Source of the DNA: Verrucomicrobiota bacterium
Lineage (GTDB): Bacteria; Verrucomicrobiota; Verrucomicrobiia; Limisphaerales; UBA9464
NCBI GenBank assembly: GCA_017309115.1
Contig: JAFLEF010000007.1
Location: forward strand, 1 to 64,000
DNA length: 64,000 nt
Direction: 5' to 3'
Numbering within the stretch: position 1 is the stretch's first letter; each line of letters opens with the position of its first letter. This document shows positions 1 to 64,000 of this stretch, piece by piece. The notes under the pieces are model-generated. The model saw only the letters and a program-made list of their open reading frames with translations. It had not been told where the DNA came from and did no database searches. Both the position numbers and the translations under genes were made by a program.

Positions 1-163
1 CTTCAGCGTCCAGGATCGCTCCCACACGCTTAAGGACCCACTACATGGCTTTCGATCTCTTACCATGATCAACACTTTCAGTTGACGAGAACCACCAAGC
101 TTCGCTTGGCGCTTTCCAGATTGACGCAGATTTTTTGGGGAGGGAGAGAATCCACTCAATCCC

Positions 164-256
164 GGTGGGGCGACGCTCCGCGGAGCCGTTCGTGCGTAAA
201 CTCCCCACGCGTCCTTTCGCCGAGACGCGCACAGCTCGGCAAAACCTCGCCCTACC
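164..256 (+). repeat. 92-bp hairpin element, copy a
   Basis: It begins GGTGGGGCGACGCTCCGCGG and ends CTCGCCCTACC. The two ends are imperfect inverted repeats over about 22-24 bp, and an inner CGCGTC/GACGCG-type stem is present in most copies. It is followed by a short linker and a CTCAGCT array, as are copies b, c and f. Confidence 0.85.
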
Positions 257-273
257 AACTCTTCCCTTCCGAC

Positions 274-305
274 CTCTCAGCTCTCAGCTCTCAGCTCTCA
301 GCTTT
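274..305 (+). repeat. CTCAGCT heptamer array
   Basis: About four tandem CTCAGCT units directly downstream of a hairpin element. Similar arrays lie at 419-448, 9347-9370, 16956-16973, 17343-17372, 42677-42695 and 63243-63274. Confidence 0.85.
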
Positions 306-309
306 CCCA

Positions 310-401
310 GTGGGGCGACGCTCCGCGAAGCCGTTCGTGTGTGGACTCCCCACGCGCCCTTTCGCCGAGACGCGCACAGCTCGGCAAAACCTCGCCCTAC
401 C
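310..401 (+). repeat. 92-bp hairpin element, copy b
   Basis: Nearly identical to the copy at 164-256, separated from it by only the linker and a CTCAGCT array, and itself followed by another array at 419-448. The pair therefore forms a tandem repeat of the whole composite (hairpin plus array) with a period of about 146 bp. Confidence 0.85.
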
Positions 402-418
402 AACTCTCCCCCTCCGAC

Positions 419-448
419 CTCTCAGCTCTCAGCTCTCAGCTCTCAGCT
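419..448 (+). repeat. CTCAGCT heptamer array
   Basis: About four CTCAGCT units following hairpin copy b. It ends about 70 bp before the sulfatase start codon. Confidence 0.8.
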
Positions 449-516
449 TTCCCAGTGAATCTGCCCCATCACCACCCTTGACTCGTCAGGATCCCACCCG
501 CTGGGCACCCTGCCGC

Positions 517-2025
517 ATGCGTTGGTTTTGGCTGCTGTTGATTCTGGGGAGCGCGCCGCTCGCTTCGGCGAAATCTCGACCACCCAACATCCTGTTCATT
601 CTTGCCGATGACCTTGGCTACGGTGACCTCGGTACATTCGGCCAGCGCCGCATTCGCACCCCCAATCTCGACCGCCTGGCCAACGAAGGAATGCGCCTCA
701 CGCGCCATTACTCCGGCAACGCCGTCTGCGCCCCTTCGCGCTGCGTGCTGCTGACCGGTCGCCATCCCGGACACGCGTGGATTCGCGACAATCGGGAAGT
801 ACAGCCAGAAGGTCAGGCACCACTCCCCGCCGACACCATCACGGTGGCGCGAATTCTCCAAGAACACGGCTACGCCACTGGCGCCTTTGGCAAGTGGGGG
901 CTGGGCTCGCCCGGGTCCACCGGCGATCCGCTCAATCAGGGTTTTGATCGGTTCTTCGGCTACAACTGTCAGCGCGTCGCCCACAACTACTACCCGCCCC
1001 ACCTCTGGGACAACGACCGCTGGCTCCTGCTGCTCAATCCCATCTTCTCGCCGCACCAACGCTTCCCGGCCGGACTCGATCCCAACAATCCCGCCCACTA
1101 TGCGCGCTACTCGGGAAAAGAATACGCGCCGGACCTGATTCAGGAACAAGCGTTGCAGTTCATCCGCGACCATCGCCACCAACCGTTTTTCTGCTTCGTT
1201 CCGTCCACCATTCCGCATCTCGCCCTTCAGGTCCCCGAGGACTCCCTGGCCGAGTACGAAGGGCAGTTTCCCGATTTTCCCTATCTCGGCACCGCCTCCT
1301 ATCTGCCCCACCGCACGCCCCGAGCCGCCTATGCGGCCATGGTAACGCGCCTCGACCGCGACGTGGGCCAATTGGTCACGCTTCTCCAGGATCTCGGTCT
1401 GCGGGAACATACCCTCGTGGTTTTCACCTCGGACAACGGCCCGCTCTGGGATCGTTTCGGCGGAACGGACACCGAGTTTTTCAACTCCGCCGGCGGACTA
1501 CGCGGACGCAAAGGTTCGCTGTACGAAGGCGGCGTCCGCGTTCCCTGCGTGGTGAGTTGGCCCGGACACATCCCCGCCGGCACGCAGAGCGATCGCGTCA
1601 CCGGCTTCGAGGACTGGCTGCCCACATTGCTCGAACTGGCCGGCCTCAAGTCCGCCCTTCCGCCCGACGTGGATGGCCGGAGTTTCGCTCCCACCCTGCG
1701 CGGCCGATCCCAGCGTGAACGGCCATTCCTTTACCGCGAGTTTCCGGCCTATGGCGGCCAGCAGTCGGTGATCTCGGGACGCTGGAAACTGATTCGCCAG
1801 AATCTCCAGCGAACCAACACCTCGACCATCATCAACGAACTCTACGATCTGCCGACCGACCCAACCGAATCGCGCAACGTCGCCCCAAAACATCCCGAGG
1901 TCGTCACCCAACTCGAGGCTCTGCTCCAACGGGAACACACGCCGTCCCGACGCTTTCCGTTTCCCATCCTCGATTCACGATCCGCCACTTCAGTCCGCGA
2001 CGACGCGGAACAACCCGCCCGCTGA
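517..2025 (+). CDS. Secreted sulfatase (arylsulfatase family, S1-type)
   Basis: A 502-residue hydrolase of sulfate esters, probably acting outside the cytoplasm on sulfated polysaccharides. I chose the ATG at 517 because it gives a clean signal peptide (WFWLLLILGSAPLASA); the same frame is open back to 82, but that part only translates repeats. Visible family signatures: NILFILADDLGYGDLG with metal-binding D31/D32; CAPSR at residues 71-75, whose Cys would be converted to formylglycine by the sulfatase maturase; and FTSDNGPLWD with the second metal-binding Asp-Asn. Length fits the family. The 3' end overlaps the convergent lamin-tail/CotH gene by 36 bp. No maturase gene is nearby, so activation must come from elsewhere. 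Substrate cannot be told from sequence. Confidence 0.93.
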   Translation: MRWFWLLLILGSAPLASAKSRPPNILFILADDLGYGDLGTFGQRRIRTPNLDRLANEGMRLTRHYSGNAVCAPSRCVLLTGRHPGHAWIRDNREVQPEGQAPLPADTITVARILQEHGYATGAFGKWGLGSPGSTGDPLNQGFDRFFGYNCQRVAHNYYPPHLWDNDRWLLLLNPIFSPHQRFPAGLDPNNPAHYARYSGKEYAPDLIQEQALQFIRDHRHQPFFCFVPSTIPHLALQVPEDSLAEYEGQFPDFPYLGTASYLPHRTPRAAYAAMVTRLDRDVGQLVTLLQDLGLREHTLVVFTSDNGPLWDRFGGTDTEFFNSAGGLRGRKGSLYEGGVRVPCVVSWPGHIPAGTQSDRVTGFEDWLPTLLELAGLKSALPPDVDGRSFAPTLRGRSQRERPFLYREFPAYGGQQSVISGRWKLIRQNLQRTNTSTIINELYDLPTDPTESRNVAPKHPEVVTQLEALLQREHTPSRRFPFPILDSRSATSVRDDAEQPAR

Positions 2026-5000
2026 CGGCGACGCGAGGCTCAACGGAATCTGAACCTCCCGCGTCGCCGGCGACGGCAGGACTTCCTTCATATCGCTCCA
2101 AGTGGATCCATCCGGCGCCAGTTGCTGAACCTGATAGCGCCGGCCCGGCGTCGCCAGGAACACCAAGGCATCCGGAGCGCCCAGTCTCACCGCTAGCGAC
2201 CAGCGACTGGCTGCGTCTCGGGGATTCGTCCCCCACCGAAACTCCTCTTCGTTGGTGAAGCCATCGGCATCGGCATCTGCGGTCGCGTCCGCCAGCACCG
2301 GATTCAATTGATGCAACTGTTCCCACACGTCCGGGAGTCCATCGCCATCGCCATCCACCCGATTCGAACGACCGCTGGACGCGGTTGGCAGCGGATAGAT
2401 CCAATCCGAGCCATCCGGAACACGACCCAGGGTTATTCCCGCCACTTGCCGGGGATAGAACACGCGGTCGATCAGGACACCATTGGTTCGCTGCAACGCG
2501 ATCATCCCGCCTTGGAGGGGAAGCTTGAATCCCAAATGTTCCGAGCCTTGATCAGGCGATGCGTCCGCCTGAAACGTCTGAAATCCGTTCGGGGCCATGA
2601 AGGTGAGCGGCGTCACCGGACTGCGCACCACTCCGTCCGTGAAGACGAGTCCACCCAGATTGACCGGACGAGTGCCGGCATGAAACAGCTCGACCCAATC
2701 ATCGATCCCGGGTCCGGAGGCGAGCCACTCATTGATCCGCACCTCCGAGCCATCCGCCAATTCCACCGGCGCATTGGTCGCGCCGGGCGTCGGCGACACG
2801 AGGGTCCAGAGCTGATTCGGTCCCCGCCCCACCGCGAGGTCGGGCAACTGAATTCCAAAGATCAGCCGATCCACCAGGACCCATCCCGACGGTCCCGGAC
2901 TGAACACACTAAGCGTCTCGCCCAAGCGACCGAGTCCGAATCCGGTGTGAAGTCCAGGTGCTGCCGTTCGGTCATCACACCACAGCACCAAGAATCCCCC
3001 GGCGGGAATCACCGTGCCGGACGGAATCACGTAACGCCCTGGTCGGCCGGGATCATCGGACACCGCCCAGCCACCCACGTTGACCGCCGCCTCCGAGCGA
3101 TTCACCAGTTCGAGATAGTCGGGAAACGCCCCACCGTGAGGCACGATTCCTTGATTCAACGCCAGGACTTCGTTGAGGCGGATGGCTCCCGCCGGATCTT
3201 CTCCAAACCGCACCAAGGCTTCCGCCGACCACGGCGAAGGATGCCCATTCCCGTCCACGTGCTGTACCCGCCACGCGTAGGTGCGACCCCATTGGAACTG
3301 GTCTTCGGTCAAAGCAAACGAAGTATCCGGAAGCGGATTGGTGCGGGTCAGCACCGGCTCGAGCCAACTGCGGTTGGTTTCCCGGAACTGCCAGACCGTC
3401 GCCGCTTGGGCGACCACTGGGTTGGTGTTGTAGGCGTACGGTGGTGCCGCCAGGAATTGGCCCAGCGACCGCTCCAACGGGTTTAACCCGGCGCTATTGG
3501 TCGGACGATGCGGTCGCGCAAAAAAGCCCAGTCCCAGCTGCGAATTAACAGCACGTTGCCGGCCCACTGCCCACGTGCGAATGAGACTGGAAATGCCCAG
3601 ACCCGGGAGATTGTCCGGATCCAGCAGGGTATTGTTCAACCACCAGGCATTGGTCCGGAACTGATCTCGGTACGCCGCGACCAGGCTTTGCTTGAAGTAA
3701 TTGGGACCCGCAAAAGGTGCCCCGTTGAAGATGGAAACGGACGTCCCCTGAGCATTGAACTGATCGTCAAAATCCCACGGCAGCATCGACCAGCGGCCGT
3801 TGGCCTGCTGCCACAGGTAATAGTTGTGCATGGTGTCGTCCCACACCCCCTGCCAGTTCACCAGCGCCACATGGGTCAGGGCCTTGTCCACATCCCACGC
3901 TTGCGAGAAGTAGGACCGCAATTTCGGCAGAACAGCTGCGGACGGAGCCGCCGTGGTCTTTTGCCGTGCTTCCCAGTGGGCATTCAACATCGACTCGAAC
4001 GCGACGTGTCCCTTCCAACCATGCATCTGCTGCGTGTAGATCCATTCGTAGCGCTGTCGGGGCGTCCAGGCATTCGTCCCCTTGTTCAGTCGGGGTCCAA
4101 GCGCCAAGCCATTGCCCGCTCCATAGGGTCCCAACGCGGCGTCGAAAATGCCCTGGCTCTTATAGAATTCCCCGGCCGGTTCGGGATCGCTGAGGCCTCG
4201 TTCCGCCGCCTGTTCCTGATGATACCGCTCGAGAAGATCGAGATCGTACTCCTCCTGCGCCAACCGTTGCAGTCGGGCATTGGTGTTCAGATAGAGATCG
4301 ATCCACCAGGTTCTCGGGGTGGGCAATCCCGCGGCGCGAAATACCGTGTGCCCCGCATAGGTCCGATAATCCTTGTCGGTCAGAAAGAGACTGTCGCGAC
4401 CCAAAAACTTCGCGTAAGCGGGGAACTGAATCTTGTACGAACTCCGGCTGACATCCCGTCGAAACTGGCTGCCATGATGGCGCATCTGAACCTCGTAAAC
4501 CCGTCCCTCCGCCACAAACAAGGCCGGCTGCGTGGCGTTCCACGAAGCCCGAATCAGACCCGGGGGATCCGGCAGTGTGACCCGCCGCGGCGTGCCACTG
4601 ATGTTGGTCCGTAGAATGTCGAGGCTCTTCCGGGAAATGAAGACGTCGTAGACGGCATTGGTCGTCGTGGCCCGTTGGGGACTGGTGTACCAGGCATGCC
4701 ACCGAATCGGATCGTCGGCCCGCGGGGACACCACTTCGTCACCGGTTCCCCGGTTGGCCCAGATCCGGTACCGCACAATCGTCCGGTTGGTTTGGGCCGG
4801 AACCTCAGCCTGAAACCGCGCATCCAGCCCACTGCCCACCGGCCACATCGGCTGGGCGGTGGTCGGTTTCAGAAGTGTGTTGAGATCCTCACGATACCAT
4901 TCGAGGCGCACGTTGCCGATCCCGGCGCCGGCACTGAAGCCACATTCGACCCAAACGGGATTTCCCGCCCGAATCACCTCTGAACCATCCGGCCGTTGCC

Positions 5001-5667
5001 GCACATCCCGGGTGAGCACGATCGGCAGCGGCACTTCCCGCTGCACCGCATTGGATCGTCCCGGTGACGGTCCTGGCGCCAAGGGAGACGCCAGCCAGTT
5101 GGCCGGATCGTCACTGGGATGCGAATAGCTAACCCGCTCCAACGAGCGGCCGCGGTATTGGTAATCCCGGCTGTTCAGTCCGGTCCATTCGTCATCAGCC
5201 CCCAGGGCATCGGCCGCAATGGCCCAGGGCGACTCCGTTCGATACTCCACTTCATCCTGGCGCACCTCCGCCGAATTCACCAATTCGAGTCGTTCCCGCC
5301 GATTACTCAGATGCCCGTGCCACGGACCCAGGACCTGACCCGCCGCCAATCCGTACACAGCCGCCACCCGCTCGGGCTGACCCGCAATCACTACAAACCC
5401 ACCCGCAGGAATGACCGTACCTTCGGGAAAAACGTAGTCGACGCCACCGGAGAGTTCCCACTGACCCAGCGAAACCGGTGCTGAGGAAGCGTTGTGCAGC
5501 TCAATGAACTCATGCACATCGTCCGTTAAGTCCAGAGCCGGCAGGCCATCCTCCCGGAACTCCGGCTTTTCGATGGGATGATAGTGAATCTCGCTGAACC
5601 GCACTTGCGCACCGGCCGTCCAAGCGAATGCCAGCGCAGCCCAAACCAGAGCTCTCCCGAGGAACAT
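1990..5667 (-). CDS. Secreted lamin-tail-domain / CotH-like protein
   Basis: A 1225-residue exported protein. The start at 5667 was preferred over an upstream start at 5781 because it opens directly into a signal peptide (MFLGRALVWAALAFAWTAGA) and removes a 40-bp overlap with the amylase gene. An N-terminal lamin-tail domain (from about VRFSEIHYHP to the PAGGFVVIAG strand) is followed by a CotH-kinase-like region including WSMLPWDFDDQFNA. Two further lamin-tail-like segments (IRLNEVLALNQGIVPHGG and VRINEWLASGPG) follow, then a Verrucomicrobial C-terminal strand region with a DGDGDGLPDVWE calcium-type motif before it. CotH-like domains are atypical kinases in spore coat proteins; the role here is unknown. 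Likely cell-surface or secreted. It is convergent with, and overlaps, the sulfatase. Confidence 0.85.
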   Translation of the reverse strand: MFLGRALVWAALAFAWTAGAQVRFSEIHYHPIEKPEFREDGLPALDLTDDVHEFIELHNASSAPVSLGQWELSGGVDYVFPEGTVIPAGGFVVIAGQPERVAAVYGLAAGQVLGPWHGHLSNRRERLELVNSAEVRQDEVEYRTESPWAIAADALGADDEWTGLNSRDYQYRGRSLERVSYSHPSDDPANWLASPLAPGPSPGRSNAVQREVPLPIVLTRDVRQRPDGSEVIRAGNPVWVECGFSAGAGIGNVRLEWYREDLNTLLKPTTAQPMWPVGSGLDARFQAEVPAQTNRTIVRYRIWANRGTGDEVVSPRADDPIRWHAWYTSPQRATTTNAVYDVFISRKSLDILRTNISGTPRRVTLPDPPGLIRASWNATQPALFVAEGRVYEVQMRHHGSQFRRDVSRSSYKIQFPAYAKFLGRDSLFLTDKDYRTYAGHTVFRAAGLPTPRTWWIDLYLNTNARLQRLAQEEYDLDLLERYHQEQAAERGLSDPEPAGEFYKSQGIFDAALGPYGAGNGLALGPRLNKGTNAWTPRQRYEWIYTQQMHGWKGHVAFESMLNAHWEARQKTTAAPSAAVLPKLRSYFSQAWDVDKALTHVALVNWQGVWDDTMHNYYLWQQANGRWSMLPWDFDDQFNAQGTSVSIFNGAPFAGPNYFKQSLVAAYRDQFRTNAWWLNNTLLDPDNLPGLGISSLIRTWAVGRQRAVNSQLGLGFFARPHRPTNSAGLNPLERSLGQFLAAPPYAYNTNPVVAQAATVWQFRETNRSWLEPVLTRTNPLPDTSFALTEDQFQWGRTYAWRVQHVDGNGHPSPWSAEALVRFGEDPAGAIRLNEVLALNQGIVPHGGAFPDYLELVNRSEAAVNVGGWAVSDDPGRPGRYVIPSGTVIPAGGFLVLWCDDRTAAPGLHTGFGLGRLGETLSVFSPGPSGWVLVDRLIFGIQLPDLAVGRGPNQLWTLVSPTPGATNAPVELADGSEVRINEWLASGPGIDDWVELFHAGTRPVNLGGLVFTDGVVRSPVTPLTFMAPNGFQTFQADASPDQGSEHLGFKLPLQGGMIALQRTNGVLIDRVFYPRQVAGITLGRVPDGSDWIYPLPTASSGRSNRVDGDGDGLPDVWEQLHQLNPVLADATADADADGFTNEEEFRWGTNPRDAASRWSLAVRLGAPDALVFLATPGRRYQVQQLAPDGSTWSDMKEVLPSPATREVQIPLSLASPSAGGLFRVVAD

Positions 5668-5741
5668 TAAGCTCCTAGACCCGGCAACCCGAACTTCGGT
5701 TACCCACCAGCGGTCATGGACCCGCTCTCGACCAAGCGGTC

Positions 5742-7217
5742 TCATGAAAGTTGCGTCACTTCGAACACCTGTGCGTGCCACGCCGGAACATCCAGGTACA
5801 ACCCAGGATCAAGCAACCCGATGGCCGACCGATCATACACCTCTGGCCCCATTTGATCCGTTAGGCGCCATTGACTCTCCCGGGCGTCCGGCCACGGCCA
5901 GCGAACATACGCCTGCGCCGGATGCGCCGAATAGTTCACCACCACGAGTCGCCGCGCGCCGTCGTCCGCAGTCCAACCAAAAGCGAGAAAGTCTCCGGCG
6001 GTAGGATTGCCCTCCCATGCCGAAACCAGTTCCAACAAGGACCACTGTCCGTTCCGCACCACCGACGATCGCAGCGCTCGCAAAAGCCGGCGGTAGAATT
6101 CGGCGAGGGTCGGAGAAACCGGTTCCTGGGGTGCGCGAGTCAGGTGCGGAGAGACCCGGCGTTGGCAGCCTTCCAACTGACCTTGGTGAAAGAACCGCAG
6201 ACCCGGACAAAAAAACGAAATCACCGCAGCCGCCTGATGCGGTCCCTCCGCGAACGTTGCCGCCACCCGGGGTTCATCATGATTTTCAAGAAAGCGCGCC
6301 AACCGATTCTGGTAGTTCAGTCCCGCTCGCAAGTGATCCCGAACCGGCCCCGCGACCCCTTCGCGCAGACGATCATAAAGTCGCTTGTCGTAGCAGGCAT
6401 TGAACCCCTGTTGTTGCAGCGTCCACTCCAGATCCCAATACACTTCGGCGAGCAGGAAGAATTCCGGGTTCACCTTCCGCACGGCGGCCACTGCTTCCGG
6501 CCAGAACGGAGCCATGGGAATTCCCCAGGTCCGCTTGAAGATGTCGGGAAGAATCAGCATCGCCATGTCGCACCGCACCCCGTCGCACTGGGTCGCGATC
6601 CGCAGCAACTCGGCCTGCATCGCCTCCCGAACTTCTGGGCGCCCGTAGTTCAGCTGAATGGTATCCGGCCATCCGGGAAAGTAGGGATCCCGACCATGGG
6701 CAAACACCGGACCATCGGGCGTCAGTCGGAAATAGTTTTGCGGAGTTCGCGCCTGATCTTCCGCCGTGCCTTGAACGAAATGCTCCGGATGGGCGGAGAC
6801 CCACGGATGATCTGGCGCGAGGTGGTTGGGAACAAAGTCCAGCATCAGACGCAAGCCCACTTGGGCCAGACGGACCCGCAATCGAGCCAAGGCGTCCGCC
6901 CCACCCAACTCCCGAGCGACTTCGTAGGCCGCAATCGCAAAGCAGGAACCGCCGATGTCCTCCTCCGTCAGATCCGGCAGCGTTTCCTCAAATTCCCGGC
7001 GCCACTCCGGTTGCTGCCGGGACACCCGTTGACCCGCCGGCCCGGTCTGCCAGATCCCGAGAAGCCAGATCCATTCGAAGCCTTGTTCCGCCCAGCGAGC
7101 CGCATCCGCCTCGGTCACGTCATCGAGCGTGGCGCGCCGACCCAACTGACGCCCCCGTTCGGTGAGCCAGGTCCGGGTGTTGACCTGATACAGCAAGGGA
7201 TAGCGCGAATGCGTCAT
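5742..7217 (-). CDS. Alpha-amylase family glycoside hydrolase (GH13)
   Basis: A 491-residue cytoplasmic GH13 enzyme (no signal peptide). The conserved regions are intact: DFVPNH at 127-132, GVRCDMA with the nucleophile Asp217, LLAEVYWD with acid/base Glu258, and ENHDE at 311-315 with the transition-state Asp314. A C-terminal beta domain follows. Compared with secreted amylases it is short and lacks starch-binding modules, which suggests intracellular maltodextrin/glycogen or alpha-glucan processing; the exact specificity (amylase, trehalose-type or sucrose phosphorylase-type) is not resolved. It lies 107 bp downstream of the DUF4276 gene on the same strand, far enough to be separately transcribed. 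Confidence 0.9.
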   Translation of the reverse strand: MTHSRYPLLYQVNTRTWLTERGRQLGRRATLDDVTEADAARWAEQGFEWIWLLGIWQTGPAGQRVSRQQPEWRREFEETLPDLTEEDIGGSCFAIAAYEVARELGGADALARLRVRLAQVGLRLMLDFVPNHLAPDHPWVSAHPEHFVQGTAEDQARTPQNYFRLTPDGPVFAHGRDPYFPGWPDTIQLNYGRPEVREAMQAELLRIATQCDGVRCDMAMLILPDIFKRTWGIPMAPFWPEAVAAVRKVNPEFFLLAEVYWDLEWTLQQQGFNACYDKRLYDRLREGVAGPVRDHLRAGLNYQNRLARFLENHDEPRVAATFAEGPHQAAAVISFFCPGLRFFHQGQLEGCQRRVSPHLTRAPQEPVSPTLAEFYRRLLRALRSSVVRNGQWSLLELVSAWEGNPTAGDFLAFGWTADDGARRLVVVNYSAHPAQAYVRWPWPDARESQWRLTDQMGPEVYDRSAIGLLDPGLYLDVPAWHAQVFEVTQLS

Positions 7218-7324
7218 GACTACAGCAAGGTGAAGGTGTGGTAAGGAGAGAGGTGCCCGGGCTTTTTGTCCCGCAGAAAAGCAGTTGCTAGGATATCTCC
7301 CTTCCTCCAGAGCTCGCTAGAGTG

Positions 7325-7963
7325 CTAGCTTTGTCGTTGGTGTGACCTCCATTCGGCCGGGGGCCAGTCAGGCAAGGGCTGTCGAAGTTGCCTGAGCAGG
7401 TCACCCATGGTCTTAACCAGCTTGCGGAAGGACCGATTGCGACGATGGGCCAATCCAAGGTCAAAGACCGCACTCATGGCCGGTTGATCACCCATCTCCG
7501 AATACGCACGATGAGCGGGCATGAATTCTTCGAGGGCGCCCTTGGCATCACGCTTTGATTCAGGGTCCGCAGGACCGACGACTTCGTGAGCAATTCCGTA
7601 CTGGCCGCCCAAGGATTCAAGCGCAGCCAGGAACCACGTTTCGTATTCGCGATAGGCGATGACGACATCGCACGGCGTTCCGCCAGCAACCTCGCGCGCC
7701 CATCCACGAACCTGTAACCCGCGCTCTTTGGGACAGTCGTCCTCGCCGTCGAAAAGAATGACGACTGCCGCGCATTCGGGTTGCAGGAGGGCGAGACGGA
7801 CGCCGCTCTGTATTCCATCCTTACTGCGAAGCTGTGATTGGGTGCGCCGGATAGGCCGACCCACGCCGATATGCTGGCAAGCTGCCTCCGCGAGCAAGCG
7901 ACGCAGCAGCACTGGTGCCGCCGCAACTTCGCCGTGACCTTCGACAATGGGATAAACCTTCAC
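7325..7963 (-). CDS. DUF4276 family TOPRIM-like protein, partner of AAA ATPase
   Basis: A 212-residue cytoplasmic protein of the DUF4276 family. TOPRIM-like landmarks are visible: IVEGHGE at 6-12 (catalytic Glu8), an acidic DxD-type cluster FDGEDDC at 71-77, and the family's REYETWFLA near 105-113. TOPRIM folds bind Mg2+ and cleave or join nucleic acid, so this is probably the effector nuclease of the pair; activity is inferred. The GTG start at 7963 overlaps the ATPase stop in the four bases GTGA, so translation is coupled and both products are made together. The arrangement resembles ATPase+TOPRIM systems such as PARIS (AriA/AriB) and other OLD-like pairs, but the TOPRIM protein here belongs to a different family from AriB (DUF4435). 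Confidence 0.85.
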   Translation of the reverse strand: MKVYPIVEGHGEVAAAPVLLRRLLAEAACQHIGVGRPIRRTQSQLRSKDGIQSGVRLALLQPECAAVVILFDGEDDCPKERGLQVRGWAREVAGGTPCDVVIAYREYETWFLAALESLGGQYGIAHEVVGPADPESKRDAKGALEEFMPAHRAYSEMGDQPAMSAVFDLGLAHRRNRSFRKLVKTMGDLLRQLRQPLPDWPPAEWRSHQRQS

Positions 7964-9162
7964 TTGAGAGGCTCAAAAAGGTCGCCGTTTCGAAGATCTT
8001 CCGTGTCGGCAAACAACTCGTCGGCATGGAGTGCGTTGGATCGGAGTAGTTCGCCCGCACCCATGAGATGCTCGCGCATGGCCTTCTTCGCAGCTTCAGA
8101 GGGGGGGAGCAGATGCGACGCCCCTTCGTGCCAGGAGACGATGCGCAGATTGGCATCCGTGATCCATTTGGCGTCCAACAACTCTGGGCTGTGGGTGGTC
8201 ACCATGACTTGCATGGTCTTGGTGGCCTTGCGGATGAGGTCAAGTACCGCACCGAGGGCACCGGGGTGGATGGTGGCTTCGGGCTCCTCGATGACGAGCA
8301 GACTAGGACTGGGCGTCTGGAAAACGGCCATGATGAGACCCAACGAGCGAAGAGTGCCATCGGACATATTGAAAGCATCGAAGGTCAGTTTCTTCTTTTC
8401 GCCCCAGGCCTGAGAAAAACTCATCGAGAGTTTGTTGCCGTGCTTCTTGGGGGAAACGGCCTTGGTCGCTGGGACGATTGATTCCAAGATGCGGTTGATC
8501 TCGGTCTTGGTCGCGGTGGAGGTTTTGCCGCGGAAAAGTTCTTGAAGGACGCTGGCGGCATTACTGCCATCCGGCCGGAGCGCCACGCCGCTGTCTGGAT
8601 CTTGCATTTCCCGAAGCTTGGCGGGCTGAATCGCATACACCCGCATGGCACCAAGAACTCTGAAGATGGGGGCAAAACGTTCGTCGCCACCCACTAGCGG
8701 AAGAGCAAGGGCGGAGGGCTCCAGCGCGGGTGTGAGACCTTCGACATTACTTTTCCACTTGTCCGTACGGTCGAACCACCAGCGGTCGTTCATTTTTCGG
8801 ATCAAGCACTGTTCACGAACTAGGCGATATCCGTAGTTGGGGAGAGCCTTGACCTCGAAGGCAAATCGTCCGCCCTCGATGCCGTTAACGGGGCCAAACT
8901 CGAAAGCCAAGCCAAGGTTAGGCGGATAACTCTGTTGTCCGGAACTTCGATTCCTCACCGCCCCAATTCCCCCACGCCGGTCGAATACCGCCTGAAGCGG
9001 GGAGGCCATCGCTTCTGAAACAAAGCTGAACACGTCAGCTAGGTTGCTTTTGCCAGACCCATTGCGGCCCACGACGAAGAGCGGGTTATCAAAAGCAAGC
9101 GTCGCCGTCGGAAAACTCCGGAAGCGCTTGATAATGATCTTGGTGATGGGCAAGGAATTCAT
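7960..9162 (-). CDS. AAA family ATPase (AAA_21/OLD-like), partner of DUF4276
   Basis: A 400-residue SMC/ABC-like ATPase. The start at 9162 (ATG) has a good ribosome binding site, AGGAG 8 bases upstream, and MNSLPITKIIIKRF is a typical beginning for the family; an upstream start at 9282 would translate a hairpin repeat. Walker A is GRNGSGKS at 32-39, the signature-like MSDGT at 266-270, Walker B LLVIEEPE at 288-295, and the switch histidine in TTHSPELLD around 322-330. These are the parts of an OLD-type ATPase whose TOPRIM domain sits on a separate gene. It is immediately followed by, and overlaps, the DUF4276 gene. Likely role: sensing or clamp ATPase controlling a nuclease, for example in phage defence. 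That function is inferred from family architecture. Confidence 0.9.
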   Translation of the reverse strand: MNSLPITKIIIKRFRSFPTATLAFDNPLFVVGRNGSGKSNLADVFSFVSEAMASPLQAVFDRRGGIGAVRNRSSGQQSYPPNLGLAFEFGPVNGIEGGRFAFEVKALPNYGYRLVREQCLIRKMNDRWWFDRTDKWKSNVEGLTPALEPSALALPLVGGDERFAPIFRVLGAMRVYAIQPAKLREMQDPDSGVALRPDGSNAASVLQELFRGKTSTATKTEINRILESIVPATKAVSPKKHGNKLSMSFSQAWGEKKKLTFDAFNMSDGTLRSLGLIMAVFQTPSPSLLVIEEPEATIHPGALGAVLDLIRKATKTMQVMVTTHSPELLDAKWITDANLRIVSWHEGASHLLPPSEAAKKAMREHLMGAGELLRSNALHADELFADTEDLRNGDLFEPLK

Positions 9163-9175
9163 GTCAGTTGCTCCT
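9154..9175 (-). promoter_or_regulatory. Ribosome binding site that fixes the ATPase start
   Basis: Reading the minus strand, ACAGGAGCAACTGACATG places an AGGAG core 8 bases before the ATG at 9162. This is one of the clearer Shine-Dalgarno sequences in the window and supports this start over the longer reading. Confidence 0.6.
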
Positions 9176-9236
9176 GTTGAGTTCAGGTTGCGGCAGAGGA
9201 CTATTTCAAGCGAGCCTCCATCTCCCTTTCCTCTCA

Positions 9237-9327
9237 GTGGGATGACGCTCCGCGGAGCCGTTCGTAAAGGGAGTCGTGACACGTCATTCGCCGAGACGCG
9301 AACGGCTCGGTGGAACCTCGCCCTACC
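9237..9327 (+). repeat. 92-bp hairpin element, copy c
   Basis: A divergent copy (GTGGGATGACGCTCCGCGG start, CTCGCCCTACC end) lying between the ATPase gene and the binding-protein gene, and followed by a CTCAGCT array at 9347-9370. The outer inverted arms are conserved while the central segment has drifted. Confidence 0.8.
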
Positions 9328-9422
9328 CGGATTTCCCCTTCCGACTTCTCAGCTCTCAGCTCTCAGCTTTCTTCGCCCGCCGCGCTTGCCCATCTGGGGC
9401 CGGGTTCCGTAGGTTTCCGGGC

Positions 9423-10400
9423 ATGAAATCCCTGCTCGGTGCGGCCTTCGCCGCCTGTCTGTGCGTTGCCCTGTCGGCAGCCGATTCCTTCACGATTGCC
9501 GTGATTCCCAAAGGAACGACGCACGAATTCTGGAAATCCATCCACGCCGGCGCCGTCAAAGCCGAACAAGAACTCGGTGCCCAAGGCGTCAAGGTGAAGC
9601 TGTTCTGGAAAGGTCCCCTGCGTGAAGACGACCGCGACCAACAAATCCAGGTGGTCGAGAACTTCACCGCCCGCCAGGTCAGCGGCATCGTGCTCGCCCC
9701 GCTGGATTCCCAAGCCCTGGTCGCTCCGGTCGCCAGTGCGGCCCAGGCCAAGATTCCCACCGTCGTGATCGACTCGGATCTCAAGTCCGACAAGCAGGTC
9801 AGTTTCGTGGCCACCGACAACTTCAAGGGCGGCCAACTCGGCGGTGAATTCCTCGCCCAGCAACTCGGCGGCAAGGGCAAGGTGATCCTACTTCGCTATC
9901 AGGTCGGCAGCGCCAGCACCGAAGCCCGGGAAGCCGGCTTCCTGGATGCCCTCAAGAAGTTCCCCAATATCCAACTCGTCTCGTCGGATCAGCACGCCGG
10001 CGCCACCCGCGAACTGGCTTATCAGGCGTCGCAAAATCTGCTCAACCGGTTTGGCCGCGACGTGGACGGCATCTTCTGCCCCAACGAAACGGCGACGATT
10101 GCGATGACCAAGGCCCTACGGGACATTGGCCGCGCCGGCGGCAAGGTGAAGCTGGTCGGATTCGACTCCGGCACCCAATCCGTCCTGGACCTCAAGAATG
10201 GCGACGTCCAGGCGTTGGTGGTGCAGGACCCGCTGAAGATGGGTTATCTCGGAGTGATGACGGTCGTGCAGCATCTCCAGGGCAAGACCGTGGAAAAGCG
10301 CATCGACACCGGGGTGTCCTTGGTCACCAAAGAAAACATGAATCAGCCGGACATGGCGGCGTTGTTGGCTCCGCCGATTGCCAAGTACCTGAAGGAATGA
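9423..10400 (+). CDS. Periplasmic sugar-type substrate-binding protein (ABC transporter, type I fold)
   Basis: A 325-residue exported protein of the ribose/galactose binding-protein family (COG1879-like). The ATG at 9423 starts a signal peptide (MKSLLGAAFAACLCVALSA) with cleavage near residue 20; the frame upstream only translates repeats. Family features include IAVIPKGTTHEFWKSIHAGA, IVLAPLDSQALVAPV, the TDNFKGGQLGGEFLA strand-helix and VKLVGFDSGTQ. In the family it binds a pentose or hexose and hands it to an ABC permease. No permease or ATPase gene is adjacent, so its transporter is encoded elsewhere or it serves as a chemosensory or enzyme partner. The stop is followed at once by a hairpin-bearing repeat. 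Confidence 0.9.
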   Translation: MKSLLGAAFAACLCVALSAADSFTIAVIPKGTTHEFWKSIHAGAVKAEQELGAQGVKVKLFWKGPLREDDRDQQIQVVENFTARQVSGIVLAPLDSQALVAPVASAAQAKIPTVVIDSDLKSDKQVSFVATDNFKGGQLGGEFLAQQLGGKGKVILLRYQVGSASTEAREAGFLDALKKFPNIQLVSSDQHAGATRELAYQASQNLLNRFGRDVDGIFCPNETATIAMTKALRDIGRAGGKVKLVGFDSGTQSVLDLKNGDVQALVVQDPLKMGYLGVMTVVQHLQGKTVEKRIDTGVSLVTKENMNQPDMAALLAPPIAKYLKE

Positions 10401-10405
10401 TTCAC

Positions 10406-10464
10406 CCTCCACCCGCCCCAAAGCGCCAGAGGGCTAGAGGGCTGGCGCACTCCAAACGCTTCGC
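10406..10464 (+). repeat. GCGCCAG hairpin repeat, copy 1
   Basis: CACCCGCCCCAAAGCGCCAG at its left, then a stem GCGCCAG (10423-10429)/CTGGCGC (10442-10448), then CTCCAAACGCTTCGC. It begins 5 bp after the binding-protein stop, so it may also stabilise or end that transcript, although no T-run follows. Other copies are at 17231-17290 and 63170-63225. Confidence 0.75.
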
Positions 10465-10470
10465 TCCCTC

Positions 10471-10506
10471 CTTCCCGCTTCCCGCTTCCCGCTTACCGCT
10501 TACCGG
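10471..10506 (+). repeat. CTTCCCG/CTTACCG heptamer array
   Basis: Five 7-nt units drifting from CTTCCCG to CTTACCG. It directly follows the GCGCCAG hairpin repeat, an order repeated at 17.28 kb and 63.23 kb. Confidence 0.75.
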
Positions 10507-10532
10507 TTTTGACTCCCGCCCCCCTCCATTTT

Positions 10533-10590
10533 TAAAGTTCTCCAGATTCGTCCCTTCCTCCGCGATCTCCGCGTCCTCCGCGGGAGACAC
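10533..10590 (+). repeat. CCAGATTC...CCGCGGGAGAC module
   Basis: A copy of the module CTCCAGATTCGTCCC followed by CTCCGCGTCCTCCGCGGGAG. Other copies are at 26581-26655, 27364-27398 (right half), 27708-27757 (left half), 29481-29553 and 42797-42873. Confidence 0.75.
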
Positions 10591-10738
10591 CTCACTTGGT
10601 GAATCGTCCTCGCAGCCGGTATTCCTTCGGCGCTGACCACCATCGGCCGGTCGGCGGTCCATCCCCACTTGGCTTCGCGTTTGCCTTTCCGCGCCTCCTG
10701 GCGGCGTAATGGCGGCGGATGGCCCCACCGTCCGTCGC

Positions 10739-12115
10739 ATGACGATTCCAGTTCGATTTCCTCGCCGGGCGTTGTTGGCCCTCGAAGTGACCCTACTCAC
10801 TTCGATCGCCGCCAGCGCGGGACAATTCCCCTGGCCGCTGACCGTCCAAACCGCCGAGTCCGGTCTGACAGCCCTGCGGTACACTCCGGCCACCAATCGG
10901 GTCTACGTTCTGCTGAGTGGACCTTCTCTGAGCTCACTTGTTCCGCTGGCGACCAATGTGGAAACGGCCGGCAATGGGGAATTCCTCCTGCCACCGAACA
11001 CTGAAGCTGCCCGGTTCTTCCGCGTCGAACGGCGTTATCTGGTGGCTCCGCCCGCCGCCGTTTGGCGAACCGTGGGTGCGGGTGAATCCCATTCGGTGGC
11101 CCTAAACGAAGCCGGCCAGGTTTGGGTTTGGGGACAGGATCAACTGGGCCAACTTGGCACCGGTGCCGGAAACGCCTCCCAACTTCGGCCGATCATCGGA
11201 CCCACCAATCAAATTTGGACCAACATTCTTTCCGGAGGCGCCCATGTGCTGGCGCAGGATCAGTCCGGGGATTTGTGGGGCTGGGGCCGAAACTCCCGGG
11301 GAGCTTTGGGGCCACAAATTCCCCGAGGCATCGAGTCCCCGGTGTTCATCACCAATCGTCGGCGGGCTGAACGGCTGGGAGCGGGAACCGACCACACTTT
11401 GGCGAGCGAAACCAGCGGCGAACTTTGGGCCTGGGGCCGCGGCGAGGCGACCGCCTTCGACCGCCGACCAGAGCGGGATCATTTCACAGCGATTGCCAGC
11501 GGCGTTGCGGCGGACTGGACTCAACTGTCCGGCGGAACCACCCACACCCTCGCGCTCGACCGAGGTGGCGCTCTGTACGCGTTCGGCTCGAACGAGCGGG
11601 GCCAATTGGGGGATGGAACCCTTGAACGTCGCAATCTGCCCGTACGCGCCGCGACCCAACGAATCTGGCGGTCCGTAGCCGCCGGCGCATTCCATAGTCT
11701 GGCGATCGCGGACGACGGGTCGCTTTGGGCGTGGGGGGCGAACTCCCAGGGCCAACTCGGCGACGGCACTCAAACCGACCGGACGAGCCCCGTGCCGATC
11801 ACGCCGGAACAACGCTGGTCCGCCCTGGCCGCAGGCGAAGGATTCTCTCTCGCTCTCGACACCACCGGAGCGCTCTGGGCCTGGGGCGACAATGCCTCTG
11901 GTCAACTGGGCGACGGGACGTTCCAGCCCCGCCTCGTGCCGCAACGCGTCCTGACCGATCTTCGCTGGAAACTCTTCGCCGCTGGGTCCCGTCATGTCGT
12001 GGCCGTGGCCACGGATGAAACGCTCTGGAGCTGGGGTGAAAATGCGAACGGACAGTTGGGGAACGGAACGGTCACGTCCACCAACTGTCCGGTGTTGATT
12101 CTACCCGACGAGTAA
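10739..12115 (+). CDS. RCC1-repeat beta-propeller protein, exported
   Basis: A 458-residue protein. The ATG at 10739 was taken because it begins a signal peptide (RRALLALEVTLLTSIAASAG); an earlier ATG at 10709 is in frame but adds only ten residues. From about residue 110 there are seven RCC1 repeats of roughly 50 residues with the hallmark SHSVALNEAGQVWVWGQDQ and GQLGDGT motifs, enough to close one propeller. Eukaryotic RCC1 is a nucleotide exchange factor, but bacterial exported copies are simple propellers of unknown function, so a binding or surface role is inferred. It is convergent with the GSDH-like gene, 26 bp apart. Confidence 0.88.
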   Translation: MTIPVRFPRRALLALEVTLLTSIAASAGQFPWPLTVQTAESGLTALRYTPATNRVYVLLSGPSLSSLVPLATNVETAGNGEFLLPPNTEAARFFRVERRYLVAPPAAVWRTVGAGESHSVALNEAGQVWVWGQDQLGQLGTGAGNASQLRPIIGPTNQIWTNILSGGAHVLAQDQSGDLWGWGRNSRGALGPQIPRGIESPVFITNRRRAERLGAGTDHTLASETSGELWAWGRGEATAFDRRPERDHFTAIASGVAADWTQLSGGTTHTLALDRGGALYAFGSNERGQLGDGTLERRNLPVRAATQRIWRSVAAGAFHSLAIADDGSLWAWGANSQGQLGDGTQTDRTSPVPITPEQRWSALAAGEGFSLALDTTGALWAWGDNASGQLGDGTFQPRLVPQRVLTDLRWKLFAAGSRHVVAVATDETLWSWGENANGQLGNGTVTSTNCPVLILPDE

Positions 12116-12141
12116 TCCGGCCGGCCTGCGCGCCACCTCGA

Positions 12142-13791
12142 TTAAGGCTTTGCCGCGGCGCTCGTGGTGTCGCCGACGTATTCGAGACGAACGATCTTGG
12201 AGTCCTTGTTGTCACCCCAATTCGTCCCGGTTTCGATCAGATACAGGCATCCGTCCGGGCCCAGTTCCAGATCCATCGGGCGCTTGAACGTCGTACCGGG
12301 CATGAATTGCTGCATTTTCACGATCTGATTCTGCTCATTGAGCTTCACCGCAATGATCCAGTGGCGCGACCACTCGTAAATGAACAGGGTGCGGTCGAGT
12401 TCCCGCGGCAGTTTGGTGGGTGATTTCAGGTTCTCGTTGAAGTGATACACCGGTCCGGCCATAGCGGTGCGGCCACCGCTGCCGACGACCGGGAACTTGG
12501 TGGACGGTGAGCCCGGATAGTAGATGAAGGCGGGCTGAGCGGGGGGCAGTTCCTTGATACCGGTGTTGTTGGCCGAATCGTTGATCGGATGCGCCGGATC
12601 GTAGAAGGTGGGTTTGAAGTCTTTCGCCAACCACGGTTCGGGTTTCGGAGCCAGAGCCGGGAGTTCGGCTTCGGGTTGGCCATTCTTGCGCGCCTCTTCG
12701 TTGGCCTTCTTCACGGCTTCCAACTTCTTCTTGGAGTCGTCGTAGGCGCGGCGGGCCTCCTCGTACTTCTGCCGCGTCGCATAGTCCACCGGCGCATAGG
12801 GCCTGTTGTTCGCCACGAACAGCGGCCACCCGAAAAATCCCGGACCCCGGGCCTGGTTGATTTCGTCGTGTCCGGCCGGACCACGCTGAGGGTCCATCCC
12901 GCCGGCATCGGGACCCACCTCGCCCCAGTACAAATACCCGTTGGCCGGATCGATCGAGATGCGGAACGGATTGCGATTGCCCATCACGTAGATTTCGGGA
13001 CGCGTCCCGGGCGTCCCGGGCTTGAAGAGATTTCCGTCCGGAATCGAGTAGCCACCGTCTGCCTTGGGCTTGATGCGCAGAATTTTTCCGGCGAGGGAAT
13101 TGGCATTGGCGGCGGAACGTTGCGCGTCCCACGGATACCGGCCGGGTCGGGGATCGTTGGGCGAGTAACCGTCGGATTCGAAGGGGTTGGTATTGTCGCC
13201 GACGGAGATATAGAGGTTGCCCTGAGGATCAAACGCCAGCGAACCGCCGACGTGGCAGCACTGTTCCCGCTGAACCACGTTGTCGAAGATTGTTACCCGC
13301 GATTCGGGATCCAACCGGTCCCCCTTCAACGTGAATCGGGACACCCGAATAATGCCGACCTTGCCCTGCTCATCCCGCGTGGTTTCCGGCAGGGAGTGGT
13401 TCAAATAGACCCAGCCGTTCTCGGAAAACTTCGGATCCAGCGTGATCCCGAGCATGCCCTCCTCCAGACCGGTGAAGACCGGAACCTCCCCGATGACCAC
13501 GGACTCGGTGGCGCCCGGCTTGATCATTTTGATGATTCCCTTGCGCTCCACGAAGAACACCCGGCCATCGGGAGCCACGGCGAGTTCCATGGGATCCACC
13601 ACGGTATCCTTCAATTCGCCATCGATGGTCTTGTCCTCGTCGAGGATGACTTTGCGAAAACTCGATTCCGGCGGGAGAAAGTTATCGCCTTTGAAAACAC
13701 CGGCAGCACCGGTGGTGGGAGTCTGGGTTTCTTGCGCCTGGGCGGAAACCAGGCAGCCCAAAGCACAAACAAGAAGGACTGGGAGACGCAT
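12142..13791 (-). CDS. Secreted GSDH/sorbosone-type dehydrogenase
   Basis: A 549-residue exported six-bladed propeller of the glucose/sorbosone dehydrogenase family (PQQ-binding type). Signal peptide MRLPVLLVCALGCLVSAQAQ. Blade signatures include VDPMELAVAPDGRVFFVERK, GLEEGMLGITLDPKF, QCCHVGGSLAFDPQGNLYIS and GDNTNPFESDGYSPND. A charged insertion rich in Lys/Glu/Ala (KKKLEAVKKANEEARKNGQP) interrupts the propeller near residues 345-375; it looks like a surface helical hairpin. In related enzymes PQQ-dependent oxidation of sugars feeds electrons to respiratory cytochromes, but whether this member binds PQQ cannot be told here. Monocistronic by context. Confidence 0.86.
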   Translation of the reverse strand: MRLPVLLVCALGCLVSAQAQETQTPTTGAAGVFKGDNFLPPESSFRKVILDEDKTIDGELKDTVVDPMELAVAPDGRVFFVERKGIIKMIKPGATESVVIGEVPVFTGLEEGMLGITLDPKFSENGWVYLNHSLPETTRDEQGKVGIIRVSRFTLKGDRLDPESRVTIFDNVVQREQCCHVGGSLAFDPQGNLYISVGDNTNPFESDGYSPNDPRPGRYPWDAQRSAANANSLAGKILRIKPKADGGYSIPDGNLFKPGTPGTRPEIYVMGNRNPFRISIDPANGYLYWGEVGPDAGGMDPQRGPAGHDEINQARGPGFFGWPLFVANNRPYAPVDYATRQKYEEARRAYDDSKKKLEAVKKANEEARKNGQPEAELPALAPKPEPWLAKDFKPTFYDPAHPINDSANNTGIKELPPAQPAFIYYPGSPSTKFPVVGSGGRTAMAGPVYHFNENLKSPTKLPRELDRTLFIYEWSRHWIIAVKLNEQNQIVKMQQFMPGTTFKRPMDLELGPDGCLYLIETGTNWGDNKDSKIVRLEYVGDTTSAAAKP

Positions 13792-14067
13792 GCGGAGCGA
13801 TGGACTACCGGGAGCGGGGGTTTAATCAATGCAGATTCACGACCCAGCGAATTCTCTTCGGGCCCGGGACGCCGGAGCGGTCACCTCCTTGCCTTGGCAC
13901 CATTCCAGGGAACAGAACTTGTGACTTCCCGCAGATTCGGCGTACGCTGACCGAATCGGGCGTAGACAACCGATCGAGGGAGGTCCGTTTCACAGATTTC
14001 TGGAAACGTACATTGACACCCCTAGATGGCTTTGGTTAGTTCGGCGTCCTTTTTCGAAGGTCTAGGT
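13792..14067 (+). promoter_or_regulatory. Leader/promoter region of the rplU-rpmA operon
   Basis: This divergent spacer lies between the GSDH-like gene and rplU. It contains a TTGACA hexamer at 14013-14018, 50 bp before the rplU start, without a convincing -10 hexamer at the right distance. A perfect inverted repeat GATTCGG-N10-CCGAATC lies near 13934-13957. GAAGG at 14056-14060 is a ribosome binding site 7 bases before the rplU ATG. I cannot show a specific L21-binding leader structure. Confidence 0.4.
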
Positions 14068-14379
14068 ATGTACGCAGTCTTGGAAACCGGTGGTAAACAG
14101 TATCGCGTGGCCGCAGGCGACACGTTGGAAATCGAACGCCTCAAGGCGGACGCGGGTCAGACGTTCACGTTTGACCGGGTCCTGCTCGTCAACAAGGACG
14201 GTCAGGTCTCGATCGGCGCTCCCACCGTCTCCGGTGCGTCGGTCGTTGCCGACGTGGTTGAGCACATTCGGGGTGACAAGAAGGTCATCTGGAAAATGCG
14301 CCGCCGTAAAGGCTACCACAAGAAGCAGGGCCACCGGCAGGAACTGACGGTGGTGAAGATCAAAGAGATCGCCGCCTAA
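14068..14379 (+). CDS. rplU: 50S ribosomal protein L21
   Basis: 103 residues, the normal length for bacterial bL21. The start [14 protein letters not shown] is diagnostic, and the C-terminal [20 protein letters not shown] matches the 23S rRNA-binding tail. The ATG at 14068 is chosen over an in-frame ATG at 14026 because of the GAAGG ribosome binding site and the conserved N-terminus. The gene is 19 bp upstream of rpmA, the usual order. Confidence 0.98.
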
Positions 14380-14398
14380 ACTCTGGAAAGACACCCAT

Positions 14399-14662
14399 AT
14401 GGCTCACAAGAAAGGTCAAGGCAGTTCACGCAACGGGCGTGACAGTGTTAGCAAACGTCTGGGCGTTAAAGCGTTCGGATCAGAACTCGTCACCGCTGGC
14501 AGCATCATCGTGCGCCAGAACGGAACCAAGTTCCACGCCGGCCAAAACGTCGGCACCGGCCGCGATTGGACGCTCTTCGCCCTGGTCGACGGACGCGTGA
14601 AGTTCGACAAGACGGCCCGCAAGGTGCACGTCACCCCGGAAGCCCTTCCGGCGAGCAATTAA
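14399..14662 (+). CDS. rpmA: 50S ribosomal protein L27
   Basis: 87 residues. The N-terminus [16 protein letters not shown] is the mature-type start that reaches toward the peptidyl transferase centre; no Firmicutes-style cleavable extension is present. [14 protein letters not shown] is a conserved core motif. Co-transcribed with rplU and followed after 18 bp by a strong intrinsic terminator. Confidence 0.98.
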
Positions 14663-14680
14663 AGCTCCCACCCCTTTGCC

Positions 14681-14709
14681 GGGCGAGGCGATGTGCCTCG
14701 CCCTTTTTT
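14681..14709 (+). terminator. Intrinsic terminator after rpmA
   Basis: A perfect 9-bp stem GGGCGAGGC (14681-14689) / GCCTCGCCC (14695-14703) with loop GATGT, followed by six T residues. It separates the ribosomal genes from obgE, so obgE needs readthrough or its own promoter in the 66 bp that follow. Confidence 0.93.
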
Positions 14710-14775
14710 ATTTCGTCCGGCCCCTAGCCCCGAATCGCCCCTTCCCCCGCCCACCCCGGCCCCTAGTTTCCGCCC

Positions 14776-15966
14776 ATGTTCGTCGATGAGGTCAAAGTAT
14801 TCGCCCGCGCCGGTCACGGCGGCAAAGGCTGCGTCGCTTTCCATCGCGAGGCCTACCGACCCAAGGGCGGACCCAGTGGAGGCAACGGCGGCCATGGCGG
14901 TGATATCATCCTCGAGGCCAGCCACGACCTGAACAATCTGATCAACCAGTTCTATCAGCCCCGGCTGATCGCTGAATCCGGTGAGGCTGGCATGGGTAAG
15001 GGAATGGATGGGCACGCCGGAAAAGACATGATCATCAAAGTGCCCTGCGGCACCTTGGTATGGCGGCTGCCTTCACCGGCCGCGCCCGCCCCGGAAACGG
15101 ACGACGAGGAGGAAGCGGATGCGCCCACCGCGGTACCCATCGCCACCGCCGGTCGACCCATTATCCGGTCCGGCGGAGTCCGAGCCGTGGAACTCGATCT
15201 GACCCAAGAACCCGACGAAGAAGTTCCCCTTCACGCCCCCAGCAAGGGCGAACTCGTGTGTGATCTGACCCAAAACGGCCAGCGCTTCACGTTGTGCAAG
15301 GGAGGCCGAGGGGGTCTGGGTAACCGCAATTTCGCCACCTCGGTCCGCCAAGCCCCGCGATTCGCCCAACCCGGCGAACCTGGCACCGAAGGCAATTTCC
15401 TCTTCGAACTGCGCCTGGTCGCCGACGTCGGCATTGTCGGATATCCCAACGCCGGTAAATCCACATTGCTGGCCGCCATCTCCAAGGCCCGGCCCAAAAT
15501 CGCCCCCTACCCCTTCACCACGCTGACCCCGCAGATCGGCATTGTGGAGTATCCGGACTTCCGCCGGCTCACCCTGTGCGACGTCCCGGGTCTGATCGCC
15601 GGGGCGCATCAGAACGTGGGTCTGGGCCACAAGTTTCTTCGGCACATCGCCCGGTGTCAGGCGTTGGTCATCCTGCTCGACATGGCCGGCACGGACAACC
15701 GGGCTCCTTGGGATGACTACAAGTCGCTGATTGAGGAACTGGAGTTGTACGATCCCGCCTTGCTCGAAAAACCCCGACTGGTGGTGGCGAACAAGATGGA
15801 CGAAGCGCCAGCCGAGGCGAATCTGAAGAACTTCAAGCGCAAGATCCGGAAGGTCCCGTTGCTGCCCATATCCGCCGCCTTCGACGAAGGCCTGCCGGCC
15901 TTCCGCAAATCGATACGGGAGATGGTGGAAGACGCCGAGGCAGAAGCCAAAGCCCGGCGCGCCTGA
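14776..15966 (+). CDS. obgE: Obg family GTPase with an inserted segment in the Obg fold
   Basis: A 396-residue essential-type GTPase associated with 50S assembly and the stringent response. The N-terminal glycine-rich Obg domain (FVDEVKVFARAGHGGKG onward) is followed by a G domain with GYPNAGKST at 222-230, DVPGLIAGAHQNVGLGHK (switch II) and NKMD. The gene has no C-terminal OCT domain. The Obg fold carries an extra stretch of about 56 residues (about 97-157), beginning after CGTLVW and ending before KGELVCDLTQ. It is Pro/Ala-rich then acidic (PETDDEEEADAPTA); most Obg proteins have about nine residues there. The order rplU-rpmA-obgE is conserved, here broken by a terminator. Confidence 0.95.
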   Translation: MFVDEVKVFARAGHGGKGCVAFHREAYRPKGGPSGGNGGHGGDIILEASHDLNNLINQFYQPRLIAESGEAGMGKGMDGHAGKDMIIKVPCGTLVWRLPSPAAPAPETDDEEEADAPTAVPIATAGRPIIRSGGVRAVELDLTQEPDEEVPLHAPSKGELVCDLTQNGQRFTLCKGGRGGLGNRNFATSVRQAPRFAQPGEPGTEGNFLFELRLVADVGIVGYPNAGKSTLLAAISKARPKIAPYPFTTLTPQIGIVEYPDFRRLTLCDVPGLIAGAHQNVGLGHKFLRHIARCQALVILLDMAGTDNRAPWDDYKSLIEELELYDPALLEKPRLVVANKMDEAPAEANLKNFKRKIRKVPLLPISAAFDEGLPAFRKSIREMVEDAEAEAKARRA

Positions 15967-15972
15967 ATTGGT

Positions 15973-16821
15973 CTACGTGGGACTGGGCTGGAACGGCCGC
16001 CACAGCGTCCAGTCAAACGCCTCCAAGGCCCCCAATCGCTTCTTGTAATCGTACGGCGAAGCCAGGTCGTAGACGTAGCCCGGGTATAGATACCGACAAC
16101 CCCGGCGCCGGGCGTAAGTGATTTCCCAAAGGAATGTCGCAGTACCCAGACTGCGGGCGCTTTCTTCGGGTTCAAAGCAGGCGTACACCGACGACGCGCC
16201 TTCCCGGCCGACGTCCAAATAGCTCGCCGCCACCAACACCCCAGCCCGCCGAACCGTTACTTCGACACACTCGCACGGGTACGCCCAGGAACCGCGTCGA
16301 CGGCCGGGATCAGTCCCCAAAAACGTCTCCAGATTTTCCGGGATGTTGGATTTGAATCGTTGGGTGTGGCGCTGGAAGAGCTGCTGATGTTCCTGGTCCA
16401 CTTGGGGGCGTTCGTAACGGACGTCCAGATCCTGATTTCGTCGCGCCACCCGGATCTGACTTTTCGACGGAATCCAGCGGGCGAGATCCACCCGCAGGGG
16501 AATCACCTTTGCCACAGCCCCTTCATGGATCGCCTGTGAGTAGCGGAAAAACCGGCTCCCAAAATGGCGCCAGCCTTGGCTCCACAAGGCATCCATGCCC
16601 TCCGGAATCAGTCCCGGACTCTCAAACATTTCTTCAATGGCCGGCCAGCGCCGCTTCCCCGCCACCCCTGCTCCAGGCTCGTGGAGGAATCCCGACTCGG
16701 AGGATGAACCCGCATCAGTCGCCACGCCGGGCAACCTGCCGCAAACTTCCGCCCCCGGCGATGCCGAACTCGTGCGCGAATAAGTTGATCCGCTGTCCAA
16801 CCATCGCGCCTCGGGCTCCAT
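15973..16821 (-). CDS. bpt: Aminoacyl-tRNA-protein transferase (Bpt/ATE-type)
   Basis: Encodes a GNAT-fold enzyme that transfers an amino acid from charged tRNA to the N-terminus of proteins to mark them for degradation (N-degron pathway). The C-terminal domain is well matched: YLYPGYVYDLASPYDYKK and the following LGALEAFDWTLWRPF. RFKSNIPENLETFLG and the LVAASYLDVG strand also fit. The start is uncertain: 16821 gives 282 residues with a low-complexity N-terminus, while ATG at 16629 gives 218 residues beginning just before GLIPEGMDALWSQGWRHFG. The N-terminal Cys motif typical of the family is not evident in either. Convergent with obgE, 6 bp apart. ClpS/ClpAP partners would be elsewhere. Confidence 0.78.
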   Translation of the reverse strand: MEPEARWLDSGSTYSRTSSASPGAEVCGRLPGVATDAGSSSESGFLHEPGAGVAGKRRWPAIEEMFESPGLIPEGMDALWSQGWRHFGSRFFRYSQAIHEGAVAKVIPLRVDLARWIPSKSQIRVARRNQDLDVRYERPQVDQEHQQLFQRHTQRFKSNIPENLETFLGTDPGRRRGSWAYPCECVEVTVRRAGVLVAASYLDVGREGASSVYACFEPEESARSLGTATFLWEITYARRRGCRYLYPGYVYDLASPYDYKKRLGALEAFDWTLWRPFQPSPT

Positions 16822-16916
16822 CCAGCGGCAGATTTAAACTGCAGATTGAGCGCCGATTTACGCAGACTATTTTCGGAAAGGAGCCCGCCCGAGAGTGCTC
16901 CCACCGTTTTGGTCGC

Positions 16917-16973
16917 CTCCTGCCTCCCGCCTCCCGCTTACCGCTTTCCTGATTACCTCTCAGCTCTCAGCTT
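16917..16973 (+). repeat. Mixed heptamer arrays (CTCCCGC then CTCAGCT)
   Basis: Three to four CTCCCGC/CTTACCG units are followed after a short linker by about two and a half CTCAGCT units, so the two 7-nt families are adjacent. Confidence 0.7.
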
Positions 16974-17142
16974 CTTCCCCGACAGGTACTCAAATGGACA
17001 GTAAGAAAAATCCGGTCGCTCCGTTCCTTTCACGCCCGCCGTCGGCGCGGCCCACCTGATCAGAGCAACGGGCCGTCCCCACCCACGCCGGCGGCGGGTC
17101 GACTGGAGTTTTCTCCCGCGAACCAGTTGAGAGAAAAATGCC

Positions 17143-17222
17143 GTTAGGGCGACGCTCTGCGAAGCCTGCGTAGCTGCGTAGCTACCGCTTTCCGTCCCGG
17201 CTGCTGACGCGTCGCGCAACGC
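17143..17222 (+). repeat. Decayed hairpin element, partial
   Basis: Starts TTAGGGCGACGCTCTGCGAAG, a diverged left arm, and retains a GACGCGTCGCGCAACGCC right part, but the CTCGCCCTACC end is missing. It contains GCGTAGCTGCGTAGCTACC, a local duplication not seen in other copies. Confidence 0.55.
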
Positions 17223-17230
17223 CAACCCTC

Positions 17231-17290
17231 ACCCACTCCCACCCGCCCCAAAGCGCCAGAGGGCTGGCGCAGTCCAAGACGCTTCGCGCA
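17231..17290 (+). repeat. GCGCCAG hairpin repeat, copy 2
   Basis: The same flanks as the 10.4-kb copy, with a shorter loop: stem GCGCCAG (17253-17259)/CTGGCGC (17264-17270) around AGGG. It is followed by a CTTCCCGCTTCC stretch as in the other two copies. Confidence 0.78.
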
Positions 17291-17342
17291 TCCCTTCCCG
17301 CTTCCTGTCTTATGCACGTTCCCAGCTTGGGCCCTCCTCCTC

Positions 17343-17372
17343 TCTCTCAGCTCTCAGCTCTCAGCTCTCAAC
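17343..17372 (+). repeat. CTCAGCT array overlapping the end of a gene
   Basis: Four CTCAGCT-type units. The stop codon (17354-17356) and the last codons (for LRAES) of the alpha/beta hydrolase on the minus strand lie inside this array. Confidence 0.8.
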
Positions 17373-18238
17373 TGTTCGCCGCCCGACAAAGCCATCCAGC
17401 GGCGGATGACACCGGCCGCCTGATCGGGCTGGGTGGCGAGCACATTGTGGTCAGCGCCCCAGAGCATCTCGCGCCCCTGACAGCGGGGACACTCCCGCCG
17501 TAACCAGCGCGACACCGGCCACCACGGGACCACCGGATCCCAGAATCCAGCGAGAGCCCACACCGGCACCGGGGTCGTTCGCGCCACCAACCGGGGATCG
17601 GCACCGCGAATTAGTTCCAAACGGCGCGCCATGGCTTCGCGATCGCCCGGCTCGAGCCGTCGGCGCACAAACTCCTCCAGCGACTCTCGGACTTCCGGGG
17701 CGTGACGATGCCGGAACCCGGCGTAACGGGAATACCCCCAGAGCAAGACCTTCACGGCAGCGTTGGGGAGATTCCGAACCAACCATTCCACCATCCGCAC
17801 CCCCGTCATCCACGGATAGCGAACGAAGCCTCCGGCGAGAATCAGCCCCTGAACCTCCAACCGGGGTTCGGCTTCCGGATGAGCCAGGAGTTCCCACGCC
17901 ACTTGGGAACCAAACGACTCAGCCAGCAGCCAGCCGTGTTCGATGCCTTCGCGCCGAAGGGCCGTGCGCACCGCCTGCGCGTAGTCCGCCAACGTCAGTT
18001 GAGTGGAACGCGCATAGCAGAACTCGACCCAGCGAACCTGACCCTGCAGTGCCCGGCGAAGGCTTACCCCCAGGCTCCAATCGCCGTGAAGGCCCGGCAG
18101 ATAGATGAGCGTGGGCGCGGTGGCGGGGCCGTAAACCCGGATGACCAGTTCGTCCGGCGGATTCACAACCGCCCCCCTGGGATTCCATTCAGGCCGGCGG
18201 ATTGGGACTCGTCGGCGTGAGCGCTTCGGCTCGGGCAT
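17354..18238 (-). CDS. Alpha/beta hydrolase
   Basis: A 294-residue cytoplasmic alpha/beta-hydrolase fold protein. TLIYLPGLHGDWS is the oxyanion-hole strand; the nucleophile elbow reads LLAESFGSQ (Ser in E-S-F-G-S); LAGFWDPVVPW carries the acid; and WGADHNVLA carries the catalytic His. The triad therefore looks complete. Substrate unknown. The C-terminal five residues are encoded within a CTCAGCT repeat array, so the original stop may have been lost or moved. Its start at 18238 lies inside the following small membrane-protein gene (stop at 18189), a 50-bp same-strand overlap; a start further downstream would shorten the basic N-terminus. Confidence 0.85.
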   Translation of the reverse strand: MPEPKRSRRRVPIRRPEWNPRGAVVNPPDELVIRVYGPATAPTLIYLPGLHGDWSLGVSLRRALQGQVRWVEFCYARSTQLTLADYAQAVRTALRREGIEHGWLLAESFGSQVAWELLAHPEAEPRLEVQGLILAGGFVRYPWMTGVRMVEWLVRNLPNAAVKVLLWGYSRYAGFRHRHAPEVRESLEEFVRRRLEPGDREAMARRLELIRGADPRLVARTTPVPVWALAGFWDPVVPWWPVSRWLRRECPRCQGREMLWGADHNVLATQPDQAAGVIRRWMALSGGEQLRAES

Positions 18239-18662
18239 CTTCGGCCGCCGAAGGAACGAACAGCGCCAATCCCGCGCCCAACACCGCCATCGGCCATTGC
18301 CAGATGGGCAGGAGGAAATAGCTGGCCGTGGCGCGACTGGGGTCCTGATTGGGTTGCACCACGAGGTAATTCGTCAGACCGAACAAGAAGGCAACCCCCA
18401 CCAAGGCCAAAACCATCACCTGCACCCACGGACGCCGGGCAATCCACGCGGAAATGAGCGGTAGGACGAACGGCGACATGCCCCACAGCACCACCATGAA
18501 GCCTGCGTCGTTCATCGATCCCCGCAACCCGCCACTCCGGACCAGGGACCAAGCCGGCAACAGCGCACCCGCCAGCGCCACAAGGAGGGTCAGGTGAAAC
18601 AGCGGCGATTTCAGTTTTTCGTTCATCGGACGGCTGTCCGGACGATGCCCACTGCCAGTCAT
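18189..18662 (-). CDS. Small integral membrane protein, unknown function
   Basis: A 157-residue protein with four predicted hydrophobic segments (FHLTLLVALAGALLPAW; FMVVLWGMSPFVLPLISAW; VQVMVLALVGVAFLFGL; WQWPMAVLGAGLALFV). No family recognised. The start ATG at 18662 overlaps the amidohydrolase stop as ATGA, implying translational coupling; an alternative ATG at 18626 would remove a 12-residue polar leader. Predicted inner membrane. Confidence 0.75.
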   Translation of the reverse strand: MTGSGHRPDSRPMNEKLKSPLFHLTLLVALAGALLPAWSLVRSGGLRGSMNDAGFMVVLWGMSPFVLPLISAWIARRPWVQVMVLALVGVAFLFGLTNYLVVQPNQDPSRATASYFLLPIWQWPMAVLGAGLALFVPSAAEDARAEALTPTSPNPPA

Positions 18663-19822
18663 TCATCGCGAGTCCGATTTTTTGCCGGCATCGGTCGTAA
18701 CACCTGGGCCGAACGTCGAAACACGTCCGCCGGTACTCCCAAGGCCTGTTTCAGGCGGACATCCCGATCCCACACGTTGGTGATGGCGGAAAGCTCCTTC
18801 ATTTCGGCCTGGGTCAGATGCAGCGGAAAGAACCACGGCGAAACCAGCGGCGTGTTTACCAAAGGAAAGTCCGATCCGTAACAGAGCCGACCGGCAAACT
18901 CCGGCCGTTTCAGAGCGACTTCCAGGTACCCCAGTCGATTGATCTGGGTGAGCGAGGAAATCTCCGAGTACAGATTCGGATACTCCCCCATCAGACGGGC
19001 GAGCCGGTCCAGATCCGGCTCGCCTTCATTGGACCCAGTGGAGGCCACATGCGCGGCAATGACGGTAACCCCCAAGCTCAGCGGCAAGCGCAACCGCACG
19101 GGATCGGCCAGCGTATCGTCAGCCCAGGTGAAGGAGCGTTCCTGACCGGTATGGGAAAGCAGCGGCAGACCCAATTCCTTCATTCGCGTGTAAAACGGAA
19201 CGAGACGCGGATCCGCCGGATCGATGAGCATGATGTTCGGAATCCACTTCACGAGTACGGCCCCGTGTTGCGCGGCCCAGTCGAGCTGCTCCAGGGCATT
19301 GGTCCGGTACGGATGAATGGATGCTCCAAAACGCAGATTCGGATACCGGGCCACTTCTCGGGCGAGGAATTCATTGGGAACCAGCACTTCAGTACGCGCC
19401 TCGTCAAAGTGGCCTTGGGCGTCCACCACGCCGTCCATCGCCAGCACCACCGCCGTCTGGACGTGACTGCTCCCGGAGACCTGATCGGCAATGCGTCGGA
19501 TCAGGAGGGCATCCCCTTCCCGTTCCACTTCCGCCAGGGTCGTTCCGAAGGCTTGGAGATAAATCCCGAACTTACGGCTGTTGCGTAGTTCCCGGGAGAT
19601 CCGGCATCCGCTGTTCCCGGCGCCGATTCCCGCCGTGTGCACATGCAAATCCACCACCGGGGCCGAAGGGACTTCTTCCACCGAACGCATCGGCCCCCGG
19701 AACAACGCGAGCCGCAAGGCCAGCACTCCCAGGACGGCGATCCCCAGCGCAACGAACACCCCGACGGCCCTGCGCCGCCAACCGCGTTGTTTGCTCCGGT
19801 CCATTGCAGACTTCATAGACAC
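18659..19822 (-). CDS. Membrane-anchored amidohydrolase (amidohydrolase-2/TIM-barrel type)
   Basis: A 387-residue metal-dependent hydrolase with an N-terminal transmembrane anchor (AVGVFVALGIAVLGVLALRL), so the catalytic barrel probably faces the periplasm. Metal-site motifs are in order: VVDLHVHT, LLSHTGQE, VIAAHVAST and CYGSDFPLV. The family includes decarboxylases and lactonases such as ACMSD-like enzymes; the membrane anchor is unusual and the substrate is unknown. It is coupled by a four-base overlap to the small membrane-protein gene, which suggests the two act together at the membrane. Confidence 0.84.
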   Translation of the reverse strand: MSMKSAMDRSKQRGWRRRAVGVFVALGIAVLGVLALRLALFRGPMRSVEEVPSAPVVDLHVHTAGIGAGNSGCRISRELRNSRKFGIYLQAFGTTLAEVEREGDALLIRRIADQVSGSSHVQTAVVLAMDGVVDAQGHFDEARTEVLVPNEFLAREVARYPNLRFGASIHPYRTNALEQLDWAAQHGAVLVKWIPNIMLIDPADPRLVPFYTRMKELGLPLLSHTGQERSFTWADDTLADPVRLRLPLSLGVTVIAAHVASTGSNEGEPDLDRLARLMGEYPNLYSEISSLTQINRLGYLEVALKRPEFAGRLCYGSDFPLVNTPLVSPWFFPLHLTQAEMKELSAITNVWDRDVRLKQALGVPADVFRRSAQVLRPMPAKNRTRDE

Positions 19823-19861
19823 CCAACTCTTGTTCCGTCGGAACGCAACCCGTCGCCTCCG

Positions 19862-22015
19862 TCACGACGGGACGATTTGGGCCTGGAGCTCCCGATGATT
19901 GATCTTGCCCGTGCCCAGCTTGGGAATCTCCCGCAGGAATTTCAGTTCCCGCGGCACGCAGAGGTTGGTCAGGCCCCGGGCCTTGATGACCCCGCGCAGG
20001 TCTTCCAGCGTCAGCCGAGGTTCATTGGTCACGGCGATGAGCACTTCGCCCTTGTCCTCGTCGGGCCGGGTCACCACCGCCACTTCGCAACGGTTGCCGT
20101 ACTGCGGGAAGGCACCGCCCAGCGCATCTTCCACCGCCGTGAGACTCACCATTTCGCCGCTCACCTTGGCGAACCGTTTCAGCCGGCCGAGAATGAACAC
20201 GAACCCCTCTTCGTCCACGCGCACAATGTCGCCGGTGTCATACCAGCCCTGGAGTTGCTTGAACTTCGCGTCCGCCTCGGCATTCAGATAACCCCGCATC
20301 ACATTGGGTCCGCGCACCAACAACCGCCCGCCTTCCGCCACGCCATCCACCGGCTCGACGCGCCATTCGATCCCAGGCAGGAACCGACCCACGGAACCGA
20401 ACTTCAAATCCAGCCGCGTGTTCAGACAGATCGCCGGACTGCACTCAGTAGCGCCGTACCCTTCCAACAGTCGGACACCAAACTTGCGGGCCCAGGTATT
20501 GGACGTCGCCTCCTGAATCTTCTCGGCCCCCGCCACGAGGAACTTCACCGAATTGAAGTCGTAGGGATTGGCCCGGCGGGCGTAGCCGTTGAGAAAGGTG
20601 TTGGTGCCGAACATCACCGTGCAGACCTTGTCGTACACCGCCGCCGGCACGACGCGGTAGTGCAGCGGGGACGGATACAGGAAGGTGTAAAAACCACGGG
20701 TCATCGGAACGATCAGACCCGCCATCAGGCCAAAGCTGTGGAACAGCGGCATCGCACTGAAGAACCGTTCGTGGTCGGTCACATCAAGCACGCCGAGCAC
20801 CTGACGCAGATTGGCCAGCAGATTGCCCTGGGTGAGTTCCACGCCCTTGGGAACGCCTTCCGAACCGGAGGTAAACAGGATGACCGCCGGCTGGGCGCGC
20901 TGCTGATCCGGCAGTTGTACCGGGACCAAGCCTTGTCCGCACGACCAGGTCTGACGCCACAGCGCCGCCAATCGAATCCCGGTGGTGATGCCCTTGCGAA
21001 CATCCTCGAGGTAGATCAGTTCGATTCCGGCGGACGTGAAAGGCTCCAGCTTCAGCTTGGCCTTCTCGGCGAACGCCCGGGAAGTAATCACGTAGCGAAT
21101 TCCCGCCAGCTGCGTGCATTGCAGCATGGTGGGAACGCCCGAGGAGAAGTTCAGAATCGCCGGGACGAATCCCGCCGACCAGAGACTGAACAGCGTCACC
21201 GGCGTGCTGTTGACATTGGGTAGCAATACGCCAACCCGGCCCGGCGCCATCGGCGGCCCCATCCGCCGCCGCCACTCGCCCGCCAACACATCCACCCCGA
21301 CCAGCAGCCGACGAAAGGTCAGTTCGGTGAACGTGATGTCTTCCAACACCACCTTGCCCGGCTGACTGCGCGCGGCTTCGACGATCGCCGCCAGCACGTG
21401 GGAGGGACCCACTTCCTGTTCCACTTCGAACTGTTGCCGCAGGACCGCGTCCCGCAGCCACGTGGTGATGCGCTGTCGCGCCACGGCACTGGAAACGCCC
21501 GTCAACTTGGGCGCCTCGAGCACCGCGCTGAAATGCGCCGTCACCCGGGGAAACCACTGCGTCCAACCGCTGTGCCGGACGAACGGAACCCGGCTCGCGT
21601 TGCGCAGATAACAGGTGATCACGCGCGCGCCGGTCCGGTGAATGAGAAAGCCGGTGCCATCAAACAGCTTCATCAACGATCCACTGAGGGAGATCCGGCC
21701 CTCGGCGAAGAGCACCAAACGCCCGCCCTTGGCCAAGAACTGCGCCATGTGCTTGGCCGCATAGGGCGAAGAGGTATCCACCGGGAAGGTCCGGCTGTTG
21801 ATCATCATCTTCCGGTGAATCCACGACGCCTCGGCGGTGGTGGCGCTGGTGACGAACTTCCAATCATCCTCCAAAACCGAACCCAGGAACATCCAGTCGA
21901 GCCAGGACACGTGATTGGGGATGAGCAGGACCGGACCCGGCGTGCGGAGGACATCCACGTTGAACGCGCGGAACCGAAACCAGAGTCGAGCGACCCAGAT
22001 GCAGAGAAGCTTCAT
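19862..22015 (-). CDS. aas: Aas-type bifunctional acyltransferase / acyl-ACP synthetase
   Basis: A 717-residue inner-membrane enzyme with two domains: an N-terminal PlsC-like acyltransferase with NHVSWLD (His35/Asp40) and FAEGRISLSGSL, and a C-terminal AMP-binding synthetase with the P-loop FTSGSEGVPKG, GYGATEC and the C-terminal LGTGKINHREL lysine region. In Escherichia coli Aas reacylates 2-acyl-lysophosphatidylethanolamine using acyl-ACP it makes itself. The start overlaps the lnt stop in the four bases ATGA. Last gene of the marR-lplT-lnt-aas cluster, so it closes a lysophospholipid cycle. Confidence 0.93.
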   Translation of the reverse strand: MKLLCIWVARLWFRFRAFNVDVLRTPGPVLLIPNHVSWLDWMFLGSVLEDDWKFVTSATTAEASWIHRKMMINSRTFPVDTSSPYAAKHMAQFLAKGGRLVLFAEGRISLSGSLMKLFDGTGFLIHRTGARVITCYLRNASRVPFVRHSGWTQWFPRVTAHFSAVLEAPKLTGVSSAVARQRITTWLRDAVLRQQFEVEQEVGPSHVLAAIVEAARSQPGKVVLEDITFTELTFRRLLVGVDVLAGEWRRRMGPPMAPGRVGVLLPNVNSTPVTLFSLWSAGFVPAILNFSSGVPTMLQCTQLAGIRYVITSRAFAEKAKLKLEPFTSAGIELIYLEDVRKGITTGIRLAALWRQTWSCGQGLVPVQLPDQQRAQPAVILFTSGSEGVPKGVELTQGNLLANLRQVLGVLDVTDHERFFSAMPLFHSFGLMAGLIVPMTRGFYTFLYPSPLHYRVVPAAVYDKVCTVMFGTNTFLNGYARRANPYDFNSVKFLVAGAEKIQEATSNTWARKFGVRLLEGYGATECSPAICLNTRLDLKFGSVGRFLPGIEWRVEPVDGVAEGGRLLVRGPNVMRGYLNAEADAKFKQLQGWYDTGDIVRVDEEGFVFILGRLKRFAKVSGEMVSLTAVEDALGGAFPQYGNRCEVAVVTRPDEDKGEVLIAVTNEPRLTLEDLRGVIKARGLTNLCVPRELKFLREIPKLGTGKINHRELQAQIVPS

Positions 22016-23559
22016 GATGGAAGGCGGGCGGAAGATGCGTCAGAGGCGTCGGAAGTGCGACGACGGAAGTGGCGGGACGAGTACGACGACTGTCCGATCA
22101 ACCCGATCAAGACTGCCGCCGTCATCAACAGACACAGGGGTGCCAGTACGGAATCCCAGGGCACCCGACCCCCACCCCGACGCAGCGGCCACTCCGCCGC
22201 CAAACGGGCCCCCGGGCCGGGAAACGGAGCCGAAGCCAACAATTCCCCGCGTTCATTGAGCGCCTGAGAGATTCCGGAACTCGCCACTCGGAACAGCGGC
22301 ACTCCGTATTCCAGCACCCGCAGTCGGGACATCCGGGCGTTGAGCCGATGCTGGGCTTCGCCCCAAGTCTCCAGATCCATGGTCGGCACCAGCAATCCTT
22401 CCGCTCCGGCTCGCACGAGTTCATCCATGACCCGTCGATAGGACGCGTCGTAACAGATGGCGACACCGAGACGTCCCCACGGGGATTCCCACAATCGTTG
22501 GTGCGGCGCTGGTTCGCCGTCCTTGAAGAACTGAATGGGCCGTGACTTCGCCTGCGAGAAGACCACTTCGCCGTCGGGACTCACCACAAACGCCGTGTTG
22601 TAGAAGCGTTCCCCGGAGCCGGCCGCGCCTCGTTCCAACGGCCGATGTTCACCGTGATCGGCTCCTCCCCCGGATGCTTGTCCGATGGCCTGCCGCCCAC
22701 CGGCCACCAACCATTTTCGCTCGCGCCGACACCAGTCGCGAATCGTGGCCGGCACTTCGCCGTCGAAGGTGTATTCGCTCAACTGCACCAACTCCGCCTG
22801 AGGTTCGGCCCGAGCGAGTTGCTTGAGAGCCATCGTGACCTCCGGCACTCCGGGCGCCTCCAACTGCACACCGGCCACCCGCACCGGACGCACCTCAGCC
22901 GGGGGCAACGGCCGCAGGAAACTGATTCCCACCAGCACCGCGGCACCGGCCAACAGACCAACGCCCTGAATTCGTCGGGGACCTTCCCGCAACAACAGCA
23001 ATCCACCCGCCGCCCACCCGGCCACCATTCCTATTCCGTAAACACCCCACGTGGACAACACCGTCTGCGGACCATTCTGAAACACCGTGCCCGCCGCGAA
23101 CCAGGTGAACTTGAGCCACCACACTTCACTGCGCAGATATTCCACCCCGCACCACAGCACCGGCGCCAACAGCAAAGCCCAAAGGGAACCCGCCACCGCC
23201 TGAACCCGCTGGAGCATCCCCAGAAACGCCGCGTGGAACAGCGCCAGAATCAACCACAGCGGCAGCGCCGCCGGACCGAAGATCGTCCACAGGAACTCCA
23301 TTGGCGGCACATAAACCCCCAGCCCCACCACCAGTCCGGAATAGAAGGCCCGACGAACCGTGGCCGACCGTCGTAGTTCGAACACGCCTGCCAGATACCC
23401 CACCACCAGAAAGGCCAACCGGGACTCCTGAAACGCCAGATGAAAACAAACCACTGCGAACAGTCCCCAACCCAGCGCGGTCGGGAGCTTCAAAGGAGCC
23501 ATGGCGCCCACCTTCGAATCGTCACCCGCCGGAATCGTTTCTGCCGCGAACGCCTTCAT
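22012..23559 (-). CDS. lnt: Apolipoprotein N-acyltransferase-like protein
   Basis: A 515-residue protein with N-terminal membrane helices (about residues 25-215) followed by a nitrilase-type periplasmic domain. The likely triad is Glu262 (QLSEYTF), Lys338 (FSQAKSRP) and Cys369 (AICYDASY), matching the order and spacing of Lnt. The residue two after the Cys is Asp, where Lnt has Glu, and the usual HLVPFGE loop is changed to RPIQFFKDGEP. Lnt transfers an sn-1 acyl chain from a phospholipid to the lipoprotein N-terminal Cys, leaving a lysophospholipid. It directly abuts the upstream transporter (TGA followed at once by ATG) and overlaps aas. A C-terminal TM (LCLLMTAAVLIGLIG) completes the topology. 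Confidence 0.85.
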   Translation of the reverse strand: MKAFAAETIPAGDDSKVGAMAPLKLPTALGWGLFAVVCFHLAFQESRLAFLVVGYLAGVFELRRSATVRRAFYSGLVVGLGVYVPPMEFLWTIFGPAALPLWLILALFHAAFLGMLQRVQAVAGSLWALLLAPVLWCGVEYLRSEVWWLKFTWFAAGTVFQNGPQTVLSTWGVYGIGMVAGWAAGGLLLLREGPRRIQGVGLLAGAAVLVGISFLRPLPPAEVRPVRVAGVQLEAPGVPEVTMALKQLARAEPQAELVQLSEYTFDGEVPATIRDWCRRERKWLVAGGRQAIGQASGGGADHGEHRPLERGAAGSGERFYNTAFVVSPDGEVVFSQAKSRPIQFFKDGEPAPHQRLWESPWGRLGVAICYDASYRRVMDELVRAGAEGLLVPTMDLETWGEAQHRLNARMSRLRVLEYGVPLFRVASSGISQALNERGELLASAPFPGPGARLAAEWPLRRGGGRVPWDSVLAPLCLLMTAAVLIGLIGQSSYSSRHFRRRTSDASDASSARLPS

Positions 23560-24903
23560 TCAGCCCTCCTTTTGGGGAATGCGCAGCCAAGCCACCACCA
23601 CGGCCACCAATCCCGCCAACACCAGGAACACCTGCGACGCCGACAACCCGAGCCGGGTACACCCCAGCACGATCAGACCCGCCAGGATCATCCCCAGGTT
23701 GTCGCCAAAATTCTGCACAGCGATCGTTTTGCCGAGCTTGCTGGGATCGGACTCCGACTGGAGCGCGGCATTGAGCGGGATCAGGAACAATCCCGCCGCC
23801 ATTCCCGCCCCGATCAACACCGCCACCACCGCCGGCAGGATCACCAGCGTCACCGCCATCGTCCCATCCGGCTGGGGGGAGTGCAGCACCGTGCGTCCCC
23901 ACTCCGCCCATCCCAACGGGCCGACGCCAAAGATGGCCACAAGCAGTGTCGCCAACAGAAACCCATAGCGCCGGGCATGCCGCAGATCGCCCACCCGATA
24001 CCACACGCCGGCCAGAACGCTCCCGATCATGACGCCCACACTGAGCCACAATCCCAGCAACGCGATTTGGGTGTTGTTGGGCAGACGCAAGGTCTCCAGC
24101 CCCCAAGCCTGGAAGTTGATCTTCATGGCCGCGCCACACACCCAGAACAGCGCCGTGCCGATCAGAATTTTTCCCAACCGCGTTCCGGCAACCAGCCCCC
24201 GCAAGCCATCCGTGGCAAACTGAACCACGTTACCCTGCCACCGAGGGGCCGGGAAACACAGCAGCCGGATCAGATGCTCGGAAAACTCCGAAATGCTCGT
24301 GCGCAACCGGACCGTGTGATCCGACGGAGTGCGCTCCATGAAGGCATTCAGCGCCATCGACACCGCAAAGATCACGAGCAGGATGCCGTAGCAAACTCCC
24401 ACCGGCAGCCGATCCACCAACACTGAGCCGGCAATGGCGCCGGTCAGGATCGCCAGCAAGGTCAGCAGTTCCACCTGCCCATTGGCTTTCACCAGCCGTT
24501 CCCGCGGGAGAATTTCCGGAAGAATGCCGTACTTCGCCGGCCCGTAGAGCGTTGAGCCAATGCCCACGATCAGATACCCGGGAGCCTGCCAGACGTAACC
24601 ATACCAGACGCTCAGCGCACAGACCGCCGTGCCGAGCAACTTGAGAAAGTTGCCCCCGAGGAGCCAGGATGTCTTGGCGTACCGATCATTCAAGTAGCCC
24701 GCCAAGGGCGCCAAGACCACGTACGGAATGAACAGCAGACTGGTGTAGATGGCGCTGCGGGTTCGCAGTTCGTCTGTAGTGATCTGCCCGGCGGTCTGCA
24801 GCAGGGTCAACTGACCCACGATGACCGCCAGAATGGCGTTGTCCCCAAACGCTCCGAGAAACTGGCTGCCCAGGAGCAGCGGATAGTTGCGGCCGGACTT
24901 CAC
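23560..24903 (-). CDS. lplT: LplT-type lysophospholipid transporter (MFS)
   Basis: A 447-residue major-facilitator protein with about 12 hydrophobic segments. The N-terminal GSQFLGAFGDNAIL and the cytoplasmic-loop YGPAKYGILPEILP motifs are typical of LplT, which flips lysophospholipids from the outer to the inner leaflet of the inner membrane. Start overlaps the marR stop (ATGA), stop abuts lnt. It is not fused to Aas, unlike in some lineages. Sequence alone does not exclude another lipid substrate, but the aas and lnt neighbours favour this one. Confidence 0.9.
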   Translation of the reverse strand: MKSGRNYPLLLGSQFLGAFGDNAILAVIVGQLTLLQTAGQITTDELRTRSAIYTSLLFIPYVVLAPLAGYLNDRYAKTSWLLGGNFLKLLGTAVCALSVWYGYVWQAPGYLIVGIGSTLYGPAKYGILPEILPRERLVKANGQVELLTLLAILTGAIAGSVLVDRLPVGVCYGILLVIFAVSMALNAFMERTPSDHTVRLRTSISEFSEHLIRLLCFPAPRWQGNVVQFATDGLRGLVAGTRLGKILIGTALFWVCGAAMKINFQAWGLETLRLPNNTQIALLGLWLSVGVMIGSVLAGVWYRVGDLRHARRYGFLLATLLVAIFGVGPLGWAEWGRTVLHSPQPDGTMAVTLVILPAVVAVLIGAGMAAGLFLIPLNAALQSESDPSKLGKTIAVQNFGDNLGMILAGLIVLGCTRLGLSASQVFLVLAGLVAVVVAWLRIPQKEG

Positions 24904-25373
24904 GCGCGGACCTCCGGCAGACTACGGCTCGCCCGTTCCGTGTTCTCCGCCACAATCTGAAGCACCGCCGCCACCTCCTTGGCCCGCCGCGCCGAAACGC
25001 CGCCCCAGACCACCTCCGCCGCCCGGTAGTAGTGCGGCAGAATCTCTTCCATCAACTCCCGACCGCTCCGGGTCAACACCACCCGCCACGCCCGACGGTC
25101 GTCCGCCAACTCGCGGCGCCGAACCAACTCACGCTTCTCCAACCGATCCACCAACCCGGTGATGTTGGATCGGTGGGTCAGCAACTCGCGGCTCAAGTCA
25201 CTCTGGGAAAGCCCCTCCGGCTGATCCGTCAGCAAGTTGAGCAGATTGAACTGAGCCGGACTCAGGTCCCACCGGGCAAAAAACAGACGGCTCGAATTCC
25301 AAATCGTCTCCGCCGTCCGCAGCAGCTGAAGCAGCGCCGGATAATGTGGACCGGGACTCGCGTCGTCATTCAT
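24900..25373 (-). CDS. MarR-family transcriptional regulator
   Basis: A 157-residue winged-helix dimeric regulator. The ATG at 25373 is preferred to the GTG at 25391, which would place the operator-like repeat directly on the start. Recognition-helix region LSQSDLSRELLTHRSNITG, wing DDRRAWRVVLTRSG, and flanking dimerisation helices fit MarR. First gene of a cluster with lplT-lnt-aas, overlapping lplT by four bases, so it probably controls its own operon. Ligand could be a fatty acid or other amphiphile; this is speculation from the operon's function. Confidence 0.88.
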   Translation of the reverse strand: MNDDASPGPHYPALLQLLRTAETIWNSSRLFFARWDLSPAQFNLLNLLTDQPEGLSQSDLSRELLTHRSNITGLVDRLEKRELVRRRELADDRRAWRVVLTRSGRELMEEILPHYYRAAEVVWGGVSARRAKEVAAVLQIVAENTERASRSLPEVRA

Positions 25374-25393
25374 GCCGAGCAGTTGTCGCACCT

Positions 25394-25413
25394 ATTGTTG
25401 CTATGTCAACAAT
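25394..25413 (-). promoter_or_regulatory. Perfect inverted repeat, candidate MarR operator
   Basis: ATTGTTG-N6-CAACAAT, a 20-bp perfect palindromic site 20 bp upstream of the marR start. On the coding strand it contains TTGACA, so a bound dimer would cover a -35-like hexamer. Size and symmetry match known MarR operators; binding is inferred. Confidence 0.6.
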
Positions 25414-25434
25414 TGCTCTTTTGACAGAAAACCG

Positions 25435-25467
25435 GTTGAGAGTTGAAAGTTGAGAGTTGAGAGAAAA
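25435..25467 (+). repeat. GAGTTGA heptamer array
   Basis: Four GAGTTGA/AAGTTGA units ending in GAGAAAAG. Almost the same sequence recurs at 27568-27601, and a short version at 17121-17138. Confidence 0.75.
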
Positions 25468-25588
25468 GTCCAGCCGGTGGGCGAGGCTTTGCCGAGCCGT
25501 CCCCCATTGTGGAGTTCGGCAGACCATTCTGCCGCTTTCCCATGGGCGAGGCTCCAGCAGCAATCCTCGCATCACAGACCTCAACCGC

Positions 25589-25693
25589 CTCCCGCTTCCC
25601 GCTTCCCGCTTCCCGCTTCCCGCTTCCCGCTTCCCGCTTCCCCCTTACCCCTTACCCCTTACCCCTTACCCCTTACCCCTTACCCCTTACCCG
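25589..25693 (+). repeat. Long CTTCCCG / CTTACCC heptamer array
   Basis: About seven CTTCCCG units switch without interruption to about seven CTTACCC units, all in one 7-nt register. GTAAGGG repeats on the other strand occur at 52851-52877. Copy number here is likely to vary between strains. Confidence 0.9.
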
Positions 25694-25760
25694 CCCTTAA
25701 CCTTCCAGATGGCATTCCCCCAGCGTACAGCGCAATCTACGAGCGAAGTTCCTCCCGCCG

Positions 25761-26522
25761 ATGAAAACCTTGCCCGTCCAGCGGTCGAACGCGTTCACCT
25801 TGATCGAACTCCTGGTCGTGATCGCCATCATTGCGATCCTGGCGGGCCTGCTGCTCCCCGCGCTCGGCAAGGCCAAGGAACGGGCGAGGATGACCCAGTG
25901 TCTGAGCAACCTGCGGCAAATCGGCATCGCCCTCATCCTGTACGAAGGCGACCACAAGAAACTGCCCCCCAAAGCCTCACAGGTGCCCGACTTCATGAAT
26001 CCGCGAGCGCCGGGCTGGCAGAACAACTGTCTCTATGCCATCTCGCCCTATCTCCAGGGTTCAGCCCGGGACCGCAGCTCAAAAATCTACGCCTGCCCCA
26101 GTGCGAAGAAACCAGGGGACGGATCCGACGCCACCACCAATAGCGCCACCGGTTACCTCCCCAATGCCGTGGTGATGGAGCGGACCCTTGATTCCATTCG
26201 GCAACCCTCGGCGGTGGTGTTCAGCCAGGAAACCATCCGCTTGGTGAGCTTCACGGCCCTTCGTCCAGCCGCCGGATCCGACTTCGGGATGTGCCCGGGT
26301 CAGTTCACCTTCTGGCACGTCAAATTGAAGCCGGGCCTCGACTGGTACTCCAGCCTGCACAATCAAGGCGGCAACCTGCTCTTCGTGGACGGTCATGCCG
26401 AATACCGCAAAGCCGCCGCCCTCCGCGCCCGCGACTTCGGACTCGTCAACGGCAGCTCCGGAAAAGCCGACGACGACCACAAAAGCAACGACACCCTCTG
26501 CTACCGCACGATCTTCGATTAA
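25761..26522 (+). CDS. Type II secretion-like pseudopilin (H-X9-DG type)
   Basis: A 253-residue exported protein. The prepilin signature [20 protein letters not shown] (cleavage before Phe, Glu at +5) is complete, and the C-terminal [17 protein letters not shown] is the motif typical of the very numerous pseudopilins of Planctomycetes and Verrucomicrobia. It is a stand-alone gene with no assembly machinery nearby. Function of these expanded families is not established. Confidence 0.92.
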
Positions 26523-26580
26523 GCCCAGCGCTCAGCTCTCCTTCGTCTCCCTCTCCCACTTTCTCCCCGTCTCCTCGTCC

Positions 26581-26655
26581 CCTTCCTGTTTTCATGTTTT
26601 CCAGATTCATCCCCTCCCCTCCGCGTCCTCCGCGTCCTCCGCGGGAGACCCGTTC
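26581..26655 (+). repeat. CCAGATTC...CCGCGGGAGACC module
   Basis: Full module: CCTGTTTTCATGTTTTCCAG, then a CTCCGCGTC duplication and CCGCGGGAGACCCGTTCGG. It runs straight into the hairpin element at 26656. Confidence 0.85.
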
Positions 26656-26741
26656 GGTGGGGCGACGCTCCGCGGAGCCGTTCCCCTGGGGACTCCCAAC
26701 GCGTCCTTTGGAAAACCCGGGCAGAGGAACCACGAAATACA
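26656..26741 (+). repeat. Hairpin element, copy d (variant right end)
   Basis: Left arm intact (GGTGGGGCGACGCTCCGCGG), but after ACGCGTCCTTT the right half is replaced by GGAAAACCCGGGCAGAGGAA. The copy at 27399 shares this substituted end, so it is a subfamily. Confidence 0.8.
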
Positions 26742-26855
26742 CCAAGTCTATTCTACCGTGATGGCGCGGTGCGGCCCGCAGAGCCACGCCACCGGGGCCT
26801 GCTTCCAGACGGCGTGCAACCGGCCGGTCCACAACGGGCGCTCAATCATGCAGGC

Positions 26856-26891
26856 CCACTTTACATTTAGACGTCTAAACGTAAAAAGTGG
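26856..26891. promoter_or_regulatory. Extended palindrome centred on TTTAGACGTCTAAA
   Basis: A perfect 14-bp palindrome (26866-26879) inside a longer imperfect inverted repeat (CCACTTTAC...GTAAAAAGTGG). It lies 100 bp upstream of the VapB-like start and could be the operator of that toxin-antitoxin locus. Its base composition is much more AT-rich than the surroundings. Confidence 0.5.
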
Positions 26892-26990
26892 TTTCAACAC
26901 TTCACCGGGCTGAAGTGGCGGAATCTTGCTGACAAAATCTCTCGGTGGAGGGCGGTCTTGAAAAGGGCCGCCCAGTGGGACGTTTCCTCC

Positions 26991-27212
26991 ATGACCGTCG
27001 TCGCCGACTTCAAGGAATGCGTCCTGCTGCCGACCGTGCAGCCAGGGGACCGTTTTGATCTCCAGATTGCCGGAGCGGGCAAGTTCGTGCTGACGCGGCT
27101 GGAATCCGCACCGACACGTCCCGCTGCCGTAAAGGTCGAGCGGCGCGGCGGTTTCTCGGTGGGGGTGCTGGACCGTCCAATTGATGAGCAGGCTCTGGCG
27201 GAGGCCCTATAG
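26991..27212 (+). CDS. VapB/AbrB-like antitoxin
   Basis: A 73-residue protein. The ATG at 26991 begins a swapped-hairpin-like sequence (VLLPTVQPGDRFDLQ, then GKFVLTRLE) typical of AbrB-fold antitoxins that pair with PIN toxins. The C-terminal tail PIDEQALAEAL would bind the toxin. A start 11 codons upstream is possible. A GGAG sequence right after the stop precedes a GTG beginning the toxin fragment, the standard antitoxin-toxin spacing. Since the toxin is a remnant, this is probably an orphan. Confidence 0.6.
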   Translation: MTVVADFKECVLLPTVQPGDRFDLQIAGAGKFVLTRLESAPTRPAAVKVERRGGFSVGVLDRPIDEQALAEAL

Positions 27213-27220
27213 GAGTTTCC

Positions 27221-27361
27221 GTGAAGCATCTGTTGGGCCTGGCGGATCTCGCCACGAAGCACGGGCTGAAGCTGGCTACGCTTGACCGGCACCTTTCGCA
27301 TCCCCACGCGGAAGTGATCGCCTGGAACTGCACTCTGCTGCTCGGATTGGTGACTTTTGCC
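27221..27361 (+). pseudogene. Remnant of a VapC-like PIN toxin
   Basis: A GTG 9 bp after the antitoxin stop starts VKHLLGLADLATKHGLK, then LATLDRHL. This matches only the C-terminal helix and last acidic strand of PIN-domain toxins; the N-terminal 80-90 residues with the first catalytic Asp are missing. The start looks normal but joins directly to the C-terminus, which points to an internal deletion. The frame then runs into the CCGCGGGAGACC repeat and a hairpin element, staying open to 27532. Without the first acidic residues it should be inactive. Confidence 0.5.
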
Positions 27362-27398
27362 AGCCGCGATCTCCGCGTCCTCCGCGGGAGACCGCTTC

Positions 27399-27485
27399 GG
27401 TGGGGCGACGCTCCGCGGAGCCGTTCCCATGTGGACTCCCGACGCGTCCTTTCGAAAACCCGGGCAGAGGAACCACGAATCACAC
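27399..27485 (+). repeat. Hairpin element, copy e (variant right end)
   Basis: Same subfamily as copy d: intact left arm, then GACTCCCGACGCGTCCTTT and AAAACCCGGGCAGAGGAACC at the right. The preceding CCGCGGGAGACCGCTTCGG is the module seen at 26.64 kb. Confidence 0.8.
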
Positions 27486-27567
27486 CCAAGAAGCACGAAT
27501 GGGGAGGCGATCAGAATGACCGGTCGAAGTGACCGCCTTCCGCATTCTCTCTCAGCTACCCACAAAC

Positions 27568-27601
27568 CAGTTGAGAGTTGAAAGTTGAGAATTGAGAGAA
27601 A
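27568..27601 (+). repeat. GAGTTGA heptamer array
   Basis: CAGTTGAGAGTTGAAAGTTG followed by AGAATTGAGAGAAAAG; differs from the 25435-25467 array by a few bases. Confidence 0.7.
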
Positions 27602-27801
27602 AGACCTGGAATTCAGCACGTTAGAAGTGCCGACGGGTTTGTGGGCACAATGCACATCCGGTTCACCGGTTTTGGCTCCTCTCAACTCTCAGCTGATTCC
27701 CGCTCCCCTTCCTGTTTTCATGTTTTCCAGATTCGTCCCCTCCCCCCTCCGCCTAGCCGTTCCCCGGTGGACCCAACGCGTCGGTGGCAACGGGAGTGCG
27801 A

Positions 27802-29343
27802 TCAGCGAATTCGGAAGAAACGCCCCCACCATTCGGGAGGCAGTGGAGGAGTATGAAAGGCCATGCCCCAATTGGTTTCGGTGGATGAAAACCACGTCGT
27901 CCAATTCTCCAAGTCCTCGGACATCTCGAGGGTGTAGCCGCTGGGCGCTTGGCCGCTGAGCGCGAAATGCACCTGGCCCTGGGCGTCTGCGACTAGGTTG
28001 CGGATGGCGACGTCCGAGATGGCGCCTCCGGCGGAATCGAGTCGCCACCATTTCGGGTTGGTACTCGGCAATCCCTGAACCGGCAGAACCGGCAGACCTG
28101 CCAGTTGACCCGTCGGGTGAGGAACCAGCGAACGGAGCCCCAGGGCGTTCACTTCGACAGCCACCACCGGCATTCCGAAAAGCACCGCATCAGGCTCGAA
28201 CGCCAGCGTCATCGTCCGCGCCGGAATCGTGGGCCGGGTTGCCGAATAGAAGAGTCCGGAAACCAAGACCGCGCCGTCGGCCCGTTCGGTCAGCGCATGC
28301 ATCTGCGCCGCCAGCCAGCGATCCCCGGCCGCCTCGAATTCAACCACCTGACCTTGGAGAGCCCCATTCGTCTGATAGACCCGGACCGGAATCGCTACGC
28401 CCCACGTTTCACCCACGCCGGCCAATCTCCCGTCCTGCAAGACAACCGGAGACGATCCGGCCGTTAACGAGACACCATCGAGTCTTCGCGGGCCGGTGGC
28501 GGTCACGCGAAACACCGATTGCCCGGCGAAGAGATAAATGAAATCCGACCCACTACCTCGAAGTCTTAGCCCAACGAGATCCCCTTCCTGGGGAATGGAC
28601 CAGCGGTCCAGGATTTGCCCGCTCGGAGAAACCCGGACCAAGCTCCAGCCGGAATCACATCCAAAAGTTCGCGCAAATTCACCCGCCGCCAGCAGGGTGC
28701 CGTCTCGCTCCAACCAAAGGCTCACGGGTTGATTCACCGCTCCTGGGCATTCGGTTGATCCGGCCGGCGGGATGAGTCGAAACAACGGATCGATTCGGCC
28801 GGCAGCATCGAGTTTGAGGATCTCACCCGAGATGCCGGGGAGATTCCGGGGAAAGCCGCCACCAACGAACATGCCTCCATCCGCTGTTCCAACGGCACAC
28901 GCCGCCTTGGAACTTAACTCCACCTTGAATCCTTCCGTGGTTCCCAGACCCGGATCGAAAGACGGATCCAGCGTTCCGTCAGGCAGGACGGCGGCCAACC
29001 CGAGCCGAAGAATTCCTGCGTAGTTGGTGAAGGTGCCCGCCAAAATCAGTCGGCCATCCGGTTCCTGGAAGTAGGCGGTCGTGGCCGCGATCACCTCGGG
29101 CGGAATGGGGAATCGCCCCACGTACTGCCCGGTCCGAGCGTCCAGCATCTTGCGAGAAGGAAAGAGGACCAGCCGATCGTCAGGAGTTGCCGCCATAAAC
29201 GTCACCGGCGTGACCCACCGCGACAAGTCGAGGGAGTACCGCCAAATCAGGCTGCCGTCGGGACCCAGTCGGAAGGCCTCGGAAGTGGGGTTGAAGTTAT
29301 CGAACGAGTTTATGGATCCGAGGAAGTACGATCCAAGCAACAA
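27802..29343 (-). CDS. Delta-60 repeat propeller protein, 5'-truncated
   Basis: 513 residues of a delta-60 repeat protein: YFQEPDGRLILAGTFTNYAG, LDPSFDPGLG and later RDGTLLAAGEF show the repeat. The C-terminal YTLEMSEDLENWTTWFSS is the strand-rich tail common in Verrucomicrobial exoproteins, so the 3' end looks intact. There is no signal peptide: the first possible start (TTG at 29343) falls in the middle of a repeat (FLLLGSYFLGS). In the same frame upstream are stops at 29371-29373 and 29413-29415. The gene is therefore most likely a decayed copy that has lost its secretion signal and first repeats. Confidence 0.7.
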   Translation of the reverse strand: MLLGSYFLGSINSFDNFNPTSEAFRLGPDGSLIWRYSLDLSRWVTPVTFMAATPDDRLVLFPSRKMLDARTGQYVGRFPIPPEVIAATTAYFQEPDGRLILAGTFTNYAGILRLGLAAVLPDGTLDPSFDPGLGTTEGFKVELSSKAACAVGTADGGMFVGGGFPRNLPGISGEILKLDAAGRIDPLFRLIPPAGSTECPGAVNQPVSLWLERDGTLLAAGEFARTFGCDSGWSLVRVSPSGQILDRWSIPQEGDLVGLRLRGSGSDFIYLFAGQSVFRVTATGPRRLDGVSLTAGSSPVVLQDGRLAGVGETWGVAIPVRVYQTNGALQGQVVEFEAAGDRWLAAQMHALTERADGAVLVSGLFYSATRPTIPARTMTLAFEPDAVLFGMPVVAVEVNALGLRSLVPHPTGQLAGLPVLPVQGLPSTNPKWWRLDSAGGAISDVAIRNLVADAQGQVHFALSGQAPSGYTLEMSEDLENWTTWFSSTETNWGMAFHTPPLPPEWWGRFFRIR

Positions 29344-29480
29344 GAACCACCCAGTACCTCCAAGATGGGGTTATGCTGATCTGATACATGGAGTGAATAG
29401 CCTGTTCAGTCCCTACGCCGAACCGGGCAAGCCGACAACAGAAGTTTCGACCACGTTGACCGGATTCAGCTGCCCTTGAC

Positions 29481-29553
29481 TGATTCCCGTCTTTTCATGT
29501 CTTCAGGATTCCTTCCTTCCCCCTCCGCGAACTCCGCGCCCTCCGCGGGAGAT
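29481..29553 (+). repeat. CCGCGGGAGAT module, diverged
   Basis: TTTTCATGTCTTCAGGATTC followed by a CTCCGCGAACTCCGCG stretch and CCGCGGGAGATC; no hairpin element follows this copy. Confidence 0.65.
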
Positions 29554-29602
29554 CAAGCTTAGTGAAGCCTGGCCCCAGCAACCGCTTCCGTCGGGAGATC
29601 GA

Positions 29603-30451
29603 TTGCCGCACACTAACATCGTGCGACGGACCCTCACCCCTGACCCCAATGCGACCGCCGAATTAATCCGCCGGCGCTGTCCGCTGGTGCCGACCGTCGG
29701 CTTGGTGTTAGGCAGTGGCTTTGCTCGGCTCGCCGAGACCGTTACTCCCGTGGCCGAGTTCGCCTTTCGCGATCTGCCCGGATTCCCCGTGGGATCCGTC
29801 CCCGGACATCAGCCGCGATTGTTGCTTGGCCATTGGCAACAGACCACCGTTGCCGTGCTGCGCGGTCGGGCCCACTACTACGAAGGATTCGAGCTGTCCG
29901 AGATCACCTTCCCTATCCGAGTCCTAGCCGCCTTGGGCATTAGCCAACTGCTCCTGACCAATGCCGCCGGTGCCATCAATCGTCGCTACCGGCCGGGCGA
30001 TTTCATGGTGTTGTCGGACCATATCAATGGACTCGGCGCGAATCCCCTGCGCGGTCCGGTGCGGGAGGGTCAGCAGCGGTTTGTCGATCTGACTCAGGTC
30101 TATGATCCGGAACTTCAGCACCGGCTGCTTCGCTCGGCCCAGGCGGTAGGAGCACGGGTCCATTCCGGCGTGTATCTCGCGGTCAGCGGACCGAGTTACG
30201 AAACTCCGGCGGAGATCCGGGCCTTCCGCCGCTGGGGAGCCGATGCCGTGGGCATGAGCACCGTCCCCGAAGCCATCGTCGCCCGCCAATGCGGATTGCA
30301 AGTGGCCGGACTAAGTTGTCTGACCAACGCCGCCGCCGGTCTGGGTGGTCCCCAGCAGACCGTCAGTCACGAGGAAGTCCTGGCTATGGCCCGAGCGAGA
30401 GAACAGGTGGCGACCCAACTGGTGGGGACTTTCCTGACGACCGGACCGTAG
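29603..30451 (+). CDS. punA: Purine nucleoside phosphorylase
   Basis: A 282-residue trimeric-type (PNP/MTAP family) enzyme that phosphorolyses purine nucleosides to base and ribose-1-phosphate. Diagnostic segments: VGLVLGSGFARLA, GRAHYYEG (phosphate/ribose site), TNAAGAIN, VSGPSYETPAEIR and VGMSTVPEA. The Asn in LTNAAAGLG suggests a preference for 6-oxopurines (guanosine/inosine). The TTG start at 29603 has GGGAG 5 bases before it; a GTG at 29621 is the alternative. No other purine salvage genes nearby. Confidence 0.93.
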   Translation: MPHTNIVRRTLTPDPNATAELIRRRCPLVPTVGLVLGSGFARLAETVTPVAEFAFRDLPGFPVGSVPGHQPRLLLGHWQQTTVAVLRGRAHYYEGFELSEITFPIRVLAALGISQLLLTNAAGAINRRYRPGDFMVLSDHINGLGANPLRGPVREGQQRFVDLTQVYDPELQHRLLRSAQAVGARVHSGVYLAVSGPSYETPAEIRAFRRWGADAVGMSTVPEAIVARQCGLQVAGLSCLTNAAAGLGGPQQTVSHEEVLAMARAREQVATQLVGTFLTTGP

Positions 30452-30855
30452 CCCTAGTCCTTCGTGGTTCCTTCCCCATGTTTCGCAGGTGGTGGGATGC
30501 GTTTCAACTAGCCAGACGCGTCAGAACAGATTCACACGGCGCCACTCCACTAGCGAAGGGCTCGGCGGGAGCCTCGCCCCACCGGCGACCGATCCCCCGG
30601 GGGTTCAGTTTTCAGTCCTCCCAAAAATCTGCGTTAATCTGCGTTGATCTGCGGTTCAATCTCCCCCTGAAGCATCGGGCTATGACCGCCGCACGGGTCC
30701 TCCAACGCTGACCAGCAAGTTCCCGTCGGCCTGGCTTCGCCGTCCGACTGGGGACGGACCAGCAGTCCATCCCTACCCTTCAGATTTAACCTGCCCCACG
30801 ATTGCAAATTCTGCGTAAGGGGAGGAAAACCTGATTCGTTCTCCGAAGGCCCCGC
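30452..30855. other. Spacer with direct repeats
   Basis: Holds a fragment of the hairpin element (about 30557-30585, GGGCTCGGCGGGAGCCTCGC) and three 10-nt direct repeats of ATCTGCGTT(A/G) around 30625-30655, also hinted at near 122-135. No gene supported. Confidence 0.6.
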
Positions 30856-33800
30856 ATGAATGTTTCTTACGTCCTCCGTACGCTTCTCGGGTTGGTGCTC
30901 GTCCTGAAGACCGCCGCCGCCACCTTCACGATTACCAGCACCAACAGCGCCGGGCCCGGGACCTGGCGGGAAGCCATCACCAACGCCAACGCCAATCCCG
31001 GTCCCGACCTCATCGCCTTCAATCTACCGCCCGCCACCCGCTCCACCTTCCCCACCACCGCGCTGCCGGCGATCACCGATCCGGTCACCATCGACGGCAC
31101 GACCCAACCCGGCTTTTCCGGCACCCCGATTGTGGAACTGGCCGGCAATTTCGCCGGAGTGGCTGACGGTCTCCGCCTGACCACCACCAATTGCATCCTG
31201 CGCGGCTTGATCATCAATCGGTTCTCCGGCGACAACGTGGAACTCAACAGCGGCGGCGGGCACGTTATCGAAGGGTGTTACCTCGGACTCAACCTCACCG
31301 GCACCGCCGATCAAGGCGCGGGACAACAAGGCGTCCGCTTGGAGAACTCCACCGGCAACCGGGTCGGCGGTCCCACGGTCGCGCAGCGCAACGTCATCTC
31401 CGGCAATAATCAGAACGGCATCCTGCTCAACGGCGCCGGCTCTTCAAACAACGTCATCCAGGGCAACTGGATTGGCGTGGACGTTACGGGCACCAACCGC
31501 ATCGCCAACAGCCAACACGGAATCTCCCTCGCCAACGCGCCGGCCAACCAGCTCGGCGGCAGCCAAGCCGGCGAAGGCAATCTGATCTCAGGCAACACCA
31601 CGGGAATTCTGATCGACGGGACCTCGGCCGCCGGAAACCAAATCGCGGGCAACTGGATCGGCCTGCTCAGCTCCGGGAAGGTGGTGGATGCTCTGGGCAA
31701 CACCGACGATGGCATCCGCCTCCAGAATGCCCCAGGCACTCGCGTCGGCGGATTAACCGAAGGCGCGCGCAACGTCATCGGGGGCAACACCGACGGCATC
31801 GAGCTCACCGGCGTCGGCACCACCGGGACCCGAATCGAAGGCAACTGGATTGGCTGGGATGCCCTCGGACAACCCGGCACCAACCGCAATCACGGAATTC
31901 AAATCATCCTCAATGCCTCGGGCAATTTCGTCGGCGGCACGGAACCGGCCGCCGCCAATCGGATCGCTCACAGCCGCAACGATGGATTATTCCTGACGGG
32001 CGGGACCAACAATCTCGTGTTGGGCAATCCCATCTGGGGCAACGGCGGACTCGCACTCGACCTCGGCGCCAATGGGGTCCTCGCCAACGACGCCACCGAC
32101 GCCGACACCGGGCCCAATCTCCAGCAGAACTATCCCGTACTGCGCCAGGTCATTCTCCACTCGAACCACACGGAAATCAGCGGCGATCTCCGCAGCACCC
32201 CGCTGAGCGAGTTCACCGTCGAGTTTTTCGCCAACACTCAGGCCGACGCCTCGGGCGCCGGCGAAGGCGAGGAATTCCTCGGTCGCGCCCAGGTGGTCAC
32301 CGACGCCAGCGGATTGGCGTCGTTCACCGTGGAACTTCCGGTGGCCACCGAACGCCGGTTCTTCTCCAGCACCGCCACCGATTCCACGGGCAATACCTCG
32401 GAATTCTCCCTGAGCATTCGCGCACTCACCGCTCAGACACCGCAGACGTTTGTGGTCACCACCACGGCGGATGCCGGCGCGGGCTCGCTCCGCCAGGCCC
32501 TGCTGGACGCCACCAACTCGTTCAATGTCGCCGACCGCATCGAGTTCAACATTCCAGGTCCCGGCCCGCACACTATTAGCCCGCTCACCGCCCTGCCGCC
32601 CATCATCACCCCGCTGATCCTCGACGGTTATTCCCAGCCCGGAGCCACCGCCAATACGCTTTCCAACGGCTTCGATGCGGCCTTGAAGATCGTCTTGGAT
32701 GGTAACTCCGCCCCGAACGGAACGGATGGATTGAGCGTTCAGGCGGCCCGGGCGTTGGTCCGGGGATTGGTGCTCACCCGCTTCAAGGGCGACGGCCTCG
32801 AACTGAGCGCAGCGTCCCGGGATTCAGCCGTGGAAGGCTGCGTGATCGGCCTGGCTCTCGACAGTGCCGACCAAGGCCAGGTTGGCGCTGGCATTTTGAT
32901 CAATGGCGGGATCAGCAATCGCGTCGGCGGCACCCAACCCGATCAACGCAATGTGATCTCCGGCAACAATCGCTCGGGAGTCGAACTCTCCGGCGCCACC
33001 ACCGCGGGCAATCGGGTCGAGGGAAACTGGATCGGACTCAGCCTCAACGGCCGACTCGACCGCGGCAACACCCAGGCCGGAATTCTGGTCAACCAGGCAC
33101 CCGGCAGCCGGATTGGCGGGTCCGAATCTGGAGCCGGGAATCGAGTCGCGGGCAATGACGGCCAGGGCATCGACCTCACTGGAGCCTCTCCGGGCACCCG
33201 CGTTCTGGGCAATTGGATCGGCCTCACCTCTACGGATGTCGCGCTCAAAAACAACGCCAACGGAATCCAGGTCAACGGGAGTTTCTTTCAGATCGGCGGC
33301 CCTGGTTTGGGTGAAGGAAATTGGATCGCCTTTAACGGACAGCGCGGCATCAACGTGTTCAGCGGAACCAACAATGTTATTCGCGGCAATCGGCTCACCC
33401 AAAACGAAGGATTCGGCCTCGACCTGGGCTCCAACAATCGCACCGCCAATGACCTCGGCGATGCCGACACCGGCGCGAATCAGTTGCAGAACTTTCCCAC
33501 GCTGGGCGCCGCCGAGATTCGCTCTACCGAGACCCAGGTGCAGGGAAGTCTAAACAGCCGTCCGTCCCAAACCTACCAACTCGACTTCTACTCCAGCGTC
33601 ACAGCAGATCCGCTCGGACATGGCGAAGCGGATCAGTATCTCGGAGCCGCCGAGATCACCACCGATGTCGAGGGCAACGGAACTTTCAACGTGTCCCTGC
33701 CCATCGTGGCAATCGGACGCTTCCTAACCGCCACGGCCACGGATCCCCTCGGCAACACGTCGGAGTTCGCGACCAACGTCATCGCGAGCAGTACTCTTCC

Positions 33801-36800
33801 GGCCCAGACCTTCACGGTCACCAATACCCAGGACACTGGCCCGGGTTCGCTGCGTCAGGCCCTGCTGGAGGCAGACGCCGCCGTGAGCGGGTCGCCCCAT
33901 CGAATCGGGTTCGCGATCCCGGGTGACGGGCCGCATGTCATCACCCCGCAATCCCCGTTGCCAGTGCTCGCCAATGAGTCGGTGATCGTAGATGGCTTCA
34001 GTCAGCCGGGTTCCCGGACCAATTCCCTCGCGAACGGTAACAACGCGGTGCTCAAGATCGTCCTCGATGGCACCGACGTCCTGGTGGACCACGGTCTGCG
34101 GTTCATCCGCCCGGGTAACGAAGTGCGCGGTCTGTCGATCGTGTCCTTTCGCCAGAACGGTCTGCTGTTGGGCGGCTCAAGCAACGTCGTGGAAGGTTGT
34201 TGGATTGGGCTGTTGCCGGACGGCACCGCCAAGGGGAATGCCGGCACGGGCATCGCCCTGGCTCGAACGATCTTCGGCACCGAAGGGTCGCCGTTCAACC
34301 GGATCGGCGGTCCCAACCCCGGCGCCCGAAACGTCATCGGCGGCAACGGCAGTTACGGGATTTCCATCCCGGGTGGAGGCACCAACAACGTGATTCAAGG
34401 GAACTACGTGGGGACCGATCCCAGCGGCACAGCCGCCCGAGCGAATCGTGCTGGCATCAATCTGTCCGGGCTCGGAGCCAGCAACAACCTCCTCGGCGGC
34501 AGCAGCCCCGGCGCCGGCAATCTGGTCTCCGGCAATCTGCAGCAAGGCCTCGACTTCAACGGCGCGGGCAGCGGCAACCAGGTTCTCGGCAATCGTCTTG
34601 GAACCGATGTGACCGGATTACTTCCGCTGCCGAATGGAGATTCCGGAATCCAAATCAGCGGCAGCGGAGCCCAAACTCTCGGCGGAACGGCACCCGGCGC
34701 CGGCAATCGAATCGCCTTCAACGGCGCCAGTGGCATCGAACTCGCCGGCGGCAGCAATACCCGCGGCGTCACGATCCGGGGCAACTCGATCACACAAAAC
34801 GGGGAACTGGGCATCGATCTGGGCGGCTTTGGAAACGTGGAGTTCAATGACCCCGACGACACCGACGACGGAGCCAATGGTCGGCAGAATTTTCCGCTCC
34901 TGACCTCCGGTACGGTCGAGGCGACGCAGACCCGCGTCGTGGGCGTGCTCGACAGCCGGCCGTTGCAAACCTACGCGCTCGACTTTTATGCCAACGTCGC
35001 CGCCAACGACTCCGCCCACGGTGAAGGCGACCAGTACCTGGGCAGTCACACCGTCACCACCGACGCCCAGGGAGATGCCTCCTTCGACGTCACGTTCCCG
35101 GTCGCGGCCACTGGACTGTTCCTGACCGCCACCGCCACCGATCCCGACGGCAACACCTCCGAATTCTCCGCCGCCTTCAAAGCCCAATCCACCTTGGGCG
35201 GACAAACCTTCGTCGTCATCAACACCCAGGACAGCGGACCCGGCTCACTGCGCCAGGCGATCCTGGACAGCAACGCCAACCCCACGTCCGGCAACCGAAT
35301 TGAGTTTCAGATTCCCGGCGCCGGACCCCACGTGATCCAACCGGCCACCTCCCTGCCCGTCTTGATCGGACCGGTCACGGTCGATGGTTTCACCCAAGCC
35401 GGAGCCCAACCCAATTCCCTACCCGATGGCAACAATGCGGTCCTTGCCGTCCAGTTGGCCGGAACCTCCGGTACCGGGTTCACTCTGACCGATCGGGACG
35501 CGCGGGTCCGCGGATTCTCCCTCACCGGATTCTCCACAGCGGTCCAGCTGGGCGGAACCAACAACCAAGTCGCCGGCTGCTGGCTGGGTCTCGCTCCCAA
35601 CGGCACAAACGGTCCCAACAACTTCGGCGTGGTGGCGACGAGTGGTAAAAACGGCGCGATCGGCGGACTCCAGCCCGCGGACCGAACTGTCATTTCCGCC
35701 AACCAATTCACCGGCATCAGTCTCAGCGGCACCCAGGATTTCGTGGTCGCCGGCAATTTCATTGGAACCGATGCCACCGGCCTCCAATCGCGACCCAATG
35801 ACCCCAACGGCGTCACGGTGACCGGAAGCGGCAACACCACCATCGGCGGTGCCACTCTCTCGGCCCGCAATCTGATCGCCGGACACCGCGAAGTCGGACT
35901 GCGCGTGGAAGACTCCAGCGGAGTTCTCGTCGGCAACAATTGGATCGGCGTCGCGGCGAACGGCACCTCGGCCCTGGGCAATGGTACCGGAATCGAGTTT
36001 CGGCGCGTCGTCGGATCCGAGGTCCGCGGGAATGTCATCTCCGGCAACTTCGCCAGCGGCTTGCTGATGTCCGGCGATCCGGACGGATTCAATCGCGTCC
36101 TCGGCAACCGGATCGGCACGGATGTTTCCGGCTCCCTTCCGCTCCCCAACTTTGGCCCAGGCATCTCCGTGTCCTCGACCACGGACGTCGGGATTGGCGG
36201 ACTCAACGCCGGTGAAGGCAATCAAATCGCCCACAACGACGGTCCAGGAATCGCGGTCTCGCTCCCGGCCCGCACCGTGGCCATTCGGGCGAACCAGATT
36301 TTCAACAACGCCCAACTCGGAATCGATCGCCGCTTCAATGGAGTCAGCACCAACGACGTTCCTGACGCCGACGGCATTCCCAACTACCCCACGATTACGG
36401 CCGCTCGGGTCAACGTCGCCACGGTGGATCTTGAAGGTTCGATTCAAGCCGGCCCTTCCCAGAATCTGCGCCTCGACTTCTACGCCAGCGGCAGTCCCGA
36501 CTCCTCGGGCTTCGGTGAGGGCGAACAGTATCTGGGGTCCACCACCGTGGACACCGATGCCACCGGGTTCGCCACTTACTCGCTTACCCTTCCCACCGCG
36601 GCCACCGGACGCTGGATCACGGCCACTTCCACCGATCCCTCCGGTGACACCTCCGAATTCAGCGCGGCGTTCCGAGCCGACAGCTCCGTCGCCACTGGCG
36701 AATTCCTCGTGACCAACACCCTCGACTCCGGGCCGGGCTCCCTGCGGCAGGCCCTGCTGGAGGCGAATCAAGTGGCGGGTGTTTCCAACAATCTCATCCG

Positions 36801-39800
36801 CTTCAACCTGGTTGGCAGCGGCCCGCACCGAATCACCCCGCTGACACCCCTGCCCGACCTCACCGAATCCATCACGCTCGATGGGTTCAGCCAGCCCGGC
36901 ACTGAGCCCAACACCTCCGAACGCGCGGACGAAGCGGTCCGGCTCATTGAACTGGTCGGTTCGTCCCTTCCGGCCGGTTCCGCGGGACTTCAATTGGTCG
37001 CTCCCGGCAGCGTCGTTCGCGGACTGATCCTCCGGGAGTTTGCCGACGGACTCCGCCTGCGCGGCGACAGCAACCGGGTGGAGGGCTGCTGGATCTCCGA
37101 CAATACCTCGGCCGGAATCCGGTTCTTGAGCGGCCGTCAGCAGCACGTGGGCGGTCCCTTGCCCCCGCACCGCAATCGGTTCACCGGCAGTTCCCCGCAC
37201 CTCTTCTGGGAAGCCACCGCGGGACCCGGAACACGCGTGCTAGGGAATCTGATTGGTCTCGAGCCCGACGGCAGCACTCCTTCGCCGGGTTCGAACTCCT
37301 CCCTCGAAGTGTTCACCTCCCAGCCCCTGGAAATCGGCGGCAGCCAACCCGGCGAAGGCAATCGGATCGCCGGTCGCCTCCGAATCTACGCCGGCGTTGG
37401 CAAGAGTGTTCGCGGAAATGTCTTCCTGAATGGCGGGGTGGGCTTCCCCTCCGACTTCTTCCTTCCCAATGACGTCGGTGACGTCGATTCCGGGCCCAAC
37501 GGACTCCAGAATTTTCCCGAACTAACCTCCGCTCAGGCGGTCGTTGGAGGCACGCGGATTCATGGCAAGCTGAACAGCCGTCCCAATGCCGCCTTCGTCC
37601 TCGACCTCTATTCGCGGAGCAGCAACGCCCCGGTGGACGTCCGCTACCTCGGCTCCACAACGGTCACCACCGATGGCAGCGGCAACGCGACCTGGGACGT
37701 CACCCTCGCGACCGCCCCGATGCCCGGAACCGTTTACGGCACCGCTACGGATACGGACGGCAGCACCTCCTCCCTGGGCACGGCGATCCCCGCCACCACC
37801 GTGGTTCCGCCGCCAACCTGGATCGTCACCTCCACCGCCGACTCGGGGACGGGTTCTCTGCGGCAAGCCATTCTGGACGCAAACACGGCCTTCGCCACCG
37901 GACCCGGAACGATTCAGTTCAACTTGCCGGGGAACGTGATTCATCGCATCGAACCGCTCTCCTCACTGCCCACCTTGACCCAGGGAGTCATTCTCGACGG
38001 TTTGAGCCAGCCCGGCGCCTCCGCCCGGACTGATCCTTACCGGCAGAACAGCGATCTGCGCGTCCAGTTGCACGGAGGTTCAGCCGGGCCCGGCGCCGAT
38101 GGCTTGGTGCTCACCGGAACTGGACATGTGGTTCGCGGACTGATCTTCACCGGCTTCCGCACCGGCATCCTGGTGTCCAATGCTCCCGGATCCCGGATCG
38201 AACACAACTGGTTTGGCCATGACGGAGAATCCGGTGCCGTTCGCTCCGCTTCGGGAGTACGCCCCCAGGCGGTCGGCGTGGACGAGTTCCGCGGGGAGAT
38301 TGCCATCCGCGTTGTGAACACCTCGGATCTGGCCTCCATTGAGGGAGCGTCCACCCAGCTTTTGGAGAACTGGGTGGCCAACATGTCGGTGGCCGGCGTT
38401 TCACTGGACCGATCGAGAGAAGTTGAGATCCAGGGCCTCCTAAATGGCGTGGACAGGAACGGGGACCTGTTTGTACCGCCAACTCCGATCGGACTGGATA
38501 TGAACGCCGTGGAACGTGTGCAGGTATCGAGAAATTCCCAAGGCCCAGTGTACTCCCAGAACACCTTCGTGGGGAGCGAAGTGGGAATCCGCATCAAGAA
38601 CTCGCGTGACGTCGACATCTCCGAAGCCATCGTCGGCGGTGGGTTCAAGTCTGCTTGGCAACTGGCCACCACGCTCGGCATTCACCTGGAGAATTCCTCC
38701 AACGTGGACCTGATCGGCAATGACCTAAGTTTCAACCTCTCGGGCATCCGGGTTTGGGGTGAGTGTTTTGGCGGTAGAATTCAAGGCAACCGATTAAACG
38801 ACACTTTGGAGTTTGGAATTCGGGCCGAGAAACTGTCGTCAGGACTTCGCCTGGGCGGTTTCGGAATCGAGCCTGTGAATTACCTCGGACGCGGGCTCGG
38901 CTCGAGCGTTCAGGTCAACACCCCGTCGATGAGCTTCGTGGAGTTCAATCAGTTCGGAACCTGGGGATCCGGACTCTTCCTCGGACCCGACGCGGTACCG
39001 GCACCAACTCCGGAGATCGTTCTGCTGACTGACGGACTAGAACTCCGATCCAAGGATGGCGTGCCTGCCGGTCGGTTTGCGGTGCTGACCAGCGATGAAC
39101 TGCTCCAGATGTTTCTGCCCAAGGGAAACCTGTTCCTGCCTCCCTTCGAAACAGTGATCAAGTATCCGCTCGCCAGTCTCCTGCTGCAGCAGGCGGCCCT
39201 GAGCCAATTCGCGACTGTGCTGCTGGGAGCCCCGACGTACTCACGGATGGCGCGCCAGGTCGAAGGCGAGGCCGATCTGCGAATCCGGTTCGTGCCCTAT
39301 TCCCAATCCGACACCAACTTCTCCCGCGTTCGTCACGTCGCGCTCATTGAGAACCGGGGGCCTCTCAACGCCAACTACCAGGCCCGGATCTTGGGCCCCA
39401 TCAATTCCCGCCTTCGCGTTATCCCGCCCGAGTACGGATACGATGCACTCCAATTCTATATCAGCACTCCGTTCCAACGCGCGCAGTTCGATCCATCCGA
39501 AGTGGAGCTTTCAGGATCGCTTAAAGCCGGGGCGATGGTCTCCGTCCTCCTCGAGGTGGAGAACGCCCAAGGACTGCCGATCCAAGGCGAAGTCAATCCG
39601 ATCGATCGCGTTGATCCCGATCTTCAGAACAACCGCAGCAGCACCTCCCCCTTGGTTCTGCCGACCTCCGATCCGGTTGCGTTACGAATCGAGCCACTTC
39701 CCGTGGAACCCGTGGAAGTCGGTGAGACGGGAATCCTGAAATTTACCGTGCTCAATTCAGGCGCTACTGCGGCCAATGGTTGGCGGGTGTATCTGCCCGA

Positions 39801-41259
39801 CACCGGAACTTTCCAGGGAACCGCTGAGGACGCCCCGACCCATACGTCCACTCGCGATGCCACGGGATTGTGGCTGACTCCGAAGGCGGGACTCGGCGCC
39901 GGAGTTTCGCGGAATTTCGAACTGAAGTTCACCGCCGGCCTTACCGCGGCGTATGAGCGTCAACCCCTGTTCCTGACTGACTACACGTCTGATTCCTCGA
40001 GTCCCCCCTGGAATCATGCGCTCTTCGAGATCCGGGATTCCACTCAACTGGATCGGGGCGACGCCCCCGAATCCTACGGCACCAGCGCCGCGAGCGGCGG
40101 GCCAACGCACCGGGCCGTTCCTGGATTCCAACTCGGACTCCACGTCAGCGCCGATGCCACCGCTGCGCCTGGAGTTGGTGCCGACGCCGATGCTGACGAC
40201 GGAGTGTTCTTCCCCGATCCATTCGTTCCGGGATGGCCGGCAATGGTGGAGGTCTTGATTCCGGCGCAGGGGTATCTCGATGCCTGGCTTGACGCCGACC
40301 GCAACGGTTCCTTTGAACATCCGGCCGAGTCTCTGGCGCAGCTACTGCCGATGCCCCCGGCCAACGGATTCTCCCTACCCGTGCAACCCGGGCTCAACCG
40401 ATTCCGGCTCAACTTGCCGCCATCCCTCGCAATCGGCACCACCTATCTGCGCGCACGCTTCAGTCCGCTGGGCCAACTGGGACCGGACGGATTCGGCGGC
40501 ACGGGAGAGGTGGAGGACTACCGGGTGGAAGTCTATTCGGCACCGCCCGATTTTGGCGACGCACCGGACTTCCTCGCCAATCCTGGATATCCCACCCTGG
40601 CGGTCCACGACGGAGCGTCTCACCTCTGGAGCCCCACCGGACCCAAACTGGGAACCCGGTGGGATTCCGAGCCGTCGCCCCAGCCCGATGGATCGGCCCT
40701 GGGGGACGATCAAGCGAATGAACTCGGCGAGAACAGTGACGAGGACGGCGTGGCCCTGGTGGGACTGATGGTACCGGGACAATCCGCCAACATCCGCGTC
40801 ACCACGACGCTGGCCCCCGGCACCACCGCCAAAGTGGACGGCTGGATTGATTTCAACGCGGACTTCGATTGGGACGACGCGGGCGAACAGGTGGCCATCT
40901 CTCGAACGGTGAACCCCGGAGCGAACCTCATTTCCATTCCCATTCCCGCCAACGCCGCGATCGGAAACACCTTTGCCCGCATCCGACTGAGCACCGCTGG
41001 GGGTCTGACGCCGCGAGGACCGGCGCCCGATGGCGAGGTGGAGGATTATCAGGTGACGATCACGGCGCCTCAGGACTGCCGATTCACGTCGTTTGAAGTG
41101 GTCCCGACCGGTCTGCGAATTCAGTGGAACGGAAACGCGGTGTTGGAAGGAAGCCCGTCGCTGAACGGGATTTGGATACCCGTCCCCGGACAGATCCCCG
41201 GCAACACCATCGTCCCCTTCTCGTCCGATCAACGATTCTTCCGCATCCAATGTCCGTAA
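30856..41259 (+). CDS. Giant secreted beta-helix protein with six repeated modules and GEVED domains
   Basis: A 3467-residue exported protein with signal peptide MNVSYVLRTLLGLVLVLKTA. Six modules follow, each opening with a CSLREA-like GPGSLRQALL motif (starts near residues 21, 530, 984, 1450, 1948 and 2320). Each continues as a parallel beta-helix (NVIQGNWIGVD, GNLISGN repeats). The first five modules close with an Ig-like segment ending TATDPxGNTSEF. The N-terminal six-module part is followed by an Ig/CARDB-like region and two DFGDAPD...GEVEDY domains (GEVED type, near 3080-3230 and 3240-3400). It ends in a short strand region (GLRIQWNGNAVLEGS) found in many Verrucomicrobial exoproteins. 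Probably a surface adhesin or polysaccharide-binding fibre; no enzyme motif seen. No PEP-CTERM anchor. Confidence 0.88.
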   Translation: MNVSYVLRTLLGLVLVLKTAAATFTITSTNSAGPGTWREAITNANANPGPDLIAFNLPPATRSTFPTTALPAITDPVTIDGTTQPGFSGTPIVELAGNFAGVADGLRLTTTNCILRGLIINRFSGDNVELNSGGGHVIEGCYLGLNLTGTADQGAGQQGVRLENSTGNRVGGPTVAQRNVISGNNQNGILLNGAGSSNNVIQGNWIGVDVTGTNRIANSQHGISLANAPANQLGGSQAGEGNLISGNTTGILIDGTSAAGNQIAGNWIGLLSSGKVVDALGNTDDGIRLQNAPGTRVGGLTEGARNVIGGNTDGIELTGVGTTGTRIEGNWIGWDALGQPGTNRNHGIQIILNASGNFVGGTEPAAANRIAHSRNDGLFLTGGTNNLVLGNPIWGNGGLALDLGANGVLANDATDADTGPNLQQNYPVLRQVILHSNHTEISGDLRSTPLSEFTVEFFANTQADASGAGEGEEFLGRAQVVTDASGLASFTVELPVATERRFFSSTATDSTGNTSEFSLSIRALTAQTPQTFVVTTTADAGAGSLRQALLDATNSFNVADRIEFNIPGPGPHTISPLTALPPIITPLILDGYSQPGATANTLSNGFDAALKIVLDGNSAPNGTDGLSVQAARALVRGLVLTRFKGDGLELSAASRDSAVEGCVIGLALDSADQGQVGAGILINGGISNRVGGTQPDQRNVISGNNRSGVELSGATTAGNRVEGNWIGLSLNGRLDRGNTQAGILVNQAPGSRIGGSESGAGNRVAGNDGQGIDLTGASPGTRVLGNWIGLTSTDVALKNNANGIQVNGSFFQIGGPGLGEGNWIAFNGQRGINVFSGTNNVIRGNRLTQNEGFGLDLGSNNRTANDLGDADTGANQLQNFPTLGAAEIRSTETQVQGSLNSRPSQTYQLDFYSSVTADPLGHGEADQYLGAAEITTDVEGNGTFNVSLPIVAIGRFLTATATDPLGNTSEFATNVIASSTLPAQTFTVTNTQDTGPGSLRQALLEADAAVSGSPHRIGFAIPGDGPHVITPQSPLPVLANESVIVDGFSQPGSRTNSLANGNNAVLKIVLDGTDVLVDHGLRFIRPGNEVRGLSIVSFRQNGLLLGGSSNVVEGCWIGLLPDGTAKGNAGTGIALARTIFGTEGSPFNRIGGPNPGARNVIGGNGSYGISIPGGGTNNVIQGNYVGTDPSGTAARANRAGINLSGLGASNNLLGGSSPGAGNLVSGNLQQGLDFNGAGSGNQVLGNRLGTDVTGLLPLPNGDSGIQISGSGAQTLGGTAPGAGNRIAFNGASGIELAGGSNTRGVTIRGNSITQNGELGIDLGGFGNVEFNDPDDTDDGANGRQNFPLLTSGTVEATQTRVVGVLDSRPLQTYALDFYANVAANDSAHGEGDQYLGSHTVTTDAQGDASFDVTFPVAATGLFLTATATDPDGNTSEFSAAFKAQSTLGGQTFVVINTQDSGPGSLRQAILDSNANPTSGNRIEFQIPGAGPHVIQPATSLPVLIGPVTVDGFTQAGAQPNSLPDGNNAVLAVQLAGTSGTGFTLTDRDARVRGFSLTGFSTAVQLGGTNNQVAGCWLGLAPNGTNGPNNFGVVATSGKNGAIGGLQPADRTVISANQFTGISLSGTQDFVVAGNFIGTDATGLQSRPNDPNGVTVTGSGNTTIGGATLSARNLIAGHREVGLRVEDSSGVLVGNNWIGVAANGTSALGNGTGIEFRRVVGSEVRGNVISGNFASGLLMSGDPDGFNRVLGNRIGTDVSGSLPLPNFGPGISVSSTTDVGIGGLNAGEGNQIAHNDGPGIAVSLPARTVAIRANQIFNNAQLGIDRRFNGVSTNDVPDADGIPNYPTITAARVNVATVDLEGSIQAGPSQNLRLDFYASGSPDSSGFGEGEQYLGSTTVDTDATGFATYSLTLPTAATGRWITATSTDPSGDTSEFSAAFRADSSVATGEFLVTNTLDSGPGSLRQALLEANQVAGVSNNLIRFNLVGSGPHRITPLTPLPDLTESITLDGFSQPGTEPNTSERADEAVRLIELVGSSLPAGSAGLQLVAPGSVVRGLILREFADGLRLRGDSNRVEGCWISDNTSAGIRFLSGRQQHVGGPLPPHRNRFTGSSPHLFWEATAGPGTRVLGNLIGLEPDGSTPSPGSNSSLEVFTSQPLEIGGSQPGEGNRIAGRLRIYAGVGKSVRGNVFLNGGVGFPSDFFLPNDVGDVDSGPNGLQNFPELTSAQAVVGGTRIHGKLNSRPNAAFVLDLYSRSSNAPVDVRYLGSTTVTTDGSGNATWDVTLATAPMPGTVYGTATDTDGSTSSLGTAIPATTVVPPPTWIVTSTADSGTGSLRQAILDANTAFATGPGTIQFNLPGNVIHRIEPLSSLPTLTQGVILDGLSQPGASARTDPYRQNSDLRVQLHGGSAGPGADGLVLTGTGHVVRGLIFTGFRTGILVSNAPGSRIEHNWFGHDGESGAVRSASGVRPQAVGVDEFRGEIAIRVVNTSDLASIEGASTQLLENWVANMSVAGVSLDRSREVEIQGLLNGVDRNGDLFVPPTPIGLDMNAVERVQVSRNSQGPVYSQNTFVGSEVGIRIKNSRDVDISEAIVGGGFKSAWQLATTLGIHLENSSNVDLIGNDLSFNLSGIRVWGECFGGRIQGNRLNDTLEFGIRAEKLSSGLRLGGFGIEPVNYLGRGLGSSVQVNTPSMSFVEFNQFGTWGSGLFLGPDAVPAPTPEIVLLTDGLELRSKDGVPAGRFAVLTSDELLQMFLPKGNLFLPPFETVIKYPLASLLLQQAALSQFATVLLGAPTYSRMARQVEGEADLRIRFVPYSQSDTNFSRVRHVALIENRGPLNANYQARILGPINSRLRVIPPEYGYDALQFYISTPFQRAQFDPSEVELSGSLKAGAMVSVLLEVENAQGLPIQGEVNPIDRVDPDLQNNRSSTSPLVLPTSDPVALRIEPLPVEPVEVGETGILKFTVLNSGATAANGWRVYLPDTGTFQGTAEDAPTHTSTRDATGLWLTPKAGLGAGVSRNFELKFTAGLTAAYERQPLFLTDYTSDSSSPPWNHALFEIRDSTQLDRGDAPESYGTSAASGGPTHRAVPGFQLGLHVSADATAAPGVGADADADDGVFFPDPFVPGWPAMVEVLIPAQGYLDAWLDADRNGSFEHPAESLAQLLPMPPANGFSLPVQPGLNRFRLNLPPSLAIGTTYLRARFSPLGQLGPDGFGGTGEVEDYRVEVYSAPPDFGDAPDFLANPGYPTLAVHDGASHLWSPTGPKLGTRWDSEPSPQPDGSALGDDQANELGENSDEDGVALVGLMVPGQSANIRVTTTLAPGTTAKVDGWIDFNADFDWDDAGEQVAISRTVNPGANLISIPIPANAAIGNTFARIRLSTAGGLTPRGPAPDGEVEDYQVTITAPQDCRFTSFEVVPTGLRIQWNGNAVLEGSPSLNGIWIPVPGQIPGNTIVPFSSDQRFFRIQCP

Positions 41260-41280
41260 CCACGGGCCAACGGTTCGGAA

Positions 41281-41329
41281 TCGGGGAGTGAACCCCGAAC
41301 GAAGACCCCAGCTCCCAGTGTTCTGGGGT
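41281..41329 (+). terminator. Two tandem hairpins after the giant gene
   Basis: TCGGGG-AGTGAA-CCCCGA (41281-41298) and ACCCCAG-N11-CTGGGGT (41305-41329), 21 bp after the stop. There is no T-run, so termination is possible but not certain. Confidence 0.4.
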
Positions 41330-41496
41330 TACCCGGGGGCGGTGGGCATTCCGGGTTCCTTCCGGAATTCGACCCCTCCAAAGCCTCCCTCCCCGCCCAC
41401 AAATCGCTAAAGCCCCGTAAAGTCGGGCGATTTGCGTACATTGAAATGCTATGTATCCTGCGCCTGCACAGATTCATTAGTCCTTCAGTTGCTCCC

Positions 41497-42546
41497 ATGA
41501 AACTCTCCCGCCCCTCCGCTCTAAACGCCTTCGCCTCCTTCCCCCGTCACCTGCTCGTGCTGCTCCTCCTGATGCTGCCTTTAAACGGACTCCGCGCGGC
41601 GAGTTTTCAGCTGGTGGCGGATTTCCCGGTGATTGAAACCGACGAGAACCGCCCGCGGGTCGCCCTTCAAGTGCGTCTGGACCCAGGCCTAAATCCCGAC
41701 CCGGTGACGGTTCGATTCACGGTGGTCGGCGGAACGGCCCGGGACGGTGTGGATTTCAAACTCTCCGAACCAACAGTAGTTTTGGAGCCGTTCATTCCTT
41801 TCGGACTCGTGTTCCTCGAAATCCTCTCCGATGGGGAAGTCGAGCCGACCCGGAACATTCTGTTGCAGGCGAGCATCGAAGGGGCCTCCACGGGTTCGAC
41901 GCAACTCGAGGTGTTGATTCGGGATGGCGACAGTCCGGGATTGGTCGGCTTCATTTCGCCGCGATTCTCGGTGAACGAGGCGGTTCCTGGAGGTCTCACG
42001 GAGATTTCGTTGTGGCGGACCCAGGATGTTAAAAAGCCGGCGGAGGTCGCGGTGCGCATCGAAGGACAGGGGTTGGACGCGCTCGTGGAAGGTCAAGGTC
42101 CGGTGGTGATGGCGAAGTTTGCACCGGGCGATTCTCGGGCGTACCTCCGGCTTCCGCTGGTCAATGACTCCCTGGCACTCGGAGATCGGGAACTGCGGCT
42201 AGCGATTGAAGCCGAAGGCACCACGCTGGAGCGGATTCCGGAACTGACGACCGCGGTGCTCACCATTTCGGACGACGACGTGGACCGCGGCCTTGAGCCG
42301 CTCACGGTCCGGGACTGGGTGAATGACGGCATCCGAGGCGTCCAGATCACCGGCCGGGTTCCCCGCGGATTCCAGCAGCGGATCGAATACTCGGATGCTG
42401 GCGTCGAAGGTCCGTGGCAGATTCTGACGGTCCTCCTCGGACAAGAGGGCGAGTCGACAGCGTTCGACTCCTACGAAGCCTCCTTCGGCATGCGGATGTA
42501 CCGGAGTGTCCCGGTGGATCCCCTGGAACTAACCCTGCCTTGGTGA
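41497..42546 (+). CDS. Exported Calx-beta domain protein
   Basis: A 349-residue secreted protein. The ATG at 41497 gives a clear signal peptide (HLLVLLLLMLPLNGLRA); an in-frame ATG at 41446 adds 17 unlikely residues. Two Calx-beta domains are visible, the first with VTVRFTVVGGTARDGVDF and the second starting FSVNEAVPGG, ending TAVLTISDDD. In other proteins these domains bind Ca2+. The C-terminal QRIEYSDAGVEGPWQILTV is the Verrucomicrobial terminal strand module. It follows the giant gene on the same strand after 237 bp and may act with it at the surface, but I see no proof of an operon. Confidence 0.83.
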   Translation: MKLSRPSALNAFASFPRHLLVLLLLMLPLNGLRAASFQLVADFPVIETDENRPRVALQVRLDPGLNPDPVTVRFTVVGGTARDGVDFKLSEPTVVLEPFIPFGLVFLEILSDGEVEPTRNILLQASIEGASTGSTQLEVLIRDGDSPGLVGFISPRFSVNEAVPGGLTEISLWRTQDVKKPAEVAVRIEGQGLDALVEGQGPVVMAKFAPGDSRAYLRLPLVNDSLALGDRELRLAIEAEGTTLERIPELTTAVLTISDDDVDRGLEPLTVRDWVNDGIRGVQITGRVPRGFQQRIEYSDAGVEGPWQILTVLLGQEGESTAFDSYEASFGMRMYRSVPVDPLELTLPW

Positions 42547-42578
42547 ATGGCGCATGGTTCTGCAAAGCCACCTCAACC

Positions 42579-42668
42579 GGTGGGGCGACGCTCTGGAGCC
42601 GTTTGCGTGTGGACTCCCGACGCGTCATTCGCCAAGACACGCACGGCTCGGTGTAACCTCGCCCTACC
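42579..42668 (+). repeat. Hairpin element, copy f
   Basis: GGTGGGGCGACGCTCTGGAG start and CTCGCCCTACC end, followed by a CTCAGCT stretch. The inner CGCGTCATTCGCC segment matches copies c, g and i. Confidence 0.85.
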
Positions 42669-42700
42669 ATGCCGACCTTTCAGCTCTCAGCTTTCTCAAC

Positions 42701-42791
42701 GGTGGGGCGACACTCCGCGGAGCCGTCCGCGTGACGACACCCCACGCGTCATTCATTCAACGAGACGGGCCCGATGGAACCTCGCCCTACC
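42701..42791 (+). repeat. Hairpin element, copy g
   Basis: GGTGGGGCGACACTCCGCGG start and CTCGCCCTACC end; followed directly by a CCAGATTC...GGGAGACC module. Confidence 0.85.
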
Positions 42792-42796
42792 GGCAC

Positions 42797-42942
42797 CTTT
42801 CCTGTTTTCATGTTTTCCAGATTCATCCCCTCCCCTTCCGCGTCTCCGCGCCCGCCGCGGGAGACCCGTTCGACGTTCGCGGGAGGACTCCCGACGCGCC
42901 TCTCGCCGAGACACCCACGGCTCGGTGTAACCTCGCCCTACC
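42797..42942 (+). repeat. CCGCGGGAGACC module fused to a truncated hairpin element (copy h)
   Basis: The module (42797-42873) resembles that at 26.58 kb; the hairpin following it lacks its left arm but keeps GACTCCCGACGCGCC and the CTCGCCCTACC end. The element end touches the stop codon of the C25-like gene at 42945. Confidence 0.8.
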
Positions 42943-42944
42943 CC

Positions 42945-44042
42945 TTACCGCTCCGGCAACCGCAGCGTGGGATCGCCATACAGCACGGTTCCGAGCGCTT
43001 TCGGATTGCGCGCCAGGGTCTGATTCCAGAGCTGCCCCAACGTCAGCCGGGAGGCACCGACCAATTCCCAGTTGCCAAAGCCAGTGGTGGCCGTCGCCAA
43101 CCCTCCTCCGCCGAGGGGATTCATCAATTGGGTGGAACCGAAGTCGACCTGATAGGAACCGTAATAGAGATACAACACGGACCACGGCGTGGATCGCGCC
43201 GCCCACCAGAGCGCTGACACGTTGAGGGCCTTGAAATCAGACATCAGGCCAAACGGCGCTTCGTCACCAAGGGCGAAATCCTGCACGCTGGAGCCGTCGA
43301 CGGAGTTGAAGAACAACGGTTCCACCCCGTACTCGGCCAGGGACCAATTCCAAAAGAGCTCCGAAGGTAGGGTCGAGTTGCGTCCGTTCGCCGTGAGATG
43401 CCGCGGCGACCACATGCCAGTGCGGTAGGCGTGTTGATTGGAAAACCACTCCCGATACTTCAGTCGCTGAAAGGAGGTCTTGTCCAAGAGGCTGCCCCAA
43501 GACTTCGGATTCAACATGCTGAGATCCAGAAATCCGATGCAGGCCAGCGGTGCGCCCGGCAGGTAATCCTGATCAAACTTCCCGTCGCCCGGAACATTCC
43601 TCTGTTTCGCGGAGGGCAGCATGCCGCTGTTATCCCGCACGTCGGTCCACTGCTCGGAGGGCGTCGCGTAGTAAGCCGTGCAGGCGTAAGCCCCGGTGGT
43701 TCCCGGATGTCCGTCGGGATTGAGCGCCTGACCCGAGTACGGCAGCGGACACATGCCGACGAAGAAGATGTGCACGCCCGGATCAGCAGCCATTCGAGGC
43801 CAGAGGGTCTTCTCCGCCAAGGTCACATGTTGCAACAGTTCCGAACGGCCCCGCTTCGGAACGGTGATCGTCTCGACCTTCCAACCCTCCTGCCGCAGAT
43901 CCGCTTCGTGTTGCGCCAACTCGGCGGCCAGTTCGTTTCCGAGGTTTTGTTCAATCACCCGCAGCACCGACTGCGCGGTGACGGGTGAGACGAAGATGAG
44001 AAGCGGTAGGACCAAAGTCCGGATAACGAGTGAGAATGACAT
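42945..44042 (-). CDS. Secreted C25-like protein of unknown function
   Basis: A 365-residue exported protein with signal peptide MSFSLVIRTLVLPLLIFVSP. The YGDPTLRL C-terminus and the FFVG...PYSG core recall the caspase-like fold of gingipain-type (C25) peptidases. The position where related proteins have GH reads GMCPLPYSG here, and I see no convincing Cys/His pair, so it is probably not a peptidase. The family is common in Verrucomicrobia as stand-alone exoproteins. Function unknown; a binding role is a guess. Confidence 0.65.
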   Translation of the reverse strand: MSFSLVIRTLVLPLLIFVSPVTAQSVLRVIEQNLGNELAAELAQHEADLRQEGWKVETITVPKRGRSELLQHVTLAEKTLWPRMAADPGVHIFFVGMCPLPYSGQALNPDGHPGTTGAYACTAYYATPSEQWTDVRDNSGMLPSAKQRNVPGDGKFDQDYLPGAPLACIGFLDLSMLNPKSWGSLLDKTSFQRLKYREWFSNQHAYRTGMWSPRHLTANGRNSTLPSELFWNWSLAEYGVEPLFFNSVDGSSVQDFALGDEAPFGLMSDFKALNVSALWWAARSTPWSVLYLYYGSYQVDFGSTQLMNPLGGGGLATATTGFGNWELVGASRLTLGQLWNQTLARNPKALGTVLYGDPTLRLPER

Positions 44043-44589
44043 GCCAGAGCGACCCGGGGACTGGGGTCCCTGGTTAAACGAGAAGTATGATTGAGCCGGG
44101 GCCTGGACCGCATCCGCGATCCAACCAAAGCACCCGACGATGACGCCTAAGGACCGAGGAAGGCTGATCCGAATGGCCCTGGAACCGCGGTCCGCCGCCT
44201 AACGTTCCTTCCCGCTACGTCACCCAGACGGGCCGGCCACTACCGGACAGACCCATGACGCTCCATCTTGAAACCTCCCAACCAAACTCCATCCCGGCCG
44301 CTCTGATCTGGCACTCGGGACATTTGGCAGGGGTATCGGGAACCTTAACCCAAACGCTCCCATGACTAAGCACCGTCCATGCCACCGATCCGATCACACT
44401 CCGGGTCCAAGAGACAGACCATTGTTCGTCTGGGTTTACCCGGACGGTGGGCCGCCTGACAGTTCGCACCTGGGTCTAGGCACCCGACAACCCTTTTCAC
44501 CTATCTGAGTCAACCTCGGTTCATCTGCCGATCCATCTTAACCATACCGAGACTCGACGACTTAGGGCGGGTGGGATACTCCATGCCGA
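44043..44589. other. Non-coding spacer before the ECF sigma gene
   Basis: A 547-bp spacer between divergent genes with none of the dispersed repeats. Minus-strand frame 44215-44469 is open but has no recognisable domain apart from a lone CPEC. It probably holds promoters for both flanking genes; I could not identify specific elements. Confidence 0.5.
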
Positions 44590-45312
44590 ATGGCCCTAGG
44601 CGAACACCCCAGCAAAAGCGGAGTCTTCGCGACGACGCACTGGAGCGTGGTGCTCACCGCGGGTCCCAACAATGACGCCACCGCTGCCGCTGCATGGGAA
44701 AAGTTGGCGGGCACGTACTGGTATCCCGTCTATGCCCACGTCCGCCGGCGCGTGGGCTCGTCCTTCGAAGCCGAGGACCTCGTGCAAGGGTTCTTTGAGT
44801 CACTCCTGAAACGCCGGTCCCTTCGGCAGGTCGACCCGGGACGGGGACGCTTCCGAACCTTCCTTCTGTCCGCGCTCAATTACTTTCTCGCGGACCAGTT
44901 TGAACGGGACACCGCCGCCAAACGCGGACGCGGCCAGGTGGTGTCGTTCGACGCGCTGGAGGCGGAGCAGCGCTTCCTTCACGAACCGGTCTCGGGTGAC
45001 GCCCCCGACCGGGAGTTCGACCGACATTGGGCCGAGACCGTAGTCGAACGCTCCTTGGCGAATCTGGAAGCGGAACAGCGTCAGGCCGGACGCGAGCGGG
45101 AGTTCGAAGTGCTCAAGGAATTCCTCGCCCGCGAAGTGGAAGCCGGCGAGTACGAACCGGTCGCCCGGCAACTCGCGCTCTCCCCCAATGCCGTGGCCGC
45201 CGCCGTCCGCCGTTTGCGCCATCGGCTCCGCACCCTGACCCTGGCGGAACTCACCCACACCACTGCCAGCCTGGCCGACGGCGAGGCGGAATTGCGTAGC
45301 CTGTTTGGCTGA
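44590..45312 (+). CDS. ECF-type RNA polymerase sigma factor
   Basis: A 240-residue sigma-70 family regulator of the kind expanded in Planctomycetes and Verrucomicrobia. The N-terminal FATTHWSVVL is typical of this ECF group; region 2 includes FEAEDLVQGFFESLL and region 4 YEPVARQLALSPNAVAAAVR. It ends 28 bp before the kinase start, so they form an operon. In related organisms such pairs encode a sigma factor whose activity depends on the linked kinase; here that link is inferred from position. Confidence 0.92.
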   Translation: MALGEHPSKSGVFATTHWSVVLTAGPNNDATAAAAWEKLAGTYWYPVYAHVRRRVGSSFEAEDLVQGFFESLLKRRSLRQVDPGRGRFRTFLLSALNYFLADQFERDTAAKRGRGQVVSFDALEAEQRFLHEPVSGDAPDREFDRHWAETVVERSLANLEAEQRQAGREREFEVLKEFLAREVEAGEYEPVARQLALSPNAVAAAVRRLRHRLRTLTLAELTHTTASLADGEAELRSLFG

Positions 45313-45340
45313 CGCACGTCACTCGAGAGGACGGATTCCG

Positions 45341-48300
45341 ATGAATCCTGTAATGGACGAACTCTCCCAGTGCCCGCAATGCGGGGCCCCGAAGAATCCA
45401 CGGGCCTCGCGGGGTCTCTGCCCCTACTGCGTGGCCCGGGTGTCCTTCCGGGAAGAGCTCGAACCTTCCTCCCTTCCTGGGACCCCAAGTCGTTCGCTGC
45501 CCACGTTCGGACATTACGAACTACTCGCGGAAGCCGGCCGGGGCGCCATGGGAGTCGTGTATCGCGCACGCCAACTTCCCTTGGGCCGCATCGTCGCGCT
45601 GAAAGTGGTTCTGAACGGTCAGTTCGCCAGCGATGCGGAACGCCGCCGGTTCCAGACGGAAGCCGAAGTGGTCGCCCGGTTGGATCATCCCCACATCGTC
45701 CCGATCCATGAATTCGGAGAACACGAGGGTCGGCAGTTCTACGCCATGCGCTGGCTCGACGGTGGTCCACTGCAAGCCAACCGCAGTCCCAGCGAAGCCG
45801 CTACGCTCCTCGCCAAGGTGGCGCGCGCTGTACATCACGCGCACCAGCGGGGCGTGCTGCATCGGGATCTCAAGCCTGGCAACATTCTGTTTGATGATCA
45901 GGGCGAACCCTTCGTCACCGACTTCGGGTTGTCCCGCCAACTAGATGCCACCGCTTCCTTCACCGCCGGCTCGCCACTGGGAACGCCCGCGTACATGGCG
46001 CCGGAACAGGCGAGCGGCACGCCATCGATCACCGTGGCCGCCGACGTCTGGGGTCTGGGCGCCATTCTCTGTCAGTTGCTCACCGGACGTCCTCCCTTCC
46101 CGGCCAACAGTGTTCTGGAAACGCTGACCTTGGTGCGCGAAGGCCAGGTGACTTCGCTGCGTGCGAGGAACGCGTCGGTGGATCCCACGCTCGAGATCAT
46201 TTGCCTGAAGTGTCTGCGGAAGGACCCTACCGAACGTTACGCCTCCGCCGCTGAGCTCGCGGAGGATCTGGAACGTTGGCTGACGCACCGACCCATCCGG
46301 GCTCGGCTGGTGTCCCGCCGACAACGGGTTCGCCTCTTCCTGCAACGTCATCCCGCCGCAGTCGCGATGGCGGTCACCGTGCTTGTCCTGCTCGGCGTCG
46401 GACTCGCTGGCATAATCAGCCAATGGCAGCGGGCCGAGCGGGAACGCGAACAAGCCAAGACCCGGTTGCTGCGGCTCAATTCCGAACGTGCCCAACGCGC
46501 GGTCGAAGCCGGGGATCCGCTCGCCACCTTGCCGTGGATGGTGGGAGCACTGGCCGACGAACCTCCGGATTCCGTTCGCGCGACTGCGTATCGACGGTTC
46601 CTGGCCGATGCCCTCGACGTATCGCTCTTGCCGGATGAACTTCTGTTCTTTGGCGGTGCGGCCCAGTTCATCGCCTTCAGTCCGGATGGCCGCCAGTTGG
46701 TGGTGGATGCCAACGAGGGAGGCCTGCTGCGATACCCGCTCGACGCCGACGGCCGGCCGGGAAATCCGACTCTGCTGAAGCCGGGAGGCCGACGCCCCGC
46801 CTTCGCTCCCGACAGCCAGACCCTTTTCGGCCCTTCATTTCCCGGGACCATCCGGCGCTTCGATGCCCAGGGCCAACCGCTCGGCCAGGATTTCGTGACT
46901 CAGTCGAATGTCACCGAGTTTGCGCTCAGCCCCGACGGCGCCCTCATGGCGACCGGGACTAGCGATGGCCTGGCCCAAGTCTGGAACGCGGCCACTGGCA
47001 TGGCCCACTCCGCTCCACTCCCGCACGGGCGCGAACTGCTGTCGTTGGAGTTCAGTCCCGACGGATCCCAACTCGCCACGGTGGCCAACGATCGCACACT
47101 GCGGCTGTGGGACGTAGCCGCGGGTGAAGAACGGGGCCGTCGCTCCGGGGAAACCTTTTGGAAGGCGACGTTCAGTCCTGACGGTCGGCGTCTGCTGGTC
47201 GCTTCCCGGAAGGAACACAAGGCCCAGCAATACGACGCGATCACCCTCGAACCGATGGGTCCCGCCCTCCGCCACGAAGGGTATGTCAACGACGTCAGTT
47301 ACAGTCCGGAAGGCGACCTCATCGCCACGGCCAGCTTCGATCACACCGCCCGGGTGTGGGATTCGGCGAGCGGCAGTCCCATTGCCCCGCCCCTCCCGCA
47401 CGGCAATGAAGTGAATCGGGTGGTGTTCAGTCGGGACGGGCGGTTTCTGGCCACCGCCGGGCTCGATCCTCAAGCGCGAGTCTGGAATCCCCGTTCGGGC
47501 CAACCACTCACCCCTTGGCTGCGCCACGGCGGCACGGTCCTGGATCTGGCTTTTCCACCCTCCTCGTCCCACGTGCTCACCGCCGGTGAAGACGGCACCG
47601 TCCGCTGGTGGCCGCTGCAACCGCGTCTCGAAACTCCCCAAAAGCTCCCGGGCCAACCCTACCCCATCTGGCTGACCAAATTCTCCGCCGATGCATCCCG
47701 CGTTCTCCTGACCAGTCGGAACCAAGCCCGGGCGTGGCAGACTTCCGATTGGCAATCCCTCTTGCCGGAACCCCGTCACGAAGATGTCATCGACGTGGGC
47801 CAATTCAGCCCCGATGGCACCCGACTGTTGACCGGATCCCGGGACCGAACCATTCAGATTTGGAACTGGCAATCCACTGATTCGGAACGGAGTTACCGGC
47901 ATTCCAAGGCCATTTCCGCCGCCGTCTGGCTGCCCGATTCGCAACGAATCTTCAGCGCCAGCAGCGGGGATGACTTGGTCCTTTGGGATTCCCGCCAAGG
48001 TCTCGTGATCCACACTTTCCGCCAAAGCCGCGCGCCGCTGGTCAATCTCGACGCGTCGCCGGACGGTCGGTGGCTGGCGGCCGGCAGCGACCACCTCGTT
48101 ACACTGTGGGACGTACAATCCGGCCAAAAGATTTGGGAACACGATGCCCCGCGAAATCGGGTGGAACGGGTTCGGTTCTCTCCCGACAGCCGTTGGCTGG
48201 TCAGCGCCGATCTCTCCGGCGGAGTTCAGATGCACGAGTCCCCCACGGGCCGATTGGTGGCGCCTCCGTGGCAACAAGGCACCCGCATCAACGAAGTGCA

Positions 48301-48802
48301 GTTCAGCCCCGACGGACAACACTTAGCCGTACTGAGCGATGGCGCCGAAGTGCGAGTCTGGCGCGGTTCGACCGGGCATCCCGTGACTCCTTCGTTGCGA
48401 ATGGAGCACGGGATAACCGGCCTGGGATTCAGTCCGGATGGAGCAGTCCTGTTCACATCGAACTCCGACTCGGTGCAACTATGGGATGCCCATTCTGGCG
48501 CGCCCACGAGCCCCAGCCGCCACTTTGGACACCCTTTAGCGGGAGGCGCCTTCCTTGACCCGCAGCGGGCAATCCTGATCACCGAGAACGGCGGCGTCCT
48601 CCACTATCAGATCAAGACGTTCCCCTGGACTCAGGCCGAACTCGTCGAGGCTGCGACCCTGCTGTCGGGTCTGACCGTGGACGTCGCCGACGGGACCTCC
48701 CCGGCCCCGCCCGCCGGTCTGACGGTGAGCTCCGCCCGGCGCCAGGAATCGGAAGCCGCCTGGCGACGACTCAAGCAGCGGCTCGTGGAAATGGGACGAT
48801 AA
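45341..48802 (+). CDS. Membrane Ser/Thr protein kinase with C-terminal WD40 propeller
   Basis: An 1153-residue protein. The ATG at 45341 is preferred (GAGAGG ribosome binding site 10 bases upstream) over a TTG at 45305 inside the sigma gene. Order: zinc ribbon (C11/C14, C27/C30), kinase domain with GRGAMGVV 66-73, Lys88, HRDLKPGN 174-181, DFG 194-196 and APEQ 220-223, one transmembrane helix (about 339-359), then 10 or more WD40 repeats (VWDSASGSP, LWDVAAGEE and similar) that probably lie outside the cytoplasm. The kinase looks fully active. It likely senses something outside through the propeller and phosphorylates a cytoplasmic target, the upstream sigma factor being the obvious candidate. 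Confidence 0.94.
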   Translation: MNPVMDELSQCPQCGAPKNPRASRGLCPYCVARVSFREELEPSSLPGTPSRSLPTFGHYELLAEAGRGAMGVVYRARQLPLGRIVALKVVLNGQFASDAERRRFQTEAEVVARLDHPHIVPIHEFGEHEGRQFYAMRWLDGGPLQANRSPSEAATLLAKVARAVHHAHQRGVLHRDLKPGNILFDDQGEPFVTDFGLSRQLDATASFTAGSPLGTPAYMAPEQASGTPSITVAADVWGLGAILCQLLTGRPPFPANSVLETLTLVREGQVTSLRARNASVDPTLEIICLKCLRKDPTERYASAAELAEDLERWLTHRPIRARLVSRRQRVRLFLQRHPAAVAMAVTVLVLLGVGLAGIISQWQRAEREREQAKTRLLRLNSERAQRAVEAGDPLATLPWMVGALADEPPDSVRATAYRRFLADALDVSLLPDELLFFGGAAQFIAFSPDGRQLVVDANEGGLLRYPLDADGRPGNPTLLKPGGRRPAFAPDSQTLFGPSFPGTIRRFDAQGQPLGQDFVTQSNVTEFALSPDGALMATGTSDGLAQVWNAATGMAHSAPLPHGRELLSLEFSPDGSQLATVANDRTLRLWDVAAGEERGRRSGETFWKATFSPDGRRLLVASRKEHKAQQYDAITLEPMGPALRHEGYVNDVSYSPEGDLIATASFDHTARVWDSASGSPIAPPLPHGNEVNRVVFSRDGRFLATAGLDPQARVWNPRSGQPLTPWLRHGGTVLDLAFPPSSSHVLTAGEDGTVRWWPLQPRLETPQKLPGQPYPIWLTKFSADASRVLLTSRNQARAWQTSDWQSLLPEPRHEDVIDVGQFSPDGTRLLTGSRDRTIQIWNWQSTDSERSYRHSKAISAAVWLPDSQRIFSASSGDDLVLWDSRQGLVIHTFRQSRAPLVNLDASPDGRWLAAGSDHLVTLWDVQSGQKIWEHDAPRNRVERVRFSPDSRWLVSADLSGGVQMHESPTGRLVAPPWQQGTRINEVQFSPDGQHLAVLSDGAEVRVWRGSTGHPVTPSLRMEHGITGLGFSPDGAVLFTSNSDSVQLWDAHSGAPTSPSRHFGHPLAGGAFLDPQRAILITENGGVLHYQIKTFPWTQAELVEAATLLSGLTVDVADGTSPAPPAGLTVSSARRQESEAAWRRLKQRLVEMGR

Positions 48803-48978
48803 GCGGGCTGGGAACGGCGACTGACGGCCGGGTTGGGGTCCCGGAAAACAAACCTGCAAAAACTCCGTCATCGGCAACGAGCATTCCCGATACCCCTATC
48901 AACTGGCCTTCCTGAATTCAGGCGGAACCTGCCTGCTTTCTCCGAAAGCCATCACTGCGCCCTTCCCCGCTCTCGAAC

Positions 48979-51900
48979 ATGACCTCCGACTTCAGTGCCC
49001 TGCCCGTTTCTCCAACTGCTTCGGTTCCCACACATCTCTACCAGAAACCAAAGCCCCACATCGGCCGATACCTCCGATTGATCCGAGGCATCATTGGAAC
49101 CCTCCTTGCGTTGGTGCTCCTTCCGTTGCTCGGTCACGCCGCGACGCTGACCTGGACCAACGAACTGGGTGGAAACTGGAGTGTCGCTGAGAACTGGAGC
49201 CCGAATCAGGTCCCCGGCAACGGCGACCGGGCCGTAATCAACCAGGTTGGAACGTACACCGTCACGGTGACCGCGCCCCTGACGTTAGGCGTTCTGGAAT
49301 TGGGCTCGGCCGCGGGGCCGGGAACTCAGACCCTGGACCTGAACGGGTTTGCTGTTCGACTTCAGTCCGCCAGCGTCGTCCAACCAACGGGTAAACTCCG
49401 AATAGATGTCGGTGCCAGCGTCTTGGACCTCTCTACCGCAGTTAATCTCGTTAACCAAGGCAGTGTCATTTGGGCCAACGGAGCAATCGCTTTGGAGAAT
49501 GGTGCTGTGATCCAGAACGAGGGTCTCTGGGACACCACCACCGACAGTACTCTGGTCTTTGCCGGCGGAGTTGCTCCCGCCTTCCGGAATTCCGGTAAGT
49601 TCCGCAAGTCAGGCGGCACGGGAACCTCCACCATCGGCAGCGGGTTGCGCTTCGAAAACCTTGGAACCGTGGAGATCCGCTCCGGCTCCCTAAACATCGG
49701 TGGCGATGGACAAGCCTCCTCGCCAGGCACCTTCGATATCGCCACTGGATCGTCGCTAGTTTTCGGCAACAGCTACACCTTGAACTCCGGCACCGTCCTC
49801 AAAGGAGATGGCGACGTGGCCGCAACCGCTGGAATCTTCACGCTGGATGGGGAAATCACCTTCACTCGCCTGACCCTGGCCGAAGCATCCCTCGCCGGAA
49901 ACCATGTCCTGAAGGGGAGTTTCTTCTGGAGCGGCGGCGCCGGCCGGGGAGGAACGACAACCATCGCCGAAGGATCCACCCTCCAGTTCACCAATCCAGC
50001 TTACGACTACGATCTCAGCTCGTTCGGTCGGTCCCTTATCAACCAAGGAGTGGTGTTGTTCGGCGGCCGCAGGTTATTCCTCGGTAACGGCAGCAACATC
50101 CAAAACAGCGGTCTTTGGGAAAACACCGCCGACAACGCTCTGGTCTTTGGCGGCGGGGTAGCGTCCACCTTCCAAAATTCGGGCACCTTCCGTAAGTCAG
50201 GCAGCACCGGAGTCTCCACTGTCGGCAGCGGGTTGCGCTTTAACAACGTTGGCTCCGTCGAGATTCAGTCGGGCACGTTGACCATCAGTGGCGATGGACA
50301 AGCCTCCTCGCCAGACTCCTTCGGCTCCTTCGATATCGCCGCTGGGTCGTCGCTGATTTTCGACCACAGCTACACCTTGGCCTCTGGCACTGTCCTCAAA
50401 GGAGACGGCGACGTGGCCGCGACCGCCGGCTTTTTGACGATGGAAGGGGAAATCACCTTTGCCCGCCTGACCCTGGCCGAAGCATCCCTTGCCGGAAATC
50501 ATGTCCTGAAGGGGAACTTCTTCTGGAGTGGGGGCGCCGGACGGGCCGGAACGACAACCATCGCCGAAGGATCCAGCCTCCAGTTCACCAACCGGGTCTA
50601 CGACTATGATCTGGGTTCCTATGGCCGGTCTCTCGTTAACCAGGGCATCATCCGCTTTGCGGGTCGTTCGCTGTACCTGGGCAACGGCAGCAGCATCCAA
50701 AACAATGGCCTGTGGGAGACCACGACGGATTCACTGCTGGATTTCGGTGGGGGCGCCGCGTCGTCGTTTCAAAACATCGGCACCTTCCGCAAAGCTGCCA
50801 GCACGGGGACCTCCACCATCGGTAGCGGATTGACCTTTAACCATGCTGGCACTCTGGAGGTGCTCACCGGCACGGTCCGAATCGCGGGGCCACGCTCACT
50901 TCAGGGCACCGTCCTCGTTGGTCTTTCCAGTTTGTCCGGTTTCGGCCGACTCAGCCTGCCCGGAAACGGGGCGTTCTCCGGCAAGTTCATCGCGACGACA
51001 CTTGGAGGCTATCTCCCACGGGCTGGCGACACTTTCGACGTGGTGACCTATGACGCCGCCAGCGGCGCCTTCTCCCAAGTGGACCTTCCGTTGTCCGCAG
51101 CCTGGGAAACCTCCTACAACGCGAACGCCTTTCAATTGCGGGTGCTGAACTCCCGTCCCCTTCCGCCAGCACTGGGCGATTCCACGCTCAACGAGCTGAC
51201 ACTCCTGACCGTCACCAATTCCGCAACGGACCTGGATCTACCCGCCAACCAACTCTCCTACGCCCTGCTCCAGGCCCCGGCTGGAATGAGTGTCCAGCCC
51301 GACGGCCTCGTCTCCTGGATCCCGGGGGAAGCCGACGGTCCCGGGACCAACCTCGTCACCGTGGTCGTCACCGACAACGGTGTCCCTCCGCTGAGCGCCA
51401 CCAACTCCTTTCAGGTCGTCGTTCGCGAGGTCAATGTTCCGCCCTCCTTGTCGCTTCCCGGGAGCTTGGAACTGCCAGAACTCAGCGCCCTAATCCGAGC
51501 CGCCACCGTTTCCGATCCGGATCTTCCCACCAACGCCCTCACCGTCACCTTGGTGTCGGGTCCTCCCGGGCTGACGGTTTCACCCGCCGGTGAGATTCAG
51601 TGGACACCCTCCGAATCCGACGGGCCGGGACTCCATCCCCTGACCCTGCGGGTGACCGACCAGAACCCCATGGCCGTCAACGAAACCGAACTCAGCACCA
51701 ATCTCACCGTCACCTTCCAAGTCCGCGAGCTGAACCAGCCCCCCAGCCTAACCGTGCCGACCAACCAGGTGGTTCTGGAGGAACTGCCGCTGCTCTTGTC
51801 CGCTCAGGCTCTCGATACCGACCTACCGCCGAATCCGTTGACCTTCCGACTGCTCACCCCTCCGCCCGGTCTGAGCATCAATGCCACCAATGGACAACTC

Positions 51901-52839
51901 TCTTGGACGCCCACCGAAAGCCAGGGAAGCAACACCTACCAAATAGCTATTGCCGTCGCCGACGAGAGCCCCCTGGCCCTCAATGAGGTGCAATTCAACG
52001 TCACCAATTCGTTCTCTCTCACCGTGCTCGAATCGAATCGGCCGCCGGTTCTGGTCCTGCCTAGCCTGACGCGCCTCAACGAACTGGTCTCCGGAGCGCT
52101 AGCCGCGACGGGTACCGATCCGGATGAGCCCGCCAACACGTTATCCTTCTCACTTGTCTCCGGACCTCCCGGTCTGACAGTTGCGGAGGATGGCACGATC
52201 GCATGGACGCCCACCGAGGCGCAGGGTCCCAGTACCAACGACGTCATCATCCGCCTGAGCGACACCAATTCAGCGGCCGAGAACGCCACCACCCTGAGCG
52301 TCACCAACCAGTTCCAAATCGTCGTCGACGAGGTCAACACGCCCCCGGTCCTGGCCTTGGTGGAGGACCGATCGGCTCGGCCGGGCCAGGTCATCCGGTT
52401 CACGGTCAGCGCAACGGATGCCGATCTGCCGGTGAATCCGCTGACCTTCTCCCTGGGCACCGGCAACCCGGGAGGCAGTCTAAACGCGAGTAGCGGCGAA
52501 TTCTTCTGGCGCCCGGGCACCGCCGCAGCCGACACCACGAATCAGTTCCAACTCCAAGTCAGTGACGGTAGCCCCACGGATTCGATCGATTCCCAGTCCT
52601 TCCTGATCGTGGTTGGTCCCCTGGCTCCGCTGACGCTCACCCTCGTCTCACACGACGCGGGCACGTCGCTCCTAAAGGTGACCGGACCGGTGGATTTGGA
52701 CTACTTCCTCGAGGCGAGCACCGACCTGGGAAGCTGGACCAATCTGACCACGCGTCTGTCAGCCCCGGCCAACTTCGAACTCCTCGACTCCACGGCCACC
52801 GATCCCAGCCGCTTCTACCGCGTTCGACTGGAGCCGTGA
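48979..52839 (+). CDS. Large secreted repeat protein with cadherin-like domains
   Basis: A 1286-residue exported protein with a late signal sequence (LRLIRGIIGTLLALVLLPLL before HAATLTW). It has an autotransporter-like beta-strand domain starting GGNWSVAENWS, then three repeats of about 196 residues (near nt 49564, 50152 and 50746; e.g. SGTVLKGDGDVAATAG). Five or so cadherin/Ig-like domains follow (each with PPGLTV...GEIQWTPSESDGPG type core). The end WTNLTTRLSAPANFELLDS is the Verrucomicrobial C-terminal module. No catalytic motif. Surface adhesion or matrix role inferred. The repeats are nearly identical at the DNA level. Confidence 0.85.
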   Translation: MTSDFSALPVSPTASVPTHLYQKPKPHIGRYLRLIRGIIGTLLALVLLPLLGHAATLTWTNELGGNWSVAENWSPNQVPGNGDRAVINQVGTYTVTVTAPLTLGVLELGSAAGPGTQTLDLNGFAVRLQSASVVQPTGKLRIDVGASVLDLSTAVNLVNQGSVIWANGAIALENGAVIQNEGLWDTTTDSTLVFAGGVAPAFRNSGKFRKSGGTGTSTIGSGLRFENLGTVEIRSGSLNIGGDGQASSPGTFDIATGSSLVFGNSYTLNSGTVLKGDGDVAATAGIFTLDGEITFTRLTLAEASLAGNHVLKGSFFWSGGAGRGGTTTIAEGSTLQFTNPAYDYDLSSFGRSLINQGVVLFGGRRLFLGNGSNIQNSGLWENTADNALVFGGGVASTFQNSGTFRKSGSTGVSTVGSGLRFNNVGSVEIQSGTLTISGDGQASSPDSFGSFDIAAGSSLIFDHSYTLASGTVLKGDGDVAATAGFLTMEGEITFARLTLAEASLAGNHVLKGNFFWSGGAGRAGTTTIAEGSSLQFTNRVYDYDLGSYGRSLVNQGIIRFAGRSLYLGNGSSIQNNGLWETTTDSLLDFGGGAASSFQNIGTFRKAASTGTSTIGSGLTFNHAGTLEVLTGTVRIAGPRSLQGTVLVGLSSLSGFGRLSLPGNGAFSGKFIATTLGGYLPRAGDTFDVVTYDAASGAFSQVDLPLSAAWETSYNANAFQLRVLNSRPLPPALGDSTLNELTLLTVTNSATDLDLPANQLSYALLQAPAGMSVQPDGLVSWIPGEADGPGTNLVTVVVTDNGVPPLSATNSFQVVVREVNVPPSLSLPGSLELPELSALIRAATVSDPDLPTNALTVTLVSGPPGLTVSPAGEIQWTPSESDGPGLHPLTLRVTDQNPMAVNETELSTNLTVTFQVRELNQPPSLTVPTNQVVLEELPLLLSAQALDTDLPPNPLTFRLLTPPPGLSINATNGQLSWTPTESQGSNTYQIAIAVADESPLALNEVQFNVTNSFSLTVLESNRPPVLVLPSLTRLNELVSGALAATGTDPDEPANTLSFSLVSGPPGLTVAEDGTIAWTPTEAQGPSTNDVIIRLSDTNSAAENATTLSVTNQFQIVVDEVNTPPVLALVEDRSARPGQVIRFTVSATDADLPVNPLTFSLGTGNPGGSLNASSGEFFWRPGTAAADTTNQFQLQVSDGSPTDSIDSQSFLIVVGPLAPLTLTLVSHDAGTSLLKVTGPVDLDYFLEASTDLGSWTNLTTRLSAPANFELLDSTATDPSRFYRVRLEP

Positions 52840-52850
52840 GGGGGAGAACA

Positions 52851-52877
52851 GGTAAGGGGTAAGGGGTAAGGGGTAAG
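52851..52877 (-). repeat. GTAAGGG heptamer array (opposite-strand form)
   Basis: About four GTAAGGG units directly after the large repeat-protein gene; the reverse complement of the CTTACCC units at 25.64 kb. Confidence 0.8.
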
Positions 52878-52946
52878 GTCCCGCTGCGGTCGAAGGGAGT
52901 GGACGGTCAAAGGCCCTAGCAGGCTTCGCTACCGCACTCCAAACCC

Positions 52947-53038
52947 GGTGGGGCAACACTCCGCGGAGCCCTTCGTGTGTGGCCTCCCCGCGCGTCATTC
53001 GCCGAGACGCGATCGGCTCCGCAGAGCGTCGCCCTACC
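52947..53038 (+). repeat. Hairpin element, copy i
   Basis: GGTGGGGCAACACTCCGCGG start; right arm GATCGGCTCCGCAGAGCGTC then GCCCTACC. The right arm has changed so that it pairs with the left more closely than in other copies, suggesting compensating changes. Confidence 0.8.
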
Positions 53039-53065
53039 GCTTACCGCCCCCGCTCGCGGTGGACT

Positions 53066-54727
53066 TCAACGGGAGGCGTCGAGTTTCTTTTGCACTTCCG
53101 GGGACGGCTCGATGGCCAAGGCCTTTTTCCAGGCCGCCTGCGCCTCGTCCTTGCGGCCCAGCGCGGCGAGGACATCACCCAAGTGGTCATACACCGTGGC
53201 GTCGGGTTTCTCCAGCAACTGCGCCGCCTTCTCCAGATGCGGCAACGCCTCAGCCGGACGTTTCAGTTGAAAAAGCACCCAGCCCAGACTGTCGAGATAG
53301 GCCGGATTTTCGGGCTCCGCCGCCACGGCCTTCTGAATCATTTCCAAGGCCCGATCCAGGTTCTTCCCCTTCTCCGCCCAGGTGTAACCCAAGTGGTTCA
53401 GCGCCTCGTCGTAGTCCGGATTCAAGGCCAGGGATTTCAGCAGATATGACTCCGACTCGGCCCCGCGGTCCGCGTCGGTCAGCATCGCCCCCACCTGAAA
53501 GTAAAATCGGTAATCCAGCAACTCATCCGCCCGATCTCCGGCCAGAGCCTCCGCCTTCTTGAACGCGGTGTACGAGCGGTCGTATTGCTTCAGTTGCATT
53601 TCGGCGAGCGCCGAAAGATGAACCAGTCGGAAGGACGTGGGGAAGCGGGTTAGTCCTCGTTGCAGGACCGCGAGTGCGGCTTGCGCATCCGACTTCTTCT
53701 GATTCAGGAACGACACCGCCAAATCGGAATAGGCTGGTTCAAACTCGGGATTGAGCTGGATCGAACGCTCAAACAGCCGTTGGGCTTCCTCCACGTCATC
53801 CTCTTGAAGCGCAATCACGCCGAGGAAATACCACGGCATGTGGGAGGTGGGGTTAGCCTTGCTCAGGATCTCCAGGTACTGCTTGGCCTCAGCCAACTTT
53901 CCTTCGCGCAACAGCAGTTCGGCGAGGCTGGCGGCGATGGCCGGATTCTTAGGAACCTGGTCATTCACCTTCTCGAAGAGGGCCAGGGATTTGGCGCTGT
54001 CACCCACTTCCATATAGCCCCGAGCCAGCCGGACCAATTCCGCCGGATCCGTTCCCACTTGAAGCTCCGCCCGCTCCAAGGCCTGCCGATAATCTGCCTT
54101 GGCACGATCCTTCTCCGCGGACTCGACCCGCAGATACCAACCGAAAAGATCACTAACGTTGAGCCAAAAAACCCCGGTCGTTTCCGTCAGCTTGAGCGCC
54201 TGTTCGAGCACCTCCAAAGCCTTCGCCGGCTGTTTGCGCTGCAGGTAAATGGCAGCGAGTTGCTGATAGGCACCCAACAGGGTCGGCGTGGCCTGGAGCG
54301 CCTTCTCGTAGGCTTGGATCGCCCGATCTTCTTTGCCGGTGCGATACAGTGTGTCCCCCAACAGGGCCAGGATGACCCCGGAAGTCCCGGGCTGATCGGC
54401 GGTTCGCTGCAGAACCTCAATCGCCCGTTCAGGCTGATTCTTCTGCAGGTAATGGCGTGCGAGGTCGGTGGCGATGGCCTCGTTAGCCGGATCCAGCTCG
54501 GCCACTTTGGCGAACTGTTCGTAGGCGGCATCGGGTTCGTCGCGTTCGCTGAGGAGAATTCCTTTAGAGAACGCGGTCAGAGTCTGCACCCGCTGCTCCA
54601 TCTCGGCATCGGTTTCCTCCTCAACCGGAGTCGACCGAAGGTGGGACCGCGAACTCGACTGGCATCCGGCGGTCAGCAATGCCACGACCAACGGGATTAA
54701 CCACACGGGTCTCAAGTGTCGGGGCAT
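53066..54727 (-). CDS. TPR-repeat lipoprotein
   Basis: A 553-residue protein. The ATG at 54727 gives a lipoprotein signal ending in the lipobox LLTAGC (Cys near 21); the longer reading from 54784 would place a strong terminator hairpin in the coding sequence. About 14 tetratricopeptide repeats follow (e.g. AYEQFAKVAELDPANEAIAT, NPDYDEALNHLGYTWAEKG), giving an alpha-solenoid, probably attached to the outer membrane. TPR lipoproteins usually act as scaffolds for secretion or envelope complexes; partner unknown. There is no evident Shine-Dalgarno site. Confidence 0.86.
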   Translation of the reverse strand: MPRHLRPVWLIPLVVALLTAGCQSSSRSHLRSTPVEEETDAEMEQRVQTLTAFSKGILLSERDEPDAAYEQFAKVAELDPANEAIATDLARHYLQKNQPERAIEVLQRTADQPGTSGVILALLGDTLYRTGKEDRAIQAYEKALQATPTLLGAYQQLAAIYLQRKQPAKALEVLEQALKLTETTGVFWLNVSDLFGWYLRVESAEKDRAKADYRQALERAELQVGTDPAELVRLARGYMEVGDSAKSLALFEKVNDQVPKNPAIAASLAELLLREGKLAEAKQYLEILSKANPTSHMPWYFLGVIALQEDDVEEAQRLFERSIQLNPEFEPAYSDLAVSFLNQKKSDAQAALAVLQRGLTRFPTSFRLVHLSALAEMQLKQYDRSYTAFKKAEALAGDRADELLDYRFYFQVGAMLTDADRGAESESYLLKSLALNPDYDEALNHLGYTWAEKGKNLDRALEMIQKAVAAEPENPAYLDSLGWVLFQLKRPAEALPHLEKAAQLLEKPDATVYDHLGDVLAALGRKDEAQAAWKKALAIEPSPEVQKKLDASR

Positions 54728-54730
54728 GTG

Positions 54731-54768
54731 AAAAAGAGGGCGCGGTCCTGAATCGACAGGACCGCGCC
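54731..54768 (-). terminator. Intrinsic terminator after the hisG/small-gene transcript
   Basis: Perfect 12-bp stem GGCGCGGTCCTG / CAGGACCGCGCC with loop TCGATT (coding strand), followed by CTCTTTTT. It ends three bases before the start codon of the TPR gene, so transcription from hisG should stop just before TPR translation would begin; a TPR promoter would have to lie inside or across the hairpin. Confidence 0.9.
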
Positions 54769-54796
54769 GGAAAGGCGTCATCAACCGGGGCGCCGG

Positions 54797-54898
54797 TTAC
54801 TTCTGCCAGGTTCGCTTCTTATGGCGGTTCTGGCGGAGCTTCTTCCGACGCTTGTGTTTGTTGATCTTTGATTTACGACGTTTCTTCAGGGAACCCAT
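54797..54898 (-). CDS. Small basic ribosomal-type protein (AURKAIP1/COX24 domain; bS22-like)
   Basis: A 33-residue, extremely basic protein starting MGSLKKRRKSKINKHKRR and ending NRHKKRTWQK. It matches the AURKAIP1/COX24 domain found in the mitochondrial small-subunit protein mS38 and in the small bacterial ribosomal protein bS22 of actinobacteria; the same class of short protein is common outside them. It is 20 bp after hisG and followed by a strong terminator, so it is expressed with hisG. Homologous placement on the 30S subunit is expected from the family but not shown here. Confidence 0.85.
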   Translation of the reverse strand: MGSLKKRRKSKINKHKRRKKLRQNRHKKRTWQK

Positions 54899-54918
54899 AC
54901 AACTAGTTTGTCCGGTGG

Positions 54919-55815
54919 TCAGTAAACCACCTTGTTCAGAGGATACTCGATGATGCCCTCCGCTCCAGCGGCTTTCAGCTGCGGAATCATTTCCCGGACG
55001 ACCGACTCATCAATGATGGTTTCGACGGCCACCCAGCCCGATTGACTCAACCCGGACACCGTGGGATTACGCAACGCCGGGAGCGATTGCAACAAGTTTG
55101 GCAGATTGGCTTCACGAACATTCATCTTCAGCCCGACCTTGGCCTCGGCCTCGATCGCCCCCTGCAACAGCAACGCGAGGGTCTCAATCTTCCGCCGCTT
55201 CCAGGGGTCCTTCCACGATTCGTGATTGGCGATCAGCCGGGGCGTCGACACCAGGAGGGTCTCGACAATCCGCAGCTTGTTCGCCCGCAACGAAGATCCG
55301 GTCTCCGTCACTTCCACGATGGCATCCACCAATTCCCGGGCTTTGACCTCGGTCGCGCCCCACGAAAACTCCACTTCCGCCTTCACGCCGTGCTTCTTGA
55401 GCCAGCGCTTGGTCAAGCCCACCACTTCCGTGGCGATCCGCTTGCCCTGCAAATCCTTGACTGACTGAATCGAGGATTCCTCCGGAACCGCCAGCACCCA
55501 CCGGGTGGGTTGACGGGAAACCTTGCTGAAAATGAACTCACCGACTTCGTGAACCGAGCTGTGGTTCTCGATAATCCAGTCGTGCCCCGTGATCCCGGCG
55601 TCGAGATAGCCCAGTTCCACATACCGGCTGATTTCCTGAGCCCGAATCAGGCGAATGGTCAGCTCCGGATCATCCACATACGGCTCATAGCTGCGGCTGG
55701 ACACCTGGATGTTCCATCCTGCCTTGGACATCTTCTCCAGCGTGGCGTCCTGCAGGGAACCCTTGGGCAACCCCAAGCGCAGGGCCGGGGCTTTCGACGG
55801 CTTGGTTTTGCTCAT
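54919..55815 (-). CDS. hisG: ATP phosphoribosyltransferase, long form
   Basis: A 298-residue enzyme for the first step of histidine biosynthesis. Catalytic-domain signatures include [28 protein letters not shown] and the PRPP-loop [18 protein letters not shown]. The C-terminal regulatory ACT-like domain ([11 protein letters not shown]-type region, [12 protein letters not shown]) is present, so this is the long, histidine-inhibited form that needs no HisZ. No other his genes are within the window, so it stands apart from the rest of the pathway. It shares a transcript with the small ribosomal-type gene. Confidence 0.95.
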
Positions 55816-55938
55816 GGGGGAAATTTCAGGGGGCTTCGACTCGGCGTTAACTCAGCGCCTTAACGGGAAAGAACGACAGTTCGGGCCCAATCCGGCCCAT
55901 TCACGCTCTCGGCCCGCAGAAACCGGGGGGACGACCGT

Positions 55939-56103
55939 TTAGTGGGACGACGTCAGGCAGCCTTCCTTTATGAAGAATCCGAGGTAGGCCAGCGTGGAGA
56001 TCGTGAGCAGCAACCAGCCCTTGCCGTGAACGCCCATCACCAGACCGGCGCCCATCAAAACCGTAAAGACCAAAAAGAATGCGAGTGCTGCTAAACCTTT
56101 CAC
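55939..56103 (-). CDS. Small two-helix membrane protein
   Basis: A 54-residue protein starting with GTG at 56103 (KGLAALAFFLVFTVLMGAGL, then GKGWLLLTISTLAYLGFF) and ending EGCLTSSH. Two hydrophobic helices are separated by a GVHGKG turn. No family recognised and no strong ribosome binding site, so the start is uncertain; the frame is open to 56265. Its codon pattern and conserved-looking turn make a real small membrane protein more likely than chance, but moderately so. Confidence 0.5.
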   Translation of the reverse strand: MKGLAALAFFLVFTVLMGAGLVMGVHGKGWLLLTISTLAYLGFFIKEGCLTSSH

Positions 56104-56435
56104 AGACGAGACGGATACTGGATTCCCGGGGAGCTGACAAGGCTCGGAACGGGAACTTCTGGGTCCATGTGCCCAGTTGATCCACAGAATTACCTCGAAC
56201 ATCAGTGGACCGACCGACCGAAGCCGCCGGGGGAACGAGGCGCTGACTCCACCAGAGAACTCCACATGCCAACATTCAAGGAACGCGTCGGGAGGGTGAA
56301 TGGCGCCTCCTCCCGTCGGCGGCTACGGCCCAGGTAGGGCGAGGTTCCCACCGAGCCGTTCGCGTCTCGGCGAATTGACTGACGCGTCAGGAGTCCACCC
56401 GCGTACGGCTCCGCGGAGCGTCGCCCCACCTACAC
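56104..56435. other. Spacer with an inverted hairpin element
   Basis: Between the small membrane-protein gene and the MBL hydrolase. Its right half is the hairpin element copy j (56333-56430); the left part shows nothing recognisable. Confidence 0.6.
56333..56430 (-). repeat. Hairpin element, copy j (inverted)
   Basis: Reads GGTAGGGCGAGGTTCCCACC ... CCGCGGAGCGTCGCCCCACC on the plus strand, the reverse orientation of all other copies. It ends 5 bp before the stop codon of the MBL gene, again at a gene 3' end. Confidence 0.85.
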
Positions 56436-57290
56436 CTAGCCGACCGTCAGGCGCTCGCCCAATTGCAGCACTCGATACGGCTGGTCCAATACCCGGCAGG
56501 TGTTCACGAACTCCTCCGGGGAGGCCGTGTTGAACGCGAATAAATCGTAGTGCCCGGGGACGACGCAACCAGCTCCGATGGCCTTGGCCACCTGGGCCGC
56601 CTCCCGACCATTCAGATTGCCCGCCACCCGCCGTTCGGGAGCCCGCCCATTGATCGGCAACAACGCCACATCCACCCGCTGCTCGCGTAGACCCGCCACC
56701 ATCCCTGGATACAGCACCGTATCGCCCGAGTGGTACACCTTCCACGGCCCCGCCTGTATGACCCAACCCAGGTAAATCGGGCGTCCTTGGGAATCCACCG
56801 CCAGATCTTCGTGGGCCGCGGGAATGGCCCAGAACTCAAAGCCGTCGACCGTCACCCGATCCCGGCCCGGACTGGTCTCCAACCCCAGAATCCGGTCGTC
56901 CGCCAACCCGGAACGTTCCCGGACGGTTCCCCGGTTGGCCTCGGGACAAACCATCCGCAGTCCGGGATTCACCGACACCAGGGGCCGCAGGGTCTCGGGA
57001 TCCAAATGGTCCGTGTGGTTGTGCGAGGTCGTGACCACCGAGATCCCGGTAAGCCGCTCCGGGGCGATCACCTGGCGGGAAACCCGGACATGTGGTTTGT
57101 CAGTATTCGCATACTTCCGGGTCAGGGAATCGGACAGATACGGATCCAACAGGAGCGCCCGACCCTCCCAGGCAAGGAGGTATCCACTCTGACCCAGCCA
57201 CCAGAGATGCAGTCCCGGTTCAGAGGCTCGAACACGCCGGACTTCCTCCACGAAGGCTTCGTCCGACAGAAGCGGTTCAATCAGGCTCAT
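56436..57290 (-). CDS. MBL-fold metallo-hydrolase (UlaG-like)
   Basis: A 284-residue cytoplasmic metallo-beta-lactamase-fold enzyme. Metal ligands: SHNHTDHLD (HxHxDH), then AAHED and the C-terminal VPGHYDLFAFN, with the second-site Asp in YHSGDTVLYP. The overall pattern fits UlaG-like lactonases (L-ascorbate-6-phosphate type) rather than glyoxalase II or RNase J. No ascorbate genes are nearby, so the substrate is open. It lies 12 bp after the MetE-core gene on the same strand and is probably co-transcribed. Confidence 0.86.
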   Translation of the reverse strand: MSLIEPLLSDEAFVEEVRRVRASEPGLHLWWLGQSGYLLAWEGRALLLDPYLSDSLTRKYANTDKPHVRVSRQVIAPERLTGISVVTTSHNHTDHLDPETLRPLVSVNPGLRMVCPEANRGTVRERSGLADDRILGLETSPGRDRVTVDGFEFWAIPAAHEDLAVDSQGRPIYLGWVIQAGPWKVYHSGDTVLYPGMVAGLREQRVDVALLPINGRAPERRVAGNLNGREAAQVAKAIGAGCVVPGHYDLFAFNTASPEEFVNTCRVLDQPYRVLQLGERLTVG

Positions 57291-57302
57291 GCAGGACGAC
57301 TC

Positions 57303-58358
57303 TCAGAGGGCTGACTTCACCTGCACCACACCGGCCACCAAATTTACCAACTTGCGGCGGGCCGCCCACCGCGCGGTCTGGCTCAACCCGCAATCCGGAG
57401 CAAACACCAGCCGTTCCGCCGGTGCGAACTCCAGGCATCGACGCACCCGCCGGGCAATGTCGTCCGGCGTTTCCACGTAGTAGCTCTTAACGTCCACCAC
57501 GCCCACCGCCACATCGCAGCGCTCGGCAATTTTCGCGATCAACTCCAGTTCGGCGAATTCCCGGCTGGCCATCTCCACGTGCATTTCGTCGCAGTGGAAA
57601 TCGAGGAAGGCCGGGAACATCGGCGCGATCTGACGCGGCCCCACCGCCCGGGCCTTGTAGTTGCCAAAGCACAGGTGGGTGCAGACGCGTGTCCGTCCGC
57701 GAACGGTCTCCACGGTCCGATTGAACAGATCCACGAACCGCCGGGTGTCTTCCCGGTACGCGTAACAACTCATGCTGGGCTCATCGACGCTGATTTCCGT
57801 GCAACCCGCCGCCACCAACCGTTCCAGTTCCTCCCGCACCAGCGGCAGGAGCGCCTCCGTCAGCGCCCAACGATCGGGATATCCCAGCGCCGGATTGGGC
57901 AGCAACCGGCCAGACATCGTGTAGGGACCAGGCACCGACGCCTTCAAGGTCGGCGGATGAGCCAACCCCTTCAGCAACGGTGCCGACAGTTCCCGCAGCC
58001 GCTGAAATTCCTCCACGGCGCCCAAGCCTCGCGGAGCCTTCAACGGCGCCTTCACCTGATGCTTCCCGCGCTGATCGTGGGCGGGAGGACCAAACCGGCG
58101 CGGCGGCGAGGACTCCAGATCGATGCCGTCGATGTACCCGTAAAACGACAGATTGAAGTCCAAGCGGGTCTGCTCGCCATCGGTGATCACATCCAGACCG
58201 GCGGCCAACTGATCGTGCAACGCCGCAATCACCGCGTCGTTCTGCAGTTCCGCGCGATCATCGGGACCAAACCGATCCAAATGGGCCGAGGCTAATTCCA
58301 GCCAACCGGGAAACGGATAACTCCCAATGACCGAAGTGCGAAGCGGACACGAGTGCAT
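57303..58358 (-). CDS. MetE C-terminal-type methyltransferase (core only)
   Basis: A 351-residue protein homologous to the C-terminal, zinc-containing half of cobalamin-independent methionine synthase. The four predicted Zn ligands are all present: His228 and Cys230 (THLCFGN), Glu262 (HVEMA) and Cys323 (APDCGLSQ). DEPSMSCYAY is the substrate-pocket motif. The N-terminal domain that helps bind methyltetrahydrofolate polyglutamate in full-length MetE is absent. Short MetE-like proteins of this type use other methyl donors in some organisms; the donor here is unknown. The gene is followed by the MBL hydrolase and preceded by the multiheme cytochrome. Confidence 0.88.
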   Translation of the reverse strand: MHSCPLRTSVIGSYPFPGWLELASAHLDRFGPDDRAELQNDAVIAALHDQLAAGLDVITDGEQTRLDFNLSFYGYIDGIDLESSPPRRFGPPAHDQRGKHQVKAPLKAPRGLGAVEEFQRLRELSAPLLKGLAHPPTLKASVPGPYTMSGRLLPNPALGYPDRWALTEALLPLVREELERLVAAGCTEISVDEPSMSCYAYREDTRRFVDLFNRTVETVRGRTRVCTHLCFGNYKARAVGPRQIAPMFPAFLDFHCDEMHVEMASREFAELELIAKIAERCDVAVGVVDVKSYYVETPDDIARRVRRCLEFAPAERLVFAPDCGLSQTARWAARRKLVNLVAGVVQVKSAL

Positions 58359-58418
58359 GCCGGCAGGCTACCGGGAAGCCCCCTCGGAAATCGCGTCAAA
58401 AGTGACGCCCGCACGACC

Positions 58419-60380
58419 TCATTGCGGCGGAGGCATCTTGTCCTTCAACCGCAAATACTCCCACACGGCCTGAATGGTCTTGGGCCCGTCACCGCCCAGA
58501 ACATCCGGCAACGGGCTCTTGCCCTCCTCGTCGAAGTACACCGGCATCTTGCTGGACGGATCGATCATGGTGGGCGCCCGGAGCCAGCGCTTGAAGTAGT
58601 CGGGCTGCAACCGATCGAAGCTGTGGGCCAGATTGATTCCCGGCGCCTCAAACACTTGGGTGGCGCCAAACTCACCCACGCCGTGGCAACTGACGCAGCT
58701 GAAACCACCATTGGCGCTGGAAAGCTTCCGACCCGCCTCGGCCAATTCCGCGGCATTGTCCGGGGCCGGATCAGGAGGAGTCACCGGCGGCAGACCCGCG
58801 ATCGTGGCCAACCCTTCCGCCAAGCCCTGCGCGTAGGCCGGGAAGGCCGGCATCCGGAATTCCGCCCAGGGACGCGGCTTCCAGGTCTCTTCGCCGCTGA
58901 TGAAGCGGGCCGCCCATTCGGGCTTGAGCTTGCCGTACAAATGATCCCAGGCCGGAAAGCCTTCGAACTGCCCGTGACATTCCCGGCAGTTGAGGTGCTG
59001 GGATTGACGCGCCAGGAAGTCCACCGAAGTGGAGCGGCCCAAGGATGCCCGATCCGACGCCGCAAAAGCCTGAAGCGCCGAACGCTGCTCGGCGGTGAAG
59101 GAGTAATGCGGGGCTTTGGAACCGGCCGCCGGAGTCTCCGCCAGACAGCCGGACTTCCAATTGGCCGCGACTAGGTCGCTGAGCGGCTTGGCCGTGAACT
59201 CATTCTTCACGCCCTCCAGCGTGTGGCAGTTCAAACACCCCACCGTGCTGACCAGTTTCTTGCCCTGCTCAATCGCGGCTGCGTCGGTGGAAACCGGTTT
59301 GGCTTCGGCGGCATCGGCGACGGAATCCAAATACGCCGCCAGGTTGGCCGCCTCTTCGGAGGTCAGCTTGAAGTTCGGCATCCGGATCCACTTAAAGTGT
59401 TCCTCCGGACGTCGCAGGAAGGCCGCCAGCGCTCCGGGCGTGAACTTGGCCTTCACCTGCTTTTGGGAAATCTGATGAGGCTTGGCCTCGCCCCCACCCG
59501 GCGGCACGTGGCAGGCCACGCAATGCAACTTCTCGAACAGCGCCTGCCCCACCGCCGCATCGCCCGAGGTCGGCTCGTACTTGGCGTCGCCCTTCAACGT
59601 TGCGAGATACGCCGCGACGGCTTCCGAATCCGCTTTGGCCGTAGCGCCGGTGAACAGCTGCGGCATCGGCGTCCCCGGCCGGAGCGCGTGCGGATCCTGA
59701 ATCCAGCGGGCCATCCAATCGGCATTCCGTCGGGCGCCAATACCATTCAACGTCGGCGCGTCCATCTTGAGTTCCGGCACGGATCCGGCCGCCGAGTGAC
59801 ACATCACGCAGCGATTCTCCAACAGCAGATCCCGACCCTGATGCACCAGGAGGGAGCGGGTCAGGGCCTCGCTGCTGGCGTGAGACAACTGCGGCAGCGG
59901 AATCGGATTCAGCGGCGTTTCCCGATTGGTCCAGTACAGCCGCACCATGGCCTCTCCCGTCGGCGGTGACGTGAAGTCCACCAGGAGGGAATTAGTGCCT
60001 TTGTTCAGCCGGACCGACTGACCAATGGCCAGCTCCGGACCAGTGTCTTTGGCCTCCAAAACCAGGGCTCCGTTGACCGTCACCTTCAGCGCGCCGCGGA
60101 CCAGCGCGTGAAAGGTAAAGTCACCTCGCAAGTCCGCGGACACGAGGCCCTCCCACTTCGCCGTGAACGGTCCAGCCGGAACAAACGGCGTCGCCGGCTG
60201 ACCCGCCGGCACGAACAACCACACATTCGGACTGACCGACAGATCCGTCACGCCGCCGGATGTCACGGTTTGCACCAGACCCTGCGCCGGATCCTCCACG
60301 GCCGAGACGGGCAGCGCCGGGACCAGAACCGCCCAACCGAGGGTCAGGCACAGGGAACGGAAGAACGAGGGCAAGTGCAT
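58419..60380 (-). CDS. Exported multiheme cytochrome c with PA14 domain
   Basis: A 653-residue exported protein. ATG at 60380 gives a signal peptide (SLCLTLGWAVLVPALPVSA); the frame is open another 106 codons upstream but reads the spacer and neighbouring gene. A PA14-like domain (about 70-150, FTAKWEGLVSADLRGDFTF) precedes five c-heme sites CxxCH at residues 191-195, 287-291, 382-386, 465-469 and 562-566. The fusion of sugar-binding PA14 to several hemes is typical of Planctomycete/Verrucomicrobial cytochromes thought to couple glycan contact to electron transfer. It lies 92 bp downstream of the DUF6797 gene on the same strand. Confidence 0.93.
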   Translation of the reverse strand: MHLPSFFRSLCLTLGWAVLVPALPVSAVEDPAQGLVQTVTSGGVTDLSVSPNVWLFVPAGQPATPFVPAGPFTAKWEGLVSADLRGDFTFHALVRGALKVTVNGALVLEAKDTGPELAIGQSVRLNKGTNSLLVDFTSPPTGEAMVRLYWTNRETPLNPIPLPQLSHASSEALTRSLLVHQGRDLLLENRCVMCHSAAGSVPELKMDAPTLNGIGARRNADWMARWIQDPHALRPGTPMPQLFTGATAKADSEAVAAYLATLKGDAKYEPTSGDAAVGQALFEKLHCVACHVPPGGGEAKPHQISQKQVKAKFTPGALAAFLRRPEEHFKWIRMPNFKLTSEEAANLAAYLDSVADAAEAKPVSTDAAAIEQGKKLVSTVGCLNCHTLEGVKNEFTAKPLSDLVAANWKSGCLAETPAAGSKAPHYSFTAEQRSALQAFAASDRASLGRSTSVDFLARQSQHLNCRECHGQFEGFPAWDHLYGKLKPEWAARFISGEETWKPRPWAEFRMPAFPAYAQGLAEGLATIAGLPPVTPPDPAPDNAAELAEAGRKLSSANGGFSCVSCHGVGEFGATQVFEAPGINLAHSFDRLQPDYFKRWLRAPTMIDPSSKMPVYFDEEGKSPLPDVLGGDGPKTIQAVWEYLRLKDKMPPPQ

Positions 60381-60428
60381 GAGGTGACGACCGCGAAATT
60401 CAGTGCGGCGGGACGCTAGAAAGTGAAA

Positions 60429-60465
60429 CGGCCCGGCGAAAGTCCCAAATGGACCCGCCGGGCCG
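60429..60465 (-). terminator. Stable hairpin between the DUF6797 gene and the cytochrome gene
   Basis: A perfect 10-bp outer stem CGGCCCGGCG / CGCCGGGCCG with a small inner stem GTCC/GGAC, starting about 8 bp after the upstream stop. On the coding strand a weak TTTCACTTT follows. It may be a partial terminator lowering cytochrome expression, or an mRNA processing/stabilising structure. Confidence 0.55.
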
Positions 60466-60472
60466 GCCGGAA

Positions 60473-62899
60473 TTACTTCAACGACGAGAGCGGCTGACCC
60501 GGGATCTCGTGAATGGTCTGCTGGATATCCTGGGAGATCGGCGTGCCATCCGCGGCTTTCAGATCCCACTTCAACGACTGCTGCATCGTCACCCGGAGGT
60601 CTTCGATGGTGAGCGTGACCGACTTGCCGTCGGGGCTCAGCTTGGCAGCGGTGATGTTGATGTTCTCGCGGCCCTTCTTGTCCGGATTGGTCACCCAAAT
60701 TTCGGGCGAACCATAGTTTTCGGAACGGATGTAGTTCCAGCGCTTGCCGCTCCAGTTTTGCACGTCTTCCGCCGACGCCTTGTCGAGCGGTTGGCTGAAT
60801 CCGAGCTGCACGCCACCGGGCACCACCTTCACCGAGTTCACGGAATAGACGGGCTTGCCGGTGTAACGAACGCGGTCAAAACCGGTGATCCGGGCCGCGT
60901 TGGACTGCCATTCGCTGAGGCCCGCGACGTAGAGCTGACCATCGTACGGATGAAACCGGGCGCGCATCACCGAGCTGGTGAACTTCAGCGGAAACTTCAC
61001 CGCCGCCGCCTGCTGACGTCCGTTGCTGAGGTCCTGGCGCATCACCAGGTAGAGCGACGATTTGCCGTACGATTCGTAGAGCAGTTCGTTCTGGTACGGT
61101 CCCCACTTGTCGCTGGTGACCCAAACCTGACCGCCGTTGGAATTGCAGAAGTCGGCATGCGACAGCCACATGATCGGCGGAACGTAGAGTTCGATCGCGT
61201 CCGGCGGCGTCTTGACGTTGATCACCCCGTGGAAGGACTTGCCATCGATCCAGTTGATGGGCGAGGTGGGCACCCAGGTGCCTTCATTATCGCCGGTGGT
61301 CACCTGGCCATCGGCGCGCACGCCAATGCCGTTGGGAGCCCGGAAGCCGCGAGCGGCAATCTCGAACTTCTGACCGTCGGGACTGACCCGGAACAAACAG
61401 CCGGCGTGGGAACACACCACACCATTGCCCCGGGAGGCCTTCTCATCTCCGAAGCCCCGGCCGCCGCCGTTCACCGGATTGGCCTTGGCGAAGTAGAAGT
61501 TACCGGCGGCATCGCGCTGGAGGTCGAAAACGAACTCGTGGAAGCCGCGGGTGGACATCACGTCGTTGTTGAAGTTCTCGTAGTAGTCGGCCTCGCCGTC
61601 GTTATTGAAATCCACGAAGCGGGTGATGCCCTCGCGGCTCGAGGTGTAGATCTGATCCTTCACGATCACCAGGCCCAGCGGCTCATAGAGGCCCGAGGCG
61701 TAGCGGCTCCACACCAGGTTCTCCAGCTTCTCGTCGATGCCGGAAACGATCCAGATATCGCCGTCATGCGTGCACAGCGCCGCGCGCTTGCCATCTGCGA
61801 AGAAATCCATACCGCCAAAGCGAACCCGGCGATTCCAGGGATTCTTCTCCGGAGCGGTAATCGAATCCGTCACGTACGCGCCGTCCGGAGTGGCACTGGT
61901 GTTGAGTTTGCCGGCTAGGTTGACCGTCTCGTTCCAGCGCTTGGGACCGCCCTTCAGGAAGTCCACCAGCTTCGGGGCGCCCTGGGTGAGTTGGGCGAAC
62001 GAACCGGCCGAAGCCGTCGGACCGCTCCACAGCGTGACCTTGAAATCTCCGGCCTTCACGCCCGCTCCCACCGACAGGATCGCCTGGGAGCCGTCCACCA
62101 CGAGTTCCACCCCCTTGGGCAGGTCGGTTCCCGCGATCTTGGTCACAACGTCGCCGGCGGTGAAGGTGATGGTCGGCTGACCATTCTCGGTGGTGATCTG
62201 CTTGGAAGCGCCCGGCACGTCCGCCAACAGAACCACGAACGGTTCCTTCACCTTTTGCGATTTGAAGAAGAGGAAGCCGGACTTCTCGGGTTCCAATCGG
62301 AACGTGCGGGTGAACGCCACGCCGCCGGGTCCGGACACACTGCCGGGTTGTTCGAACACCTGGGTGCCCCGCGCGGTGTAGCTCAACACCACGTCATTGC
62401 CGTCCACGTACAGCCCCTTCCAGTGCGCGACCGACTTGTCGATCGGACCGAACGGCTCCTTGCGGGTGTCCTTAAAGCCCGTTCCCGGAATGCCCACGCC
62501 GGGACCATTCGGATTGCCGAACTTTTGATCCCCGACCATCTGGGGATGCTGCCCGTGGTTCCCATCGAACACCACGCCCCGGGTGTTGATGAACCCGCCG
62601 GTCCAACCCGCGGCCATGCGCAACGTGTCGGAATCAAAGAGCATCGCGGCATCGTTGCCCACCCGGATGGCGTAGCCCTTGAGCGCCACGTTGTTGCTGG
62701 GAAAATTGGCCCCAATACAGGCGGACTGGAACGGGAAATCTTCCTGCAACAGCCGGTAGGTTTCCTTGGCCTGACCCCAGGCCGGTGTCACCGCAGCCGC
62801 GGAACCCACCAGAAGTGCCAAAGCGAGGATTCGACGGGCCGGTTGCAGGAGCGAAGGGGCCCCTCGACCGGGTACATGTGGACGAACAGATGTTTGCAT
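60473..62899 (-). CDS. Exported DUF6797-type protein with propeller-like domain
   Basis: An 808-residue exported protein. The start ATG at 62899 was chosen because a signal peptide follows (ILALALLVGSAAAVTPAWG); the longer frame to 63001 reads spacer. The early TGGFINTRGVVFDGNHG is the DUF6797-like region. The middle part (ERLSW-type blades, e.g. KNPWNRRVRFGGMDFFADGK, VAPDG-like RVSPDGQKFEIAARG, APNGIGVRADG) resembles a GSDH-like propeller. A C-terminal immunoglobulin-like segment ends near VTLTIEDLRV. Such proteins are common next to multiheme cytochromes in these phyla and may be carbohydrate-acting oxidoreductase partners; no cofactor site is certain. First gene of the run leading into the cytochrome. 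Confidence 0.82.
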   Translation of the reverse strand: MQTSVRPHVPGRGAPSLLQPARRILALALLVGSAAAVTPAWGQAKETYRLLQEDFPFQSACIGANFPSNNVALKGYAIRVGNDAAMLFDSDTLRMAAGWTGGFINTRGVVFDGNHGQHPQMVGDQKFGNPNGPGVGIPGTGFKDTRKEPFGPIDKSVAHWKGLYVDGNDVVLSYTARGTQVFEQPGSVSGPGGVAFTRTFRLEPEKSGFLFFKSQKVKEPFVVLLADVPGASKQITTENGQPTITFTAGDVVTKIAGTDLPKGVELVVDGSQAILSVGAGVKAGDFKVTLWSGPTASAGSFAQLTQGAPKLVDFLKGGPKRWNETVNLAGKLNTSATPDGAYVTDSITAPEKNPWNRRVRFGGMDFFADGKRAALCTHDGDIWIVSGIDEKLENLVWSRYASGLYEPLGLVIVKDQIYTSSREGITRFVDFNNDGEADYYENFNNDVMSTRGFHEFVFDLQRDAAGNFYFAKANPVNGGGRGFGDEKASRGNGVVCSHAGCLFRVSPDGQKFEIAARGFRAPNGIGVRADGQVTTGDNEGTWVPTSPINWIDGKSFHGVINVKTPPDAIELYVPPIMWLSHADFCNSNGGQVWVTSDKWGPYQNELLYESYGKSSLYLVMRQDLSNGRQQAAAVKFPLKFTSSVMRARFHPYDGQLYVAGLSEWQSNAARITGFDRVRYTGKPVYSVNSVKVVPGGVQLGFSQPLDKASAEDVQNWSGKRWNYIRSENYGSPEIWVTNPDKKGRENINITAAKLSPDGKSVTLTIEDLRVTMQQSLKWDLKAADGTPISQDIQQTIHEIPGQPLSSLK

Positions 62900-63074
62900 G
62901 TCGTTGAAGTCTATCAGAAGTGCCTCCGGAAGCGTCCAGACGCAAACGCGGGGCAAGTGTTGCAAAGAATTCCGCGGCCGGCTCGGACTTTCTCGGGACA
63001 TGGAACATTCAATCCGAATCCAGTCTCCCGAGCTCCCCAGGTCACGCGCAGCGGGGCTCCCAGCGTCTCTCCAA

Positions 63075-63110
63075 GGTAGGGCGACGCTCCGCGGAGCCGT
63101 TCACGGGTGA
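63075..63110 (+). repeat. Hairpin element, left-arm fragment (copy k)
   Basis: GGTAGGGCGACGCTCCGCGG and the following AGCCGTTCACGGG only; the right half is missing. Confidence 0.7.
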
Positions 63111-63169
63111 AGTAGTGCCGCGGGACTCGACCTGGCCCACCGAACAAAGCCTACCCTCAACCACTGCCA

Positions 63170-63225
63170 CGCGCCCCAAAAGCGCCAGAACGCTAAAAGG
63201 CTGGCGCCCTCCAAACGCCTCGCGC
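63170..63225 (+). repeat. GCGCCAG hairpin repeat, copy 3
   Basis: Stem GCGCCAG (63182-63188)/CTGGCGC (63201-63207) with a drifted loop, flanks CGCGCCCCAAA and CTCCAAACGCCTCGC as in the other two copies. Stem conserved while the loop varies, which points to selection or common folding. Confidence 0.75.
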
Positions 63226-63242
63226 AACCCCTTCCCGCTTCC

Positions 63243-63274
63243 CTCTCAGCTCTCTGCTCTCAGCTCTCAGCTTT
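63243..63274 (+). repeat. CTCAGCT heptamer array
   Basis: CTCTCAGCTCTCTGCTCTCAG with further units; four 7-nt units with one drifted base, 20 bp before the PEP-CTERM stop. Confidence 0.8.
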
Positions 63275-63293
63275 TCCACCTTCCCTCGCCGAT

Positions 63294-64000
63294 TCACGAC
63301 CGCCGCCGCGTCACCCACCCCAGTGCCGCTGCTCCCAAGCCCAGAAGTGCCCAGGTTGCCGGCTCGGGGACGACCGGCAGCGGACTGAACGACAGATCAT
63401 CCAGGATGTGGCTTTGGGCATTGGGTTGGCCGGGCAGCCTAGGAAAATCCCCGAAGTCATCGTAGCCCCGGCTGCGGAACTCGAAGCGCAGTTCGACGGT
63501 CTGGCCCGCGAACGGGCTCACATCCACTGCCAGGTAGCGAAAGAAAGGAATCTCCGGATCACCAGTAGGAACATCCGGCAGGGCAACAAGGGAACGGAGT
63601 TCTCCTCCCACAAACACCTGCAGATCATCGCCGTGATTAAGGGGTCCTTGGTGGAGAAACTGGAGCGACCTGGCATCCGCCGGAATGTCGCCCGTCTGCC
63701 AGAGGACATAGGGATCGTAGACGCCGCCAGTGACCGTCAGGGAAAGAGGCCAGATTCCCAACGAGTAGTTACCCACCACCGGAACTCGGGCGTTACTGCC
63801 GAAATGGGCATCTCGGAAGTCACGATCCAGAAGGCTGGCCCACCCTGAAAAACGCTGACTATAGTTGTAGCCAACAGCGGATTGGGTTTGCGGCCCGGTG
63901 TTCCAACCAGGGCGTACCCATTCACCGGGCGAGCTCGCAAAGGGAGGGCCCGGAATCCGCGGGGGCACCCAATCCGGAAACACCGGAGTATCGAATCCCA
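63294..64000 (-). CDS. PEP-CTERM sorting domain protein (partial)
   Basis: At least 234 residues; the frame runs off the window end, so the N-terminus and signal peptide are not seen. The C-terminus VVPEPATWALLGLGAAALGW followed by VTRRRS is a full PEP-CTERM anchor: PEP motif, hydrophobic helix and basic tail, the substrate signal for an exosortase. The body (e.g. FRYLAVDVSPFAGQTVELRF) looks like a beta-sandwich with a carbohydrate-binding-like lamina. Exosortase genes are not in this window. Confidence 0.9.
   Translation of the reverse strand, partial: GFDTPVFPDWVPPRIPGPPFASSPGEWVRPGWNTGPQTQSAVGYNYSQRFSGWASLLDRDFRDAHFGSNARVPVVGNYSLGIWPLSLTVTGGVYDPYVLWQTGDIPADARSLQFLHQGPLNHGDDLQVFVGGELRSLVALPDVPTGDPEIPFFRYLAVDVSPFAGQTVELRFEFRSRGYDDFGDFPRLPGQPNAQSHILDDLSFSPLPVVPEPATWALLGLGAAALGWVTRRRS

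Follow-up and report, generated by a model that had tools for sequence, protein, structure and literature searches.

The described systems closest to the gene pair analyzed here combine an ATPase with a TOPRIM-type nuclease or toxin. AriB, the TOPRIM protein of PARIS, is a tRNA-cutting nuclease of the two-metal type that is disabled by the substitution E26A, according to the available part of the report (PMC12409363). PARIS has been delimited by profile thresholds, given in the accessible text of another study as 32 bits for AAA_15 or 27 bits for AAA_21, and 27 bits for DUF4435 (PMC9122126). In E. coli, an AAA ATPase neutralises a RloB-type TOPRIM toxin; the abortive-infection effector AbiLii is a relative of RloB (PMC10440598, available portion). 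In addition, BREX loci contain TOPRIM-linked OLD-ABC ATPases, which the accessible section of PMC12839542 regards as probable backup effectors. An earlier note on the present DNA had framed the pair as a two-gene OLD-like module in which DUF4276 takes the place of AriB, and this framing meets prior literature, since TOPRIM-linked OLD-ABC ATPases are already published (PMC12839542, same section). A guilt-by-embedding screen was the source of the HEC systems, and the available text of PMC12988326 calls several of them active, mentioning HEC-06; among the matches listed for HEC-01, one use of the name in a defence context was seen, in the accessible part of PMC12724379. DUF4276 was not mentioned by name in the literature searched.

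The pair occupies positions 7325..9162 of the window, by which we mean the whole stretch of 64,000 nucleotides of Verrucomicrobiota DNA that was analyzed. We read it as a horizontally moving split OLD-ABC/TOPRIM defence module, in which a TOPRIM effector would be under the control of the ATPase, and give this core claim a probability of about 0.72. The ATPase gene starts with ATG at 9162, its stop codon ends at 7960, and the product has 400 aa; the DUF4276 gene starts with GTG at 7963, its stop codon ends at 7325, and the product has 212 aa. The features of the locus are:

9162..7960, minus strand: ABC-type (OLD-like) ATPase gene, HEC-01A (AAA_21, 1.1e-28; PADLOC HEC-01A)
7963..7325, minus strand: DUF4276 gene, probable TOPRIM nuclease, HEC-01B (PF14103, 2.4e-10; PADLOC HEC-01B; hhalign)
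7960..7963, minus strand: GTGA stop/start overlap of the ATPase and DUF4276 genes (sequence)
9171..9175, minus strand: AGGAG, 8 bases before the ATPase ATG (sequence)
9046..9069, minus strand: Walker A GRNGSGKS, ATPase residues 32-39 (sequence and alignment)
8347..8367, minus strand: ABC signature-like MSDGTLR, ATPase residues 266-272 (sequence and alignment)
8278..8295, minus strand: Walker B VIEEPE, ATPase residues 290-295 (sequence and alignment)
8191..8193, minus strand: switch His324 of the ATPase (His 41/56, Gln 15/56 in the alignment)
7940..7942, minus strand: DUF4276 Glu8, probable TOPRIM motif I, VEG (conservation; hhalign)
7736..7750, minus strand: DUF4276 D72-G-E-D-D76, probable TOPRIM motif II, DxD-like (conservation; hhalign)
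7640..7642, minus strand: DUF4276 Glu108, EYETW motif (conservation; hhalign to RloB)
9237..9370, plus strand: interspersed repeat bordering the cassette upstream, outside the system (own-genome matches)

We take the AGGAG to be ribosome-binding-site-like, and the names Walker A, signature, Walker B and switch His are likewise our own attributions to the ATPase motifs. The four-base overlap with which the ATPase gene had been said to end is seen at 7960-7963, and it suggests translational coupling of the two genes. A promoter scan at the cassette found none, and a terminator scan gave a score no better than that of shuffled sequence.

The ATPase matched the Pfam families AAA_21 (101.7 bits, E 1.1e-28; cut-off 27) and AAA_15 (60.1 bits), as well as the PADLOC HEC-01A model PDLC04178 over residues 4-383 (E 1.4e-101), and all 56 ATPases scanned (56/56) matched HEC-01A models. 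In the alignment of these relatives, which retained 56 of 96 rows once fragmentary, frame-broken, nearly identical and certain other sequences had been taken out, G32, N34, G37, K38, S267, G269, E293, E295, and Q318 are invariant, and position 324 is His in 41 rows and Gln in 15. All four motifs that had been called intact at first reading, i.e. Walker A, signature, Walker B and the switch His, are present. The ATPase also matched the PADLOC model of AbiLi (1.2e-20) and a 304-position model named AriA. The latter match looks generic and is no evidence for PARIS, as 56/56 relatives produce it and AAA_21 has the same length.

The DUF4276 protein matched PF14103 with 41.4 bits (E 2.4e-10; cut-off 30.2) and the PADLOC HEC-01B model PDLC04196 over residues 1-192 (E 1.9e-58). 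In the alignment of its relatives (61 of 87 rows, filtered in the same manner), D72 and E108 are invariant in all 61 rows, and Glu8 is Glu in 57. Position 74 is occupied by Asp or Glu in 44/61 relatives and by Tyr in 16/61, and position 76 by Asp in 32/61. The earlier note had assigned a TOPRIM pattern to Glu8 and the DGEDD cluster; conservation supports this for Glu8 and D72, and the other positions of DGEDD vary more.

When compared using hhalign, the DUF4276 alignment matched RloB at 94.6% (E 6.5e-8) and the OLD TOPRIM at 76.5% (E 2.2e-5), while the controls stayed at 1.4% (response-regulator), 0.5% (ATPase), and 0.2-0.4% (reversed). The target alignments held 25 of 30 loci for RloB, 25 of 30 for OLD, and 29 of 30 for the response-regulator. 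None of the column shuffles, 100 for each of RloB and OLD TOPRIM, reached the observed DUF4276 score. The EG and D-x-D motifs of DUF4276 are in register with RloB and OLD TOPRIM, and E108 lines up with the FE-W motif in RloB. Taken separately, the clade of the window's protein (21 rows) gave 80.9% with RloB and 3.8% with OLD TOPRIM, and the other 40 rows gave 85.8%, 76.8%, and, for the response-regulator control, 3.2%. DUF4435, used as a single sequence, reached 40.5% against all rows and 0.2% against the window's clade; further DUF4435 sequences were sought among plasmids, and none were found.

The Pfam scan of the 61 relatives yielded weak matches to OLD-like_TOPRIM in six (best E 0.033), to RloB in one (E 0.23), and to DUF3226 in one. 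Each of the remaining 16 Pfam families was matched by one relative, four of them with E better than 0.033, and these single-member families look like noise. A PDB profile search with DUF4276 returned no recognisable TOPRIM chain, and PDB sequence searches gave no useful match. Judged by conservation and profile comparison, DUF4276 is very probably a TOPRIM domain, and among the TOPRIM families testable as alignments its profile is closest to RloB.

The best-scoring solved structure for the ATPase profile was the OLD nuclease 6p74 (4.6e-22), and GajA and Retron-Eco8 OLD were also among the structures matched. Such matches would suit a DNA-directed nuclease module similar to OLD and Gabija, with the same core and a different target: the ATPase would recognise the ends of DNA or stalled replication, and its TOPRIM partner would nick or degrade phage and host DNA. 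OLD-type TOPRIM domains do cut DNA, as the available part of PMC10568477 reports. However, SMC proteins and the Retron-Ec83 ATPase almost reach the score of 6p74, so the structure match says little about the target. Moreover, the nuclease of our pair is encoded by a separate gene, like in PARIS and AbiL, and RloB fits DUF4276 better than OLD among the tested TOPRIM families. We regard a DNA-directed module as a candidate, if an unlikely one. As it shares the core with the split defence module preferred here, the odds given to the two overlap.

In a scan of 84,980 species genomes, which started from exact peptide patterns of the DUF4276 protein and is no census, an ATPase relative was found immediately upstream of DUF4276 in 22 of 23 loci, and the 23rd locus starts at a contig end. 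The genome of the window itself (7.5 Mb) has four DUF4276 and four ATPase matches, which form four pairs. Among 288 genomes of the phylum, 42 had a DUF4276 match with an E-value of at most 0.001, and in 34 the match was over the Pfam cut-off. Merging the matches gave 64 places, 59 of them with a same-strand HEC-01A match upstream; pairing here means that matches lie side by side, and the frames are broken in some pairs. Over the cut-off, 52 of 54 places were paired and both misses were at contig ends; below it, 7 of 10 were paired, and a profile rescan of the three unpaired weak places found the ATPase upstream of two and ATPase fragments beside the third. The two-gene module proposed from the window is thus conserved in the phylum genomes searched and in all four copies of its own genome, and the claim of a system stands after the adjacency check suggested with it, as DUF4276 genes usually lie next to the ATPase.

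The reverse pairing is weaker, as 57 of 116 merged HEC-01A-like ATPase places had no DUF4276 match, in a count made with a HEC-01A model that extends beyond the ATPase family of this pair, with at most six candidates scored per genome, and with 118 of 144 listed rows (the 26 weakest being left out). By eye, some ATPase rows, mostly among the 26 omitted, adjoin RloB (for example at G171:C16, G079:C78, and G150:C1).

We measured 75 pairs, with start codons picked by a script. The overlap is exactly four bases in 34 of them, and in 72 the genes overlap or are at most 30 bases apart; the overlap of the ATPase and DUF4276 genes is beyond chance. Tree distances of the two proteins are correlated (r 0.818, 74 pairs), and none of 2000 permutations gave so high a value. 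Because linked genes are expected to correlate, this demonstrates co-inheritance, not contact. Frame-broken or decayed-looking copies of the ATPase or the DUF4276 gene were observed at L011, L111, L116, L121, L122, and L125, as expected for accessory genes undergoing loss, or for draft assemblies.

In phages, one of 50,697 records was matched, partially, and exact patterns of the window ATPase had zero matching stretches in viral_contigs. Three of 72,556 plasmids were matched, all from Streptomyces, with an ATPase next door in both of the two examined. In the Streptomyces plasmid NZ_CP107915.1 (L251:3583-11563), the neighbourhood of a HEC-01-like pair includes a gene for a Fic toxin and an ATPase-plus-helicase pair which, judged from annotation, resembles Gabija.

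The cassette is flanked by an amylase-family gene and a gene for a sugar-binding-type protein (Pfam), which agrees with the first impression of a pair alone between carbohydrate genes. This site would fit a housekeeping or regulatory role of the ATPase and DUF4276 tied to the adjacent sugar genes. However, the cassette is absent from three loci of two same-genus genomes, one in G334 and two in G336, where the amylase-like (58-61%) and sugar-binding (86%) genes adjoin each other in divergent orientation with 125-139 bases between them, and a dehydrogenase gene comes next. In addition, of 14 genome_contigs loci compared, the 10 put to this test showed neither an amylase nor a sugar-binding match next to the pair. 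A carbohydrate-linked role is contradicted by the empty sites, and we consider it extremely unlikely. Two further genomes were uninformative for the empty site: in G335, the amylase-like and sugar-binding genes are on separate contigs, and in G337 the amylase match is at a contig end and a sugar-binding match was not found. Cassette boundaries and a target-site duplication were sought by comparison with the empty sites, and none were definable, as the intergenic DNA gave no clear alignment. Between the sugar-binding and dehydrogenase genes of the window, at 10709-12115, there is an RCC1-repeat-like gene, named from its translation, with no match at that place in the same-genus relatives.

The repeat that borders the cassette upstream is ∼130 bases long and contains runs of the heptamer CTCTCAG. 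Within the window, it is seen at 135-447, 9237-9370, 17343-17372, and 63242-63271, the last two places having the heptamer run only. With 40 of 542 first-look candidates scored, the segment 9215-9370 had at least 86 matches in its own genome, and some copies form tandem clusters. The mobile-looking repeat reported beside the pair is therefore real, but it is genome-wide and not specific to the cassette. A mobile unit borne by the repeat was rejected, since the repeat is genome-wide and was seen on one side only, and comparison with the empty sites gave no definable boundaries.

Evidence for movement of the split module comes from its distribution. Most Rhodocyclales, Elusimicrobia, and Acidobacteria-bin pairs are 78-82% (ATPase) and 68-75% (DUF4276) identical to the window pair, and one Elusimicrobia pair is 64% and 53% identical. 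The identity of ObgE in Rhodocyclales, Elusimicrobia, and Acidobacteria genomes with similar pairs is 45-48% where found; for instance, one Rhodocyclales genome with an ObgE identity of 48% has a pair with 80.5% (ATPase) and 68% (DUF4276). Of 20 genomes queried, 18 had an ObgE match. Its identity is 68-73% in three genomes that carry relatives of the pair, so part of the spread of the pair is among closer kin; outside these three, the ObgE match spans the second half of the protein only, which makes it a rough yardstick. Some of the loci are from metagenome bins, but L007, L009, and L011 are on contigs of 354, 395, and 164 kb, respectively. The similar pairs in other phyla, with ATPase identity far above that of ObgE, point to horizontal movement. 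The empty sites and the cross-phylum identity agree with the accessory cassette of the earlier note, and suggest that it is also mobile.

Relatives of the pair are found among defence genes more than control regions are, in line with the defence-island check proposed for the locus. ORFs within ∼4 kb of 20 pairs (110 ORFs) matched 314 PADLOC models at E 1e-10, compared with 26 models for 115 ORFs from 20 control regions of the same contigs; PADLOC models are redundant, so the numbers are those of models, not genes, and helicases matched in both sets. The control regions were 40-50 kb away for nearly all pairs and ∼90 kb away for one, and the ORFs, called by a script, had at least 120 codons, with those over 1500 aa omitted. 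When ten large neighbours, picked by hand, were scanned singly, eight matched defence models: PglZ, PglX, a type III methyltransferase, a DrmD-like helicase, BrxC, a ZorD/DpdE-like helicase, a type IIG enzyme, and a type I restriction subunit. In particular, the gene order PglX-ATPase-DUF4276-PglZ-BrxL at L072 places the pair inside a BREX operon, and at L103 BrxC adjoins a HEC-01 pair. Proteins with DUF1828 and Schlafen AlbA_2 domains stand beside BrxC and the HEC-01 pair at L103:4740-7834, and are possible further effectors.

Three additional HEC-01-like pairs, all divergent, were observed in the genome of the window (L132, L133, and L134, on contigs C90, C27, and C46, respectively). The C46 copy belongs to a type I restriction operon with the order HsdM-HsdS-pair-HsdR, and the C90 copy is beside a peptidase gene and a PPDK-domain gene (housekeeping). 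The window copy stands alone, outside any defence island.

The isolation of the window copy between carbohydrate genes could also be explained by a plain toxin-antitoxin pair that stabilises its genome region without a direct antiphage trigger. Indeed, the available portion of one study reports that AAA:TOPRIM pairs act as toxin-antitoxin in E. coli, and that another pair neutralised by an AAA protein, whose toxin is not a TOPRIM, did not protect against phage there (PMC10440598). Still, a stand-alone stabiliser would have no need to reside inside BREX or restriction operons, as related pairs do, and we find this explanation improbable. For a defence module, these locations suggest a backup that is triggered when BREX or restriction is blocked.

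The genes observed are on the same strand, overlapping, co-inherited, and with intact catalytic-type residues. From the precedents of AriB, the RloB toxin and BREX, we infer that the ATPase is a sensor placed over a toxic TOPRIM nuclease. The ATPase would be multimeric and ATP-dependent, and would hold or control the DUF4276 protein. An infection signal would then activate the nuclease; a phage anti-restriction protein is a possible trigger, because relatives of the pair lie within BREX and restriction loci. The putative DUF4276 nuclease would be metal-dependent, acting through Glu8, Asp72, and Glu108, and would cut host nucleic acid, RNA such as tRNA being likelier than DNA by analogy with AriB. 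We give RNA as the target about even odds. Growth of the infected cell would stop ahead of phage release. As deletion of either gene of PARIS is non-toxic according to the accessible text of PMC9122126, the role of the ATPase as an antitoxin may not hold, and it may either restrain or activate its DUF4276 partner.

A broader reading, which we find doubtful, is that DUF4276 forms a TOPRIM effector class of its own, filling the place of PARIS in the phylum and guarding BREX and restriction; it would sense phage anti-restriction proteins and cut host RNA unlike the targets of AriB. Behind it is the contrast between DUF4276, found in 42 of 288 genomes (34 over the cut-off), and DUF4435, found in one of 240. 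With DUF4276 and RloB common in the genomes searched and DUF4435 almost absent, pairs of this kind may represent the principal split defences of OLD type in the phylum. For the split module as such, a domain of unknown function becomes a testable candidate nuclease, with Glu8, Asp72, Glu108 and a coupled ATPase. The pair was already catalogued in PADLOC as HEC-01A/HEC-01B, a little-studied candidate system; what we add is the quantified coupling, the link of DUF4276 to RloB-type TOPRIM domains by profile comparison with controls, the empty site, and the differing frequencies of DUF4276 and DUF4435 in the phylum.

Compared with known systems, the window ATPase is similar by profile to those of OLD, Gabija GajA, and Retron-Eco8 OLD, and weak OLD-like_TOPRIM matches occur in 6 of the 61 DUF4276 relatives (best 0.033). 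Unlike the window pair, which consists of two genes, these proteins (class 1-2 OLD) carry the ATPase and the TOPRIM in one polypeptide. The two-gene OLD-like module of the earlier note is retained as a conserved split pair, with the corrections that it had already been catalogued and that RloB is the closest tested family.

Like the window pair, PARIS (AriA-AriB) has the ATPase and the TOPRIM on separate genes, and the window ATPase, with 101.7 bits for AAA_21 and 60.1 bits for AAA_15, is over the published PARIS thresholds. DUF4435 was found neither in the window DUF4276 protein (Pfam, up to E 1) nor among the 20 Pfam families matched by its 61 relatives. Membership in PARIS is ruled out by definition, as DUF4435 is missing.

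RloA-RloB and AbiLi-AbiLii are similar to the window pair in having an ATPase gene and a gene for a TOPRIM-type partner. By profile, DUF4276 matches RloB best (94.6%), and 30/30 RloB loci have an ATPase matching a HEC-01A-built profile within ∼1.5 kb. The difference is that the window DUF4276 protein has no RloB Pfam match, and one of its 61 relatives has such a match at E 0.23. RloB was observed in 44 of 240 genomes of the phylum, and its loci (L171-L200) represent a system parallel to HEC-01.

The closest counterpart is HEC-01. We take HEC to mean Hma-embedded candidate, a candidate system of PADLOC-DB. Comparison of HEC-01 with the window pair revealed nothing that differs: both proteins match the A and B models near full length, and the genes are adjacent on the same strand, adjacency being judged by the four-base overlap rather than by the exact PADLOC rule. 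By both models and by adjacency, the pair belongs to the catalogued candidate defence system HEC-01.
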